Assembly (NCBI RefSeq): GCF_002270485.1
Contig: NZ_NQOG01000021.1
Location: forward strand, 1 to 49,050
Source: Anaerostipes hominis (ex Lee et al. 2021)
GTDB lineage: Bacteria > Bacillota > Clostridia > Lachnospirales > Lachnospiraceae
Direction of reading: 5' to 3'
Length of the DNA: 49,050 nucleotides
A model generated the notes under the pieces. It was not told the origin of the DNA. It was given only the letters and a program-made list of their open reading frames with translations, and did not search any database. This document shows positions 1 to 49,050 of this stretch, one piece after another. Both the position numbers and the translations under genes were made by a program. Position 1 is the first letter of the stretch; each line of letters starts with the position of its first letter.

Positions 1-32
1 TATTGGCTTGAACAACCTCATTATAACGGAAA

Positions 33-122
33 GGTGATTTTTTTGTATAACTATCACCGCGCACCCGCATAGCGGGTGGTTTCTATTTCGCACGCTTTGC
101 GTGCTCAACAGGGTCACGACCC
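33..122. repeat. Run of four short hairpins at window edge
   Basis: Four inverted repeats follow one another. GGTGAT (33-38) pairs with ATCACC (53-58). CACCCGC (62-68) pairs with GCGGGTG (72-78) around ATA. GCACGC (90-95) pairs with GCGTGC (99-104) around TTT. GGGTC (111-115) pairs with GACCC (118-122). There is no open reading frame here. Serial subterminal hairpins are typical of IS200/IS605-type ends, but no transposase is visible in the window, so the identity is a guess. Confidence 0.4.
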
Positions 123-123
123 A

Positions 124-156
124 TAATAAAAATGAAAGCGCCGCAGGGCACTTTCA
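124..156 (-). terminator. Rho-independent terminator after the marR gene
   Basis: Read on the minus strand, TGAAAGTGCC pairs with GGCGCTTTCA around a CTGC loop, with one mismatch, and the stem is followed by TTTTTATT. It lies 18 bases after the stop codon of the MarR-type gene and should end the malic enzyme - marR transcript. Confidence 0.75.
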
Positions 157-173
157 TCTGCTGTTTTATATCT

Positions 174-599
174 TCATTCCAGGCTTTCGAGTACTTTGCC
201 GAGCAATTCACAGAGTCTTTGTGACTCTTCATCAGACAATGCTTTTCTGATGCGCATTTCTTCTTCTCTTAAATGGGCTTCCATCTCACTTTTTAAATCC
301 AGCCCTTTCTGTGTAAGAATAACATTGCGGCATCTCTTATTCTCTTCATCCACAACACAGTACAAAAATCCTTTCGTCTCCAGACGCCTTAAAATACCGA
401 TGACCGTGGAATGTTTCACTCTCATGAATTCTCCGATATCTTTCTGGGTTATCTTCCGGTTCTGATGTTCCGCCAGATATAAAAGCAGTTCCATCTGGGA
501 ATAAGTCACATTCAGACAGCGCAGTTTCTGATTCATATGCTGAGTAAACTTATCGTGGATATGCTTAAATCTGGCTCCGATTTCCCTATCCTGGTTCAT
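174..599 (-). CDS. MarR family transcriptional regulator
   Basis: Winged-helix regulator of about 141 residues, the usual size for MarR proteins. The helix-turn-helix and wing are visible in the middle: KITQKDIGEFM, then KHSTVIGILRRLETKGFL, followed by the wing DEENKRCRNVILTQKG. The start at 599 is chosen because GGAGGCGGATT directly precedes that ATG; a longer form from 623 would run through the operator palindrome and has no ribosome site. It lies 66 bases downstream of the malic enzyme gene on the same strand and may be cotranscribed, but it also has its own promoter with a perfect 20-bp palindrome at 611-630. Autorepression is the simplest reading. The ligand is unknown. Confidence 0.85.
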   Translation of the reverse strand: MNQDREIGARFKHIHDKFTQHMNQKLRCLNVTYSQMELLLYLAEHQNRKITQKDIGEFMRVKHSTVIGILRRLETKGFLYCVVDEENKRCRNVILTQKGLDLKSEMEAHLREEEMRIRKALSDEESQRLCELLGKVLESLE

Positions 600-610
600 A
601 ATCCGCCTCC

Positions 611-657
611 ATATGTAGTGCACTACATATTTTACAAGACTTCGTCAAAAATTACAA
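611..657 (-). promoter_or_regulatory. marR promoter with perfect 20-bp palindromic operator
   Basis: On the minus strand a -35 TTGTAA (657-652), a 17-base spacer and a -10 TAAAAT (634-629) form a good sigma-A promoter. Immediately downstream, and overlapping the -10 by two bases, is the perfect palindrome ATATGTAGTGCACTACATAT (611-630), which ends beside the ribosome site of the MarR gene. MarR dimers bind palindromes of this size, so this is very likely the autoregulatory operator. Confidence 0.75.
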
Positions 658-665
658 CCATTAAT

Positions 666-1820
666 TTATTTTCTGCTTTCTGCCTTTACCGCATCCGCAA
701 CCGCACTGCATACCCGCTTATCGAACACCCCGGGAATAATATAATCCTCGCTGAGCTCCTCTTCTGTTATAATTCCCGCGATAGCCCGGGCCGCCGCCAT
801 CTTCATTTCTTCTGTAATCTGAGAAGCTCTGGCATCCAAAGCCCCGCGGAAGATTCCAGGGAACACCAGCACGTTATTGATCTGATTCGGAAAATCGGAA
901 CGGCCGGTAGCTACCACCTTTGCCCCGCCTTTTTTCGCCTCATCCGGCATGATTTCAGGCACCGGATTCGCCATAGCAAATACTACCGGGTCCTTTGCCA
1001 TGGAAGCGACCATTTCTGATGTGACAATATTCGGTGCAGAAACGCCGATAAACACATCTTTTCCCTTCATGATCTCACGAAGTTCTCCTGTCTGCCTGTC
1101 CTTATTTGTTTTTTCCGCCATTTCTTTCTGTGCATCGTTCATCCACTCTTCCCCCGGACACAGGGCACCTTTCTGGTCTACAAGCACCGCGTCTTTTACT
1201 CCGAACTGAAGCAGAAGCTTACAGATAGAAATCCCGGCAGACCCTGCTCCGTTGATAACTACCTTTGCATCTTCCAGCTTCTTTCCCACAAATTTCAGCG
1301 CATTGATCATCCCTGCTGCCACGACGATGGCTGTTCCGTGCTGATCGTCATGGAATACCGGTATATCCAGTTCCTCTTTCAGCCGGCGTTCTATTTCAAA
1401 ACATCTCGGCGCAGAGATATCTTCCAGATTGATCCCTCCGAATGTAGGCGCCAGATATTTTACTGTCTTTATGATCTCTTCCGTATCTTTCGTATCCAGA
1501 CAGACCGGAAATGCGTCTATATCGGCAAACTCTTTAAATAAAATAGCCTTTCCTTCCATAACCGGCATAGCCGCCTCCGGTCCGATATCACCAAGACCGA
1601 GCACAGCAGTTCCATCAGAAACTACAGCTACCAAATTTCCTTTTGCAGTGTAACGGTACACATCCTCTTTGCAGTCCCTGATTTTTCGGCAAGGTTCTGC
1701 CACTCCGGGGGTATAAGCCGTACTCAGATCTTCTCTCGTCTCAACCGTCACTTTTGACCTTACTGCCACTTTTCCTCTGTTTTCTTCGTGCATCTTCAGC
1801 GCCAATTCATTGTAATCCAT
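666..1820 (-). CDS. NAD-dependent malic enzyme
   Basis: Oxidative decarboxylation of malate to pyruvate in the cytosol. The 384 residues match the short bacterial form (about 380-410). Visible landmarks are the N-terminal AYTPGVAEPCRKI, then KGNLVAVVSDGTAVLGLGDI, the metal-binding stretch VFHDDQHGTAIV, and the nucleotide-binding VVINGAGSAGISI. The C-terminal VATGRSDFPNQINNVLVFPG is also typical. The start has a clear AAAGGAGAAGGTC ribosome site. It lies 48 bases after the GNAT gene and upstream of marR, so the three may form one transcript. Whether NAD or NADP is preferred cannot be read from sequence alone. Confidence 0.93.
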   Translation of the reverse strand: MDYNELALKMHEENRGKVAVRSKVTVETREDLSTAYTPGVAEPCRKIRDCKEDVYRYTAKGNLVAVVSDGTAVLGLGDIGPEAAMPVMEGKAILFKEFADIDAFPVCLDTKDTEEIIKTVKYLAPTFGGINLEDISAPRCFEIERRLKEELDIPVFHDDQHGTAIVVAAGMINALKFVGKKLEDAKVVINGAGSAGISICKLLLQFGVKDAVLVDQKGALCPGEEWMNDAQKEMAEKTNKDRQTGELREIMKGKDVFIGVSAPNIVTSEMVASMAKDPVVFAMANPVPEIMPDEAKKGGAKVVATGRSDFPNQINNVLVFPGIFRGALDARASQITEEMKMAAARAIAGIITEEELSEDYIIPGVFDKRVCSAVADAVKAESRK

Positions 1821-1868
1821 GACCTTCTCCTTTATGAATCTCTTTCATCTATAGTTTTCTTTATTATA

Positions 1869-2354
1869 TTACAGTGTGATGTAAAATAAAATAATGTCTT
1901 CGTATCTGCCGTCTGACAAACGGTAGCCTCCGGGCACTGTCCCGAGCCGCTGAAATCCAAGTCTGTCATAAAGTCTCAGCGCACCCTGATTGGACGCTAC
2001 CACCGCATTAAACTGCAGGACTTTGTATCCCAGCTCTCTGGCTCTTTCCATACAGTCCAAAACCAACTGCTCTCCGATATGCCGGCCTCTTGCATCCTTG
2101 CTGACTGCATAGGACGCATTGGATAAATGTCCGCATCTGCCCACATTATTTGGATGCAGTATATAAAGGCCAAGAATCTTTCCGTCTGATTCAGCCACCC
2201 CAGTGTAAGACTGCCCTGCAAAAAAATCTTCTGCTTCCTTTAAAGAAAAAAAATCTTCCTGTGGAAACGCATTGGCCTCTTCTACCACCTGATTCCATAT
2301 CGCTGTCATCTCTTCTAAATCTTCTTTTTTAAACTGTCTCACCGTAAGTTCCAT
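1869..2354 (-). CDS. GNAT family N-acetyltransferase
   Basis: A 161-residue single-domain GNAT protein that should transfer an acetyl group from acetyl-CoA to an unidentified amine. The acetyl-CoA pyrophosphate loop appears as KDARGRHIGEQLVLDCM near residues 87-103. The later strand and C-terminal helix, with NQGALRLYDRLGFQRLGTVP, are typical of the family. The start follows AAAAGGAGAGGATCGTTC. It is the first protein gene after the tRNA pair and is followed by malic enzyme on the same strand. Confidence 0.85.
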   Translation of the reverse strand: MELTVRQFKKEDLEEMTAIWNQVVEEANAFPQEDFFSLKEAEDFFAGQSYTGVAESDGKILGLYILHPNNVGRCGHLSNASYAVSKDARGRHIGEQLVLDCMERARELGYKVLQFNAVVASNQGALRLYDRLGFQRLGTVPGGYRLSDGRYEDIILFYITL

Positions 2355-2430
2355 GAACGATCCTCTCCTTTTCCTCGCTCTTTTGATCCCGCATCTTTTA
2401 CAGGCCCGGTATAATCTGCCGCGGAAGAAA

Positions 2431-2467
2431 GAAAAAAGCCATCTTAGAGATATCTCTAAAACGGCTT
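2431..2467 (-). terminator. Terminator after the tRNA-Phe/tRNA-Gly pair
   Basis: On the minus strand AGCC-GTTTTAGAGA pairs with TCTCTAAGA-TGGCT and is followed by six T residues. It starts 5 bases after the 3' end of tRNA-Gly, so it ends the two-tRNA transcript. Confidence 0.8.
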
Positions 2468-2471
2468 GCTA

Positions 2472-2542
2472 AGCGGGTGATGGGAATCGAACCCACGTGA
2501 TCAGCTTGGAAGGCTGGAGTTCTACCATTGAACTACACCCGC
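2472..2542 (-). tRNA. tRNA-Gly (anticodon TCC)
   Basis: Cloverleaf with acceptor stem GCGGGTG/CACCCGC, T-arm GGGTTCGATTCCC, anticodon loop CTTCCAA giving TCC, and discriminator T. CCA is not encoded. It is transcribed after tRNA-Phe. Confidence 0.96.
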
Positions 2543-2574
2543 ATATATGACAGAGTCTTTTCAATTCTCTGTAA

Positions 2575-2647
<73 letters not shown>

Positions 2648-2720
2648 ATGTCTCATTCCTGCGACTTCTATACTTTACCATATCAAAAAGCCCAAATCAA
2701 GAACTTTTTTAGATTTTTTG

Positions 2721-3212
2721 TCATCTTTCAAAAAATAGATTTTCCAGATAATGAATCCCCGTTTTGGTAACAAATATTTTTTTCTTCACATTATGCGCGG
2801 CTTTCATTCCGCTCTTATCCTCCTCCAGATTCACAAGGAAGTCGGCTTCCACAAGGATCTGATAATCTATGCCGTCAATCCGGCTGTAAGTATGATGATG
2901 CCCGATCAGATAACAGATTCTGTCCATGGTTTCATTTTTCAGACCGAACTCACCCAGAAGCTTTCTGGCTTCGTCCGGTCCTTCTATCTCCTGGTATTTT
3001 CCTGAACTGCTATTGTATTTCTCCTCACTTTTTTTAATTCCAATATCATGAGTCACCGCAGCAATCTCCAAGATCTCCTGCAGTTCCGGTTCCAGTTCCT
3101 CCTGCTCCCCGATAGCTTTTGCATAGGCATACACTTTCATAAAGTGCTGGACTCTTTTGGAATCTCCCTGATAATACTCTATCATCTTTGTCATTACGTC
3201 ACTGATCTTCAT
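2721..3212 (-). CDS. HD domain phosphohydrolase
   Basis: An HD-superfamily metal-dependent phosphohydrolase of 163 residues. The metal-binding pattern is visible: H at VQHFMKVYAYA, then AVTHDIGIK supplying the HD pair, then the histidines of LIGHHHTYSRIDG, and a late aspartate in LVEADFLVN. The ATG at 3212 is preferred because GGAGAGAG precedes it; a TTG seven codons upstream is a weaker alternative. The gene overlaps the end of the Crp-type gene by 14 bases, so translation is probably coupled. The substrate is unknown; small HD proteins act on nucleotides or related phosphoesters. Confidence 0.82.
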   Translation of the reverse strand: MKISDVMTKMIEYYQGDSKRVQHFMKVYAYAKAIGEQEELEPELQEILEIAAVTHDIGIKKSEEKYNSSSGKYQEIEGPDEARKLLGEFGLKNETMDRICYLIGHHHTYSRIDGIDYQILVEADFLVNLEEDKSGMKAAHNVKKKIFVTKTGIHYLENLFFER

Positions 3213-3870
3213 TCTGTCTCTCTCCAATCGCAATTATATTTTTCTCAACAGACAAAACACCTTCCGTCTGGAGTTTCCTCAGTTCCACCATCATTCCGCT
3301 CCTGTCCACACACAGATAATCGGCCATATCTTTTTTAGAAAAAGGAAGCTTGATCCGGGACGTTTTCTGCTTATCCTGTTCCTGATTTATATATGCAAGA
3401 ATCTTCTCCCTTGTAGTCCTCTTTTCAAGACATTCCAGCTTTTGATTCAAACGGACATTCTTTTCAGCCAGAAGAACAACCATATTTTCAATCAGCCGCT
3501 GGTGGAATGCACAGCTGGCATTGCAGGTCGTCAGTACCTTATGGTAGTTTAAGAACAACACCGTACAATCTCTGACACATTCAACCGATACAGGCAGCTC
3601 TGCATCCGGAAGACAGCCATAGGTCTCCCCGAACACTTCGCCCGGCCCGATATGGGCAAGAATCGCTCTTCTTCCCTCAAAATCATCTCTGACGATCCGG
3701 ACTTCCCCGTCCACTACGATCCCCACTTCTTCCATCCTGTCTCCATTCAGACAGATGGCATCCCTGGAAGCATACGTTTCTTTTCTGGCCGACAGGCAGC
3801 CCAGCATCCCTTCTAAATCCTTCTTTTTAATTCCGCGGAACAGGGGACTGCGGTATAAAATTTGCTCCAT
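3199..3870 (-). CDS. Crp/Fnr family transcriptional regulator
   Basis: About 223 residues. The N-terminal cyclic-nucleotide-binding-like beta-roll covers residues 1-120 (VVDGEVRIVRDDFEGRRAIL, then GPGEVFGE). The C-terminal winged helix includes LPFSKKDMADYLCVDRSGMM as recognition region. The start at 3870 is chosen for its GGAGATGTG ribosome site; a longer form from 3924 would read through the operator region. It is divergent from the ferredoxin gene with a palindrome between them, and overlaps the HD gene. Clostridial regulators of this type often pair with ferredoxin or hybrid-cluster genes in redox or nitrosative stress. The signal cannot be deduced here. Confidence 0.85.
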   Translation of the reverse strand: MEQILYRSPLFRGIKKKDLEGMLGCLSARKETYASRDAICLNGDRMEEVGIVVDGEVRIVRDDFEGRRAILAHIGPGEVFGETYGCLPDAELPVSVECVRDCTVLFLNYHKVLTTCNASCAFHQRLIENMVVLLAEKNVRLNQKLECLEKRTTREKILAYINQEQDKQKTSRIKLPFSKKDMADYLCVDRSGMMVELRKLQTEGVLSVEKNIIAIGERQNEDQ

Positions 3871-3892
3871 TTTTTCACATCTCCTATAAATG

Positions 3893-3908
3893 TGTTGATT
3901 TATCAACA
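3893..3908. promoter_or_regulatory. Crp/Fnr-type palindrome between divergent genes
   Basis: The perfect inverted repeat TGTTGATTTATCAACA (arms TGTTGAT/ATCAACA, two-base centre) sits between the Crp-type gene and the ferredoxin gene. A possible ferredoxin -10 TATAGT lies at 3925-3930 with no good -35. The palindrome is centred about 36 to 40 bases before the expected start, so activation by the bound regulator is plausible. The spacing is tighter than the classical TTGAT-N4-ATCAA Fnr site. Confidence 0.6.
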
Positions 3909-3964
3909 GACAACTTGTGCTCATTATAGTATGATGGGATTACAAACTCAAGGAGGAAATAAGA

Positions 3965-4573
3965 ATGATACGACAAATAATAAAAATAGATGAGGAAAAG
4001 TGCAATGGATGCGGTCTCTGCGCTTCTGCCTGTCATGAAGGAGCCATTCAGATGATCGACGGAAAAGCAAAACTGATTCGGGATGATTACTGCGACGGCC
4101 TCGGCAACTGCCTTCCAATGTGTCCGACCGGTGCGATCTCCTTTGAAGACAGGGAAGCGCCGGACTATGACAAAGAAGCAGTCCTTAAAAACCAAAGAAA
4201 AAATAACAAGAGTGCGTTGCGCCAATGGCCGGTTCAGATCCAACTGGTGCCTGTGAACGCCCCGTACTTTGACAACGCCCACCTTTTGGTTGCCGCCGAC
4301 TGTACGGCATTCGCACACGGAAACTTCCACGAACAGTTTATGAAAGAGAAAGTCACCTTAGTTGGATGTCCAAAACTGGACCCTGTGAACTACTCGGAAA
4401 AGCTGACAGAAATCATTCGTCAAAACAATTTAAAGAGCGTCACCGTAACCCGGATGGAAGTCCCCTGCTGCGGAGGGCTGGAATATGCCGTGCGCACTGC
4501 CCTGGAACAGAGTAAAAAATCCATTCCGCTCAATGTCATTACCATTTCTACAGAAGGGATTATCCTGGATTAG
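3965..4573 (+). CDS. 4Fe-4S ferredoxin-domain protein
   Basis: A 202-residue protein starting with a dicluster ferredoxin domain. The first cluster motif is CNGCGLCASACHEGAI. The second is CDGLGNCLPMCPTGAI, which has spacing CX5CX3CP instead of CX2CX2CX3CP. After about residue 70 comes a non-ferredoxin domain with conserved-looking cysteines (VAADCTAF, LVGCPKLDPV, VPCCGGLEYA), which could bind a further cofactor. The start follows AAGGAGGAAATAAG. It is divergent from the Crp-type gene and probably controlled by it. I know this domain arrangement only as a clostridial ferredoxin-like protein near redox regulators; its partner is unknown. Its stop codon overlaps that of the convergent HAD gene. 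Confidence 0.85.
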   Translation: MIRQIIKIDEEKCNGCGLCASACHEGAIQMIDGKAKLIRDDYCDGLGNCLPMCPTGAISFEDREAPDYDKEAVLKNQRKNNKSALRQWPVQIQLVPVNAPYFDNAHLLVAADCTAFAHGNFHEQFMKEKVTLVGCPKLDPVNYSEKLTEIIRQNNLKSVTVTRMEVPCCGGLEYAVRTALEQSKKSIPLNVITISTEGIILD

Positions 4574-5091
4574 GAACTCTGATTTAAAATATACACTGCC
4601 TTTTGGGCCAGTTCTCTTGTAAGCCCGCCTTCCATAAAGCTTGTGCGGACCCAGTGCTCTCCCAGGCTGTTCTCTTCCCAATCATAATCCGTATCATCAA
4701 GGATCACGAAAGACCGGATGCGTTTCCCACGCATCCAGTCTTTTACTTCCAGTGAGCGGTTTCCCTTATGGAGATGTTTTGTTTTTGATATAATCTTCAT
4801 GCCATAGGAAGCCATGGCCTGATCTAATGCTCTCCCCACCCTGATCAACGGCCCTTTCTCATGCCACGCATGGCGCCAGCTTGACGACAGTACAATCTGC
4901 GCCCCCGTCTTCTCCACTATATATCTTAGTTGTTCTAAATTATCTTCATCCACATCAATGCCCATGAACGGCTCGATGTTACTTTCTTCCAATTTATCAA
5001 ACAGTTCCATAGAATTCAGCACACCGTCGATATCTAAAAAAATGATTTTTTGGGGTTTTATCCTAAACCGCCATTTATCAAAGGCTCTCAT
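4570..5091 (-). CDS. HAD-like protein of the Swiss-Army-Knife RNA repair type
   Basis: About 173 residues. Near the N-terminus is KIIFLDIDGVLNS, the HAD nucleophile motif DXDG. Further on comes IVLSSSWRHAW, the second motif of the HAD branch often found in RNA-repair fusion proteins, and near the end FVILDDTDYDW supplies the acidic motif. It is probably a phosphatase acting on a nucleic-acid or nucleotide phosphate, by family analogy. The ATG at 5091 has AAAGGG nine bases upstream; an ATG at 5100 touches the same sequence and is less likely. It is convergent with the ferredoxin gene and shares the bases of the stop codons. Confidence 0.7.
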   Translation of the reverse strand: MRAFDKWRFRIKPQKIIFLDIDGVLNSMELFDKLEESNIEPFMGIDVDEDNLEQLRYIVEKTGAQIVLSSSWRHAWHEKGPLIRVGRALDQAMASYGMKIISKTKHLHKGNRSLEVKDWMRGKRIRSFVILDDTDYDWEENSLGEHWVRTSFMEGGLTRELAQKAVYILNQSS

Positions 5092-5110
5092 ATGCTCCAT
5101 CCCTTTCTCT

Positions 5111-5440
5111 TTATATAACTGATATATATTCCATTATACCAAGACAGGGCAGTACTTTCATCCGTTTTCCCTGGCAATTCTGGGATAACACCCGTTTTAT
5201 TTTGCTCTCACCCTTTTTCTCGGGCTGTAACTTCCAAAATGGCTGTTCTGGCAGCAGATACCGACTTCGACTTAGAGAACTTTTTGCCCGCTGACCAGCA
5301 GATCTGATAACCGCTTGGCTTCCCGGGACTTTTTCTGACATAGACTTTTGCCTGCTTTTTCCCGGCTTTTATCTTCCTGATTTGTGCTTTCTTTGGAACT
5401 ATCACAAAATACCGCTTAATCTTTCCTGTATAACTCCCTT
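5111..5440 (-). pseudogene. Decayed FN3-like surface protein fragment
   Basis: Reading the minus strand from about 5440, one frame gives VPKKAQIRKIKAGKKQAKV, then GYQICWSAGKKFSKSKSV. This matches the fibronectin-III-like repeats at the C-termini of Lachnospiraceae surface proteins (usual pattern: KAGKKKATVTW, GYQIQYSTNKKFK). The frame stops at 5208, and the expected continuation is absent or shifted. No signal peptide, start or ribosome site is present. It is the remnant of a larger secreted protein, next to the giant beta-helix gene. Confidence 0.55.
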
Positions 5441-5705
5441 TTCCAATGACTTCCTTTCTGGCTCACCGATGGTTTCGGCGTAACTAGTTTCCCCATGAAT
5501 TGTCATTCCGCTTCTAATTACTAAAAATCACTATTACAAATAAACAAGATACTAATATAATTTTATCATAACATCTCCACCTGGTTAATATGATATAGTT
5601 TTTAGTATCTTCTCTCTCATAAATATATCATGGCAAAATAAGTAAAAAAATTCTATGTACTAATTTGAGAATTGCAGGGAATAACTTTCGCTATCCCCTG
5701 TCTAT
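5441..5705 (-). other. AT-rich spacer with a weak terminator hairpin
   Basis: No gene is visible. The inverted repeat CAGGGAATA/TATCCCCTG (5675-5700, one mismatch) lies just after the stop codon of the giant secreted protein gene. It is followed on the minus strand, about 20 bases later, by a T-rich run. It may end the pilus-like operon, though the T tract is not adjacent. Confidence 0.4.
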
Positions 5706-8700
5706 TTATTTCTTGATTTTAAATTCATATTTTAACACAGCATCTTCCCTTGTTTTTTCCAGCTGGCTTGTGAGCTGAGCGTTTAATTTCCCGTCTTTCT
5801 TCCATTTACTCGACTCTTTCAACGTATACAAATATTTCTTATTTATAAATCTTACATTATATTTATATGAGTCTTTAAAAGGATTGTTCTCGGCGATGTA
5901 TACTGTCGAATCAAGTTTTGTTTTCTTCCCCAAAGAATCTATTGCCTGATAAACAATTTTATGCTCACCTACGGAATTTAACTTTTCAATTTGCATCGGT
6001 ATCGGATCGACAACAGATACAGGTACTTTCAGGCCGCTTTTGTCATCCTCTAAGTCTTCTACCTGATAGTTTTCAAGTATTTCTTTAAGAACAGTTTGTG
6101 GATTGTTATCCAAATCTTTCTGATAAAATGCAAGATTCTGTGAATGTAATTTGGGAGGATTGTTATAAGTTACATATACCGTACCTTCTTTTTCTGCCAC
6201 ATTTCCAACACTGTCCTCAACTTGAAAAATAACTTTGACTTCTACGGTCTCATCTTTTTCAAGCTTCATAAAATAAGTGTCCATTACATCTGTATCATTC
6301 ATTCCTCCAGAAAAGTTTTGGGGTTCCGGCCGGTATCCTTCCATACTTGTTCCATAATCTAATTTTATAATCTGTACTTTTTCCGTCAAATCTCCGTCTT
6401 CATCATCATAACAACCCTTTACAGCTTTTAATAAATCATTCTTTCTTATTTTTTCATTCTCTAAAAAAGTCTTTTTATCATGCAAAATAATGTCTGGCTT
6501 ACTGTCCCACTGGCCTTCCATAAAAAATATATCCTCAGCATTCAATAAGCTATTTTTATTATCTAAATTCACAGATGCATTTACTTTCTTATAGCTTTTT
6601 GCAAATGCCAAGATATGATCTGATTTCCCCCTTTCCCGCTCTTCTTTTAATTCTTTATATCCAACAGGTTCCAATTCTCTTCTCTTACGGGCACTGCTGA
6701 TATCTTGTTTCCATCCTATAAACTTCCCTTCTGATGACCGGAAACCGTTTTTCCTCAACAGTATATTTTCAGATTTGTTTTGTTCCTGGCTGTCCGTCGT
6801 ACCAGCGGCACCCTGAATCCCCGGCAGATACTCCACCCTGTAATGGGGCCACAGTGCAAAAAGCGTCGCATCCGCATTTGCTGTATAAACATTCCCCGGC
6901 TGATACCCGTCTCCTGTTCCATCTGCATTCGTATTCCATGCAACAAACACGCCCGATCCACCGGAAGGTGTCAAAGCCGACAGCCTTATGTCCTCCTCCC
7001 AATACTTAACTGCTGCCGTGGGCATGTTCATGACCTCCTCTTTTGAATTTTTATCATAGCGAATCTGATATGCCTGACTCAGAACAATGCTGTATGGAAC
7101 ACAGCCGGAAGATGATTTTTTTAAATTTCCCGGTCTCATGACATATCCACTGCCTGCATACATAAATCTTCCATTCACAGACTGATTGTTCAGCAATGCA
7201 TCTCCTGTTTTATAATTACTGTCCGCAGAATTAGATATGTTTCCTTTTACTGCCGCATAGCCATTTCGTATATTGGCAGCATCAAGAGAAATTCTGGCAG
7301 TCAGTGAATTGCTGTTGGAAAAGTATCGATTGGAGACCGTAATAAACCGATCCTTTGCGAGATAAATTTCCTGTTGTATCTCCGTATGTCCCTCTATTGA
7401 AAACAGGCTTCCTTCATGAAAGATACTCCGTTGTGTACCATTTTTGCACTGATTGTTTAAGATATGGGCGTTGTTGTTCAGGATCGCAGTATTCCTGTTA
7501 TAAATGCCTGATCCATTTCCCGATGCACTGTTTCCCTGGATGTTCACTGCCTGATTAGCCTGAAACGTTGTAAAAGTACCGCTGGCTATATAAACAGCTC
7601 CCCCGTCTCCATAAGATTGATTTCCTGTAAAATTGCTTCCGTTTGCCTTGCAGGTGCCGTCAATGTAAATACCCCCTCCGCCTGCCTTTGAGGTGTTTCC
7701 GCTGACATTGCCGCTGCTAAAACTGCACGTGCCGGCAGAACTTACCGAGATACCGCCGCCCTTCCCGGAAGCGCTGTTGGAACTAACCGATACATTTGAA
7801 AATGAGACTGCTCCGTCTATCTGAAGTCCTCCACCGTTTACAGATGCAGTATTGTTTTTTATACTTCCTCCGCTCAAAGAGCCTCCTGCATTTTTCAAGA
7901 TGGCTCCTCCCCCATATGTGGCGGCAGTATTGGAAGAAATCTCTCCGCCTGTCATAGAAAGTTTTCCCTTTGCATAGATCCCGCCCCCAGAATTGCCAGA
8001 ATGATTATTTCTTACAGTTCCTCCGGTCATGCGGAATTCTGCCTCATGGTAGACACCCGCGCCATATACTGCCGAGTTATCATACATGCTTCCACCTCTC
8101 AGGGAGCCCTTCACAGAATCTGCACAGTAAATCCCGCCTCCATAGCCTTTGCTTTCATTTCCATGGATTACTGCTCCTGCCTTTATTTCCAGAGCCGCCC
8201 CCTTTTTGTAACTGCCGTTTGACAGACAGATGCCTGCCCCGTTTCCGTTGCTGTGATTTCCATAAATATTGCAGTCCTGTATGGCTCCGTTTGAACCGTT
8301 GTTTAAACATACGGCTCCGCCTGCATCCGCCTGATTATTTTTTAATACCACGCCTGTGGTGGATTTCTGCTGATATCCATCCTTTCCATTCACAGCCCAT
8401 GTACCGGATCTCGTATATTTCCAGACGCCGAGATCACCTTTCGTAGAGTTTACTTTTCCATCTGTTTCGATCGCTCCCTGCACTTTAACTGCCCCTCCGA
8501 GAGCATCCTTCTTTTTGTTGGACGCCGCACAGTCTGAAACTGTACCTCCATACAGCCTCAGGGTTCCATAATTCATAATGCCTCCGCCATGAATCGCCTG
8601 GCAGTGTTCTATCGACCCTGCAAACATGTAAAAAGAAGCACCATTGCCGACCAAGACACCGCCTCCATGGGAAGATTTCGGCGAACTGGAAGACACGTCT

Positions 8701-9842
8701 TTGCTGCTCTTTGCCCGGCAGCTGTCAATCTTCCCTCCGAACATATAACAGGATGTACCGGAATTCATGGCAATTCCTGCCCCTCCTGCAAAGTCTGCCA
8801 AAAAATATCCGTCTATGATACGGCTGTATTTATTTAGATACAGCTGTCCTGATATAACTTCTATCATGGGAGCTGACGCAGCAACGTTTTTCCCGTTAAT
8901 GTACAGATTATTTTTTGCTCTTCCATCTCCGTCATAGGCTCCTAATGTGAGTGACCCTCCGTTTACTTCTAACATGGCATCTTTATATCCCACAGCCCTG
9001 TTGAGATTACGTGCGCTCTCACCATCTGCATAAATCTTCACATGCCGACCGTTCGTCCTGATCGCTGATGTCACATTAAAGCCCTTATCCACACGGACTG
9101 CTATTTTCTCGCCTTTCTCTACGGAAGCCACTGCGTCCTTTAAAGCTTTGAGAGAACTCACGGCTTTAAAGTTAGAATATCCATCTGAAACAGCTTTCGC
9201 TGCTTTTTTCTGTACCTGAACAGGCAGCGGAGATACTTTGTCTGGTTTAGCAGGAACTTTGTCTTCCTTGAGAAAGCCAAGGTTTTTATATAAATCATTC
9301 ACTGCACTCTGTATTTCTGATTTCCCGTCCTTCACCCGTTTCAGAGCAGTGTAAAAATCCAGATAATAACCATGTTTCTCCGATACCAGCTGCTTTAAAT
9401 ATTGTTCTAAAGATTCATAATCTTTTCCCTCAATCTGATTTATACACTCAATAACAATCTCTTCATCCGGTTTCTCCTGACTCCCCTTTTTCAGCATCAG
9501 AAAATAAGGCTCCAGCCGGTCAAATAATCTTTCTAACTCCTCTTTTGTCCGTTCACTTTTTATAAGTTCTCTGATGATCTGACAGTTTGTCACTTCCAAA
9601 AACACAGACTTTTCCTTAGGACTTAACCTGTCATAAAATTTATTCTGTTCTTCTTGAGACCAGGAGGTGAATACATCGATGTATCCACCTTCAAGCAGTT
9701 TCCCCATAAAACTCATCTCTGTGCCGGCCTGAACAACTGAAGACACTGTGGCTGTGCCCTGTTCTGATCCCGATATCGCAGCCGCCGTCAGCAGACTTGC
9801 TACGATCACACCGGAAATAATTCTTTTCCCCCATTTTTTCAT
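5706..9842 (-). CDS. Secreted 1378-aa right-handed beta-helix protein
   Basis: A very large exported protein. Residues 1-40 form a signal peptide (lysines/arginine, then VIVASLLTAAAISG). A charged helical region covers about 45-200. From about 260 to 880 there are glycine-rich repeats of the type GGGIYAKGKLSMTGGEISSN and GGGLQIDGAVSFSNVSVS, as in polymorphic outer-membrane/pectate-lyase-like parallel beta-helices. Near 955-1020 is an InlB B-repeat-like module (FVAWNTNADGTGDGY, LFALW). From about 1130 come Ig-like modules (DDEDGDLTEKVQI, VYVTYNNPPKL). No LPXTG or other wall anchor is visible at the C-terminus. It is the last gene of the Tad-like operon and its ribosome site AAGGAGG overlaps the stop of the preceding gene, so it may be a cargo or tip adhesin. 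That role is inference. Confidence 0.8.
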   Translation of the reverse strand: MKKWGKRIISGVIVASLLTAAAISGSEQGTATVSSVVQAGTEMSFMGKLLEGGYIDVFTSWSQEEQNKFYDRLSPKEKSVFLEVTNCQIIRELIKSERTKEELERLFDRLEPYFLMLKKGSQEKPDEEIVIECINQIEGKDYESLEQYLKQLVSEKHGYYLDFYTALKRVKDGKSEIQSAVNDLYKNLGFLKEDKVPAKPDKVSPLPVQVQKKAAKAVSDGYSNFKAVSSLKALKDAVASVEKGEKIAVRVDKGFNVTSAIRTNGRHVKIYADGESARNLNRAVGYKDAMLEVNGGSLTLGAYDGDGRAKNNLYINGKNVAASAPMIEVISGQLYLNKYSRIIDGYFLADFAGGAGIAMNSGTSCYMFGGKIDSCRAKSSKDVSSSSPKSSHGGGVLVGNGASFYMFAGSIEHCQAIHGGGIMNYGTLRLYGGTVSDCAASNKKKDALGGAVKVQGAIETDGKVNSTKGDLGVWKYTRSGTWAVNGKDGYQQKSTTGVVLKNNQADAGGAVCLNNGSNGAIQDCNIYGNHSNGNGAGICLSNGSYKKGAALEIKAGAVIHGNESKGYGGGIYCADSVKGSLRGGSMYDNSAVYGAGVYHEAEFRMTGGTVRNNHSGNSGGGIYAKGKLSMTGGEISSNTAATYGGGAILKNAGGSLSGGSIKNNTASVNGGGLQIDGAVSFSNVSVSSNSASGKGGGISVSSAGTCSFSSGNVSGNTSKAGGGGIYIDGTCKANGSNFTGNQSYGDGGAVYIASGTFTTFQANQAVNIQGNSASGNGSGIYNRNTAILNNNAHILNNQCKNGTQRSIFHEGSLFSIEGHTEIQQEIYLAKDRFITVSNRYFSNSNSLTARISLDAANIRNGYAAVKGNISNSADSNYKTGDALLNNQSVNGRFMYAGSGYVMRPGNLKKSSSGCVPYSIVLSQAYQIRYDKNSKEEVMNMPTAAVKYWEEDIRLSALTPSGGSGVFVAWNTNADGTGDGYQPGNVYTANADATLFALWPHYRVEYLPGIQGAAGTTDSQEQNKSENILLRKNGFRSSEGKFIGWKQDISSARKRRELEPVGYKELKEERERGKSDHILAFAKSYKKVNASVNLDNKNSLLNAEDIFFMEGQWDSKPDIILHDKKTFLENEKIRKNDLLKAVKGCYDDEDGDLTEKVQIIKLDYGTSMEGYRPEPQNFSGGMNDTDVMDTYFMKLEKDETVEVKVIFQVEDSVGNVAEKEGTVYVTYNNPPKLHSQNLAFYQKDLDNNPQTVLKEILENYQVEDLEDDKSGLKVPVSVVDPIPMQIEKLNSVGEHKIVYQAIDSLGKKTKLDSTVYIAENNPFKDSYKYNVRFINKKYLYTLKESSKWKKDGKLNAQLTSQLEKTREDAVLKYEFKIKK

Positions 9843-9856
9843 TCTGACATGCCTCC

Positions 9857-10234
9857 TTATGCTTCTTCCTGAAACTGTTCCAGCACTGCTGTTTTTCTGA
9901 CCTCTATTGTTTTTTTCTTTCCGTCTGAAGTAAGGAAAGTCTCACGGACACTGACATCCAGCAGTCCGTGGATATGGTCGGCTCCGATAATTTCCACTTC
10001 TATATCGGCATCTGACGTAATCTGTGTCTTTAAATCCCGGACAAATGCCTCTGCCATCTGCTCTCTGGATTCGTACTGTTCCTCCTTCATATTGTCCAAA
10101 GTCTGTTCAACCGCATTGGAGACATCCATCGTAAGTTCTGTTTTTCTGGATGCGAGTCCTGAAATATTTTGTGTTATAAACACAGAGTAGATTAAGATGA
10201 CAAGTAAAATAATTCCTGTGACTGCCCCTTTCAT
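9857..10234 (-). CDS. Pseudopilin-like membrane-anchored protein (125 aa)
   Basis: One N-terminal hydrophobic segment (GIILLVILIYSVFITQ, about residues 7-22) is followed by a helical region and a short beta-rich domain (DADIEVEIIGADHIHG, LLDVSVRETF). This layout, a hydrophobic N-terminal helix with a small alpha/beta head, is that of TadE/TadF-type pseudopilins. Sequence identity to a named family is not evident. It lies between a 58-aa Flp-like gene and the giant secreted protein, with a 14-base gap to the latter. A prepilin-peptidase site is not apparent. Confidence 0.65.
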   Translation of the reverse strand: MKGAVTGIILLVILIYSVFITQNISGLASRKTELTMDVSNAVEQTLDNMKEEQYESREQMAEAFVRDLKTQITSDADIEVEIIGADHIHGLLDVSVRETFLTSDGKKKTIEVRKTAVLEQFQEEA

Positions 10235-10266
10235 AAAATTCCTCCTCTGCTTTATCCCTCACTGCG

Positions 10267-10443
10267 TCATCCCAGAAATATAAATGAGCTGTTCGCACCT
10301 GACTTTTCAAAAAATGTTGAAATGGTATCCGTCAGCGCTTTTTGAAACTGGGTCACAAAAGTACCTTTGGCAAAAACACATAAGGCCAGCACTACAATCA
10401 CTGCTACAATAATTAATCCGTAATCTTCTAAAAAACTTTTCAT
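10267..10443 (-). CDS. Flp-pilin-like small membrane protein (58 aa)
   Basis: A 58-residue protein beginning MKSFLEDYGLIIVAVIVV and continuing LALCVFAKGTFVTQFQ. The stretch EDYGLIIVAVIVV resembles the core of Flp pilins (IEYGLIAALIAV). Unlike Flp, only six residues precede the YG, with no glycine and thus no prepilin-peptidase leader. One transmembrane helix is followed by an amphipathic tail. The gene has an AAAGGAGTTACTT ribosome site. Three other proteins in the operon start with the same pattern. It is probably the major or a minor subunit of the structure built by the ATPase at 14082-15128. Confidence 0.65.
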   Translation of the reverse strand: MKSFLEDYGLIIVAVIVVLALCVFAKGTFVTQFQKALTDTISTFFEKSGANSSFIFLG

Positions 10444-10459
10444 AAGTAACTCCTTTCAG

Positions 10460-10813
10460 TCATTCTTCATCCTCTGTTACACTGTTTGCATAGCTTCTGA
10501 TCTGACAAACCTTTTCTATCCGCAGCAGAGGTACATATAATTTATACTTCAATGTTACAAAAGAGCGTGCCCTGTTCTCGTCGGCCTGTTCCCTGGATAC
10601 ATCCAAAGAAACATACCCGTCCTCCTTTGCCTCCTTCCGGCATTGCTCAACCACTGCTTTTGAAAAACCCGCCGCATCCATCTTATGGACTGCGGCCGAC
10701 TGGTATTGCTTTGCGTTGGAGACCACCTTCGTATTGACACAATAAACGACATTTAAAAACATTCCTGCGGCTATAATAAAGCAGCATACAAATGTCTCTA
10801 CGGCCAGCCTCAT
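10460..10813 (-). CDS. Pseudopilin-like protein, paralogue of its upstream neighbour (117 aa)
   Basis: An N-terminal hydrophobic helix (AVETFVCCFIIAAGMFLNVV) is followed by an extracytoplasmic domain. The run MDAAGFSKAVVEQCRKEAKE, then DGYVSLDVS, aligns with RIEASGFDSLIIKECEKEAS in the next gene upstream, so the two are paralogues. Both end with a beta-hairpin-like stretch (TLKYKLYVPLLRIEKV and VLAYHLRIKLLGI). Size and topology fit TadE-type minor pilins. It is preceded by the paralogue (12-base gap) and followed by the 58-aa Flp-like gene. Function within the apparatus is inferred from context only. Confidence 0.65.
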   Translation of the reverse strand: MRLAVETFVCCFIIAAGMFLNVVYCVNTKVVSNAKQYQSAAVHKMDAAGFSKAVVEQCRKEAKEDGYVSLDVSREQADENRARSFVTLKYKLYVPLLRIEKVCQIRSYANSVTEDEE

Positions 10814-10825
10814 TTTCTATCCTCC

Positions 10826-11155
10826 TCATAATGCATACCCTTCAATCTCCTGCCAGCTGGCAATTCCCAGCAGTTTTATCCTCAGATGATAAGCCAGCAC
10901 TACTTTATACTTTGGCTTTTCATCATAAAAGCCGTCATTTTTTACAGAAAGACTGTATCCCTTTTCAGACGCCTCTTTTTCACACTCTTTAATGATCAAA
11001 GAATCAAAGCCGCTGGCCTCAATTCTGCCTATCATTTCCTCATGAACGGCTCTCGCTCCGGCCTCTTCCAAAGCCGCTCCATTATATGAAGCCATAATAA
11101 AGGCACCCAGGCAGAGCAGAATCACACTGATGACTAATTCGACAGGCATCTTCAT
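10826..11155 (-). CDS. Pseudopilin-like protein (109 aa), paralogue of downstream gene
   Basis: MKMPVELVISVILLCLGAF starts a transmembrane helix, followed by a charged helical segment (ALEEAGARAVHEEMIGRIEA) and a small beta-rich domain. The start at 11155 overlaps the stop of the CPBP gene as ATGA, and AAAGGGGA lies six bases upstream; this decides it over longer forms. ATGA overlap means translation is coupled to the protease. It is paralogous to the gene at 10460-10813. It is probably a minor pilin of the Tad-like structure. Confidence 0.65.
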   Translation of the reverse strand: MKMPVELVISVILLCLGAFIMASYNGAALEEAGARAVHEEMIGRIEASGFDSLIIKECEKEASEKGYSLSVKNDGFYDEKPKYKVVLAYHLRIKLLGIASWQEIEGYAL

Positions 11156-11841
11156 AAACATTCCCCTTTCTTCTTTATCGTCAGGCAGACGGTCCATGCG
11201 GAAATAAAAGTAATACAGACGGTAAGACAAAAATGATTCAGACTGATCCAAAGGATCGGTGAAAAGGACAGCAGATTGCTGATCATATGAACTGAAAAAG
11301 GTGCTTTTAAGCTGTGATGCTTCTCATATACGAAACAAAAGACGTTCCCCCACAATGCTGCGTAGATACCCTGGATCACATGTCTGTGGCACAGCCCGAA
11401 AATGACACTGGAAATCAGAGACGACTTTACTTTCCCCATCGGTTTTAATCCTTCGAACAGAAATCTGCGGAATAAAAGTTCCTCGGCTGCCGGTCCAATG
11501 ATTCCTGCCGCAGCTGCGTTTACTAAGAGCGGGCTTATCTCGGCCCTCTGATCCATTATAAATTTGCTGTTATGGAAATTTTCAGTAAGATAAATAGAAA
11601 TGTATTGTGTGAGAAAAAAGAAAGAAATCGTAAATAGAATCAGTCCGCTGCGGATTCTGAACCTTTTCCCTTGATTACTTGTCAAAAAGGGTCTGCAAAG
11701 AAGGATCAGACACAGGCCGCTAATCAGATTTGGATACAGGCCAGGAATTCCGATCAAACTGCACAGCTGTCCGCAGATCCTATAAAGCGTGAAATAAATA
11801 AGGAATCGTTTTACATCCTCATTCACTGTGATTTTCTCCAT
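11152..11841 (-). CDS. CPBP (CAAX/Abi-type) intramembrane metalloprotease
   Basis: A 229-residue protein with about six hydrophobic segments and the CPBP signatures: AAEELLFRRFLFEG (EEXXXR motif), then FGLCHRHVIQG (FXXXH), then a histidine/asparagine pair in HMISNLLSF. These place the glutamates and histidines expected for a glutamyl intramembrane protease. The gene overlaps the 161-aa gene upstream by 23 bases and the pseudopilin gene downstream by four, so it is an integral part of the operon. Members act in bacteriocin immunity or in membrane protein processing. Here it may replace the missing prepilin peptidase; that is speculation. Confidence 0.8.
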   Translation of the reverse strand: MEKITVNEDVKRFLIYFTLYRICGQLCSLIGIPGLYPNLISGLCLILLCRPFLTSNQGKRFRIRSGLILFTISFFFLTQYISIYLTENFHNSKFIMDQRAEISPLLVNAAAAGIIGPAAEELLFRRFLFEGLKPMGKVKSSLISSVIFGLCHRHVIQGIYAALWGNVFCFVYEKHHSLKAPFSVHMISNLLSFSPILWISLNHFCLTVCITFISAWTVCLTIKKKGECL

Positions 11842-12304
11842 AATTCTTTACCAGTATCTTAATTCTTCCTTCCGAAACCAGCCCGATGGAGTTTTTAACC
11901 GTATATAAAAGAATAAATTCCTTATCATGGCTCGTATCTAAATATTCTGACTCAAACAAAGACCTCACCTCTTTTCCTCCCTCATTCGTGACAACAAAAA
12001 TCTTGATCTTTTCCGTCAGGTCACCGTCTTTTTTATCCTCTGCCTTTACAAGCTTTCTCGGATTCAACTGCTCTTCTTTTCTAATAATGAGTCTTCTTGC
12101 CGTACCGTCTTCCCCACGAACACCCGATAACTCCGGTCTGCCCTGCTTTTGAAAAAATTCATTGGATGAGATATGATTGGTATCTTGTATAACGCCGTTT
12201 GCTTTCAGCTGTGAATAGACTGTATTTCGTATAAGGAAAACTGCTCCAAAAGCTGCTGCTATCAATACAATGATCCTTCCGTAATTTTCAATGATCTGCT
12301 TCAC
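11819..12304 (-). CDS. Flp-like N-terminus fused to an Ig-like module (161 aa)
   Basis: The protein begins (M)KQIIENYGRIIVLIAAAFG, the same layout as the tiny Flp-like proteins beside it. After about residue 65 comes an Ig-like module of the DUF5011 type: DKKDGDLTEKIKIFVVTNEG, later LYTVKNSIGLVSEGRIKILV. The giant protein of the operon has a near-identical motif (DDEDGDLTEKVQI). The start is GTG at 12304, supported by AGGAGGATGAG. The structure suggests a pilin-like anchor that presents an adhesive domain, perhaps as a minor tip or base subunit. Confidence 0.65.
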   Translation of the reverse strand: MKQIIENYGRIIVLIAAAFGAVFLIRNTVYSQLKANGVIQDTNHISSNEFFQKQGRPELSGVRGEDGTARRLIIRKEEQLNPRKLVKAEDKKDGDLTEKIKIFVVTNEGGKEVRSLFESEYLDTSHDKEFILLYTVKNSIGLVSEGRIKILVKNYGENHSE

Positions 12305-12313
12305 CTCATCCTC

Positions 12314-12460
12314 CTAACACAATACACAGCTGATAGAGTCAAAAAAGGCTGTTCCAAACCGGGCGGCAGCAGATAATAATACCCCCAGAAATGCAAGAAC
12401 AGCGGTTCCTGCGATCACACACACAATTATGCTGCCATATTCGTCAATGATTGTCTTCAT
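12314..12460 (-). CDS. Flp-pilin-like small membrane protein (48 aa)
   Basis: A 48-residue protein that starts MKTIIDEYGSIIVCVIAG and continues TAVLAFLGVLLSAAA. DEYGSIIVCVIAG corresponds to the IEYGLIAALIA core of Flp pilins, without leader peptide. The short tail ends in cysteines (SISCVLC). The ribosome site GAAAGGAGGTGACACCT is the strongest in the operon, as expected for an abundant subunit, so this is a candidate major pilin. Confidence 0.65.
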   Translation of the reverse strand: MKTIIDEYGSIIVCVIAGTAVLAFLGVLLSAAARFGTAFFDSISCVLC

Positions 12461-12475
12461 AGGTGTCACCTCCTT

Positions 12476-12577
12476 TCAGCTTATCAGCTGAACAAAACGA
12501 ATGTAAACTGCACAGATACCGATGCCTGTAAGCAGCAAAAATAAAACCGCTCCCAGTTCCTCAAAAAAATCCTGCAT
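12476..12577 (-). CDS. 33-aa membrane microprotein in the pilus-like operon
   Basis: A 33-residue open frame starting MQDFFEELGAVLFLLLTGIG with one hydrophobic helix and a good AGGAGGACAT ribosome site. EELGAVLFLLLTGIG sits where the other small proteins have DEYGSIIVCVIAG, so it may be a fourth, more divergent, member of the same family with tyrosine replaced by leucine. It lies between the TadB/C-like gene (13 bases) and the 48-aa gene (16 bases). Confidence 0.55.
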   Translation of the reverse strand: MQDFFEELGAVLFLLLTGIGICAVYIRFVQLIS

Positions 12578-12589
12578 ATGTCCTCCTGT

Positions 12590-14095
12590 CTATCCCGGAA
12601 GTTTCGTCCAAAGCGTAAAGAAACTCCCGAAAATCAATCCCAAATCCATGATCATCTTTAAAGTTGCCAGCACCATGGGCACAAACGTCAATGCCCCTAT
12701 CCCCGCTACATCGTTCTCATTTTGAATCCATTCTGCCTTGTCCATTAATACATTATTCCGATGGATCAGGGTATTGATCTGTGCCTCGGAATCGTCTTTC
12801 CCACAGTTGGTAAGCGAATATAACATCTTGGAGGCAGACTGTATTTCCGGCAGATCAAACTCCGACAGAAAGTTCTGATACGGCAGTATGGATTCCGGAT
12901 CTTCATCAATGTTATGGAGAAGCATCTCAATCTGCTCCTTTAATACATAAGGTGCTTTATCAAGAGAATCCCTTATTGCAACATAGACGTTTTCTGTCTG
13001 AAGACTCAGCGCGATCCCCCTGAGCCAATAAGGAAACTTCTGATTGATCTCTTTTAGAATTCTCCTCCCGGCATTCTTTCTCTTTAACGACGGAGTGAAC
13101 CACGCCGCGGCTATCAGGGCTGTTACAGCCCCTATAATATAGAGATTCTGCCAGTCAAACCCCAGGAGTAAAACAGGAAAACTCAGTGCAGTAATGATCC
13201 ACGGCTGTTTTCCGTCCTTTTCCTCCCGCATTATCTTAAAATCTTTTTGAATCTGTTCCGGATTTTCTTCCATCGTATCTTTTAGCCAGGAGCCGGTGAG
13301 CAGTTTTTGTGCTCCCAGATATAACATGAGAAACAAAAACAAAAGAAAAAATGTCGTTCTCTGGTAAAGTGGTCCCCTAAGTACCTTTCCAAGCATCTCA
13401 TCGCTGGCCAGCATCATGACTGTGGTCCCCGCAACTGCCAGCGACGCGGTCAGAGAAAGCACGATCTTAAATTTCATACTTTTTCTCTCTTTCTGAAAGA
13501 GATACGTCCGCTCTGTCCATTCTTTAACATCGTCTAATATGATATTTAACGTACTTTGATACTGGCCACCCAGATTTTCCACTTTGACCAGATAATCATG
13601 CAGCATCTTCATCCGGTCACAGCGGTACTCCTGCTCAATACAGGAAAGTGCGTGCCGATACAAGTCGTCTGCTGCGACCGGACTGCTGATGGCTTTCTCC
13701 GCTTCATCGATAAGTTTCAGAATACGGCCTTCACAGAGCTGTTTTGTCTCCTCCAATGCCACGATAATCTTTGGCTGCTTTTTGAAAGAATATATCATCT
13801 GCTCCAAATAATTCACCACATCCCTGAATCTTTGCTCTTCATACATATATTTAAACTGCCGGATGATAATGATCGGAAAAAAGCACAGATATGCCAGGCC
13901 CAGACCCATGATATAAGGTATTTGCAGATGAAAAAATCTTCCTGCCAAAAGAATTCCAAGAAAAGATAAAAATAAAGATGCCAGATATTTTTTGAATGAA
14001 TAAAAGTATCCATAGCCCCGGATCTCTTTTTTTAGATTTGTATATTTGATGTACCAGAATGTTTTCAGGATTGCTCTTTTATTACGTTGTTCCAT
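12590..14095 (-). CDS. TadB/TadC-like T2SS-F domain membrane protein
   Basis: A 501-residue inner-membrane platform protein. Hydrophobic segments lie near residues 38-80 (a pair), 205-225, 240-260, 300-335 and 470-495. Two cytoplasmic helical regions are visible between them (about 85-200 and 340-465), the second with LTNCGKDDSEAQINTLIHRN. This is the arrangement of two fused T2SSF units, where classical Tad systems use two proteins, TadB and TadC. It overlaps the ATPase gene by 14 bases. It should be the platform that couples ATPase action to pilin assembly. Assignment rests on topology and position more than on exact motifs. Confidence 0.7.
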   Translation of the reverse strand: MEQRNKRAILKTFWYIKYTNLKKEIRGYGYFYSFKKYLASLFLSFLGILLAGRFFHLQIPYIMGLGLAYLCFFPIIIIRQFKYMYEEQRFRDVVNYLEQMIYSFKKQPKIIVALEETKQLCEGRILKLIDEAEKAISSPVAADDLYRHALSCIEQEYRCDRMKMLHDYLVKVENLGGQYQSTLNIILDDVKEWTERTYLFQKERKSMKFKIVLSLTASLAVAGTTVMMLASDEMLGKVLRGPLYQRTTFFLLFLFLMLYLGAQKLLTGSWLKDTMEENPEQIQKDFKIMREEKDGKQPWIITALSFPVLLLGFDWQNLYIIGAVTALIAAAWFTPSLKRKNAGRRILKEINQKFPYWLRGIALSLQTENVYVAIRDSLDKAPYVLKEQIEMLLHNIDEDPESILPYQNFLSEFDLPEIQSASKMLYSLTNCGKDDSEAQINTLIHRNNVLMDKAEWIQNENDVAGIGALTFVPMVLATLKMIMDLGLIFGSFFTLWTKLPG

Positions 14096-15128
14096 TGTTC
14101 ATCCCCTCCCATCGGAACGGATCTTTGACCAGAAATTTTTTCTTCAGCTTCTGCGGAAGCTCTTTATTTATAATCCTCCGGTCCTTCAAGATCATCTGTA
14201 TCTTTTTCTGTCCATTCTGATCCAGATAGAAACAGGCAATCTGATCAATATAGCGGAGGATTCTGCCATCCAGGCTCTGTTCCTTCCGTATCAGAATTCC
14301 CAAGTCCACAAATCCATAGACGTCCCTCTCTATACGTTCCGATGCGATGGGATCGTCCACCATATTTTTCATCCTCTCCGGAATCCTCCGCACATCATCC
14401 GTGTGAACGGTTGTCAGCGAATAGTGTCCCGTTGTGAGGGACTGGATTAAATGCTGTACTTCCTCACCCCTGGCTTCCGACAGAAGAATCCACGTAGGCA
14501 GCTGCCTTAAAGACGCTTTAATGGCTTCTACGTAGCCAAAAGTATCTTCATTGACCTCAATGGCCACACAGTCTTTTCCCGGATTAATCTCCCTGTAATG
14601 TATCTCCAGACTATCTTCAATCGTAATAACTCGCTCCATGTCCGGAATAAACCTGGTCAGATATTTCAAAAGTTCTGTCTTGCCGCTGCCTACCTGACCT
14701 GCGATCACAATATTCATATGTCCGAGAACGCTGTTTTTCAGGAAATTCAGGATTTCTCTGCCGCAGTAATCCTCTTTAAAAATCTTATCTTCGCTGAGCC
14801 TTACAAGTGCCGGTGACTTTCTTATAGAAATGCTCCGCCCGGTGGCACATACATCTTCATGTATAATGGAAATCCTCAGTCCATCTACTTCTGCCTCCAC
14901 CAAGGGATCATATTTATTAAACGGAGCAGAGACCGCATTGGCTATCCTTGCACTGAACTGGCTGATAAAGCTTTCCGAAATCTCTGTTCCAACAACGGTA
15001 TGCCTGCCCCGGTCCAGGTCGTCAATGATCAGCTCTTTTCCATTCCAGTTGATGTCGGTAACCATATAGTCCTGGATAAAAGGCAGCAGCGGTCCAAAAT
15101 ACTTGTCTTCGATTGCAAATTTCTGCAT
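14082..15128 (-). CDS. CpaF/TadA-type secretion ATPase
   Basis: A type II/IV secretion ATPase of 348 residues, shorter than usual TadA (about 400-450) because the N-terminal region is reduced. Walker A is VIAGQVGSGKTELL; the Asp box is VITIEDSLEIHYRE. The Walker B region is TWILLSEARGEEVQHLIQS with a serine where GE usually stands, and the His box is TGHYSLTTVHTDD. It powers assembly of pilin subunits at the membrane. The gene starts the operon, with ribosome site AGGAGGAACT and an 84-base leader from the promoter at 15247-15219. Confidence 0.88.
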   Translation of the reverse strand: MQKFAIEDKYFGPLLPFIQDYMVTDINWNGKELIIDDLDRGRHTVVGTEISESFISQFSARIANAVSAPFNKYDPLVEAEVDGLRISIIHEDVCATGRSISIRKSPALVRLSEDKIFKEDYCGREILNFLKNSVLGHMNIVIAGQVGSGKTELLKYLTRFIPDMERVITIEDSLEIHYREINPGKDCVAIEVNEDTFGYVEAIKASLRQLPTWILLSEARGEEVQHLIQSLTTGHYSLTTVHTDDVRRIPERMKNMVDDPIASERIERDVYGFVDLGILIRKEQSLDGRILRYIDQIACFYLDQNGQKKIQMILKDRRIINKELPQKLKKKFLVKDPFRWEGMNNGTT

Positions 15129-15198
15129 AGTTCCTCCTGATCAATGGGAATCGGTTTATCTTGAAATAGATGTAGAAATGATTAGCTGTATTTTTGAT

Positions 15199-15247
15199 AT
15201 AAGATATCTTATTTCCATATTTTAACTTATATTTATTTTTTTGTCAA
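15199..15247 (-). promoter_or_regulatory. Promoter of the Tad-like operon with 14-bp palindrome at the start site
   Basis: Minus strand: TTGACA (15247-15242), 17 bases, TAAAAT (15224-15219), which is close to consensus. The perfect palindrome ATAAGATATCTTAT lies at 15199-15212, where transcription should begin. A repressor bound there would block initiation. No regulator gene is adjacent, so the binder is unknown. Confidence 0.7.
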
Positions 15248-15295
15248 TCCGATAATTGATTTTTTCATACAGCAAAAAAATAGTAAAAAAGATGG

Positions 15296-15324
15296 TTGAC
15301 ATCCTTGCTCTAATATTGTAAAAT
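15296..15324 (+). promoter_or_regulatory. Promoter of tRNA-Gly(GCC)
   Basis: TTGACA at 15296-15301, a 17-base spacer and TAAAAT at 15319-15324 give a near-consensus sigma-A promoter. It is back to back with the Tad-like operon promoter, 48 bases apart. The tRNA starts 37 bases after the -10. Confidence 0.75.
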
Positions 15325-15360
15325 ATATTTTGTTCTCAGCAAAGAACTTCAGAATAATAT

Positions 15361-15433
15361 GCGATAGTAGTACAGTTGGTAGTACGCAACCTTGCCAAGG
15401 TTGAGGTCGCGGGTTCGAGTCCCGTCTATCGCT
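15361..15433 (+). tRNA. tRNA-Gly (anticodon GCC)
   Basis: Acceptor stem GCGATAG/CTATCGC, D-arm GTAC/GTAC, anticodon stem CAACC/GGTTG with loop TTGCCAA giving GCC, T-arm CGGGTTCGAGTCCCG and discriminator T. A tyrosine integrase remnant starts about 130 bases downstream, so this tRNA is a likely attachment site. No second copy of its 3' end was found in the window. Confidence 0.95.
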
Positions 15434-15565
15434 CTTTTTAATGCTGGAAAATCTAGTATTTCTCATGGTTTCATCGGTTTAAATAGTAAATCTGACTGCT
15501 GTCAAAATTAAATTATTGATGTCAAAAAGTTTGGACACTTTTTAAAGAAAAAATGACGATAGTTT

Positions 15566-15985
15566 TTATAAAACTGCCGCCATTTTTTTTCGTTTCTTTT
15601 CCGCTTCTGTTGAAATGATGTAGCATTGTTCCGTGGTTGCGATATCCGAATGACCAAGTATATCTGCAATATCTCTGGTACTCATTCCAGCTTCATGTAA
15701 TACAGTTGCAACGGTTTTGCGTAGCAGATGAGGATGTACTCTGTCAGGTTCAACCCCGGCTCTTTCACATAAATTCTTTAAATCTTTAGAAAGCTTTGCT
15801 GTTTTTTCTATATATTGATGCCCATCATAGCAAAGCAGTTGATTTGGTTTATACCATCCATTTTGCTGATGCAATTCCTTTAAAAGCCTTAATACTAACA
15901 TAGCTCTCCCGGTCAGTGGCACTTCACGTTTGGAATGTGCAGTCTTTGTTTCACCAATGTCATAAACCTGTTTAATGATATGGTA
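15566..15985 (-). pseudogene. Tyrosine recombinase (integrase), C-terminal fragment
   Basis: Reading from about 15985, the frame gives YDIGETKTAHSKREVPLTGR and ends with the catalytic region: HPHLLRKTVATVLHEAG (HXXR), ILGHSDIATTEQCYIIS (H and the nucleophile Y). The catalytic half of a Tn916/phage-type integrase is therefore complete, but the N-terminal DNA-binding domains and first catalytic arginine are missing. They are replaced by IS30 sequence at about 15986. An in-frame ATG at 15922 would give only a 118-aa piece. It is a remnant of the element that used the neighbouring tRNA-Gly. Confidence 0.8.
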
Positions 15986-16594
15986 TAAAAAAAGTTGACA
16001 CCCGCATTACCGAAATGGACACGGTGATTGGATGCGAGGGCAGCCGCAAGGTTCTCCTGACCATGCACTTTTGTTCCTGTGACATTATGGCAGCGTTCCT
16101 CCTGGACTCCAAGGAAACCACAGGAGTTGAAAAAGTGTTTGACTCTATCAATAAAGCTTATCGGTACATGGCTTTTCAGCACCGCAATCCCCCTGATACT
16201 TACCGGCAGGGGAGGCGAGTTCAGACATCCGGACAAGCTTGAATGCGGCATTGACAATATCATCCGCACAAGGATCTATTATTGTGATCCGATGGCTTCA
16301 TGGCAGAAACCGCACTGTGAGCGGAACCACGAATACATCCGGAAAATCTGCCCGCAGGGCAAGAGCTCTTTCGATAACATGACACAGGATGACGTGAACC
16401 TGATGATGAGCCACATTAACAGTTCCTGCCGGGAAAGTCTCGGCGGTCTGACACCGTTCACACTTGCAAAAATGATATTGCCCGATGAACTCATGGACTT
16501 CCTCCATCTGTCTGAAATTCCGGCGGATGAAGTCATCCTTACGCCGGCACTGGTAAACGGCAAGCAGAAACCAATGCGTAACACGCAGGCATAA
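15986..16594 (+). pseudogene. IS30 family transposase, 5'-truncated and frameshifted
   Basis: The DDE domain of an IS30 transposase. The first frame has ITEMDTVIGCEGSRKVLLTM and runs to about 16180. Reading then shifts to GRGGEFRHPDKLECG, YYCDPMASWQKPHCERNHEY and ICPQGKSSFDNMTQDDVN, which carry the second aspartate and the E region. The N-terminal helix-turn-helix is missing and the frames do not join, so it is inactive. Its left end is fused to the truncated integrase, suggesting a deletion between the two. Confidence 0.82.
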
Positions 16595-16920
16595 GACGCT
16601 GGTATTTCATGTGTTTACAGTAGGGGCATCCATGCTCGGCTGGCACAACGTGCCAACACTTTAATTACCCTGTGACGAATGCCTAACAATAAAATAAATC
16701 TGCGGATACGAGCCACCATAATAACCTATTAGGCAGGTGGAATTCAGTCTTACAGTACACAATCCCAGTTGCTTGCAACCGCATACCCTTTTTTTAGCAG
16801 CCAATGGTCAAGGGTAACTAAATTCCACTTTATACCCATTCCTGACATCTGTCAAAGCCTTAAAAATGGAATTTAGTTGTCAATACGGAATTTAAGTTTA
16901 CAAGCGGATTTTAACTTTTC
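16595..16920 (+). repeat. Non-coding right part of the IS30 remnant with inverted repeats
   Basis: No gene is seen in these 326 bases. AACTAAATTCCA (16816-16827) and TGGAATTTAGTT (16867-16878) are a perfect 12-base inverted pair. A related GTGGAATTCAG stands at 16738-16748 and CGGAATTTAAG at about 16886. These look like repeated end sequences of the IS30-type element or of two nested copies. Confidence 0.5.
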
Positions 16921-16956
16921 ATTCAGGTATTCTTTAAAAACAGTCTGCCCCGTTTT

Positions 16957-18168
16957 TTAACCTTCAGGGGACATAAACGACATCCCATTCTGAGGGAGTT
17001 GTGTGCCAAAACAGGCACATGCTGTCGCCCCCACATCTGACAATGTTTTTCTTATCCCAAGATCTGTCCCTTCCATCCCCTTTTTATATACGAGCAAAGG
17101 GACACATTCTCTTGTATGTTTGCTGTGTCCGATCTCGGGATCATTTCCATGATCCGCCATCACGACCAGGATATCCTGCTTTTTGAGGCACTCCATAAGT
17201 TCTCCGATCTTGCGGTCCGCGATCTCCAGGATCTTTTTGTAAGCCGGTGCTGACTGGGAATGTCCGGCCAGGTCTGTTTCCTGTACATTTGTACAGATAA
17301 ATCCCTTTTTCATCCGCCCCATCTCCCTGATCGTAAGTTCCATGACTTCTTCCGTATCCACGCAGGAAACGCTCTTCCCATACTCATTATTCACGATATC
17401 TGCGACTTTTCCAAACAGCGAGACCTCATATCCCGCCCTGCCAAGAATGGACGGAGCCTGTACCTGCGGATCCACGCCATATCCTAAATGCCTGCACTGA
17501 TACCCATGCTCATAAGATCTTGACTTTGAAGACGCTATCCCGATGAACCTCCCCTGTCTGATCTCTTCGGCATCCCACAGATCCTGCATCGTATTGCCTG
17601 TCCCTCCAAATACGATGACCCGACCAACTGTGGCAACCTTCCTCACTAGCCGGCCGATCTCAAGTTCTTTTTCAAAGGGCATATAATCCAGCGGAGCCGT
17701 CACATTATAGCACATTCCCAGATCTGCCTCCAGGTTGTCCGCCACAGTGGCATATTCGTCGACAAGAAGATATCTGAGCCCTTTCCTCTCGATCACTTCG
17801 ACAATATATCCTGCTTTTTCCAGACAGTCCCGTATCTCCTCGGCTTTCTCCTGAAATGGATGCTGATCCGGCTTTTTGGGGAGGGTCCCCATGATCTCCT
17901 GATGTCCTATAAACGTATCTGCCCCAAAATGCATCAGCTCACATTTCCCGAAGTTTGCGCAAGGTGCAAACTTCATGCATGAGCTCTCCTTTCCATAGGC
18001 GTTCATCAGTCCCAGCCTCTCCAGATTCCTTAATCTCAGTTCGGGAAACCTCCGCAGCAAAGACCCCAATGTATCCGCCTTCTGGTCAGCTGGCCTGACC
18101 ATTGCCGTATCTTTCATAGCACCGATGCCGAAGCCGTCTAACACGATCACTACGAATCTTTTGTCCAT
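16957..18168 (-). CDS. yhfW: YhfW-like phosphopentomutase-superfamily protein
   Basis: A 403-residue alkaline-phosphatase-superfamily enzyme related to phosphopentomutase. Metal and phosphate-site motifs are VVIVLDGFGIGAMKDT at the N-terminus, GADTFIGHQEIMGTLP in the middle, and near the C-terminus VVMADHGNDPEIGHSKHTRE. Length is close to that of E. coli YhfW (about 408). True DeoB has a similar motif set, but the location inside a full yhf cluster decides the name. It overlaps yhfX by 19 bases and is the last gene of the operon. The substrate is unknown; a phosphosugar or related phosphoester is likely by family. Confidence 0.85.
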   Translation of the reverse strand: MDKRFVVIVLDGFGIGAMKDTAMVRPADQKADTLGSLLRRFPELRLRNLERLGLMNAYGKESSCMKFAPCANFGKCELMHFGADTFIGHQEIMGTLPKKPDQHPFQEKAEEIRDCLEKAGYIVEVIERKGLRYLLVDEYATVADNLEADLGMCYNVTAPLDYMPFEKELEIGRLVRKVATVGRVIVFGGTGNTMQDLWDAEEIRQGRFIGIASSKSRSYEHGYQCRHLGYGVDPQVQAPSILGRAGYEVSLFGKVADIVNNEYGKSVSCVDTEEVMELTIREMGRMKKGFICTNVQETDLAGHSQSAPAYKKILEIADRKIGELMECLKKQDILVVMADHGNDPEIGHSKHTRECVPLLVYKKGMEGTDLGIRKTLSDVGATACACFGTQLPQNGMSFMSPEG

Positions 18169-19322
18169 TTCTGCCTCCCCTGACTGTCATAGACTCCTAT
18201 GATCTTTTTCTCTCCTCTGTGAAGCCCTTCCACGAGCACGACATCACTTCGCGTCACAAATATCTGAAACCGGAACGCCATAAGCACGGTATCTCCCACC
18301 TGGCACATCTGCGAAAGCCCAAAGTGATAGTCGATACTGTCACTGTCCGGTGGGATGACAGAAACCTGTTCCATCTTCTCCATCCCCGTCCCCACAAGAG
18401 CGTTTTCCACATGGGAGCGCCTGTAATATCCGCCCCCGTAACAGTAACCTCTGTTCTCAAAATTGTGGGATACTTCCGTTACATATACACAACATGGGAT
18501 CTCCGGCTCATCACATTCCGCGTGAAGTGGTGTAGTCCCCGTCAGCCCATGGCCGGGTTCCGCGCTGTTGCCCCCATAGACCGCCATTTTTTTCAGGGTC
18601 GAACAGCAGCTTGCGGAAGGCGTGTTTACAAGTTCACACGGCATCCCTGCCTTCTCCATGATTGATGCCGCCTCTAACACGGTCTTCAGATTATGGATCG
18701 GCCGAATCTTCTTCTCTTCTGAGTCATACAGATAGCACGGGAACGACGTGACCCCTGCCACTTTTACATTTTTACAGTCTTTCTCCACCCAAAGCGCGGT
18801 CTCTTTCATCTCTTCCAGCGAAAATCCGGCGGTCTGTCCGGAATACATCATGTCACCGCCTGCAGCGACACGGAGTAATATTTTCTGTATCTTTCCAAGT
18901 TCCGCGGCGGCTTTTTGTATCTCTTCGATTTTTTCGCGGGTATAGACGGTCATATATTCCACCCCATAAGCCACAAAACATTTTACTTTATGGCCAGGTA
19001 TCTGCACCAGATGGCCCGCATTTTTGATGGGGATGCCATGGCGCATCATGACTTCAGCTTCTTTATAGTCAACGGTCACTGCCCCTTCATATCCCATCTC
19101 GACAAGTCTCTTTGCCAGATATGGATTTCTCCCGACTTGTTTGAGCATAAAGAAGAGCCTTATGCCGTATGCTTTGCCCGTCTTCGCGATATTCCGCGCA
19201 TTTTCAAGGAATGTATCTACATCTATTATGTAAGAATCCGGGCTGACCCGGCCCGTCTGGTGCAGTTCAAACGCCGTGTTTAACAGTGCCGGATTCTTCT
19301 TTCTCAACTGGTTCACAAACAT
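18150..19322 (-). CDS. yhfX: YhfX-like PLP-dependent alanine-racemase-fold protein
   Basis: A 390-residue protein of the fold-type III PLP enzyme class. The PLP lysine is expected in the N-terminal barrel at RLFFMLKQVGRNPYLAKRL (compare the AVKANAYGH of alanine racemases). Later barrel strands appear as VAGVTSFPCYLYD and a phosphate-binding-like region as NTPSASCCSTLKKM. Length fits E. coli YhfX (about 387). The start ATG overlaps the end of yhfS by ten bases. Amino-acid racemase or decarboxylase chemistry is expected from the fold; the substrate is not known from sequence. Confidence 0.85.
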   Translation of the reverse strand: MFVNQLRKKNPALLNTAFELHQTGRVSPDSYIIDVDTFLENARNIAKTGKAYGIRLFFMLKQVGRNPYLAKRLVEMGYEGAVTVDYKEAEVMMRHGIPIKNAGHLVQIPGHKVKCFVAYGVEYMTVYTREKIEEIQKAAAELGKIQKILLRVAAGGDMMYSGQTAGFSLEEMKETALWVEKDCKNVKVAGVTSFPCYLYDSEEKKIRPIHNLKTVLEAASIMEKAGMPCELVNTPSASCCSTLKKMAVYGGNSAEPGHGLTGTTPLHAECDEPEIPCCVYVTEVSHNFENRGYCYGGGYYRRSHVENALVGTGMEKMEQVSVIPPDSDSIDYHFGLSQMCQVGDTVLMAFRFQIFVTRSDVVLVEGLHRGEKKIIGVYDSQGRQKWTKDS

Positions 19323-20416
19323 ATCTTCACACTTTCTACCGCCCTTTTAAGGATACGCAGCACCGTATCAGCGCCTCCCCGCATAGGATTGATACGGATC
19401 ATCCTCTTCTCGAGAGCGGGATCTGCTTTTCGGAATGTGCCGGAGAGTCTGTAAAACATAGGCACTATCTCATATTTCGATTCTGCCCCCACCGGATTTG
19501 GGGCCGCGCCGGATCTTTCTGCCTCTTCTAACACCTGAGCGGCAATATCTTCTTCAAATTCTACAAGTACGATCTTAGATTGCGCATTTGCCAGAAAGGC
19601 GTCTTTTATCCCGTCTATCTCGCCGGCTTTCAGTCTTCTGACACACTCCTTCCCCACCTCTGCTTCAATGGCCAGAGACACCGGGGCATATGTCAGCCCG
19701 CGCAGGACATCCATGGCCTCGTGGCCCTGTACCTGCATCCCCCCGGAATAATTCCATCCTATGATCTTGTCTGTATATCTTTTCTTCCCGATAACGATCC
19801 CCACTCCTTCCGGCCCAAGGAGCTTAAAAGAGGAAAAACACGAAAGATCCGCGCCACACTGCACTCCGGTCCTGCTCATCTTCATCACGGCATAATTGTC
19901 ATCAGTTAAGATGAGGATATCCGCACATTTTCTGATGGTCCCGATCACAGTCTCCATATCATAGCTGTCTTCTGGCTTCTGTCTCGTATATTGTATTAGG
20001 GCCCCCCGGATATCCGGATCCTGCCCCAATGCCCGTTCTATGTCTGCCAGGTTGTTAAAATCCGCTTTTTTAAGATCTAGTCCCATCATTTCCATGGAAA
20101 TGGAAGTCGTACTGTAGACCGGGGCATCATGAATCAATATCTTGCTGCCCGGTGGCATCATGGCAGACAGGCCCAGACGAATGGCGCCGCTTCCTGCGCC
20201 CCGTACAAGGACGCAGGATTCCGCATCAAAAAAGTCCGCGATGACCTGTTCTGCCTTATATGTCGTCACAGGCTTATTGAAACCAGGCACGACACCCAGA
20301 TCTCCTCTGCTCAGCATCTCATGCCCCCGAAATACTTTCGTGATACAATCGATCATCTTAAACTGGGCCGCGACAGCTTCTTTTACATCCATCCCTTCCA
20401 ACGGATAAGTCAGCAA
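19313..20416 (-). CDS. yhfS: YhfS-like PLP-dependent aminotransferase-class enzyme
   Basis: A 367-residue fold-type I PLP enzyme of the Cys/Met-metabolism type. VLVRGAGSGAIRLGLSAMMP is the cofactor-binding entrance, ILILTDDNYAVMKMSRTG carries the aspartate that pairs with the pyridine nitrogen, and SCFSSFKLLGPEGVGIVIG has the Schiff-base lysine. The start is TTG at 20416 with GGAGGGAAATATA ahead of it. Length matches E. coli YhfS (about 361). It lies after php and overlaps yhfX. Probably an amino acid or amino-sugar lyase/transferase in the unknown yhf pathway. Confidence 0.85.
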   Translation of the reverse strand: MLTYPLEGMDVKEAVAAQFKMIDCITKVFRGHEMLSRGDLGVVPGFNKPVTTYKAEQVIADFFDAESCVLVRGAGSGAIRLGLSAMMPPGSKILIHDAPVYSTTSISMEMMGLDLKKADFNNLADIERALGQDPDIRGALIQYTRQKPEDSYDMETVIGTIRKCADILILTDDNYAVMKMSRTGVQCGADLSCFSSFKLLGPEGVGIVIGKKRYTDKIIGWNYSGGMQVQGHEAMDVLRGLTYAPVSLAIEAEVGKECVRRLKAGEIDGIKDAFLANAQSKIVLVEFEEDIAAQVLEEAERSGAAPNPVGAESKYEIVPMFYRLSGTFRKADPALEKRMIRINPMRGGADTVLRILKRAVESVKICL

Positions 20417-20436
20417 TATATTTCCCTCCTTTACTT

Positions 20437-21345
20437 CTACATATCAAGGATCCTGGCTGGATTATGGATCAGCATCTTGTCAAGCGTTTCCTGTGACACG
20501 CCTCTTTCCCTGAGAAGTGGCACAAATCTTTTCATGACAGTGGTATAGCCGTCGTACTTCCCATATCTCACCATATAGGATCTCCTCGAGATATCCTGGG
20601 ATAAGAGGATGTGGTCCTCATATCCCTTTTCAAGCAGCCACATCAGATTGTCCGCCCGCTTTTCGTCCGACAGATATGCTGTCTTTCCCACTGTATCGTA
20701 TGCTATATTCACTCCCGTATCCAGGATCGCTTTCTGATAGGCTCTGTCGTCCGACAGGTCGATATGGCCTAAAATGACCTTATCCGGATCTATCCCCTGT
20801 CCTTGCAGCAAGGCAGATTGTTCCAGCCCCAGCTGCCCCAGCTGGCAATGTGTCGTCACGGCACATCCTGTCTTTACCCCTGCTGCCGCAGCCGCTTTCA
20901 GTACTTTTTCTTCACTGGGAGCCAGTTCTTTCTCCCCGCCTGCCACTTCTCCTATGATACCTGCTCTTATGTCAGTCCCGTCTATCCCTTCCAGGATATC
21001 CCGGCAAAAAATATCACAGATTTCTCCTATTGTCCCCGACCGGACACTTTCAGGGTGATACGCTTCCAGATAAAATCCGGTCGACGCGATGATCTGTATG
21101 CCACATTCTCTGCTTATCTGCCTGAGCATGCGCACATTTCTCCCCATGTCATTGCAGGTCACTTCGATCACACTTTTGACCCCCAGGGCTTTCATAAGAT
21201 CCACTTCACTTTCGATGAGCACCGAATCGTCAAATACGGAGTCTGTATCCTTTCGTACCGGGGACAAGTCCAGGGCAAGATGTTCGTGGCACATGGTGAC
21301 GCCGACAGCTCCGGCATCAATACGTCCTTTAACTGTATTTATCAT
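20437..21345 (-). CDS. php: Phosphotriesterase homology protein (YhfV)
   Basis: A 302-residue amidohydrolase-superfamily metalloenzyme. The two-metal site is visible as VTMCHEHLALDL (HXH), GIIGEVAGGEKEL (a glutamate replaces the carbamylated lysine), AVTTHCQLG, VILGHIDLSDD and ILLSQDISRR. Php of E. coli (about 292 residues) likewise has Glu at the bridging position. The enzyme should cleave a phosphoester, lactone or related bond in the metabolite made or used by the neighbouring PLP enzymes. It sits 23 bases after yhfT. Confidence 0.88.
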   Translation of the reverse strand: MINTVKGRIDAGAVGVTMCHEHLALDLSPVRKDTDSVFDDSVLIESEVDLMKALGVKSVIEVTCNDMGRNVRMLRQISRECGIQIIASTGFYLEAYHPESVRSGTIGEICDIFCRDILEGIDGTDIRAGIIGEVAGGEKELAPSEEKVLKAAAAAGVKTGCAVTTHCQLGQLGLEQSALLQGQGIDPDKVILGHIDLSDDRAYQKAILDTGVNIAYDTVGKTAYLSDEKRADNLMWLLEKGYEDHILLSQDISRRSYMVRYGKYDGYTTVMKRFVPLLRERGVSQETLDKMLIHNPARILDM

Positions 21346-21368
21346 AACTTTTCACCGTCTTTTCTGTC

Positions 21369-22685
21369 TTATACCAGCGGCGTAAGCCCGATCAGGTAGG
21401 TAAGGTTGAGCAGGAGCCCTGTCGCGATGGCCGCGATCGGGCCGATAGCCATGCGCATGATCTTCCGCCCCGTCGCCTCATTGATCAGATAGATCACGCC
21501 ACCGATCAAAAACCCGCCTTCTGCACCTGCGGAAGTGCCCGCCCCCATCGCACCGCATGCTGAGATAGAGCCGATCAGCAGGGCGAACTCGACACAGGTG
21601 TTCATCGCGCTCCTGATATTGTCAGAAGCATCACGCATAGACGGAAATCTGCCAAGGAATTTCCCGATCAGGCCTAAAAGCATGACTTCCACAAAAATGA
21701 TGACAGCACCTGATACTGCGGCAATGATCGGATTCGGCGAGAGATATCCTGCAACATAGATAAATGTAAAGCCCGCAACGCCATATACACCTGTCGTAAC
21801 TGCTGTCGTAGCTATCAGAGGGATAAAACTCAGGCCTCTCATAAATTCATTTGTGGCGACTGTCTTGATAAGAGCATCTGCCTCCGCCGCATCTGTCATC
21901 ACATACGCCTTGGAAAGATCGAACATGGAAACGTCGCTCCCGGCAAAGACGTGGATATTACATATGACAGCGATAAGTGCTCCCGCGATCATCAGGAACG
22001 GAAGGTTTTTCTTGATCCTTGCAGTCCTTTCCGAAAATACATTTAATGTCTCTCCTTCTTTATTGTCTTGTTTATCCTTTGCATCCCTGTAAATGCACAG
22101 TGCGACAAGAAGGACGACACCAACCATCATCGTCCATGCATCCGCGCTGATCGTAGAAAATTTCGGCCCCCCGAAACGGAATACCACTACGACGACTGCG
22201 GAGATTATCCCTGTCCTCATCCCAAACTGCATGATGATGGTGATGATCGGGAAGATCGCAAAACCTGTGACCACATATGTACCGACATTGCCCAACGCTC
22301 CTATCAGGTCTACCGGCATGCCTGTCAGCACGGTGTTCACGCCCCCTATCGCCGTGATACAGAGAACCCCATATGCCGCCCCCAGGATCGGGGCCAGCCA
22401 CTTCTTCGGCGAGGCGATCCCGATGATATCCGTGGCAAGGAATAAAAGCCATGGATTAAGAAGATTTGTGGCAAGTGCATTTCCGATCCCTACAGATGCG
22501 ATGAACCCCACACTCAGCCCAAAAGCGATCGTCGCCATCTCCGTTCTGTGCATGCGCCCTTCAATATATTCCGGTATGACAGGTCTTATCCCATCATGAA
22601 ATACTGCCATGCCCATATGTGAGATAAACGCTGTCATAGCACAAGTGACCATCACTAAAATAATGTTTATAACGCTAAGCTCCAT
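21369..22685 (-). CDS. yhfT: YhfT-like multi-pass membrane transporter
   Basis: A 438-residue integral membrane protein with about 11-12 hydrophobic segments, for example NIILVMVTCAMTAFISHMG at the N-terminus, VGVVLLVALCIYRD near 185, and FIYVAGYLSPNPII near 310. One soluble loop lies near 195-225 (KDKQDNKEGETL). Glycine-rich helices such as LIGSISACGAMGAGTSAGAE are present. It matches the size of E. coli YhfT (about 434). Role: uptake of the yhf pathway substrate across the cytoplasmic membrane, by position and topology. Confidence 0.85.
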   Translation of the reverse strand: MELSVINIILVMVTCAMTAFISHMGMAVFHDGIRPVIPEYIEGRMHRTEMATIAFGLSVGFIASVGIGNALATNLLNPWLLFLATDIIGIASPKKWLAPILGAAYGVLCITAIGGVNTVLTGMPVDLIGALGNVGTYVVTGFAIFPIITIIMQFGMRTGIISAVVVVVFRFGGPKFSTISADAWTMMVGVVLLVALCIYRDAKDKQDNKEGETLNVFSERTARIKKNLPFLMIAGALIAVICNIHVFAGSDVSMFDLSKAYVMTDAAEADALIKTVATNEFMRGLSFIPLIATTAVTTGVYGVAGFTFIYVAGYLSPNPIIAAVSGAVIIFVEVMLLGLIGKFLGRFPSMRDASDNIRSAMNTCVEFALLIGSISACGAMGAGTSAGAEGGFLIGGVIYLINEATGRKIMRMAIGPIAAIATGLLLNLTYLIGLTPLV

Positions 22686-22710
22686 CCCTGTTTCCTCTCT
22701 TTCTCCTAAA

Positions 22711-23076
22711 TCACTTTTCTGTCTCTTTCTTCATAAGTACGTCCATCAGTACCGAAACTGTCCCTTCAATATTGGATACTGTCATCCCAAAACATATCTT
22801 TCCCGCCTCGACAAAGCTCTCAATCTCAGATCTGTCCGGCTTTCCACCGTTTTTACAGACAGTACAGCATTTTCCATAACCGATGAGCCCGATCAGGATC
22901 GAGATCGCCGATCCCCCGCCACTCTCACATGCTCCAAAATAATAATCTGCCCTTCCGTCCTTGAGCATCGGGACCGCCCCCATATCCGTAGTGACGATCG
23001 TTTCCGCCTCCGGGCACGCTTTTAAGATAGCGTCCTTCATCTCATTTTTCTGCATCCCGCCGATTGCGATCTTCAA
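22711..23076 (-). CDS. yhfU: YhfU-like (DUF2620) protein
   Basis: A 121-residue protein of the YhfU family. MKIAIGGMQKNEMKDAIL is followed by VTTDMGAVPMLKDGRADYYF, then a glycine-rich loop GACESGGGSAISILIGLIGY with a CCTVCKNGG motif. The three cysteines are close together and could bind a metal. The start is TTG with an AAGGAGGAAGGAACA ribosome site. It lies between yhfY and yhfT. No biochemical activity is known to me; a PTS-like small partner of the transporter is possible. Confidence 0.82.
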   Translation of the reverse strand: MKIAIGGMQKNEMKDAILKACPEAETIVTTDMGAVPMLKDGRADYYFGACESGGGSAISILIGLIGYGKCCTVCKNGGKPDRSEIESFVEAGKICFGMTVSNIEGTVSVLMDVLMKKETEK

Positions 23077-23108
23077 TGTTCCTTCCTCCTTTTCCCTTTC
23101 TGTGCATT

Positions 23109-23471
23109 TCAGCCACCCAATACATTACAGACATGGACGAATATGAACCCTTTTTCCGCATCTGAAAGTTCTACTGGAAGTCTGCCCATCACTTTTCCGA
23201 AAAATGCGGATGCTTTCTCATAAACAGGTTCCTCTTTAAGCGCTTCCAGGATTTCCGCGTCGATGGGCTCCTCCTTCTCTCCTTCTTTTGTCCTTTTCAG
23301 GGCCATCGCCAAATGGGTGATAAAGATCCCTGCTTTTTCTTCATCCACATCCTCCCTCTCCTGTGCGAGGATATCAACTATCTGTCCGCATACAGCGGCA
23401 TCATCTTTCGTTATGATGTCAGCAGAACATAAAATATCTATCCTCTCATACAGGTTCTCTTTTACTTCCAA
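23109..23471 (-). CDS. yhfY: YhfY-like PRD-domain protein
   Basis: A 120-residue single PTS-regulation-like domain. The start is TTG at 23471, preceded by AAAGGAGG five bases upstream. A longer frame from 23621 would overlap the yhfZ end and the operator, so it is rejected. The PRD fold shows in the helices around FITHLAMALKRTKEGEK (the histidine that could be phosphorylated) and ELSDAEKGFIFVHVCNVL (second histidine). Length is the same as I remember for E. coli YhfY. Downstream of its own operator and promoter, it begins the catabolic part of the operon. Confidence 0.82.
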   Translation of the reverse strand: MEVKENLYERIDILCSADIITKDDAAVCGQIVDILAQEREDVDEEKAGIFITHLAMALKRTKEGEKEEPIDAEILEALKEEPVYEKASAFFGKVMGRLPVELSDAEKGFIFVHVCNVLGG

Positions 23472-23486
23472 ACCATCCTCCTTTCT

Positions 23487-23539
23487 CAATATACAATATT
23501 TTGTATATTGGTATGATATATTTTGTCTGCAATGGGACA
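23487..23539 (-). promoter_or_regulatory. yhfY promoter and perfect YhfZ-type operator
   Basis: The inverted repeat CAATATACAA/TTGTATATTG with TATT between spans 23487-23510, just before the yhfY ribosome site. On the minus strand a possible promoter (TTGTCC, 16 bases, TATCAT) lies immediately upstream, ending at 23513. The same sequence, with three changes in 24 bases, stands before yhfZ at 24551-24574. The paired sites point to one regulator, most likely YhfZ. Confidence 0.7.
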
Positions 23540-23621
23540 ATGGCACTGTCTTTGCTCCAGCAGACATTTCCCAATACAGACAGTCCAAAGCAATGCTCTT
23601 GCTTCTGCTTTGCAGCATCAT

Positions 23622-24539
23622 CTAGTAATCTGCAACGCGCTCCCCTGTCCTTACTTCTTCCAGGACTTTCAGCACACGCTCTTTACTTATATGTTTTTCC
23701 AAAAGCGCTTTGATATATTCAGCTCCCTTTTTTACGATGATGACAGCCGCCGAAAACCGCACGTCATACTCTTCTTCGCTGAGAAAGACAACTTTTAGGC
23801 CAACCTGCCCATGGGCTATGATATCATCATAGTTCCAGACACCGGCGTCGATCGTCCCTGCCTTTAATCCGGAAATGATATTCTGTGTCTTTATCTCTAC
23901 AAGTTCTACTTTCTTATCTCTGATGATCCTTTCCGTGATCTTGCTCTGATCCAAAGATGTACTGTCATAACCGACACGCATCCCATCCACGATCCCCGTG
24001 CCATCTGTATCCCGCAACATGAGGACATGCCTGGAAAGGAAACTGCCTGCCCCAAAGTTCATGACGATCTCAACCTTGCTGCCCTCCCGCATAGCCTGCT
24101 CCGCTGCGTACTGCGAACATACCGCGAACTGATAGGTCCCCGATTCCACGAGCCGGATCCTGCCGACGGCTCCTCTGGAGTACGCCATATTAAAATTCAG
24201 TCCTTTCATCGTCTCATAGACCGCTGTGGCAAACCCTTCATATGTCACTGAATAAGGCAGGGGCATGATCCCCAGTATCTCCTCCCTGATACAACAATTC
24301 TGGAGTCTGGCATAGTCGATCCCCTCGATATATGTCCCCATATGCCCGTGCGCTTTCAGAGATATACCCTGGCTCTCCTTGATATAAGCCAGCGCATTTT
24401 GTATCGTCCCCCGTGATACATGAAACTTCTCCTGATATTCTGAAACCGAAGGGATACGGTCTCCTACATTTCTGGTGAGGAAATCCTGAGCCAACTGTCC
24501 TATCGTAACACCGATCTTCTGATATAAATTCTGATCCAT
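23622..24539 (-). CDS. yhfZ: YhfZ-like GntR-type transcriptional regulator
   Basis: About 305 residues. The N-terminal winged helix covers residues 1-70 (IGQLAQDFLTRNVGDRIPSV, EKFHVSRGTIQNALAYIKES). The rest resembles a periplasmic-binding-protein-like sensor domain: AVYETMKGLNFNMAYSRG, GSFLSRHVLMLRDTDG, RVGYDSTSLDQSK and the late TIDAGVWNYDDI. E. coli YhfZ has the same composition (about 301). The ATG at 24539 with GAGGGT close by is preferred; a start at 24605 would pass through the operator. It is the first gene of the cluster and sits between two copies of its presumed operator. Confidence 0.85.
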   Translation of the reverse strand: MDQNLYQKIGVTIGQLAQDFLTRNVGDRIPSVSEYQEKFHVSRGTIQNALAYIKESQGISLKAHGHMGTYIEGIDYARLQNCCIREEILGIMPLPYSVTYEGFATAVYETMKGLNFNMAYSRGAVGRIRLVESGTYQFAVCSQYAAEQAMREGSKVEIVMNFGAGSFLSRHVLMLRDTDGTGIVDGMRVGYDSTSLDQSKITERIIRDKKVELVEIKTQNIISGLKAGTIDAGVWNYDDIIAHGQVGLKVVFLSEEEYDVRFSAAVIIVKKGAEYIKALLEKHISKERVLKVLEEVRTGERVADY

Positions 24540-24550
24540 ACCCTCAACGC

Positions 24551-24574
24551 CTTTGTACAAAATATTGTATATTG
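24551..24574 (-). promoter_or_regulatory. Operator upstream of yhfZ
   Basis: On the minus strand CAATATACAATATTTTGTAC, matching the first 19 bases of the yhfY operator CAATATACAATATTTTGTAT. It ends 12 bases before the yhfZ start codon, so a protein bound here would block transcription or elongation into yhfZ. Autoregulation is inferred. Confidence 0.65.
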
Positions 24575-24605
24575 TTAATATAATACTTTCGGCCGGTCTT
24601 GTCAA

Positions 24606-24865
24606 GAAAAAACAGCATCAGTGATAGCGTAAATTTACCTTCGGAAATAATGGTGTAGAGTTCACCCACGATGCTCTGATAAAGTATCAGATAAGGACTT
24701 GTGGTTTAACTATGCTATTTTTAGGTATAACAAGCAATCCCGATTTATAGTGAGCATTGTACGGCTTATTCCTCTTAGGTATACTCTTTGACCGGGTTTC
24801 AACATCTCTGAGAGAGTTTCAAGTTTTGTGTATACTCAAAAATCTAATGTAAGATACGTTGATAG
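24606..24865. other. Gene-free junction between yhf island and IS256 remnant
   Basis: No gene is visible in these 260 bases. A small hairpin CTGAT/ATCAG lies near 24677-24692. The stretch probably holds scrambled ends of mobile elements, as the next recognisable sequence is a truncated IS256 transposase. Confidence 0.4.
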
Positions 24866-25258
24866 TTACGATTGGGCAGAGCCGATTGTTTTTGGTTCTG
24901 CCCATACCTGCATTATACAGGGATTTCCCCAGTCCTGCCGGTGGCCTGTCCATTTTTTTGTGATCTCCATCGTTACCAGATACAGCATTTTCAGGAGGCT
25001 GTCATCTGTTGGGAACACACTCCTGGATTTGGTCACTTTCCGCAGCTGCCGGTTAAAGCCCTCAATGGCATTCGTCGTATAAATAAGCCGTCTGACCACT
25101 TCAGGATATTTGAAATAGGTGGAAAGGGTCGCCCAGTTATCATGCCATGATTTATAGATTTTAGGATATTGGGTGTCCCATTTATCCCGAAACAGTTCCA
25201 GCTCATTCAGGGCAGTTTCCCCCGTTGGCGCCGCATATACAAGTTTCAGGTCAGCCAT
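24866..25258 (-). pseudogene. IS256 family (mutator-type) transposase, C-terminal fragment
   Basis: The last 130 residues of a mutator-type transposase. Typical are WDTQYPKIYKSWHDNW, then IYTTNAIEGFNRQLRKVTK (the conserved NAIEGFNRQLRK region near the last catalytic glutamate), and VFPTDDSLLKMLYLVTMEI. The catalytic aspartates of the N-terminal two thirds are missing, so it is dead. It faces the yhf operon's upstream end and may mark the border of the acquired region. Confidence 0.85.
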
Positions 25259-25448
25259 TAGTTTTTTGATATCCTTGTAAGAAACGAATTTTGATAATCA
25301 TGAAACTTTCTGTCCATAACCCTTTGCACATTTTCCAGCTGTGTTATTTCTTTTGTTATACCTTATCGTGTGAAGCACGTCCACCCGAAGGGTATGACAT
25401 TGCGTTCGGGAACTATTGCGTCATACAGCTCCTGATGCTTTCCGGGCT

Positions 25449-25667
25449 TTAAAAATATTTAATCTGTGATAAGGAGAATTTCAAAGACTGCATATGGATA
25501 ATGGCGTCCAGCACAGCACACTGTTCAATACTGTAATACCGGTACTTATTGTCTTCGTCATAAAACCGGGGTTTTAAAAGACCTATCTGGTCATAGTACC
25601 GCAAAGCCTGTGTTGAAATATTATTTAGTTTCGCCATCTGTCCAATGGTCAGCCTCGCATAGTCCAT
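25449..25667 (-). pseudogene. MerR family regulator, N-terminal fragment
   Basis: A 72-residue reading frame with a MerR-type winged helix: LTIGQMAKLNNISTQALRYY (helix-turn-helix), DQIGLLKPRFYDEDNKYRYY (wing) and AVLDAIIHMQSLKFSLSQIK. It stops there, without the dimerisation helix and effector domain of normal MerR proteins (about 120-270 residues). Foreign sequence at 25260-25440 replaces the rest. Probably a remnant. Confidence 0.7.
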
Positions 25668-25693
25668 ATCAAAAACACTTTCCCGGCAGAGGA

Positions 25694-25942
25694 TTAATCT
25701 GCTCTTACGATATCAATGATCTGGTCGAAGGGAACAGCAAATCCTTCATCATCTCTCACCATATGGAGAATATCATCTTCTTCACTGTAACGTGCAAACT
25801 CTACAAGCATGAATGTACCTGTCACCGTTTCATCCACAGTTGTCACTTTAACCTTGTCCCCCTGGGAGATAAAAACGTCTTCTTTTACTTCTCCATCCTC
25901 TTTTACAATTTTTACGCCCGGCAACAGACTTGTAATTTCCAT
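25694..25942 (-). CDS. Conserved hypothetical small beta-rich protein (82 aa)
   Basis: I do not recognise a named family. The 82 residues are acidic and soluble, with alternating beta-like segments (VFISQGDKVKVTTVD, ETVTGTFMLVEFARYSEEDD, DEGFAVPFDQIIDIV). This resembles a small SH3- or Hfq-like barrel that reads a short input. The start has a GGAGG site 9 bases upstream. It lies between the MerR fragment and the 58-aa gene, on the same strand. Confidence 0.6.
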   Translation of the reverse strand: MEITSLLPGVKIVKEDGEVKEDVFISQGDKVKVTTVDETVTGTFMLVEFARYSEEDDILHMVRDDEGFAVPFDQIIDIVRAD

Positions 25943-26044
25943 AAAAACATTCCTCCATAAAAATTTATTATATCAGTAAGTATTATACCTTACCGCGCCG
26001 GACGCGCCAAGTCCAAGGAGCGTAAAATATAGAATATCCGGTAT

Positions 26045-26221
26045 TCATAATTCTTTGCCATCCTCCTCTGCCGCTTCTTTCTTTCTCGCTTCATCAAAAA
26101 TTTTTTTCATCCGCCTGTTCAGTCTGTCAGAAGGCTTATCTTCCGGTATCAATGAAGGGTCCGGCACCTTCCGGTGATCATATTCTTTCTTGTTCCTCCC
26201 ATCTGTCTGCCCATATCCCAT
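26045..26221 (-). CDS. Hypothetical basic/acidic small protein (58 aa)
   Basis: An open frame of 58 codons with a strong AAAAAGGAGGGAGAAC ribosome site. The product starts MGYGQTDGRNKKEYDHRKVP and has a mixed-charge helix RRMKKIFDEARKKEAAEE at the end. There is no transmembrane segment. Function unknown. Confidence 0.55.
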   Translation of the reverse strand: MGYGQTDGRNKKEYDHRKVPDPSLIPEDKPSDRLNRRMKKIFDEARKKEAAEEDGKEL

Positions 26222-26457
26222 GTTCTCCCTCCTTTTTATGTCTTCATTTTATCACCGGGAATCCCGAATCGTTCATGGTAGTTTATGGTAATTATATGCG
26301 ATATAAGCTTGCATTCGGAATATAGTTAAACATGCAATTAATTTATGTTATACTTTAATTATTCAGATTAGTATTTTGATTGATTCGTATTCAAAGTACT
26401 ATTTTTTTTGGCCCAAAACAGTTGTGTATTCAACTTTATTCTAAAAAGGAGGATTCT
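26222..26457. other. AT-rich intergenic stretch
   Basis: No gene is seen. Sequence from 26280 to 26450 is AT-rich, with a GGAGG ribosome site at 26449-26453 before the broken MarR gene. It should hold that gene's promoter, which I cannot place with confidence. Confidence 0.35.
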
Positions 26458-26767
26458 ATGAAAAAAATCAGCAGATTAATCTCTGTTATCCATCGCCACG
26501 GAATGAGATTTTTTAATTGTTGCCTGGCTGACACTGAGATTGGTCGGGGACAACAGTTTTTTCTTGTGTGCATTTATGAAAATCCGGGGCGCTGCCGTGG
26601 CGACGATTACATCACAGATCATCTCCGCACTGATCCTGTTTCTCTACTTCTGCAAACGGAGCCAGATGAGGCTGCATCTAAAAGAATTAAAGCTGGATGG
26701 CTCTGTCTGCAAAAATGTGATCGCGCTGGGCACTTCCTCAGGCATCACCCAGTTTATGGCTAAGTAG
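26458..26767 (+). pseudogene. Broken MarR gene fused to the middle of a MATE efflux gene
   Basis: The first frame starts with a ribosome site and encodes MKKISRLISVIHRHGMRFFN then EIGRGQQFFL, the N-terminus of a MarR protein. From about 26585 another frame matches the middle of a MATE-family drug/Na+ antiporter (GAAVATITSQIISALILFLY, then FCKRSQMRL and IALGTSSGITQFMAK). Neither gene is complete. The C-terminal part of a MATE gene reappears at 30871-31122, so the original gene was split. Confidence 0.7.
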
Positions 26768-26829
26768 ATGTAATCAAGAGAAAGGAAAAGCACAATCCAG
26801 ACGGAACCGGCAGTTCTGTCAAGAAATGT

Positions 26830-26858
26830 TTGTGAGTTAGCAAGAATTTTGATATAAT
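26830..26858 (+). promoter_or_regulatory. Promoter of the XRE gene
   Basis: TTGTGA (26830-26835), a 17-base spacer and a perfect TATAAT (26853-26858). The ribosome site AGGAGGATAA of the XRE gene follows about 35 bases later. Confidence 0.75.
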
Positions 26859-26900
26859 GGGAGCAGAAACCCCGGAGCCTGGAGAAAGGCAGGAGGATAA

Positions 26901-27113
26901 ATGCACATAAGCTATAAACCCCTCTGGCACACACTGGTTGAGCGCAATATGAGGAAAGAGGACTTGCGGCTTGCCGCCGGTCTTACCACAAATATGATTG
27001 CCAACATGGGAAAGGGAAAGAACATCAGCATGGAAACGCTGGTTCGTATCTGCAAAACCCTGAATTGTGACATTTTAGATGTGATTGAGTTGGAAGATGA
27101 TAAAATGGAATAA
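26901..27113 (+). CDS. XRE/Cro-type small HTH regulator
   Basis: A 70-residue protein composed of one helix-turn-helix: LWHTLVERNMRKEDLRLAAG, LTTNMIANMGKGKNISMETL, VRICKTLNCDILDVIELEDD. This is the YozG-type Cro/C1 regulator common in gut integrative elements. It has its own near-consensus promoter and a strong terminator after it, so it is a one-gene unit. The element around it is decayed, but this gene appears intact. Confidence 0.8.
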   Translation: MHISYKPLWHTLVERNMRKEDLRLAAGLTTNMIANMGKGKNISMETLVRICKTLNCDILDVIELEDDKME

Positions 27114-27128
27114 CAGTGAGCTACCAGG

Positions 27129-27164
27129 TAGCAAAGGCGTATTTACCGCTTTTGCTATTTTTTT
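27129..27164 (+). terminator. Rho-independent terminator after XRE gene
   Basis: TAGCAAAGGCG pairs with CGCTTTTGCTA around an ATTTAC-rich loop (27129-27157) and is followed by seven T residues. It separates the XRE gene from the GntR-ABC operon. Confidence 0.88.
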
Positions 27165-27165
27165 G

Positions 27166-27213
27166 TTGACAGGTTCCACACAATCATATATACTGTACTT
27201 ATCGAACAAGTAC
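27166..27213 (+). promoter_or_regulatory. Promoter and operator of the GntR-ABC operon
   Basis: Perfect TTGACA (27166-27171), 17 bases, TATACT (27189-27194). Directly after it the inverted repeat GTACTT (27195-27200)/AAGTAC (27208-27213) spans the start of transcription. The first gene is a YtrA-type GntR repressor, so this is probably its operator. Confidence 0.75.
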
Positions 27214-27247
27214 GCAAAATACAGACAGTACGCACGAGAGGGAAATT

Positions 27248-27619
27248 ATGGAGATTGTCATAAGTAATAGTAGCGATAAGCCGATTTATGAACAGATCAG
27301 TTCACAGATAAAAAATAAGATTATGAATGGAACATTGGAAGCTGGAGAAATGCTTCCTTCTATGCGGGCATTAGCGAAAGATTTACATATCAGCGTGATA
27401 ACTGTCCAACGGGCTTATGAGGATTTAACCCGTGATGGATTTATTGAAACTGTATCAGGGAAAGGTAGTTTTGTTGCTTCCCAAAATAAAGAGTTTATTC
27501 AAGAAGAACAGTTACGAAAGGCAGAAGAATTATTACAGCAGGTTGTGGATATTGGACGCTCACATGGCATTTCTTATGAGCAGATGGCAAATATTCTAAA
27601 AGTGTTGTATGAGGAATAA
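27248..27619 (+). CDS. GntR family (YtrA-type) repressor
   Basis: A 123-residue YtrA-subfamily regulator: winged helix at residues 10-75 (PIYEQISSQIKNKIMNGTLE, MLPSMRALAKDLHISVITVQ, RAYEDLTRDGFIETVSGKGS) and a short C-terminal helical dimerisation tail. It lies 14 bases before the ABC ATPase gene. YtrA-type repressors commonly control adjacent ABC exporters that respond to cell-wall-active compounds; the inducer here is unknown. Confidence 0.88.
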   Translation: MEIVISNSSDKPIYEQISSQIKNKIMNGTLEAGEMLPSMRALAKDLHISVITVQRAYEDLTRDGFIETVSGKGSFVASQNKEFIQEEQLRKAEELLQQVVDIGRSHGISYEQMANILKVLYEE

Positions 27620-27633
27620 CAGGAGGTCATAAA

Positions 27634-28494
27634 ATGAGTGAAAACAATATCTCTGTAAAAAATTTGTGTAAATCTTTCGATGGCTTTACGCTGAATAATA
27701 TATCGTTGCAAGTACCTAAAGGAAGGATTGTTGGATTTATCGGAGAAAATGGGGCTGGAAAAAGTACCACAATCAATCTTCTTCTAAATGAGTTGAAAAG
27801 AGATAGTGGAACGATTGAAATATTGGGGACAGATACGCTGAATAGTTCTGTTAAAAAGGAAATTGGCGTTGTATTTGACGAATGTAATTTCCATGATTTT
27901 TTCACAGCGCAGAACGTAGCAAAAATTTTTTCCGGCGTTTATCCTACATGGGATAATTCATTGTTTACCTTATACATGAAAAAATTAAATATTCCCTTTT
28001 CCAAACCAATTAGCTCTTTTTCAAAAGGTATGAAAATGAAACTATCCATCATATGTGCAATGGCTCACAGACCAAAGCTGCTGATTTTAGACGAGGCCAC
28101 AACAGGTCTTGACCCGGTAGTACGGGATGAAATTCTGGAAATGTTTTTAGACTTCATACAGGACGAAGAACACTCCATTTTCTTTTCATCTCATATTATA
28201 TCTGATATAGAAAAGATAGCGGATTATGTCATTTTAATTCATCAGGGAAAGATTGTATTTGAGGAAGAAAAGGATACTCTGATTTATCAGTATGGAATTA
28301 TCCGATGTGAGAAAAAACAGTTTGCAGATATACAGCCAGAGGATTATATCATTTCAAGGAAAACAAATGTAAGTATGGAATGTCTTGTGCGGGATAAGGA
28401 AGCCGCCCGGAGAAAATACAAAAATGTGGTTGTTGATAGTGCTTCGCTAGAGGAAATTATGCTGTTCTATATCAAAGGAGGTTCGACAAAATGA
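27634..28494 (+). CDS. ABC transporter ATP-binding protein
   Basis: A 286-residue ABC ATPase. Walker A is GFIGENGAGKSTTINLLLNE, the signature is SFSKGMKMKLSIICAM (a diverged LSGGQ), Walker B is LLILDEATTGLDP and the H-loop is FFSSHIISDIE. A C-terminal tail of about 70 residues is typical of bacitracin/lantibiotic-type exporters. Its start follows AGGAGGTCATAAA. Its stop overlaps the permease start by four bases, which supports coupled synthesis. With the permease it forms an exporter of unknown substrate. Confidence 0.92.
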   Translation: MSENNISVKNLCKSFDGFTLNNISLQVPKGRIVGFIGENGAGKSTTINLLLNELKRDSGTIEILGTDTLNSSVKKEIGVVFDECNFHDFFTAQNVAKIFSGVYPTWDNSLFTLYMKKLNIPFSKPISSFSKGMKMKLSIICAMAHRPKLLILDEATTGLDPVVRDEILEMFLDFIQDEEHSIFFSSHIISDIEKIADYVILIHQGKIVFEEEKDTLIYQYGIIRCEKKQFADIQPEDYIISRKTNVSMECLVRDKEAARRKYKNVVVDSASLEEIMLFYIKGGSTK

Positions 28495-29123
28495 GAGGAC
28501 TGATTTATAAGGACTTTTCTTTATTTTACAAAAGTATCGACAAAAAGCTGATTATCATAGCAGCCGCAGCGATTATTTTACTTTTAGTAAACGCCGGGGA
28601 TTTTTCCGGACTTTTAGCAACAATTATGTTTGCAATGACTGTCGGTATGCAAAATGTAATGAGTTTTGCCAGCGATGAACAAGTACGATGGAAAAAATAT
28701 CAGCTTACTATGCCGGTAAATTCATTCTTTGCGGTAGGGAGCAAATATATTTCTGTTCTGCTAACAATAGGAATAAGCATTGCGGCCAGTATTCTTCTCT
28801 ACTTTGTATCAAGTGTTATATATCAAAGTTTTGATGGAGCATTGCTATTTGTTTCTGTATCAGTAGCCACCATTATTCCACTAATATGTACAGCAATTTG
28901 CTTGCCCCTCACTTATTGGTTTGGTTTTCGTTCCGCACAAACAATGGGGCTTCTTGTAACCGTGCCTATTTTCTATCTTATTAAATACTTTGAAGATGGG
29001 CCAGGTCTTGTTTCTTTAACTGATACAATATCAGCATACATTTTAGCGGGCTTCCTTATCTCTGCTGTTCTGTTCATCTTCTCTTACGCTGTAAGTGTAT
29101 TGGGATATTCAAGAAAGAAATAG
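28491..29123 (+). CDS. ABC-2 type transporter permease
   Basis: A 210-residue membrane protein with about six hydrophobic segments (KKLIIIAAAAIILLLVNAG, GLLATIMFAMTVGMQNVMSF, ISVLLTIGISIAASILLYFV, VATIIPLICTAICLPLTYW). The arrangement MRGLIYKDFSLF with the later FASDEQVRWKKYQLTMPV matches the ABC2-membrane-5 permeases that pair with YtrB-like ATPases. It starts with the ATGA overlap of the ATPase gene and ends the operon. Confidence 0.88.
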   Translation: MRGLIYKDFSLFYKSIDKKLIIIAAAAIILLLVNAGDFSGLLATIMFAMTVGMQNVMSFASDEQVRWKKYQLTMPVNSFFAVGSKYISVLLTIGISIAASILLYFVSSVIYQSFDGALLFVSVSVATIIPLICTAICLPLTYWFGFRSAQTMGLLVTVPIFYLIKYFEDGPGLVSLTDTISAYILAGFLISAVLFIFSYAVSVLGYSRKK

Positions 29124-29247
29124 TATGAGGAACGTTGCTTTATTTGGAGAGAATACCAAGAAGGCAAATGACAAAGATTTATTGTACTTTGCATTAAATA
29201 ACTCATCAACTATGTAGCACCCTTTATGGAGGAAAGGGGGAATTTCT

Positions 29248-29505
29248 ATGACCTGTACAGAAGAATATAAAGAGCATATCGAATACACATTCCATGCCTT
29301 TTGTAAAGTTGTCATACGCAACGCAACAATCAATGCGGCAAGGACAAGGAACAGGAAATACAAAAGAGAAATATCCCTTGAATACCTCACAGATGAAAAG
29401 CACTACCCGTTAGGCACAGCAGATAAATATTTCCAAGCGCCAGAGCCGGAGTGCCGCCGTTTTATGAACGGACATTGTATAATGAAGCCAGCTGAAAACA
29501 AGGAG
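29248..29505 (+). pseudogene. Sigma-like gene of a conjugative element, C-terminus lost
   Basis: A good GGAGGAAAGGGGG site precedes MTCTEEYKEHIEYTFHAFCK and VVIRNATINAARTRNRKYKR, then EISLEYLTDEKHYPL. This is the N-terminal half of the sigma-70-like accessory factors of Tn916/Tn1549-type elements. After about residue 85 the expected sequence stops and an unrelated frame begins. The DNA-binding region 4 is missing. Confidence 0.65.
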
Positions 29506-29528
29506 ATGGATAGACTTCTCTATCTCCT

Positions 29529-29822
29529 ATGCGGACAGGGAGCCGCCCCAGGCGGGAACCCCGGCAGGAAAGCCCGGAGCAGCAATTTAAGCGCATGGAG
29601 CGTTACTGCTTCCGGGTACTGTCCGGCTACCACAATCTTTTGCGCCGCTGGAAACAGGACTATGCCCCCAAAACGCCGGACGAGGACTTCCACCCGCTTC
29701 TTGTGGCAGCCTTGCAGCGCATGAGCCATGTGGAATATCTGCTGGATGTGCTGCTGTTCTCTGATATAGGGGAACGAGCCGCCCTGATTGCCAGCTATGG
29801 AAAGGAAGTGAGAAGCCTTTAG
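29529..29822 (+). pseudogene. Remnant of a replication-module gene (94-aa frame)
   Basis: The frame encodes FKRMERYCFRVLSGYHNLLR, then RWKQDYAPKTPDEDFHPLLV and MSHVEYLLDVLLFSDIGER. I recognise this as a small conserved protein found just before VapE genes in gut prophages and integrative elements, but know no function. There is no ribosome site and the sequence starts out of an unrelated fragment, so it is likely inactive. Confidence 0.5.
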
Positions 29823-29829
29823 CGAAGAA

Positions 29830-30870
29830 TGGCAGACCTTGCCGTCAGAAATGCGGCAGACCGTGATGGACGCTATCGAAGCCGCCCCGCTGCCCCGGAG
29901 CGCCCCTGAAGTCAGAGCCATGCTGGAGGGCACCGAGAAGGGCGGCGTAAGGAACAGTATTCAGAATTGTTTGACCGTGTTCCAGTATGACCCCGTCCTT
30001 TCCGGGGCGGTTGCAAAGAACCTGTTGACCGAGCGCATTGACCTTCTAAAGCCTGTCGGCAGGAAACGCAGAACCGGCGGAAAGGCCATGACCCACACCG
30101 ACCTTGCGGCACTTTCTGGGAGCCGACACAGACAAGTACACCTACCAGGCCCTGCGACTGTTCCTTCTGGGAGCCATCCGGCGGGCGTTCTGCCCCGGCT
30201 GTAAATTTGAGGTCATGCTTTGTCTGGTAGGCGGTCAGGGAGCTGGGAAGTCTGCCTTTTTTCCGTCTGCCGGCGGTAAAGGACGAGTGGTTTTCCGATG
30301 ATTTGCGGAAGCTGGTCGATGAAAACGTATACCGCAAGCTACAAGGCCACTGGATTATTGAAATGTCGGAGATGATTGCCACTGCCAACGCCAAGAGCAT
30401 TGAGGAAATCAAGTCATTTTTAAGCCGCCAGAAGGAGGTCTATAAAATACCATACGAAACCCACCCGGAGGACAGGCTGCGGCAATGCGTGTTTGGAGGG
30501 ACTTCCAACGCCCTGGACCTCCTTCCCCTTGACCGTACCGGCAACCGGCGTTTCCAGAGCCTACATCGAACAGGTATGGACGGAAGCCATGACAATATAC
30601 AAAAGCGGCGATTTTAAGCTGTCTTTCAGCCCCGAAATGGTACGCTATCTGAAAGAACACCAGCGGAATTTTATGCCGGAGGACACTAAGGCCGGGATGA
30701 TACAGGCATATCTTGACCGCTACACTGGCAGCGCCGTATGTCCAAGCAGCTTTTCCGGGAAGCATTAAACCAGGACTTTGACGAGCCGAAACAATGGTAA
30801 ATTCGGGAAATCAACGAGATTATGAACCAGTGCGTCACTGGATGGAAGTATTTTCCCAATCCCCGGATAT
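29830..30870 (+). pseudogene. VapE-type helicase gene, decayed by several frameshifts
   Basis: Fragments in different frames match the VapE family of P-loop replication proteins. In order: VRNSIQNCLTVFQYDPVLSG (about 29945-30000), TYQALRLFLLGAIRRAFCPG and VGGQGAGKSAF (Walker A, about 30230), RKLVDENVYRKLQGHWIIEM (30303 onward), VYKIPYETHPEDRLRQCVFG and LDLLPLDRTGNRRF, finally CVTGWKYFPNPRIFEGYG (near 30870). At least three frameshifts and internal losses are visible. It was the replication initiator of the element now rotting in the MATE gene. Confidence 0.75.
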
Positions 30871-31122
30871 TTGAAGGGTACGGGGCAGCCTCTAAAGGCG
30901 TCTGTCCTCTCAATGCTTCGCCAGCTCCTGCTCCTGGTTCCCCTGATCCTGATTCTTCCGCTCTTTTTGGGGCTCAACGGAATCCTCTTTGCGGGACCCA
31001 TCGCAGATATGTCATCTGCCGTAATCGTGGCCCTCTTTGTCGTTCCGGAGATGAAAAAACTGAACCGTCATATAAAAGAAAAAGACGAGGAAACCGAAGA
31101 AATGGAAACCAGTCCTGCGTGA
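30871..31122 (+). pseudogene. MATE efflux gene, C-terminal fragment
   Basis: The frame encodes KASVLSMLRQLLLLVPLILI, FLGLNGILFAGPIADMSSAV and IVALFVVPEMKKLN, the last two helices and tail of a MATE transporter. It is fused directly to the end of the VapE remnant. Together with the fragment at 26585-26767, it represents one MATE gene with about 130 residues lost in between. Confidence 0.75.
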
Positions 31123-31155
31123 CAAGGTCTTCCTGAACAAAGTGGCATTTTTGTA

Positions 31156-31800
31156 TTATTTTGTATTCTTGAACTCTGTATATCTCATAAGAGCGCCTAC
31201 TACTAATCCAACTTGAGAAATAATTGCTCCTATCAATATCATTGCAAATTGCGGTACATTGATTTTATCAAAAGTAATCATATTCGCAGCACTAAAAGTT
31301 GCATACTCTGCTAGCATATACATAATACCAAATGCAATCGAGGAACCCCACTTCCACTTTCCCATATAATTATTTTTTCCGATTAGTAAAGAAATCACAA
31401 ATGTTGTTACCGGAAGAAGTACCCATAGATACATAATACTATATCCCATTGCATCCGAACTGTTGATAAAAAACCAGAACACTATAAGCGAAACAGCCCA
31501 AATTCCGAGGTAGGTTACAAATAAAATAAGCATAGACAGTTTATTTTTGCTTTTTACTGTATTGGTGCTTTCGTCAAGATAATTCAAATAATTTGACATA
31601 GGCTTTTCCTCCTTTAATAGATGGTCAAGACTAATGTTATATAAATTGCTCATTTTAACGACACTCACAATATCAGGGTATGTTTTTTCATTTTCCCAGT
31701 TAGAAATTGTTTGTCTACTTACATCGAGTGCTTCCGCAACTTGTTCTTGTGTAAGATTTGCACTTATTCGCGCATTTTTTATTTTTGTCCCTATATCCAT
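31156..31800 (-). CDS. XRE-family regulator with C-terminal membrane domain
   Basis: A 214-residue protein. An N-terminal Cro/C1 helix-turn-helix (IGTKIKNARISANLTQEQVA, EALDVSRQTISNWENEKTYP) is joined by a linker to four hydrophobic helices (LSMLILFVTYLGIWAVSLIV, IMYLWVLLPVTTFVISLLIG, IAFGIMYMLAEYATF, ILIGAIISQVGLVVGALM). The start at 31800 is set by AAAAAGGAGGGTGGTT; an upstream ATG at 31857 has no site. Membrane-bound XRE proteins of this type probably sense membrane or transporter status. The stimulus is unknown. Confidence 0.82.
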   Translation of the reverse strand: MDIGTKIKNARISANLTQEQVAEALDVSRQTISNWENEKTYPDIVSVVKMSNLYNISLDHLLKEEKPMSNYLNYLDESTNTVKSKNKLSMLILFVTYLGIWAVSLIVFWFFINSSDAMGYSIMYLWVLLPVTTFVISLLIGKNNYMGKWKWGSSIAFGIMYMLAEYATFSAANMITFDKINVPQFAMILIGAIISQVGLVVGALMRYTEFKNTK

Positions 31801-31934
31801 AACCACCCTCCTTTTTCTACCTATATCATAAACAGAAATATATATTTCGTCTATCAAATCACTTTTTCATTTATAATTTGCTTTGTCAAAATGCTTTTAC
31901 ATCGTTATCTATTCATCATTCCCACCGTCAAATT

Positions 31935-32366
31935 CTAATCTGCAAGTATCTTCTCTGTTTCCGCAATATCCCTTTCAATTAGCGGACGCATACTGTCTTT
32001 ATACTTGGATAAATCAGCACTGCGTAAAGCTGATAGTATCATCGGGATATATTGGCGTTCTGTCTGCCCTATTTGCCTAAGTGCCTTGATACATTGTCTT
32101 GCTGTAATTGGCTTTTCGTCTGTAATATGAGATAGGAAGTCAGAAATAATCAAATCAAAGCGCTTTTCATCATCCCATTGGACATTTGCCGCAAGAATAT
32201 ACAGCACTCTATTTCTTACCAACGATTTCGGATGATTGAGCAGGGAGGCAAAATCATCAAAATATTCATACCACTCGTCTGTCTCCTTACTTTCTGATAT
32301 GATTTTATCTGCAATCGCACAAGCGTACTTATCGTCTTTCGATGTCAGCTTCGCTATAATATCCAA
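31935..32366 (-). CDS. HEAT-repeat-like protein (143 aa)
   Basis: A helical protein built of three to four antiparallel helix pairs: YFDDFASLLNHPKSLVRNRV, LYILAANVQWDDEKRFDLII, PITARQCIKALRQIGQTERQ. The pattern of conserved leucines plus RNR and RQC turns resembles HEAT or ARM repeats. The start is TTG at 32366 with GGAGGTGATGTAA before it. No enzyme motif is visible. Likely a protein-binding scaffold. Confidence 0.65.
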   Translation of the reverse strand: MDIIAKLTSKDDKYACAIADKIISESKETDEWYEYFDDFASLLNHPKSLVRNRVLYILAANVQWDDEKRFDLIISDFLSHITDEKPITARQCIKALRQIGQTERQYIPMILSALRSADLSKYKDSMRPLIERDIAETEKILAD

Positions 32367-32645
32367 TTACATCACCTCCGTAAATTCATATTTGTGTCTT
32401 ATCAGACTTCAAATTTATTTAACTTTCATTATTCACAATATAACTCTATTTTTAAAAATGCACAAGAAAAAAGGCATGAGAGACTTCCATATCTCTGCAT
32501 ACCCTTTTCTTGCAACAGTTCTTCTGTCCTTAATTCCAAATGTCCATACTTCATGCATATCCCCCGTGCACAAAGTATAATTAATAATTCTTTATGTTAT
32601 ATAGTGAGGTGCTGTAAATTCAACCTTTCTCCTACTTTTACTTAA

Positions 32646-32732
32646 TGCCGTTGACCGGAATCGAACCGGTACGGGAGTATAAGTCCCGCAGGATTTTAAG
32701 TCCTGTGCGTCTGCCAGTTCCGCCACAACGGC
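32646..32732 (-). tRNA. tRNA-Leu (anticodon TAA)
   Basis: Acceptor stem GCCGTTG/CAACGGC, long variable arm (GGGACTTATACTCCC), T-arm CCGGTTCGATTCCGG and anticodon loop CTTAAAA giving TAA. Discriminator A. It is three bases downstream of tRNA-Tyr. Confidence 0.95.
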
Positions 32733-32735
32733 TGA

Positions 32736-32817
32736 TGGTGGGAGAAGGATTCGAACCTTCGAAGGCGTTGCCAACAGATTTACAGTCTGCCCCCTTTGGC
32801 CACTCGGGAATCCCACC
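32736..32817 (-). tRNA. tRNA-Tyr (anticodon GTA)
   Basis: Acceptor stem GGTGGGA/TCCCACC, class II tRNA with a variable arm, anticodon loop CTGTAAA giving GTA, and T-arm AGGTTCGAATCCT. It is transcribed first, with tRNA-Leu three bases after its end. Confidence 0.95.
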
Positions 32818-32962
32818 GCGTTCCTGACAATTTAGAATTATACTGTATGAAATATGAAAATGCAAGTACTTTTTGAGAATTCCGATGAATCCCATTGTTT
32901 TTTCCGCCTTTTTCCTTTAAAATATTTCGTGGCTATACTACAAATTTAGGAGAAAAGAAAGT

Positions 32963-34222
32963 ATGAATACAAAAAAACAAAAAAAGAAATTATCCTTGAC
33001 CGTGATGATCCTGACGGCTCTATTCTTAGGTATCCTGTCCGGTCTTCTGCTTCAGAGTCATCCGAAGATCGCTGAGAATTACATTCAGCCTTTCGGAACT
33101 ATTTTCCTGAACCTGATCAAAATGATCGTCGTCCCTGTAGTCCTGTTCTCCATCATTCAGGGAGTCGTCTCTCTCCAGGACATTAAAAAGGTAGGTTCCA
33201 TCGGAGGAAAGACCATCTGCTTTTACATCGTTACCACGGCGTTTGCGGTTACATTCGGTCTGCTGTTCGCAAATGTACTTAACGTGGGAGGCGGCTACGT
33301 GATGAACAGTTCTTCTCTGGAGGCATATGAAGGTGCCACCAAGGCCCCTTCCCTTATAGAAACACTTGTAAATATCTTTCCGTCAAATGCAGTCGAGCCT
33401 TTAGTCAGTGCCACAATGCTCCAGGTTATTGTCATCGCACTGTTTTTCGGATTCGGCATCATCATTGCCGGTGACAAAGGAAAACCTGCGGCAGACCTTG
33501 TGGAGAGTCTCTCAGAAGTCTGCATCAACATCATGGGCCTCATCATCAATCTTTCGCCGATTGGCGTGTTCGCACTGATCACTCCGGTCGTGGCCACAAA
33601 TGGTCCGTCCGTACTGCTTCCTCTTCTGAAATTGATCGGGGTAGCCTATCTTGCCAGCATCGTGCATATGGTTGTAGTTTATTCAAGCGCGGTCAAAGGA
33701 TTCAGCGGCATCAGCCCACTCAGATTCTTCAAGGAACAAAGCCCGGCCATGCTCTTTGCATTTTCCAGTGCCAGCAGTGTGGGAACTCTGCCGTTTAACT
33801 ATGAATGTACAGAAAAGCTTGGTGCCAGAAAAGAGATCGCAAGCTTCGTCCTGCCTCTGGGTGCTACGATCAACATGGACGGAACCGCTATTTACCAGGG
33901 GGTCAGCGCTATTTTCATCGCTCAGATTTTTGGAGTGCATCTGACTTTAACCCAGCAGCTGATGGTCATTCTGACTACGACCCTGGCTTCCATAGGCACC
34001 GCAGGAGTTCCGGGGTCCGGCGTTATCATGCTTGCCATGGTGCTCCAGAGTGTCGGGCTTCCTTTAGAGGGAATCGCCCTCGTAGCAGGAGTCGACCGTA
34101 TCCTTGATATGGCAAGAACCACAGTCAATATCACCGGGGATGCAGCCTGCACTATCTGTGTGGATGCCATGGAAAAACGGAAAGAAGCACGGAGAAAAGT
34201 AGACATCTCCAACAATCTTTAA
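32963..34222 (+). CDS. Dicarboxylate/amino acid:cation symporter (DAACS family)
   Basis: A 419-residue secondary transporter with eight helices and two hairpin loops, as in GltP/GltPh. Markers are the serine-rich hairpin AFSSASSVGTLPF, the NMDGTAIYQG motif, the second hairpin IGTAGVPGSGVIML, and GVDRILDMARTTVNITGDAA, which binds substrate and sodium. It imports glutamate, aspartate, serine/threonine or C4-dicarboxylates; the exact substrate cannot be read. The start follows TAGGAGAAAAGAAAGT and a strong terminator follows. Confidence 0.9.
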   Translation: MNTKKQKKKLSLTVMILTALFLGILSGLLLQSHPKIAENYIQPFGTIFLNLIKMIVVPVVLFSIIQGVVSLQDIKKVGSIGGKTICFYIVTTAFAVTFGLLFANVLNVGGGYVMNSSSLEAYEGATKAPSLIETLVNIFPSNAVEPLVSATMLQVIVIALFFGFGIIIAGDKGKPAADLVESLSEVCINIMGLIINLSPIGVFALITPVVATNGPSVLLPLLKLIGVAYLASIVHMVVVYSSAVKGFSGISPLRFFKEQSPAMLFAFSSASSVGTLPFNYECTEKLGARKEIASFVLPLGATINMDGTAIYQGVSAIFIAQIFGVHLTLTQQLMVILTTTLASIGTAGVPGSGVIMLAMVLQSVGLPLEGIALVAGVDRILDMARTTVNITGDAACTICVDAMEKRKEARRKVDISNNL

Positions 34223-34256
34223 ATTCCTATCCAGCAGAATTTATCCATATTCGTGC

Positions 34257-34296
34257 AAAAAAACTGCCACACCTTTTTAGTGCGGCAGTTTTTTTA
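34257..34296. terminator. Bidirectional terminator between symporter and ftsH
   Basis: AACTGCCACAC pairs with GTGCGGCAGTT around a TTTTTA loop, with A tract before and T tract after (34261-34296). It serves both the symporter (plus) and ftsH (minus), whose last codon lies within it. Confidence 0.85.
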
Positions 34297-36123
34297 CGCT
34301 TCTGTCCCCTCGAACAAGGTTTCAAATTCACTCTGATTGATTCGTTCTTTTTCCAATAACAGTTTTGCACAGCTGTGGAGTACTTCCATATGCTCTTCAA
34401 TGATCGCCCTGGCTTTCTTATAACAGTCATCCACGATGTCTTTCACTTCCTCATCGATAATGGTTGCCACCCGCTCTCCGTACGGACGGGGCTGGCCGAT
34501 TTCTTTTCCGAGGAAGACTTCATCCCCTTCACCGCTGTCGTAATTGATCAGACCGAGCCGGTCTGACATGCCGTACTCAGTGACCATAGATCTGGCAAGC
34601 TGGGTAACCTGCTTGATATCCTGGGAGGCACCGGTCGTGATATCTTCAAAGATCAGCTCTTCTGCGATCCTTCCTCCGAGACTTACCATGATATTATGCA
34701 GCATTTTATTTTTTGTATTAAAGATATTGTCGTTTTCAGGGAGCGGCATCGTATATCCCGCCGCCCCAACGCCGGTCGGTATGATGGAAACCGTATAGAC
34801 CGGTCCCATATCCGGGAGCACGTGAAACAGGATCGCATGGCCTGCCTCGTGGTAAGCCGTAATCCTCCGCTCGCTCTCAGGGACAACACGGCTCTTTTTC
34901 TCTGTGCCGATTCCCACTTTGATAAAGGATTTGTCGATATCTTCTTTTACAATGTATCCGCGGTTATTTTTAGCCGCCTGAATGGCCGCTTCGTTCATCA
35001 GGTTTTCCAGATCTGCGCCCACGAATCCCGCCGTCGTCCTGGCGATCTCGTGGAGATCCACATCATCGCCCAGAGGTTTCTTCTTGGCATGGATCTTTAA
35101 AATGTCCTCTCTTCCCTTGACATCCGGCCTTCCCACGCCGACCTTCCGGTCAAACCTGCCCGGACGGAGAATCGCCGGGTCGAGGATATCCACACGGTTC
35201 GTAGCTGCGATGACAATAATGCCTTCATTGACGCCGAAACCGTCCATCTCCACAAGCATCTGGTTCAAGGTCTGTTCTCTCTCGTCATGTCCGCCGCCCA
35301 GGCCGGAACCTCTCCGTCTGGCCACCGCATCGATCTCGTCGATAAAAATGATACAAGGTGCGTTCTTCTTAGCCTCTGCAAACAGGTCTCTGACCCTGGC
35401 AGCCCCGACGCCGACAAACATCTCAACGAAATCAGAACCTGAAATGCTGAAAAACGGGACATTTGCCTCTCCGGCCACGGCTTTTGCTATCAGTGTCTTA
35501 CCTGTTCCCGGAGGTCCTACTAAGAGGACTCCCTTTGGGATTCTTGCCCCGATACCGATAAACTTCTTCGGATCTTTTAAGAAATCCACCACTTCTTCCA
35601 GTTCCTCTTTTTCCTCGGTAAGACCCGCCACATCGTCAAATGTAACTTTCGGGCCGTCCGGATTTGCCATCTTGGCACGGCTCTTTCCGAAATCCATCAT
35701 TTTTCCGCCGCCGCCATTCTGCTTCATCATCATGATCAGGAAAAATACAAGAATTCCCACCATCAAAAGGTTCGGAAGCAGGGTCGTGATCCAGTCTCCG
35801 CTCCGGTCGATCGGCTTCACTACCATTTTTTTATAGAGATTCGGGTATTTATCCTCGATCTCTTTTACCGCCGCGTCAACGTCGGTGATATTACAGTTTT
35901 TATACACTTCATTCTTTAATTCTACCGTCATAGTGCCGGTTGGGACCTCTTTATTCTGCTTCATGGTGATCCCCACAACCTGCCCCGCTTTTGCGTCCTG
36001 ACGGAATTGTGCGTAATTATAATTGTCCTCGGTGCTGTTCATCATTCTGGAAAAATAAATAATCCCCAGACATAAAATGACTGCAAGGAACAAAAAATTG
36101 CTGTTTCCTCTTCTTGGGTTCAA
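34294..36123 (-). CDS. ftsH: ATP-dependent zinc metalloprotease FtsH
   Basis: Membrane-bound AAA+ protease of 609 residues. Two N-terminal helices (residues 7-27 [19 protein letters not shown]; about 110-132) flank an extracytoplasmic domain. The AAA domain has Walker A GPPGTGKT, Walker [11 protein letters not shown], the arginine finger region [15 protein letters not shown], and the protease motif [14 protein letters not shown] (HEXGH). The start is TTG at 36123 with GAGGAGACAGTAAG. It ends the spoIIE-like - tilS - hpt - ftsH run, a conserved Gram-positive gene order. Confidence 0.97.
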
Positions 36124-36141
36124 CTTACTGTCTCCTCTCTG

Positions 36142-36666
36142 CTATTCTTCTGCGACTCCGATATATGGAAGATTCCTGTAATTTTGTGCAAAATCCAGGC
36201 CGTAGCCCACGACAAACTCATCCGGCACGTCAAAACCTGTGTATGCCACTTCCACATCCACCTCCCGGCGCTCCGGTTTATTCAAAAGCGTACAGATACG
36301 GAGGCTCCTGGGCTTCCTGCTCAAAAGCATTGGCTTTAAGTGGTTCAGTGTTTTCCCGGAATCAATAATATCTTCCACGATCAGAACTTCTTTATCCTCG
36401 ATCGGTTCATCCAGATCCTTGGCAATCTTTACGATACCGGAAGACTCTCTGGAATCCCCGTAGCTGGACACGGACATAAAATCAATCGTTACCGGGACTG
36501 TGATCCTCTTGGCCAGCTCACACGCAAAAAAGACGCCGCCTTTTAAGATCGCGATCAAATGTACTTCCTTTCCCGCATAATCTTTGCTGATCTGGTCCCC
36601 CATCTCCTTGATTCTCTTATCCACAGCTTCTTCTGAGATCAACTCTCTAATCTCTGCTTGTTCCAT
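36142..36666 (-). CDS. hpt: Hypoxanthine phosphoribosyltransferase
   Basis: A 174-residue purine salvage enzyme that makes IMP (and GMP) from the base and PRPP. The PRPP-binding loop is EVLIVEDIIDSGKTLNHL (the acidic pair and DSGKT), and the substrate region ends with VEVAYTGFDVPDEFVVGYGL. The start follows AGGAGGAAAACATTAA. The position between tilS and ftsH is the conserved Gram-positive one. Confidence 0.95.
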   Translation of the reverse strand: MEQAEIRELISEEAVDKRIKEMGDQISKDYAGKEVHLIAILKGGVFFACELAKRITVPVTIDFMSVSSYGDSRESSGIVKIAKDLDEPIEDKEVLIVEDIIDSGKTLNHLKPMLLSRKPRSLRICTLLNKPERREVDVEVAYTGFDVPDEFVVGYGLDFAQNYRNLPYIGVAEE

Positions 36667-36682
36667 ATTTAATGTTTTCCTC

Positions 36683-37996
36683 CTAATTGTATTCCAATCT
36701 TAAATATCTTTTCGTTTTTTCAGAAACCTTATAAAACTCGCTCAGGCGGCGACCGATGATCCATATGATCCGGCTTCCGTCTGCCGCAAGCGGTATCCGG
36801 TCCCGCTCTTCTCTCGGAATTTTCTGGTCAATAAAATACCGGCTCAAAGACTTGCTCTTTCCATCTTTTGAAAATACAAAAAAGTCTCCCGGCTTTCTGT
36901 ACCTCAGTTGGATGTCTTTGTCTATTTTATCATAATCAATGATTTTGGTAAAATCTTTTTCATCCATTTTTTCAAACCGGTTTGTCTCCGTCAGGACCAG
37001 CTGTCCCACAGCCGCTTTTTCTGCTGTTGTCTGCTTAGCCTCCACCAAGAGTCCTCCGTATGTTTTCTTTCCAGTAAGTCCATATGGAAGATCAATGGAT
37101 TTCCCGGTTTCCCTGAAAGCCAGATCACAGAAACTCTGGATATGGATCTTCTCAATATCCTTTTTTCTGCCTGCGGTCTGTTCTATGGCCTGTTTTGCCA
37201 AAAGTCTCCTGATCGGCTCCGATTCCTTCAGAAACCGGCCTGTATCGATGAGACATCCCTTTTCATCCTGCTTTACACAGGCTTTCCACGCCTCAGACAA
37301 CTGCTGTTCCAAATAACGGCTCCACTCTTCTATTTCTTCGGACAGTGAAAATATATGTTCCACAGCCCTTGAATTGACTTCTGTGAGCACCGGAATGACC
37401 TGATTGCGGATCTTATTCCTGGCAAACGTATTATCTTCATTACTGGCGTCCTCCATCCAGCTTTGGCCCTTTTCTTTTAAATACTTAAGGATTTCCGTTT
37501 TCTTAAGGCACAAAAGCGGCCGGATCACATCTCCCCGGACGGCTTCCATTCCTTTCAGACCCTGTATTCCGGTCCCCCTGGACATCCGGTAAAGAATTGT
37601 CTCCGCCTGGTCATTCTGGTGATGAGCCACTGCAATTTTTCCGCCTCCGTGCATATCCAGAACTTTTTGAAAGCATCGGTAGCGGATTATCCGTCCTGCC
37701 TCTTCCAGAGACATGGATTCTTTTTCAGCCATGCCTTGCACATCTTCCGAAAAAGTTATCCACGGTACCTTCAGTCTCCGGCATAAGTTTTCCACAAATT
37801 CCTGGTCTTTGAAAGCTTCCCTGCGGATACCATGATTGATGTGGACAGCGTGCAATTCAAGTCCATACTCCTGCTTAAGCTCACATAAAAGCAGGAGCAG
37901 GCACACAGAGTCTGCTCCTCCGGAGACTCCCACAGCGATGAAATCTCCCTGGCTGATCATATGATGTTTTTTTATAAACCTGAGTACTTTATCCAT
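36683..37996 (-). CDS. tilS: tRNA(Ile)-lysidine synthase TilS
   Basis: ATP-dependent modification of the wobble C of tRNA-Ile(CAU). It has the PP-loop IAVGVSGGADSVCLLLLL near residues 20-37, HINHGIRREAFKDQEFV after it, and HHQNDQAETILYRMSRGTGI in the catalytic domain. The C-terminal TilS domain follows (RYRKPGD, SRYFIDQKIPREERDRIPLA). 437 residues, normal size. It lies between the SpoIIE-like gene and hpt. Confidence 0.95.
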   Translation of the reverse strand: MDKVLRFIKKHHMISQGDFIAVGVSGGADSVCLLLLLCELKQEYGLELHAVHINHGIRREAFKDQEFVENLCRRLKVPWITFSEDVQGMAEKESMSLEEAGRIIRYRCFQKVLDMHGGGKIAVAHHQNDQAETILYRMSRGTGIQGLKGMEAVRGDVIRPLLCLKKTEILKYLKEKGQSWMEDASNEDNTFARNKIRNQVIPVLTEVNSRAVEHIFSLSEEIEEWSRYLEQQLSEAWKACVKQDEKGCLIDTGRFLKESEPIRRLLAKQAIEQTAGRKKDIEKIHIQSFCDLAFRETGKSIDLPYGLTGKKTYGGLLVEAKQTTAEKAAVGQLVLTETNRFEKMDEKDFTKIIDYDKIDKDIQLRYRKPGDFFVFSKDGKSKSLSRYFIDQKIPREERDRIPLAADGSRIIWIIGRRLSEFYKVSEKTKRYLRLEYN

Positions 37997-38027
37997 ATCA
38001 ATACTTTATCATTCCCAATCCAAGGAT

Positions 38028-39425
38028 TCAATACTTATCCCAAATCCCGAGACCAATCATCGTCATGTCATCCTTTTTTTCGTATCCCTCGGTCTTTTCG
38101 ATCTTCTCCATCAGTTCATCCACAAATCCCTGCGGACGTGTCGTGTGGATCTGCTTCATATACTCCATCAGCAGTTCCACTCCTTTTTCGCCCATGGAGT
38201 CGATGATGCCGTCGCTGACCTGTAAAATGAAATCTTCCGCCTCCAGCTTCTTCCGGTGTATAGGCAGTGACTTTTCCTTTAAAACACCTACCGGCAGACT
38301 GGGAAGCTGCACCATTTCCACCTGTCCCTTCCGCTTCAGGAAACATGGGCAGGCACCCAGCTTCAGAAAGCTTCCGATCCCCGCGTGCAGGTCAATCTGC
38401 AGATAATCAAGGGTCGAATAGCGCTCCTTCTCCGGCCAGAATACAAAAATAGACTGCAGAAGCTGGACGGCTCTTTTCTCATCCAAGCCTACCTCCAGAA
38501 GTTCCTCCAGTGTCTCGATAACCGCTTTACTGTCCCTGTTTGCAGCGGTTCCTGTGCCCATGCCGTCGGAGATCATAGAGACAAACCTGTGATTTCCCAC
38601 AGTCCCCATAGAAAAATTATCCCCATTTTTCATATCTTCTTTCTCTGCCCTGGAAATCACCCCTGTCAGCACATGAAATTTTGTAGCCGCCTGCACCCCC
38701 ATCATTTCATAGTTCTCCCCGATGGCCTGCTTACCGTTGGGCAGCGGCTGAAGTTTTTCCTGGAGAATGACCGACAGCCACCGGGCTACTTCTTTGGTCG
38801 TTACCTCCCTGCCCTTCTGGGCTTTTAAAAACAGGTAAATCTGCTTTCCCCTCATGTCATCTTCATATATATAAACCTTTTTTACTCTCAGATGATGGGC
38901 TTTCAGCCCTTTCTCAATAACTTCCTGCATCGGGCGGACTCCGAACAGCTGATATTTCTGGGCCGAGAAGCTTCTGAACATCCTTCCGGCCTCTATGTAC
39001 TGTTCCCCGATCATCCTGCGCATTTCGATAAACCGCTGTTCACAGGCATACAAAAAAAGCTCCCTTTCATAGATCGTATTGATCTCTTCCACCCACTCCT
39101 TCTCTCGCTGGCATTTGCAGACAGAGCGGATATTCTGCACACTGAGGCCTCCCTGCTTCTCCAGAAGTTCCCCCAGCTTGTCCCTGTCATCCAGCGTCAG
39201 CCGGCACTTATCTTTTTCCCGGCACAGCATACATTCTTTTAAAATCGTACTCTCTATGATTGTTCTTCCGGTCTTTTTTTCCAAGTCTTCATCCTGCTCT
39301 GCACACATCCGCTTTCCGATCGTAGTGAGGCAGTGCTCCATCTGTTTCATATTATATGATATGATATCTTCCAGCTCATTGAAAAATATCTCTTCTACTG
39401 GTTCTTTTTTCTTTATAATCGGCAT
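38028..39425 (-). CDS. SpoIIE-like PP2C phosphatase lacking the membrane domain
   Basis: A 465-residue protein whose C-terminal half (about 265-465) is a SpoIIE-type PP2C phosphatase: GNHRFVSMISDGMGTGTAAN, TLDYLQIDLHAGIGSFLKLG, EDFILQVSDGIIDSMGEKG and KKDDMTMIGLGIWDKY. The N-terminal half has the cysteine-rich central region (CMLCREKDKCRL, SVCKCQRE) of SpoIIE. Normal SpoIIE (about 820 aa) begins with ten transmembrane helices that place it at the asymmetric septum; these are absent here. The start has AAGGAGGGTCCAGG. The gene still occupies the ancestral spoIIE position upstream of tilS. It may be a soluble regulator in a lineage with altered sporulation. Confidence 0.85.
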   Translation of the reverse strand: MPIIKKKEPVEEIFFNELEDIISYNMKQMEHCLTTIGKRMCAEQDEDLEKKTGRTIIESTILKECMLCREKDKCRLTLDDRDKLGELLEKQGGLSVQNIRSVCKCQREKEWVEEINTIYERELFLYACEQRFIEMRRMIGEQYIEAGRMFRSFSAQKYQLFGVRPMQEVIEKGLKAHHLRVKKVYIYEDDMRGKQIYLFLKAQKGREVTTKEVARWLSVILQEKLQPLPNGKQAIGENYEMMGVQAATKFHVLTGVISRAEKEDMKNGDNFSMGTVGNHRFVSMISDGMGTGTAANRDSKAVIETLEELLEVGLDEKRAVQLLQSIFVFWPEKERYSTLDYLQIDLHAGIGSFLKLGACPCFLKRKGQVEMVQLPSLPVGVLKEKSLPIHRKKLEAEDFILQVSDGIIDSMGEKGVELLMEYMKQIHTTRPQGFVDELMEKIEKTEGYEKKDDMTMIGLGIWDKY

Positions 39426-39576
39426 CCTGGACCCTCCTTCAGCTTCTAATTATACAAGGATCTTGTGTCATAATTTGCTGAAACGAATCTAAGGGACCGA
39501 TTTCCATGCAAACAGCTCTTGTTATTTCTCTTTGGGACAGCTAAAATATATGAAAAGTATTAATTGGAGGTATAGA

Positions 39577-40257
39577 ATGGAGCATGCAGATGAAATCATC
39601 CCTATCTTAAAGTCGTCCCTTCCTTTTTGGGAGCACCTGAAAGAAACAGAAAAGAAGACTCTCTCCCAGTGGTCTCAGCTTGTCCGCTACGAAAAAGGAG
39701 GGATCATCCGGTGCCAGAACTGTGAGTGTACCGGCGTGCTGATCATCAAAAGCGGAAGTGTGCGGACTTTCATGCTCTCAGAAGAAGGAAAAGAGATCAC
39801 TCTGTACCGTCTGGAACAGGGAGATGTCTGTGTCCTTTCTGCTTCCTGCGTACTGTCTGCCATCACTTTTGAAGTACAAATGGAGGCGGTAACAGAAAGT
39901 GAAATCATACAGATCAGCGCAGGAGCATATTCGGAAATCGTTGACCGGAATATCTATGCGGAAGCATTTACCTATAAGCAGGCCACCGAGCGTTTTTCCG
40001 ATGTGATGTGGACCATGCAGCAGATTTTGTTCATGAGTTTCGATCAGAGGCTTGCGATCTTTCTCCTGGATGAGAGCGGAAAAACGGGTTCTGACGACAT
40101 CCATATGACTCACGAACAGATTGCCAAATACACCGGAAGCGCCAGGGAGGTTGTAAGCCGTATGCTGAAATACTTTTCATCGGAAGGTTTGGTAAAACTG
40201 TCCAGAGGCGGAGTCACAATCCTTGATAAAAAGGGCATAAAACAGCTGATCAGCTGA
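39577..40257 (+). CDS. Crp/Fnr family transcriptional regulator
   Basis: A 226-residue regulator. The N-terminal beta-roll covers 20-125 (CTGVLIIKSGSVRTFMLSEE, LYRLEQGDVCVLSAS). The C-terminal winged helix includes MTHEQIAKYTGSAREVVSRM and LSRGGVTILDKKGIKQL. The start at 39577 is given by TTGGAGGTATAGA; 39532 has none. It is convergent with the CoA-disulfide-reductase fusion and shares a terminator with it, and a Crp-type palindrome stands upstream of that fusion. The pair cysteines (CQNCECTGVL) in the sensor domain may bind a redox group. Confidence 0.85.
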   Translation: MEHADEIIPILKSSLPFWEHLKETEKKTLSQWSQLVRYEKGGIIRCQNCECTGVLIIKSGSVRTFMLSEEGKEITLYRLEQGDVCVLSASCVLSAITFEVQMEAVTESEIIQISAGAYSEIVDRNIYAEAFTYKQATERFSDVMWTMQQILFMSFDQRLAIFLLDESGKTGSDDIHMTHEQIAKYTGSAREVVSRMLKYFSSEGLVKLSRGGVTILDKKGIKQLIS

Positions 40258-40263
40258 AATAAA

Positions 40264-40300
40264 ATGCAGCAAACGGACAGATACCGTTTTGCTGCATTTT
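40264..40300. terminator. Terminator shared by convergent genes
   Basis: TGCAGCAAACGG pairs with CCGTTTTGCTGCA (one bulged base) around ACAGATA. A short T-rich run follows on both sides. It lies between the Crp-type gene and the fusion oxidoreductase gene. Confidence 0.7.
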
Positions 40301-40305
40301 GCTGC

Positions 40306-42780
40306 TTAGATAAAAAGGTTTACATCAGAATTCTCCGCATCTCCCAAATAGGAGGCTACACCTGCGAATTCCACACCGTCGATGATCTCTTCTTTCCTGA
40401 TACCCATCACATCCATGGACATGGTACAGGCCACCAGCTTCACACCGTTTTCAATGGCCTGTTTCATGAGATTTTCAAGAGTTTCCACATTTTTCTCTCT
40501 CATGACCCTCTTCATCATCTTTGTTCCCATACCGCCCATGTTCATTTTTGATAGTTTGAGCTTCCTGCTTCCTCTCGGCATCATGACTCCGAACATCTTT
40601 TCCACAACTGATTTTTTTACCCGCTGTTTTTCTGATTTCCTCACAATGTTCAGCCCCCAGAAGGTAAAAAACATTGTGACCGGCCTGCCCATGGCTGCGG
40701 CACCGTTGGCGATAATAAAGGAAGCGAGGGCCTTATCCATATCTCCGCTGAACACGACCATCGTTTTGCCCTGCCCGCCGTTTGTGTCAGCGGCTGCCGC
40801 ACACAGTTCCTGCCCTTCTTTTCCTTTTTTTATAAAGACTACATTTTGTTTTCCGTCCCGCTCCTTCTTTACTAACGTATTTCCTGTTCTCTGGCACCAG
40901 GATTCAATATCCCTTGGGAATCCCATGTCTGTGGCCACCACTTTGACCGTCTCTCCATCCTCCATGGATTCTAAAGTCTCGTGAACCTTCATGATCGGCC
41001 CCGGACACTGCAGACCGCAGCAGTCAACAAGCCTTACTTCTTTTGGCTCTGCCTCTGCTGCTTTCAGCTGTTTTTCTTCCCGGCAGGCAGATGGCTCTCC
41101 GTCTTTGTAGTGCATAGACTGATAAAAACTCGTTCCTCCTTCCAGCACCTTTACATCTGAAAAACCATTCTGCTTAAGGATTCTGGCTGCGTTGTAGGAA
41201 CGGACTCCAACTGCACAGTAAGTTACGATAAGCCGGTCCTTCGGCAGTTCAGCCATTCTCTGCCTCAGCTGCCCCAGCGGAATGTGAACAGAGCCCGGAA
41301 TATGGAATACCATCCGCTCCATCTCTTCGGTTACATCCAAAATGGTTAAGTCCTTCTCCCAGCCTTCTGTTTCGATCCTGTCATCCAGTTCCCGGCAGCT
41401 CATAAAGGAGACCATCTTCTCCAAAACATTCTCTGCCGTAAAGCCGAGCATATTTACCGGATCTTTCGCTGAAGAATAAGGAGGAGCATAGGCGAGTTCC
41501 AGTTCTTCCAGATCATAGATTGTATTTCCGGAGCGTATGGCGCCTGCGAGCACGTCGATCCGTTTATCCACACCTTCCTGCCCCACTGCCTGTGCGCCAA
41601 GAATGTTTCCATCAAGGTCAAACAACAGCTTTAATGTAACCGGAACAGCACCAGGGTAATATCCCGCATGGGATTTTTGATTGATCAGTACAGTTTCATA
41701 GTCCTTCCCCCGGACCTTCCCCTTACGGATCAGCGTTTTTTCATTGACCCCTGCTGCCGCGGCTGTCAGGTCAAATACCTGGACAACTGAAGTCCCAAGA
41801 GTTCCCTTATATTTCTTCTGTTCTCCTGCAATATTATCCGCACAGATCCTTCCCTGTTTGTTGGCCGGTCCGGCTAAAGGGATCATTGCAGGTTCTTTCA
41901 GTACATAGTTTTCAACCTCTATGACATCGCCTACCGCATATATATTCTCTTCGGAAGTCCGGAGCATCTCATCCGTTAAAATACCGCCCCTGGCGTTAAG
42001 TTTCAAACCCGCTTTCCTCGCAAGCTCACTGTTTGGACGCACTCCTATGGACAGCAGGACCATATCTGTCTGTAATTCCTTCCCGCTGTTCAGCGCAATA
42101 AACGTTTTCCCGTCTTTATATTCAAAAGATGCCACGCCATCTCCCAGTATCAGGCTGACACCGTTCATTTCTATGTTTTCATGAAGAAGCTGGGCCATCT
42201 CGAAATCCAGAGGGGCCATGACCTGGTCCTGCATCTCCACAATGCTCACCTCAAGTCCAGCCCTGTTAAGATTCTCCGCCATCTCAAGGCCGATGAATCC
42301 GCCGCCGATTACCGCTGCTGTCTTCGGCTTTTTTGTCTCTATGACTTTCTTTATTCTGTCTGTGTCCGGAACCGTCCAAAGAGTATAAATATCCGGTCCG
42401 TCAATGCCAGGAATCGGAGGCACGACCGGAGAGGAGCCTGTGGCGATCACCAGATAATCGTAGCTCTCCTCATACGCTCTGCCCTCCTTTAAATCTTTTA
42501 TGGTCACTGTCTGATCTTCCGGGTTAATTTTCACAGCTTCATTCCGCACTCTGACATCTACGTTAAATTTCTTTTTCATGGCCTCCGGAGTCTGAAGAAG
42601 CAGAGACTCCCTGTTTTTGATCACATCCCCTACATGATACGGAAGCCCGCAGTTGGCATAGGAAATATATTCACCCCGTTCCAGAAGAACAATTTCCATG
42701 TTCTCATCTTTTCTCCGAAGTCGGGCCGCTGTCGTTGCCCCGCCTGCCACACCGCCGATGATCACTGTTTTTTTCCTCAT
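40306..42780 (-). CDS. CoA-disulfide reductase - rhodanese - TusA - DsrE-like fusion
   Basis: A four-domain protein of about 824 residues. Residues 1-445 are a CoA-disulfide reductase/NADH oxidase flavoprotein: FAD site VIIGGVAGGATTAARL, redox cysteine in YANCGLPYHVG (C44), NAD site AAVIGGGFIGLEMAE. Residues about 460-550 are a rhodanese (active C in YCAVGVRS). Residues 575-645 are a TusA-like sulfur carrier (CGLQCPGPIMKV). The C-terminal 160 residues are DsrE/F-like (MVVFSGDMDKALASFIIANG). It probably moves persulfide or reduces CoA-polysulfides. The ATG at 42780 with GAGGTGG is preferred over GTG at 42789. A Crp-type palindrome lies upstream. Confidence 0.9.
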   Translation of the reverse strand: MRKKTVIIGGVAGGATTAARLRRKDENMEIVLLERGEYISYANCGLPYHVGDVIKNRESLLLQTPEAMKKKFNVDVRVRNEAVKINPEDQTVTIKDLKEGRAYEESYDYLVIATGSSPVVPPIPGIDGPDIYTLWTVPDTDRIKKVIETKKPKTAAVIGGGFIGLEMAENLNRAGLEVSIVEMQDQVMAPLDFEMAQLLHENIEMNGVSLILGDGVASFEYKDGKTFIALNSGKELQTDMVLLSIGVRPNSELARKAGLKLNARGGILTDEMLRTSEENIYAVGDVIEVENYVLKEPAMIPLAGPANKQGRICADNIAGEQKKYKGTLGTSVVQVFDLTAAAAGVNEKTLIRKGKVRGKDYETVLINQKSHAGYYPGAVPVTLKLLFDLDGNILGAQAVGQEGVDKRIDVLAGAIRSGNTIYDLEELELAYAPPYSSAKDPVNMLGFTAENVLEKMVSFMSCRELDDRIETEGWEKDLTILDVTEEMERMVFHIPGSVHIPLGQLRQRMAELPKDRLIVTYCAVGVRSYNAARILKQNGFSDVKVLEGGTSFYQSMHYKDGEPSACREEKQLKAAEAEPKEVRLVDCCGLQCPGPIMKVHETLESMEDGETVKVVATDMGFPRDIESWCQRTGNTLVKKERDGKQNVVFIKKGKEGQELCAAAADTNGGQGKTMVVFSGDMDKALASFIIANGAAAMGRPVTMFFTFWGLNIVRKSEKQRVKKSVVEKMFGVMMPRGSRKLKLSKMNMGGMGTKMMKRVMREKNVETLENLMKQAIENGVKLVACTMSMDVMGIRKEEIIDGVEFAGVASYLGDAENSDVNLFI

Positions 42781-42821
42781 ATTTTCCACCTCACATTTTT
42801 TAAAATATCATATCTGGTGTT

Positions 42822-42863
42822 ATCATATCTGAAATGAAGTGATCATTCTGTGACCATGTCACA
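42822..42863 (-). promoter_or_regulatory. Crp-type palindrome and -10 box upstream of the sulfur-transfer fusion
   Basis: TGTGACCATGTCACA (42849-42863) is a perfect palindrome (arms TGTGAC/GTCACA, centre CAT). On the minus strand TATGAT at 42827-42822 is a plausible -10, placing the start near 42815 and the palindrome centre at about -41. That is the distance of class II activation by a Crp-family protein. No good -35 box is present, as expected for an activator-dependent promoter. Confidence 0.6.
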
Positions 42864-42925
42864 CAGGAAAATATTATTTATGTCTGAAATCATAGACATC
42901 TTTATGGATGTCCAGTGTTTTTCCG

Positions 42926-43682
42926 TTAATTATCTATTTTTAACATATGATAGAAATCATCTTTATCATCTGGATAACCACAAAATAACAAGTCATCTAC
43001 TACAAGCAAAGCATACCAATCATTATTTGGCATTTTAATCTTTTGTTCCTGCTCAGAATCCAAGTGATAGATTTGTATATGCCTTTCCTCTGAGCTATCC
43101 CAATGAGTATTATATCCAACAATCATAGAGGAGTTATAAACAAACTCATAAGAATTGTCGGAAAAACCATGTTGTATTTTGTCTTTCTTATGATCTCTAT
43201 ATTGGTATAATCTCACCTTACCATCCTCACCCCAGCAAATATAATATACTTTCCCTTGATTCTCTCCAATTCCCTTATATAGAACTATATTATCCTCATA
43301 CTGCAGTTTATTTTTCCATGCTTGTCCTCGTACAATCTTACCCTTTCGAGTCTTTAAATCAACCTTATTTATTCCTACCTCCCCATGTTCTATATAATAT
43401 AAATTGTCCCCAGAAAAACATGGCTTTCTTATATCTTCTGCAATCTTTTCCATTTTCTTGTTCTTAGGAAAGAATCGAAAAATAGTATTACCTTCATCAC
43501 CTTCGGCTAACAAGTATATTTCATTGTTATATAATTTAATTCCATGGATCCACTCTATCTCTTTTTTATCTTTTGCAGAAAGAAGTTTTCAAATGTTTTT
43601 TCCATTCAGATCACTTTTAAAAACACAATTATTATGAACGTAATATAAACTGTCTTTTGATAATTCCAATCCACCTTCACTA
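42926..43682 (-). pseudogene. Truncated duplicate of the DUF5050-like lipoprotein gene
   Basis: The minus strand encodes sequence very close to residues about 90-343 of the lipoprotein at 46615-47646 (CFSGDNLYYIEHGEVGINKV, YQYRDHKKDKIQHGFSDNS). The 5' third with signal peptide is missing beyond 43682. An in-frame TGA at about 43589 replaces a glutamine codon of the intact copy (KNI-stop-KLLSA against KNIQRLLSA). An internal ATG at 43513 could give 195 residues without export signal. It is a dead immunity-like copy left by cassette exchange. Confidence 0.85.
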
Positions 43683-43733
43683 ACATTCCACCCTCAGACT
43701 GTATACAATCGACCTCCTTTTGGAGGCGGTTGT

Positions 43734-43848
43734 CTATGTCTCCCCAAAGTCCTCATAACGATAAGACACATCCGCTTTTCCATCGTCTTTCAGAAGATTG
43801 GTCGTACTGCTGTGGACATCCTTGTTATATACGTAATACGCAGCATCC
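43734..43848 (-). pseudogene. Fragment of RHS core
   Basis: Minus-strand frame DAAYYVYNKDVHSSTTNLLK then DDGKADVSYRYEDFGET and a stop. It matches the RHS protein at 47772-49050 (DTAYYVYNKDVQGSTTNLLK, KADVSYRYEDFGETQSIGEN). Only about 38 codons remain. It is the scar of an earlier RHS tip next to the dead lipoprotein copy. Confidence 0.85.
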
Positions 43849-44135
43849 AGAACTATCCTCAAGAATCAGAAGGTGAACGTGACTGCTTTTATATTGTCTT
43901 TGTGCTGCAACACATCAGAAAACTAAAGATATTTCCTATATCAAGCCAGAGATCAGCACTCACAATAATAGTAATATTAACAACAACAGCAGTAATATAA
44001 TCCAGAGCTGAGGGATATATCTATCTCCTAGCTTTGGATTATGCTGTCCACCTAAAACTTTCAACCCTCATATGCCGATACATTTTTAATGCAGATAAAT
44101 TTATCCGTAGTTTAAATATAAAATATATAATTCCA
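43849..44135. other. Gene-free stretch between cassettes
   Basis: No gene is supported in these 287 bases. Short repeats of AATAGTAATATTAACAACAACAGC type near 43960-44000 look like low-complexity sequence. The region is probably debris of older cassettes. Confidence 0.4.
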
Positions 44136-44175
44136 TTTAAAAACCCATAGCACGGTGTTTAATACCATGCTATGG
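44136..44175 (-). terminator. Terminator after the immunity-gene array
   Basis: On the minus strand CCATAGCATGGT pairs with ACCGTGCTATGG around ATTAAAC, followed by GGGTTTTTAAA. It lies 40 bases after the DUF5412-like gene and ends the array. Confidence 0.82.
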
Positions 44176-44216
44176 ATAATCTTATGTTGTAGATCCTTTT
44201 ATCAAATATTTTGTCT

Positions 44217-44567
44217 TTACTCATGTCTAAAGTCGTATACATCTTTGTGAATATTTAATTTCTTTCCATTTATTCTGATTTTATTATCTGACAGCCATTT
44301 TATATCTGCCTCTTCACAGTGATATTCAAAGTATATATTTTTCTTTTTATTTTTTATTGTATCTTCAATTTCTACAATAACAGAAAAATCTACTGTAGCA
44401 TTATCCTGCCCATGAAACGCATTAGCAATATATTGTCCATTCGGAGATTTTACACTTTTAAACAACTTTCCCTTTGGAACGGCCTGAGTATCAAAAGTAA
44501 AATGATATATACCCCACCCGATACTGGCTAACACAATAATAAATATAAATACCTTTTTCTTTTTCAT
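44217..44567 (-). CDS. DUF5412-like membrane-anchored protein (116 aa)
   Basis: An N-terminal transmembrane helix (KVFIFIIVLASIGWGIYHF, residues 5-23) is followed by an outer domain with SPNGQYIANAFHGQDNATVD, FSVIVEIEDTIKNKKKNIYF and WLSDNKIRINGKKLNIH. This pattern of a short anchor, SPNG, then ING near the end is that of the DUF5412 family. The start has AGGAGTGTAATAA. It is the last gene of the array behind the RHS toxin, so an immunity role is possible; that is inference. Confidence 0.75.
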   Translation of the reverse strand: MKKKKVFIFIIVLASIGWGIYHFTFDTQAVPKGKLFKSVKSPNGQYIANAFHGQDNATVDFSVIVEIEDTIKNKKKNIYFEYHCEEADIKWLSDNKIRINGKKLNIHKDVYDFRHE

Positions 44568-44661
44568 TTATTACACTCCTACATAAACTAGCTTAAAAGC
44601 AAACTTTAAATAATTTGTCATCTATAAAAATAATAATTATCCTCATTAACTTTAATTTTTC

Positions 44662-45165
44662 TTATTTTAAAGCTTCTTGGATAATCTTTAAACCCTTCGA
44701 CTGATGACCGATACTTTTTGTCTTCTGTTCTACCCTTTTATGCTCTTTATTGATACAATACATCCATCCTGTTATCTTATTTTTCAGAAGTATACATTGT
44801 TCCATCAGTTGATAAAAATGAATAGTTCCTGTAAATAGCTCTTGTTGATTTCCTGTTTTATCGTTCAAAATAATTTTTATAACATGATCTTCAAATTTTT
44901 CTAATGTAAACCCATCTCCTAAATCTATATAATAATTTGAAACATCATCTATAAAAAATCCCTCTGCCCAGAAACTATTTTCAACATTTAACTCATGTTC
45001 ACTTATAAACAATGCTTCTCTCTTACCTTTAAATCTAGGCTGTTCTGCAAATTTCTCTAATCCTTTCTGAGCAAGTTCATATGAAGAATATACTGCAATA
45101 AAAGTCTCGTCATCATTTTCAGGATTTTCATCCCAATAGTAAAATGTCAATTCATAAATTGTCAT
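44662..45165 (-). CDS. DUF7336-like protein with extra C-terminal domain (167 aa)
   Basis: The first 75 residues (MTIYELTFYYWDENPENDDE, FIAVYSSYELAQKGLEKFAE, FISEHELNVENSFWAEGFF) are paralogous to the whole of the next gene upstream. A second domain of about 90 residues follows (IKIILNDKTGNQQELFTGTI, HFYQLMEQCILLKNKITGWM). I recall proteins with the pattern VYSSXEXAXXA, DEYELXXXXWXEGF as common immunity-like genes in Firmicutes toxin loci. The ATG at 45165 is chosen; a GTG at 45174 is an alternative. Confidence 0.7.
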   Translation of the reverse strand: MTIYELTFYYWDENPENDDETFIAVYSSYELAQKGLEKFAEQPRFKGKREALFISEHELNVENSFWAEGFFIDDVSNYYIDLGDGFTLEKFEDHVIKIILNDKTGNQQELFTGTIHFYQLMEQCILLKNKITGWMYCINKEHKRVEQKTKSIGHQSKGLKIIQEALK

Positions 45166-45228
45166 TCCTATCACCCCACCTTCATTTGACTCTATTCTCC
45201 CCCTTGTTTTCCTCTCTTTTCATCTCCT

Positions 45229-45456
45229 TTAATATAAATCCTCATCAGTGATAAAACCTTCTTTCCATTCCGGTTCATTTAATTTGTACTCATCAATATA
45301 AAACTCATGTTCATGTGTAATAAATCTGGGATGCTTTTTAAACTTTTCTCTCGCCTCTTCAGCCAGTTCCAATGAAGAATACACTGCAATTGTTACTTCA
45401 TCCTCCTCATCATTTTCTTCTTCCTGATACCAAAAACTTAGTTCATAAACATTCAT
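45229..45456 (-). CDS. DUF7336-like acidic small protein (75 aa)
   Basis: The product MNVYELSFWYQEEENDEEDE, VTIAVYSSLELAEEAREKFK, FYIDEYKLNEPEWKEGFITD is the single-domain form of the protein encoded next. Acidic overall charge is usual for immunity proteins that bind basic toxin domains. It sits 64 bases upstream of its paralogue. The ribosome site is weak (GGTATAGGGAT). Confidence 0.7.
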   Translation of the reverse strand: MNVYELSFWYQEEENDEEDEVTIAVYSSLELAEEAREKFKKHPRFITHEHEFYIDEYKLNEPEWKEGFITDEDLY

Positions 45457-45551
45457 ATCCCTATACCTTTTTGTATTTACTAACCTAAATACAGTTTGCT
45501 CCTCGCCTGAAATGTTTTTGTTCTTCTGATAGTGATAAACTCAATATGACT

Positions 45552-45725
45552 TCATTTTTCTTTTTTACCAGCCTTCTTCATTTTTTTAAATATACAGTAT
45601 ATAACAAATAAAATTGCACTAATAAAAATTAGGCAAATAATTAATGACATGGCTTGAATAAATACATCAACTATAAGCTCTTTATCAAACTTTACTATTT
45701 GAGTATTACAAATTTCTTGATACAA
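45552..45725 (-). CDS. Small single-helix membrane protein (57 aa)
   Basis: An open frame starting with TTG at 45725, AAGGAGGAG nine bases ahead. The product has a charged N-terminus (YQEICNTQIVKFDKELIVD), one hydrophobic helix (AMSLIICLIFISAILFVIYC) and a basic tail. It lies in the immunity array between the ankyrin gene and the DUF7336-like pair. No family is recognised. Confidence 0.5.
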   Translation of the reverse strand: MYQEICNTQIVKFDKELIVDVFIQAMSLIICLIFISAILFVIYCIFKKMKKAGKKEK

Positions 45726-45914
45726 GATTATGAACTCCTCCTTATTAATAATTTCATTCTCACTAAAAAAACTGAAAGTTGCCTTTATCTGTATAGTAAA
45801 ATAATCTTCAATTCATCATAAAACCCTCTAAAATCATGTTTATAAGAATTCTAAATTCCAAATACATCCCGCTTTTTTCGCTATTTCTTTGCATTCTCTT
45901 CCTTTAGAATCTTT
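45726..45914. other. Short spacer in the immunity array
   Basis: No gene or convincing promoter is seen in these 189 AT-rich bases between the ankyrin gene and the small membrane protein gene. Confidence 0.4.
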
Positions 45915-46613
45915 TTAATGAATATCTCCTCCATGTCTTTTTAAATAAGAAACAATTTTTGAACTTTCTCTTCCGGATGCCATATGCATTGATGTATAGG
46001 AATAATCTTTTGTTTTATCGTATAAATATCGATTTACATTAGCACCGTTTTCTACAAAGTACTTTACCATTGATAAATCTCCAATATTTATTGATTCCTG
46101 GAGAAGCTCCTCTTTTCTGACTACCCCTTTTGTTTTTTTGCTTTCTATTATCTTCTTAACTACATCGCCTTTTCCAATCCATATTAGAGATTTAAGATTA
46201 GACTCCGAAGCATATAAACCTCGTTTACAAAAAGTCCAGGCTTTATCTGGTGAATCCAGACAGACACTATCCAAGATATTATCGCCATCTTCCTGTACAT
46301 AAATTGAATAATCCTTATGAAGTAAATATTGAAATGTCTCCATATCAGAGTTTTCATAAGCATGAAATACTTCCAAATCCGTAGGTTTGTATCCAAGCTT
46401 TTGAATTGCTCTAAAAGACTTTTTATTACCTAACGCACAAATAAAACTCCATGTAACACATTCTCCGTCCTCCGGGTTCTGTGTATAGTCCACCTTACCA
46501 TCTCTTATCAAAATTTCAGCATTACTATATGATCCACCAAGAATTGCAAATGAAACAGAATCTGCCTTATAAAAATCCGTTTGATTATTTCCCTCTAAAT
46601 TTTGCTGTAACAA
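45915..46613 (-). CDS. Ankyrin-repeat protein, possibly N-terminally truncated (232 aa)
   Basis: Ankyrin-like repeats occur throughout: SVSFAILGGSYSNAEILIRD, YENSDMETFQYLLHKDYSIY, NIGDLSMVKYFVENGANVNR, SMHMASGRESSKIVSYLKRH. Ankyrin proteins are frequent immunity proteins in polymorphic toxin arrays. The only start is TTG at 46613, one base after the stop of the lipoprotein gene, with no ribosome site; an in-frame stop is at 46623. Translation by re-initiation after the lipoprotein gene is likely. The start inside a repeat suggests loss of the original N-terminus. Confidence 0.75.
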   Translation of the reverse strand: MLQQNLEGNNQTDFYKADSVSFAILGGSYSNAEILIRDGKVDYTQNPEDGECVTWSFICALGNKKSFRAIQKLGYKPTDLEVFHAYENSDMETFQYLLHKDYSIYVQEDGDNILDSVCLDSPDKAWTFCKRGLYASESNLKSLIWIGKGDVVKKIIESKKTKGVVRKEELLQESINIGDLSMVKYFVENGANVNRYLYDKTKDYSYTSMHMASGRESSKIVSYLKRHGGDIH

Positions 46614-46614
46614 A

Positions 46615-47646
46615 TTATATATCTAATTTTAGTATATGACCAAACTCCCCATTATCATAGAGATAAGTACAAACAACCATATCATCTATCACAAACTCAG
46701 CAGACCAAGTATCATTCGGCATTTTAATCTTCTTTTCTTGTTTAGAATCCAAGTTATAGATTTGGATATACCTTTCCTCTGAGGTATCCCAATGGGTGTT
46801 AAATCCAACAATAATGGATGAATTATAAACAAAATCATCAGAATTATCAGAAAAGCCATGTTGTATTGTGTCTTTCTTATGATCTCTATATTGGTATAGT
46901 CTCACTTTGTCATCTTTCCCCCAACAAATATAATATACTCTCCCTTCATTCTCCACGATCCCCTTATATCGGACTAAATCATCCTCATATTGCAATTTAT
47001 TTTTCCATGCTTGTCCTCGTACAATCTTACCCTTTAGAGTCTTTAAATCAACCTTATTTATTCCCACTTCCCCATGTTCTATATAATACAGATTGTTTCC
47101 AGAAAAACATGGATTCCTTATATCTTCTGCGACTTTTTCAAGTTTTTTGCTTTTGGGATAGAATCGAAAAATACTGTTATCCCATTCACCATCGGCCAAC
47201 AAGTATATTTCATTGTTATATATTTTAATTCCATTAATCCATTCTGTTTCTTTCTTCTCCTTTGCGGAAAGAAGTCGTTGAATGTTTTTTCCATTTAAAT
47301 CACTTTTAAAAACACAATTATTATGAACGTAATATAAACTGTCTTTTGATAATTCCAATCCACCTTCACTTTGTACTTTCGACTTTTTCTCCGGTCTAAT
47401 AATTGTAGTTCTTTTATAATCCTTCTTGTTAATTCGAATGATTTCCTGGTTTTCCGTTTCATAGAAAACAAACTGATCATTTTGAACGATTGTAGATGAA
47501 TATGCTGAATAATAAGCCAATGCTAGTTTGTCATTTTTTAAATCGAACATATCTGATAAATGTTCTTTTTCCCTCTGACACCCCACAAGAAACAAACTGA
47601 TCATTATAAAAAATACGAAATTGTTTTTATATCTAATTATTTTCAT
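46615..47646 (-). CDS. DUF5050-like beta-propeller lipoprotein
   Basis: A 343-residue lipoprotein. The signal peptide ends in the lipobox LFLVGC (C23), so it is anchored outside the membrane. The rest is a run of propeller-like blades, for example GLELSKDSLYYVHNNCVFKS, GIKIYNNEIYLLADG, CFSGNNLYYIEHGEVGINKV, VYYICWGKDDKVRLYQYRDH. This is typical of DUF5050-type proteins. It is the first gene after the RHS toxin, separated by a terminator, and a truncated second copy exists at 42926-43682. Position and duplication suggest an immunity protein against an extracellular enzyme; not proven. Confidence 0.78.
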   Translation of the reverse strand: MKIIRYKNNFVFFIMISLFLVGCQREKEHLSDMFDLKNDKLALAYYSAYSSTIVQNDQFVFYETENQEIIRINKKDYKRTTIIRPEKKSKVQSEGGLELSKDSLYYVHNNCVFKSDLNGKNIQRLLSAKEKKETEWINGIKIYNNEIYLLADGEWDNSIFRFYPKSKKLEKVAEDIRNPCFSGNNLYYIEHGEVGINKVDLKTLKGKIVRGQAWKNKLQYEDDLVRYKGIVENEGRVYYICWGKDDKVRLYQYRDHKKDTIQHGFSDNSDDFVYNSSIIVGFNTHWDTSEERYIQIYNLDSKQEKKIKMPNDTWSAEFVIDDMVVCTYLYDNGEFGHILKLDI

Positions 47647-47688
47647 AACTACACCACTTCTTCCTGTCTTTAATAAAACAAAAATTTA

Positions 47689-47712
47689 GGATGGAATCAA
47701 ACCATTCCATCC
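47689..47712 (-). terminator. Terminator between RHS gene and lipoprotein gene
   Basis: GGATGGAAT pairs perfectly with ATTCCATCC around a six-base loop. On the minus strand TAAATTTTTGTTTTATT follows. It lies 60 bases after the RHS stop, so the downstream array probably has its own promoter or depends on read-through. Confidence 0.75.
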
Positions 47713-47771
47713 TATTCATTTTTCAAATATTCTCAAATTTTTTTAAATAACAATACCTTTTTGTACTCTTC

Positions 47772-49050
47772 TCAATTCAAACATCTCCCTCCTCTTCCCC
47801 GTGGTGGCTTATAATACTTCTTACCAACTTGTTTTATTTGTTTCCTAAATTTACTGGCATTTTTATATTTCCATCCATAGCCTGATTTTGATGAATTTGG
47901 TGCAGATTTTCTATATACATTCACAAGCCATCTACCACCTACACTACTATTTCCAATTTGATATCGGCCAGGAACTCTTTTATTTTTTGAAGGCATACCC
48001 TTTTGTTTCATTCTCCATCCTGCATAAATAGAAACTTCTCCTAATCCTTTACTATTTGGCCCTAATTCTGCAACTACTCCAAACAAATAATTACCATTTT
48101 TCATATTCACGATAACACCAACCGAGTAAATATAAGCTTTCATATTTTTAGGGACTACAATATATGGAATATCGTCGGATGCAATTGTACCATTAAAACA
48201 TCTAGTCCCACATTGATGATCTAAATCTCCATATGGGCCTTTTTTATGATGACATTTCTTTCTCTCATATTTATTTTTTATTACGCCATCCGTACATATC
48301 CGTAATTCATCTGTGTTTCTTCCCCAAGATACTTCTTTTGCATGCCCGCTTGGATCCACATAGTTGATTGGGTTATCTGCACAATAACCATACAAATGCT
48401 GTGTATCCGGCTCGTTTGTCTCCCCACGATAAGTATCCTCAGACAAAAATCTTCCATCCTCCGGATTATAATACCTTGCATTCAGATAATAAAGCCCCGT
48501 TGTCTCATCATATCGTCCCCCTGTATAACAGGTTTCATTCTTAGCCGTATTCTCTCCAATGCTCTGCGTCTCTCCAAAGTCTTCATAGCGGTAAGACACA
48601 TCTGCTTTTCCATCGTCTTTCAGAAGATTTGTAGTACTTCCCTGTACATCTTTGTTATACACATAATACGCAGTATCATTTCCTGTGTATCTCTGGGTTC
48701 CTATCACATTCCCGTCAGTTCCCAAAAGATCCTGAGACGTCTGCTCTCCTTTTCCATCGGTCGTATAAGAGACGACACTATCCTGATAATAGTAGTTGGT
48801 CGTCTGATCTCCTTCCACTCTCTGGATTCTCTGCCCGTCTCCATTGTAACGGTTCTGCTGAACAACCGCATTCTTTCCATCTTTGTTCACAGAGACTTCT
48901 GTCAGGCGGTTCTCCGCATCATAGGTACGGTAAAGGATCTCCCCTGTTGTTCCATTGGTCTGTCCGATCTCATTTCCGTTCTTGTCATAGACATACTGCT
49001 TATTCTCTTGTACGGTACCATCTTTCCATGTGGTCGAAGTTTTCACCTGA
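47772..49050 (-). CDS. RHS repeat polymorphic toxin, 3' part, GH75-like C-terminal domain
   Basis: The 5' part lies beyond the window. Residues 1-240 of the visible piece are YD/RHS repeats (YDKNGNEIGQTNGTTGEILY, YDAENRLTEVSVNKDGKNAV). The conserved RHS end follows (YDETTGLYYLNARYYNPEDG, RFLSEDTYRGE, NPINYVDPSGHA). The last 180 residues, after the DPSG junction, are the variable toxin: LRICTDGVIKNKY, CGTRCFNGTIASDDIPYIVV, YLFGVVAELGPNSKGLGEVS, IYAGWRMK. This pattern resembles GH75 chitosanase-like domains (PYIVLP, VYGIVGDXGP, GEXS). If so, the toxin would cleave a glycan, perhaps in peptidoglycan. The catalytic-looking acid in AELGP is Glu where GH75 usually has Asp. Confidence 0.85.
   Translation of the reverse strand, partial: QVKTSTTWKDGTVQENKQYVYDKNGNEIGQTNGTTGEILYRTYDAENRLTEVSVNKDGKNAVVQQNRYNGDGQRIQRVEGDQTTNYYYQDSVVSYTTDGKGEQTSQDLLGTDGNVIGTQRYTGNDTAYYVYNKDVQGSTTNLLKDDGKADVSYRYEDFGETQSIGENTAKNETCYTGGRYDETTGLYYLNARYYNPEDGRFLSEDTYRGETNEPDTQHLYGYCADNPINYVDPSGHAKEVSWGRNTDELRICTDGVIKNKYERKKCHHKKGPYGDLDHQCGTRCFNGTIASDDIPYIVVPKNMKAYIYSVGVIVNMKNGNYLFGVVAELGPNSKGLGEVSIYAGWRMKQKGMPSKNKRVPGRYQIGNSSVGGRWLVNVYRKSAPNSSKSGYGWKYKNASKFRKQIKQVGKKYYKPPRGRGGRCLN

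Follow-up and report, generated by a model that had tools for sequence, protein, structure and literature searches.

The window, i.e. the whole 49,050-nucleotide stretch of Anaerostipes hominis DNA that was analysed, carries eleven co-directional genes on the minus strand, running from position 15128 to 5706. In order, they encode an ATPase, a platform protein, two tiny single-helix proteins, a helix protein with an Ig-like domain, a CPBP protease, two N-terminal-helix proteins, and proteins of 58, 125 and 1378 aa. The features are as follows.

15219 to 15247, minus strand: promoter-like site TTGACA-17-TAAAAT (11/12 consensus positions)
14082 to 15128, minus strand: CpaF/VirB11-type secretion ATPase, 348 aa (T2SSE, E 3.7e-26)
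12590 to 14095, minus strand: platform protein, 501 aa, with a TadB-like T2SSF-type N unit and a second membrane unit in the TadC position (T2SSF in the N half of relatives; Traorella halves)
12476 to 12577, minus strand: leaderless single-helix protein, 33 aa, MQDFFEELG... (30-40-aa class; dN/dS)
12314 to 12460, minus strand: leaderless Flp-like protein, 48 aa, MKTIIDEYG... (41-70-aa class; dN/dS)
11819 to 12304, minus strand: leaderless helix plus Ig-like domain, 161 aa, GTG start, candidate minor pilin (alignment A4)
11152 to 11841, minus strand: CPBP (Rce1-like) intramembrane protease, accessory (PF02517, E 6.8e-18)
10826 to 11155, minus strand: N-terminal-helix protein, 109 aa, C-terminal GYAL, candidate minor pilin (alignment A7)
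10460 to 10813, minus strand: N-terminal-helix protein, 117 aa, candidate minor pilin (alignment A7)
10267 to 10443, minus strand: leaderless Flp-like protein, 58 aa, MKSFLEDYGLIIVAV..., candidate major pilin (lowest dN/dS vs L177; class aligned)
9857 to 10234, minus strand: N-terminal-helix protein, 125 aa, candidate tip initiator (residues 3-18 without D, E, K or R)
5706 to 9842, minus strand: secreted protein, 1378 aa, Pmp-type repeats, candidate adhesin (signal peptide by eye; repeat profiles)
5709 to 5864, minus strand: C-terminal module of the 1378-aa protein, VRFINKKYLYTL..SSKWK (alignment A5)

All eleven ORFs of the initial annotation were found in the order and on the strand given there, with approximately the sizes given, and that observation of the locus is confirmed. 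Its gene set stands; its coordinates had to be amended in that the true start of the 48-aa gene is 12460 in place of 12469, and the extent had excluded the 1378-aa gene (5706-9842), which follows the last small gene after a gap of 14 bases. The start of the 109-aa gene was likewise corrected, to 11155, where its ATG overlaps the stop codon of the CPBP gene (ATGA), and the CPBP product has 224 aa if its start is the GTG at 11826. The promoter-like site precedes the first gene by ca. 90 bases, the number of such sites in the region (24) being not above chance (mean of shuffles, 22.9).

The dN/dS values against one same-genus copy of the locus (L177) were 0.025-0.159 for all 11 genes, and those against another (L178) were 0.035-0.231 for the 10 genes with computable dS, four of the latter values being rough since dS exceeded 2. 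Synonymous changes predominated in each gene in both comparisons, including the 33-aa (0.066 and 0.035), 48-aa (0.042 and 0.173) and 58-aa ORFs, the last of which showed the minimum of the locus against L177 (0.025). The ORFs are thus not chance ones, and all eleven are under purifying selection. The CPBP gene had the highest dN among the eleven genes in both comparisons.

The ATPase had been called CpaF/TadA-like, and in addition to the T2SSE match, its family profile matched 2oap (Type II secretion system protein), VirB11 homologues and CpaF structures with E values of 2.7e-34 to 4.5e-29. In a tree, the compact ATPases, including those of L229 and L235 (the compact loci of G104 and G038), formed one branch separate from and beside classical CpaF (support 94/97, slightly below the 95 mark of the tool). 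These results bear out the call, and a CpaF/TadA-type ATPase, one of the marks of a Tad (type IVc) pilus, is present. The NCBIfam TadA model gave 98.2 bits, under its cut-off of 373.15, and the best NCBIfam match was VirB11, also under its cut-off. This last match would suit a reading in which the tiny proteins are membrane peptides accessory to an ATPase-platform machine that serves a different purpose, e.g. DNA or envelope transport. We consider this quite improbable, since the platform has a T2SSF-type N unit and the tiny proteins carry the motif and show the Flp-type matches described below.

The 501-aa platform had been described as fusing two T2SSF units. The protein itself matched no T2SSF model in Pfam or NCBIfam, and the domain was detected in its relatives: in 6/26 at E ≤1 (best 1.2e-4) and, in a larger sample, in 6/63 at E ≤0.01 (best 4.6e-5), while a second, divergent platform copy in a same-genus genome reached 37.9 bits (cut-off 25.2). 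When 40 of the 74 platform relatives were examined half by half, T2SSF was found in seven N halves and was absent among the matches listed for the C halves. In Traorella, each half of the platform has its counterpart in a gene of its own (local hhalign profile comparison; probability 99.2 for the N half and 99.6 for the C half), and neither gene matches T2SSF. Because there are two genes in Traorella, the platform looks like a fusion of two genes in sequence comparison. The two-gene origin and the nature of the N unit were therefore upheld, T2SSF identity of the C half was unsupported, and we infer that the C unit corresponds to TadC.

Relatives of the tiny proteins were collected in a 30-40-aa class (56 proteins from 55 loci) and a 41-70-aa class (98 proteins), the latter chosen by a G within positions 7-12, a selection that set aside 37 proteins and favours, without forcing, position 9. 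G9, counted from the start of the ORF, was present in 97/98 of the longer class and 49/56 of the shorter. The longer class also had E/Q at position 7 (92/98) and Y/H at position 8 (91/98), so that the spacing between the start Met and the E/Q7-Y/H8-G9 motif is fixed. This motif is the counterpart of Glu+5/Tyr+6 of the mature Tad pilin; in Caulobacter Tad pili, bonds between neighbours involve the conserved Glu19 and Tyr20 (+5, +6) (PMC11067988). Tandem subunit copies occur in L179 (four), L046 and L094 (two each), and the 52-aa tandem subunits of L179 are without the E-Y-G motif (MEKIIG[IV]VAESGV).

Position 2 was K, D, Q, E, H, T, S or R in 96/98 small pilins of the 41-70-aa class, which leaves no glycine before the motif. 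No in-frame alternative start that would add 5-30 residues existed in 127/154, and an upstream start with a good ribosome site existed in only 1/154. Seven classical Flp within the searched loci had their cleavage G at positions 10-14. Going by the reading frames, the pilin-like proteins are without a leader, a point that the initial annotation had missed; the compact system shows neither an Flp pilin with a cleavable, G-terminated class III leader nor, at the reading-frame level, pilins matured by prepilin peptidase.

The three tiny proteins had been called Flp-like, and the motif together with Flp-type matches in relatives supports this. The window's own pilins matched no Flp model and nothing convincing in Pfam or NCBIfam, whereas some relatives matched weakly: at E ≤1, Flp_Fap was found in 5/46 (best 0.032) and Flp1_like in 4/46 (best 2.9e-5), unrelated families being equally frequent (FAM210A-B, 9/46; PRD1_DD, 5/46, best 2e-4). 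Profile comparison of the small pilins with classical Flp gave a probability of 59.9%, against ≤6.5% for nine other pairings, and a PDB search at E ≤1 gave two matches, one of which was PilA (E 0.44). The lack of convincing matches for the window's proteins and the weak matches of relatives to unrelated helices are points for the accessory-peptide role mentioned above; the motif and the profile comparison speak against it. An ATPase, a T2SSF-type platform and pilin-like proteins in one locus, the combination that marks the type IV filament superfamily, are thus present, with pilin identity based on weak profile matches plus the motif.

No TadV, RcpC or TadZ-like gene was found among the 327 window ORFs of at least 40 aa, and the TadV, TadZ and RcpC/CpaB that characterise a Tad (type IVc) locus are thus absent from this one. 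The relatives differ from classical Tad/Flp loci in the same direction. TadV was found in 0/80 of their linked stretches (5.6-21 kb), using a model that recovered the TadV of L038, which was not in the model, plus two that were. A TadZ-like P-loop ORF was linked in 12/80 in a search with one TadZ-like ORF; the genome's classical TadZ candidate as query recovered none of those 12, and the TadZ-like ORF had no Pfam match over the cut-off and no PDB match. RcpC was present in 3/80, only in Traorella, all three being in the search model; Pfam RcpC was over its cut-off in L131 and slightly under in L133. The description of a system lacking peptidase, TadZ and RcpC thus holds for the window, but not for the genome as regards the peptidase, nor for all relatives. 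A search for an unlinked peptidase gave four Peptidase_A24 matches in the host genome, three of them within its two classical Tad loci.

Peptidase_A24 was also present in 199/200 family genomes and elsewhere in 26/26 and 50/50 of the machine-bearing genomes checked, and the absence of a linked peptidase was dropped as proof of independence. These same counts would fit an ordinary Tad system served in trans by TadV from the two classical Tad loci, with a non-canonical cleavage site in the pilins. Peptidase-less MSH loci may borrow the enzyme of another system (PMC6668835), and the Tad peptidase of B. breve sits at a separate locus (PMC6916266). We nevertheless consider such a system unlikely, since 96/98 small pilins have no glycine before the motif, two residues are scarcely a leader, and retained processing would hardly explain why the leader was lost from several small paralogues in many genera. 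The absent leaders are a stronger point than the absent linked peptidase.

The 161-aa protein had been described as a Flp-like/Ig hybrid, in agreement with its N-terminal helix and Ig-like domain; M1, G9 and P57 were invariant in 27 sequences (alignment A4), and its relative in L064 matched Bact_surface_Ig-like weakly (E 0.033, under the cut-off). The three 109-125-aa proteins had been called TadE-like pseudopilins, for which topology alone fits. TadE was absent among the matches listed (best 25 of 40 families) for 37 relatives, and when their profile was compared with the Tad minor-pilin candidates of the host genome, the probability was ≤6.5%, so that TadE/TadF identity is unsupported by profiles. 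For the 109-117-aa class, the idea of a conserved Glu6 was rejected, K (30/56) being more frequent there than E (17/56). The 125-aa class, defined by residues 3-18 free of D, E, K and R, comprised 61 proteins in 58 loci. The CPBP identity of the protease was sustained; its place inside the pilus operon, retained in both other same-genus loci, was found only in the host's genus. Similar CPBP proteins lay near only two of the 80 named-record loci, outside the pilus genes, and a role as substitute processing protease found no supporting evidence.

The same gene order was sought in other Lachnospiraceae. The platform was found in 26/200 genomes of the host's family and adjoined an ATPase at 80 loci of named records, both genes being called in 75; at least four of the five subunit classes were present in 51 of these 75. 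Cultured commensals with the locus include Lactonifactor longoviformis (L066) and Faecalicatena orotica (L070). Gene tables were inspected for 25 loci of one set and nine of the named-record set, seven named-record loci also being in the other set. The gene set is conserved enough across loci that a single machine, as had been supposed from operon structure, is likely.

The ORF of the 1378-aa protein was present as claimed, with a Sec-type signal peptide recognised by eye. It matched Chlam_PMP (E 0.0012; 19.3 bits, under the cut-off of 20.6) and the POMP repeat (E 2.8e-4; 20.6 bits, cut-off 15). Its C-terminal module is a new one and is common to many large linked proteins. In its own genome, the module search gave E 2.1e-13, the window protein having contributed a row to alignment A5. 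A module regex matched 31/648 proteins of at least 250 aa, in 31/80 loci; since this pattern was written after viewing sequences, only the genome-wide search was used as evidence. In that search at E 0.01, the module occurred in 17/26 platform genomes and 2/174 others (Fisher p 2.7e-16; p 9.4e-14 once the three genomes with rows in the model were removed), and at E 0.001 in 16 platform genomes and one other (p 5.1e-16), these p values being overstated because the genomes are related. Nine of the 26 platform genomes had no match, and that of G108 was weak. In G001 (74% complete), the module was found (E 3.7e-20) and the platform was undetected. In G038, G122 and G143, the module lay on a contig other than that of the machine, whose stretches had no same-strand secreted gene >550 aa in the gene listing.

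All 19 positive genomes had a single module match. This, along with several very small subunits, might point to a pseudopilus-like piston by which the large protein is driven out across the thick wall without a long pilus being made, for which the T2SS is a precedent. This is possible though unlikely: the large protein of the window comes with a signal peptide, and tandem copies of one subunit suggest a high, filament-like demand.

Taken together, we put at roughly 60% the probability that the locus encodes a divergent, leaderless, monoderm Tad-like filament machine that displays or exports module-tagged proteins; filament formation, peptidase independence, display and adhesion are what we infer beyond the genes themselves. 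In such a machine, subunits would be inserted N-in/C-out directly on translation, the nascent subunit (MK followed by the mature sequence) being nearly what a canonical Tad pilin becomes on cleavage. The ATPase and one-piece platform would push these single-helix subunits out of the membrane, and the Glu/Tyr pair would bond adjacent subunits as in the Tad filament. The 58-aa protein would be the likely main subunit, and the Ig-bearing and 109-125-aa proteins likely minor subunits at the tip or base. The giant protein would exit via Sec, and its C-terminal module would attach it to the filament, which would hold or carry it. The wider proposal, that these loci form a distinct type IV filament clade of gut Lachnospiraceae and some Erysipelotrichaceae, with assembly-ready subunits, no need for prepilin peptidase and giant proteins displayed via a docking module, is tentative, and we place it somewhat below even odds.

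The locus resembles the classical Tad/Flp (type IVc) pilus in its CpaF-type ATPase, TadB-like T2SSF unit and tiny Flp-like subunits with a Glu-Tyr pair, and differs in its one-chain platform, leaderless subunits, Ig-bearing subunit and module-tagged giant protein. The minimal monoderm Tad systems of Bifidobacterium breve and Micrococcus luteus have likewise been pared down to an ATPase, platform and pilins plus a single further protein, but their platform still consists of two proteins and they keep a prepilin peptidase (PMC6916266). Among Gram-positive tad-like loci, there are Clostridia loci without any protein with an apparent prepilin signal (PMC3244431). The Kil pilus of Myxococcus is also Tad-like and functionalised via variable-domain minor pilins with exchangeable tips; it differs in that its tip pilins have peptidase sites, KilA is required for a subset of tips, and Kil acts with a T3SS-like complex (PMC12075869). 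Minor pilins are said there to be functional only after prepilin peptidase processing, prepilin peptidase is counted among the core components of the superfamily (PMC6668835), and the tad operon described in PMC12786226 is an ordinary one that includes tadV. In the accessible literature, which excepts most subscription journals, no description of the compact machine, leaderless pilins or a TadB-TadC fusion was found.

If true, the absence of leaders from the subunits of a naturally occurring machine would make the purpose of the leader directly testable, be it membrane insertion, quality control or assembly timing. The ATPase-platform set of this machine, with a single platform chain, would be very small for such a filament, and the C-terminal module would offer a way to study the display of very large surface proteins by anaerobic gut commensals.

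The initial annotation had described eleven co-directional, often overlapping genes, and this arrangement was borne out: eleven genes run from 15128 to 5706 on the minus strand. The features of the locus and its flank are as follows.

minus, first gene: ATPase, 348 aa
minus, second gene: platform protein, 501 aa
minus, third, fourth and fifth genes: 33-aa, 48-aa and 161-aa proteins
11152-11841, minus, sixth gene: CPBP protease, 229 aa (224 aa from GTG)
minus, seventh to tenth genes: 109-aa, 117-aa, 58-aa and 125-aa proteins
minus, last gene, ending the run at 5706: secreted protein, 1378 aa
5709-5864, minus: C-terminal module of the 1378-aa protein
15361-15434 (+), 15566-15922 (-), 16079-16594 (+): tRNA-Gly and the remnants beyond it

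The ATPase and platform genes, the 161-aa and CPBP genes, and the CPBP and 109-aa genes (ATGA) overlap, which agrees with operon organisation and makes the run a candidate operon. The same eleven genes were found in two same-genus genomes, with platform identities of 94% and 82-83%. Compared with the nearer copy, all eleven genes had dN/dS values of 0.025-0.159; compared with the farther copy, ten genes could be measured and gave 0.035-0.231, four of them with rough dS values above 2. The CPBP gene, which sits inside the candidate operon in this genus, had the highest dN of the eleven in both comparisons. Of another secreted gene, only a remnant is present at 5235-5494 (-); in the two same-genus loci compared gene by gene (L177 and L178) this gene is intact, encodes 828-833 aa and directly follows the large protein gene. 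A tRNA-Gly (gcc) adjoins the locus in the window, L177 and L178; it was absent at L179, where one same-genus genome has its second compact system, and at the 19 loci of named genomes that were scanned. Past this tRNA, the window carries apparent tyrosine recombinase and transposase remnants, judged by eye, and the flank may be a variable insertion site.

The platform profile was positive in 26 of 200 family genomes, and a single-sequence search gave 27 positives, one being a weak partial match. The platform was present in 3 of the 11 genomes of the genus; the three positives in a phylum sample of 398 were the source genome and two weak partial matches. An ATPase-alignment scan of named genomes gave at least 569 relatives among 589 stretches, the best 80 of which were used; these include Anaerostipes, Lactonifactor, Faecalicatena, Roseburia, Lachnospira and Lachnobacterium, many of them metagenome-assembled, and Erysipelotrichaceae such as Traorella. 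Gene tables were read for 25 loci of the family set and 9 of the best 80, seven of the best-80 loci being identical to family-set loci. A usual gene order was a ~55-aa subunit, ATPase, platform, ~35-aa and ~48-aa proteins, Ig-bearing protein, 110-aa protein (C-terminus frequently GYAR), uncharged-helix protein and large secreted protein. The ~55-aa subunit is encoded immediately before the ATPase, and an upstream position was found for 50 genes of the 41-70-aa class. Among the variants, the 110-aa gene directly follows the platform gene or the large gene lies upstream. The genus of the window has its 55-aa class gene downstream of the platform. Both core genes were called in 75 of the best 80 loci; all five subunit classes (41-70 aa, 30-40 aa, Ig-bearing, 109-117 aa and uncharged-helix) were found in 31 of these, four in 20, three in 12, two in 9 and one in 3, some stretches ending early.

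Two more T2SSE loci above the Pfam cut-off were found in the genome. L037 and L038 contain TadV-type peptidases, an ATPase, T2SSF proteins and Flp with a leader, and are classical Tad loci by content; the genome thus has three Tad-type loci, of which only that in the window is without peptidase and leaders. TadV was detected in none of the 80 linked stretches (5.6-21 kb each) around the best of the at least 569 relatives and in none of 327 window ORFs, by a model that recovers its own two Tad-locus members and a further L038 TadV outside it. Peptidase_A24 gave four matches in the genome, none of them on the window's contig. The proposed lack of a prepilin peptidase holds for the locus but not for the genome. 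A peptidase is available in trans in each genome checked, which counts against a reading free of leader cleavage. TadZ and RcpC, also described as lacking, were not found in the window. In related loci, RcpC occurred in 3 of 80, all from Traorella and part of the model (Pfam E 1e-9 for L131), and the L073 protein as query found, in 12 of 80, a linked ORF whose N terminus resembles a P-loop, five of these ORFs being short. This conserved ORF lies upstream of the machine in L073, L081, L086, L087, L091, L092 and L125, whose long forms carry AFWSNxRGKSCVTSN, and is shorter in L088, L100, L106, L107 and L121. The genome's classical TadZ candidate as query recovered none of the 12, and the member tested had no Pfam match above the cut-off and no PDB match; the designation TadZ-like is based on its motif and its gene neighbourhood.

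The 75 loci yielded 382 proteins that have a hydrophobic stretch near the N terminus; these were grouped according to length and motif, and 37 were set aside. The 41-70-aa class (98 proteins, 97 distinct, from 61 loci) begins M-x-x-h-h-x-[E/Q]-[Y/H]-G, with E/Q at position 7 in 92, Y/H at position 8 in 91 and G at position 9 in 97, although a G at any of positions 7-12 was part of the class definition itself. Of the 56 proteins in the 30-40-aa class, which come from 55 loci, 49 have G9; across three classes (228 proteins), 188 carry the motif glycine at position 9 and 10 carry it elsewhere, no such glycine being found in the other 30. An in-frame upstream start adding 5-30 residues was absent for 127 of 154 small proteins, and in only one protein was a start of this kind accompanied by a good ribosome site. 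In seven classical Flp of the searched loci, the cleavage glycine is at positions 10-14. In the Caulobacter pilin, 14 residues are cleaved off, and the conserved Glu19 and Tyr20 (+5 and +6) are described as contributing to bonds between adjacent subunits (PMC11067988). When aligned on the Glu/Tyr pair, the compact proteins begin two residues ahead of the mature N terminus.

Sequence comparison lends modest support to Flp homology of the small subunits. Two Flp models were matched by 5 and 4 of 46 pilin relatives, and unrelated helix families by 9 and 5 of 46; a profile comparison with classical Flp gave 59.9% (E 8.8e-5), nine other pairings giving 6.5% or less, and PilA was one of two PDB matches (E up to 1). 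The window's small proteins and platform score below family cut-offs, and TadE identity of the minor-subunit candidates is unproven. Tandem subunit copies fit a main structural subunit; L179 has four, and L046 and L094 have two each. Those of L179 (8147-8842) are 52-aa leaderless subunit genes, three nearly identical, without the E-Y-G motif.

The ATPase was CpaF/TadA-like as annotated: T2SSE was matched at E 3.7e-26, and the best solved-structure matches of the family profile were 2oap, VirB11 homologues and CpaF. In a 27-row tree, which covered 9 of 26 comparison loci and whose long branches make the root unsure, compact ATPases formed one branch (94/97) apart from classical CpaF; L229 and L235 inside it are the compact ATPases of genomes G104 and G038.

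The platform had been proposed to fuse two T2SSF units. By itself the 501-aa protein did not match T2SSF. Some platform relatives did: 6 of 26 under a threshold of E 1, the strongest at 1.2e-4, and 6 of 63 under a threshold of E 0.01, the strongest at 4.6e-5; the second, divergent platform copy of one same-genus genome scored 37.9 bits (Pfam cut-off 25.2, residues 128-231). In a half-by-half scan (40/74 relatives), T2SSF was found in 7 N halves (best 0.0011) and was not among the 25/41 families listed for C halves. Two Traorella genomes encode the platform as two adjacent genes; the fused-profile N half corresponds to the first gene at a probability of 99.2 and the C half to the second at 99.6, cross-matches being 0.5 or less. 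T2SSF itself matched neither Traorella gene tested. The full profile reached 42% over 244 columns against the genome's own classical TadB. Two-gene origin is well supported and a TadB-like N unit supported, but the C unit, not recognised as T2SSF, is a candidate TadC.

The large secreted proteins differ in their bodies, and many, the window's among them, end in the module VRFISxxYLxTL...SxW (R, S and W invariant in the 28 rows of alignment A5). At E up to 0.01 the module was found in 19 of 200 family genomes, one per genome: 17 of 26 with the platform versus 2 of 174 without (Fisher p 2.7e-16, a significance inflated by kinship among genomes). The association persisted after dropping three genomes that supplied alignment rows (p 9.4e-14) and at E up to 0.001 (16 platform genomes versus 1 other, p 5.1e-16). 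Of the two module-positive genomes without platform, one is 74% complete with a strong match, and the other has a weak match in a frame with stops; nine of 26 platform genomes gave no module match. G038, G122 and G143 carry the module on a different contig from the machine, whose stretches list no secreted gene above 550 aa on the machine's strand. Because of this co-occurrence and these separate contigs, a functional link between module and machine is likelier than plain adjacency.

PMC6668835 counts a prepilin peptidase as a core part of such systems and notes MSH loci without one. For Gram-positive bacteria, PMC3244431 describes tad-like loci that lack a prepilin motif altogether and have tadV, tadZ and rcpC homologs. 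In the literature searched, no account of such a machine was found. We consider the locus to encode, with a probability of roughly 60%, a Tad-like filament that needs no leader cleavage. Its subunits would be assembled by one ATPase and a single platform chain, and the giant protein would dock through its C-terminal module. One T2SS subunit lacks the usual Glu, and by analogy the uncharged-helix protein is a candidate tip initiator; the Ig-bearing protein would likewise have a subunit role. Traorella L131, L133 and L141 carry RcpC, and in L131 and L133 the platform is also split into two genes and the small subunit is leaderless (MKAFFEEYG), L141 being cut by a contig end; these loci are possibly an evolutionary intermediate. 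Given the TadV, RcpC and TadZ searches, the window locus is the reduced end of a series in which Traorella retains more Tad genes and already has a leaderless small subunit.
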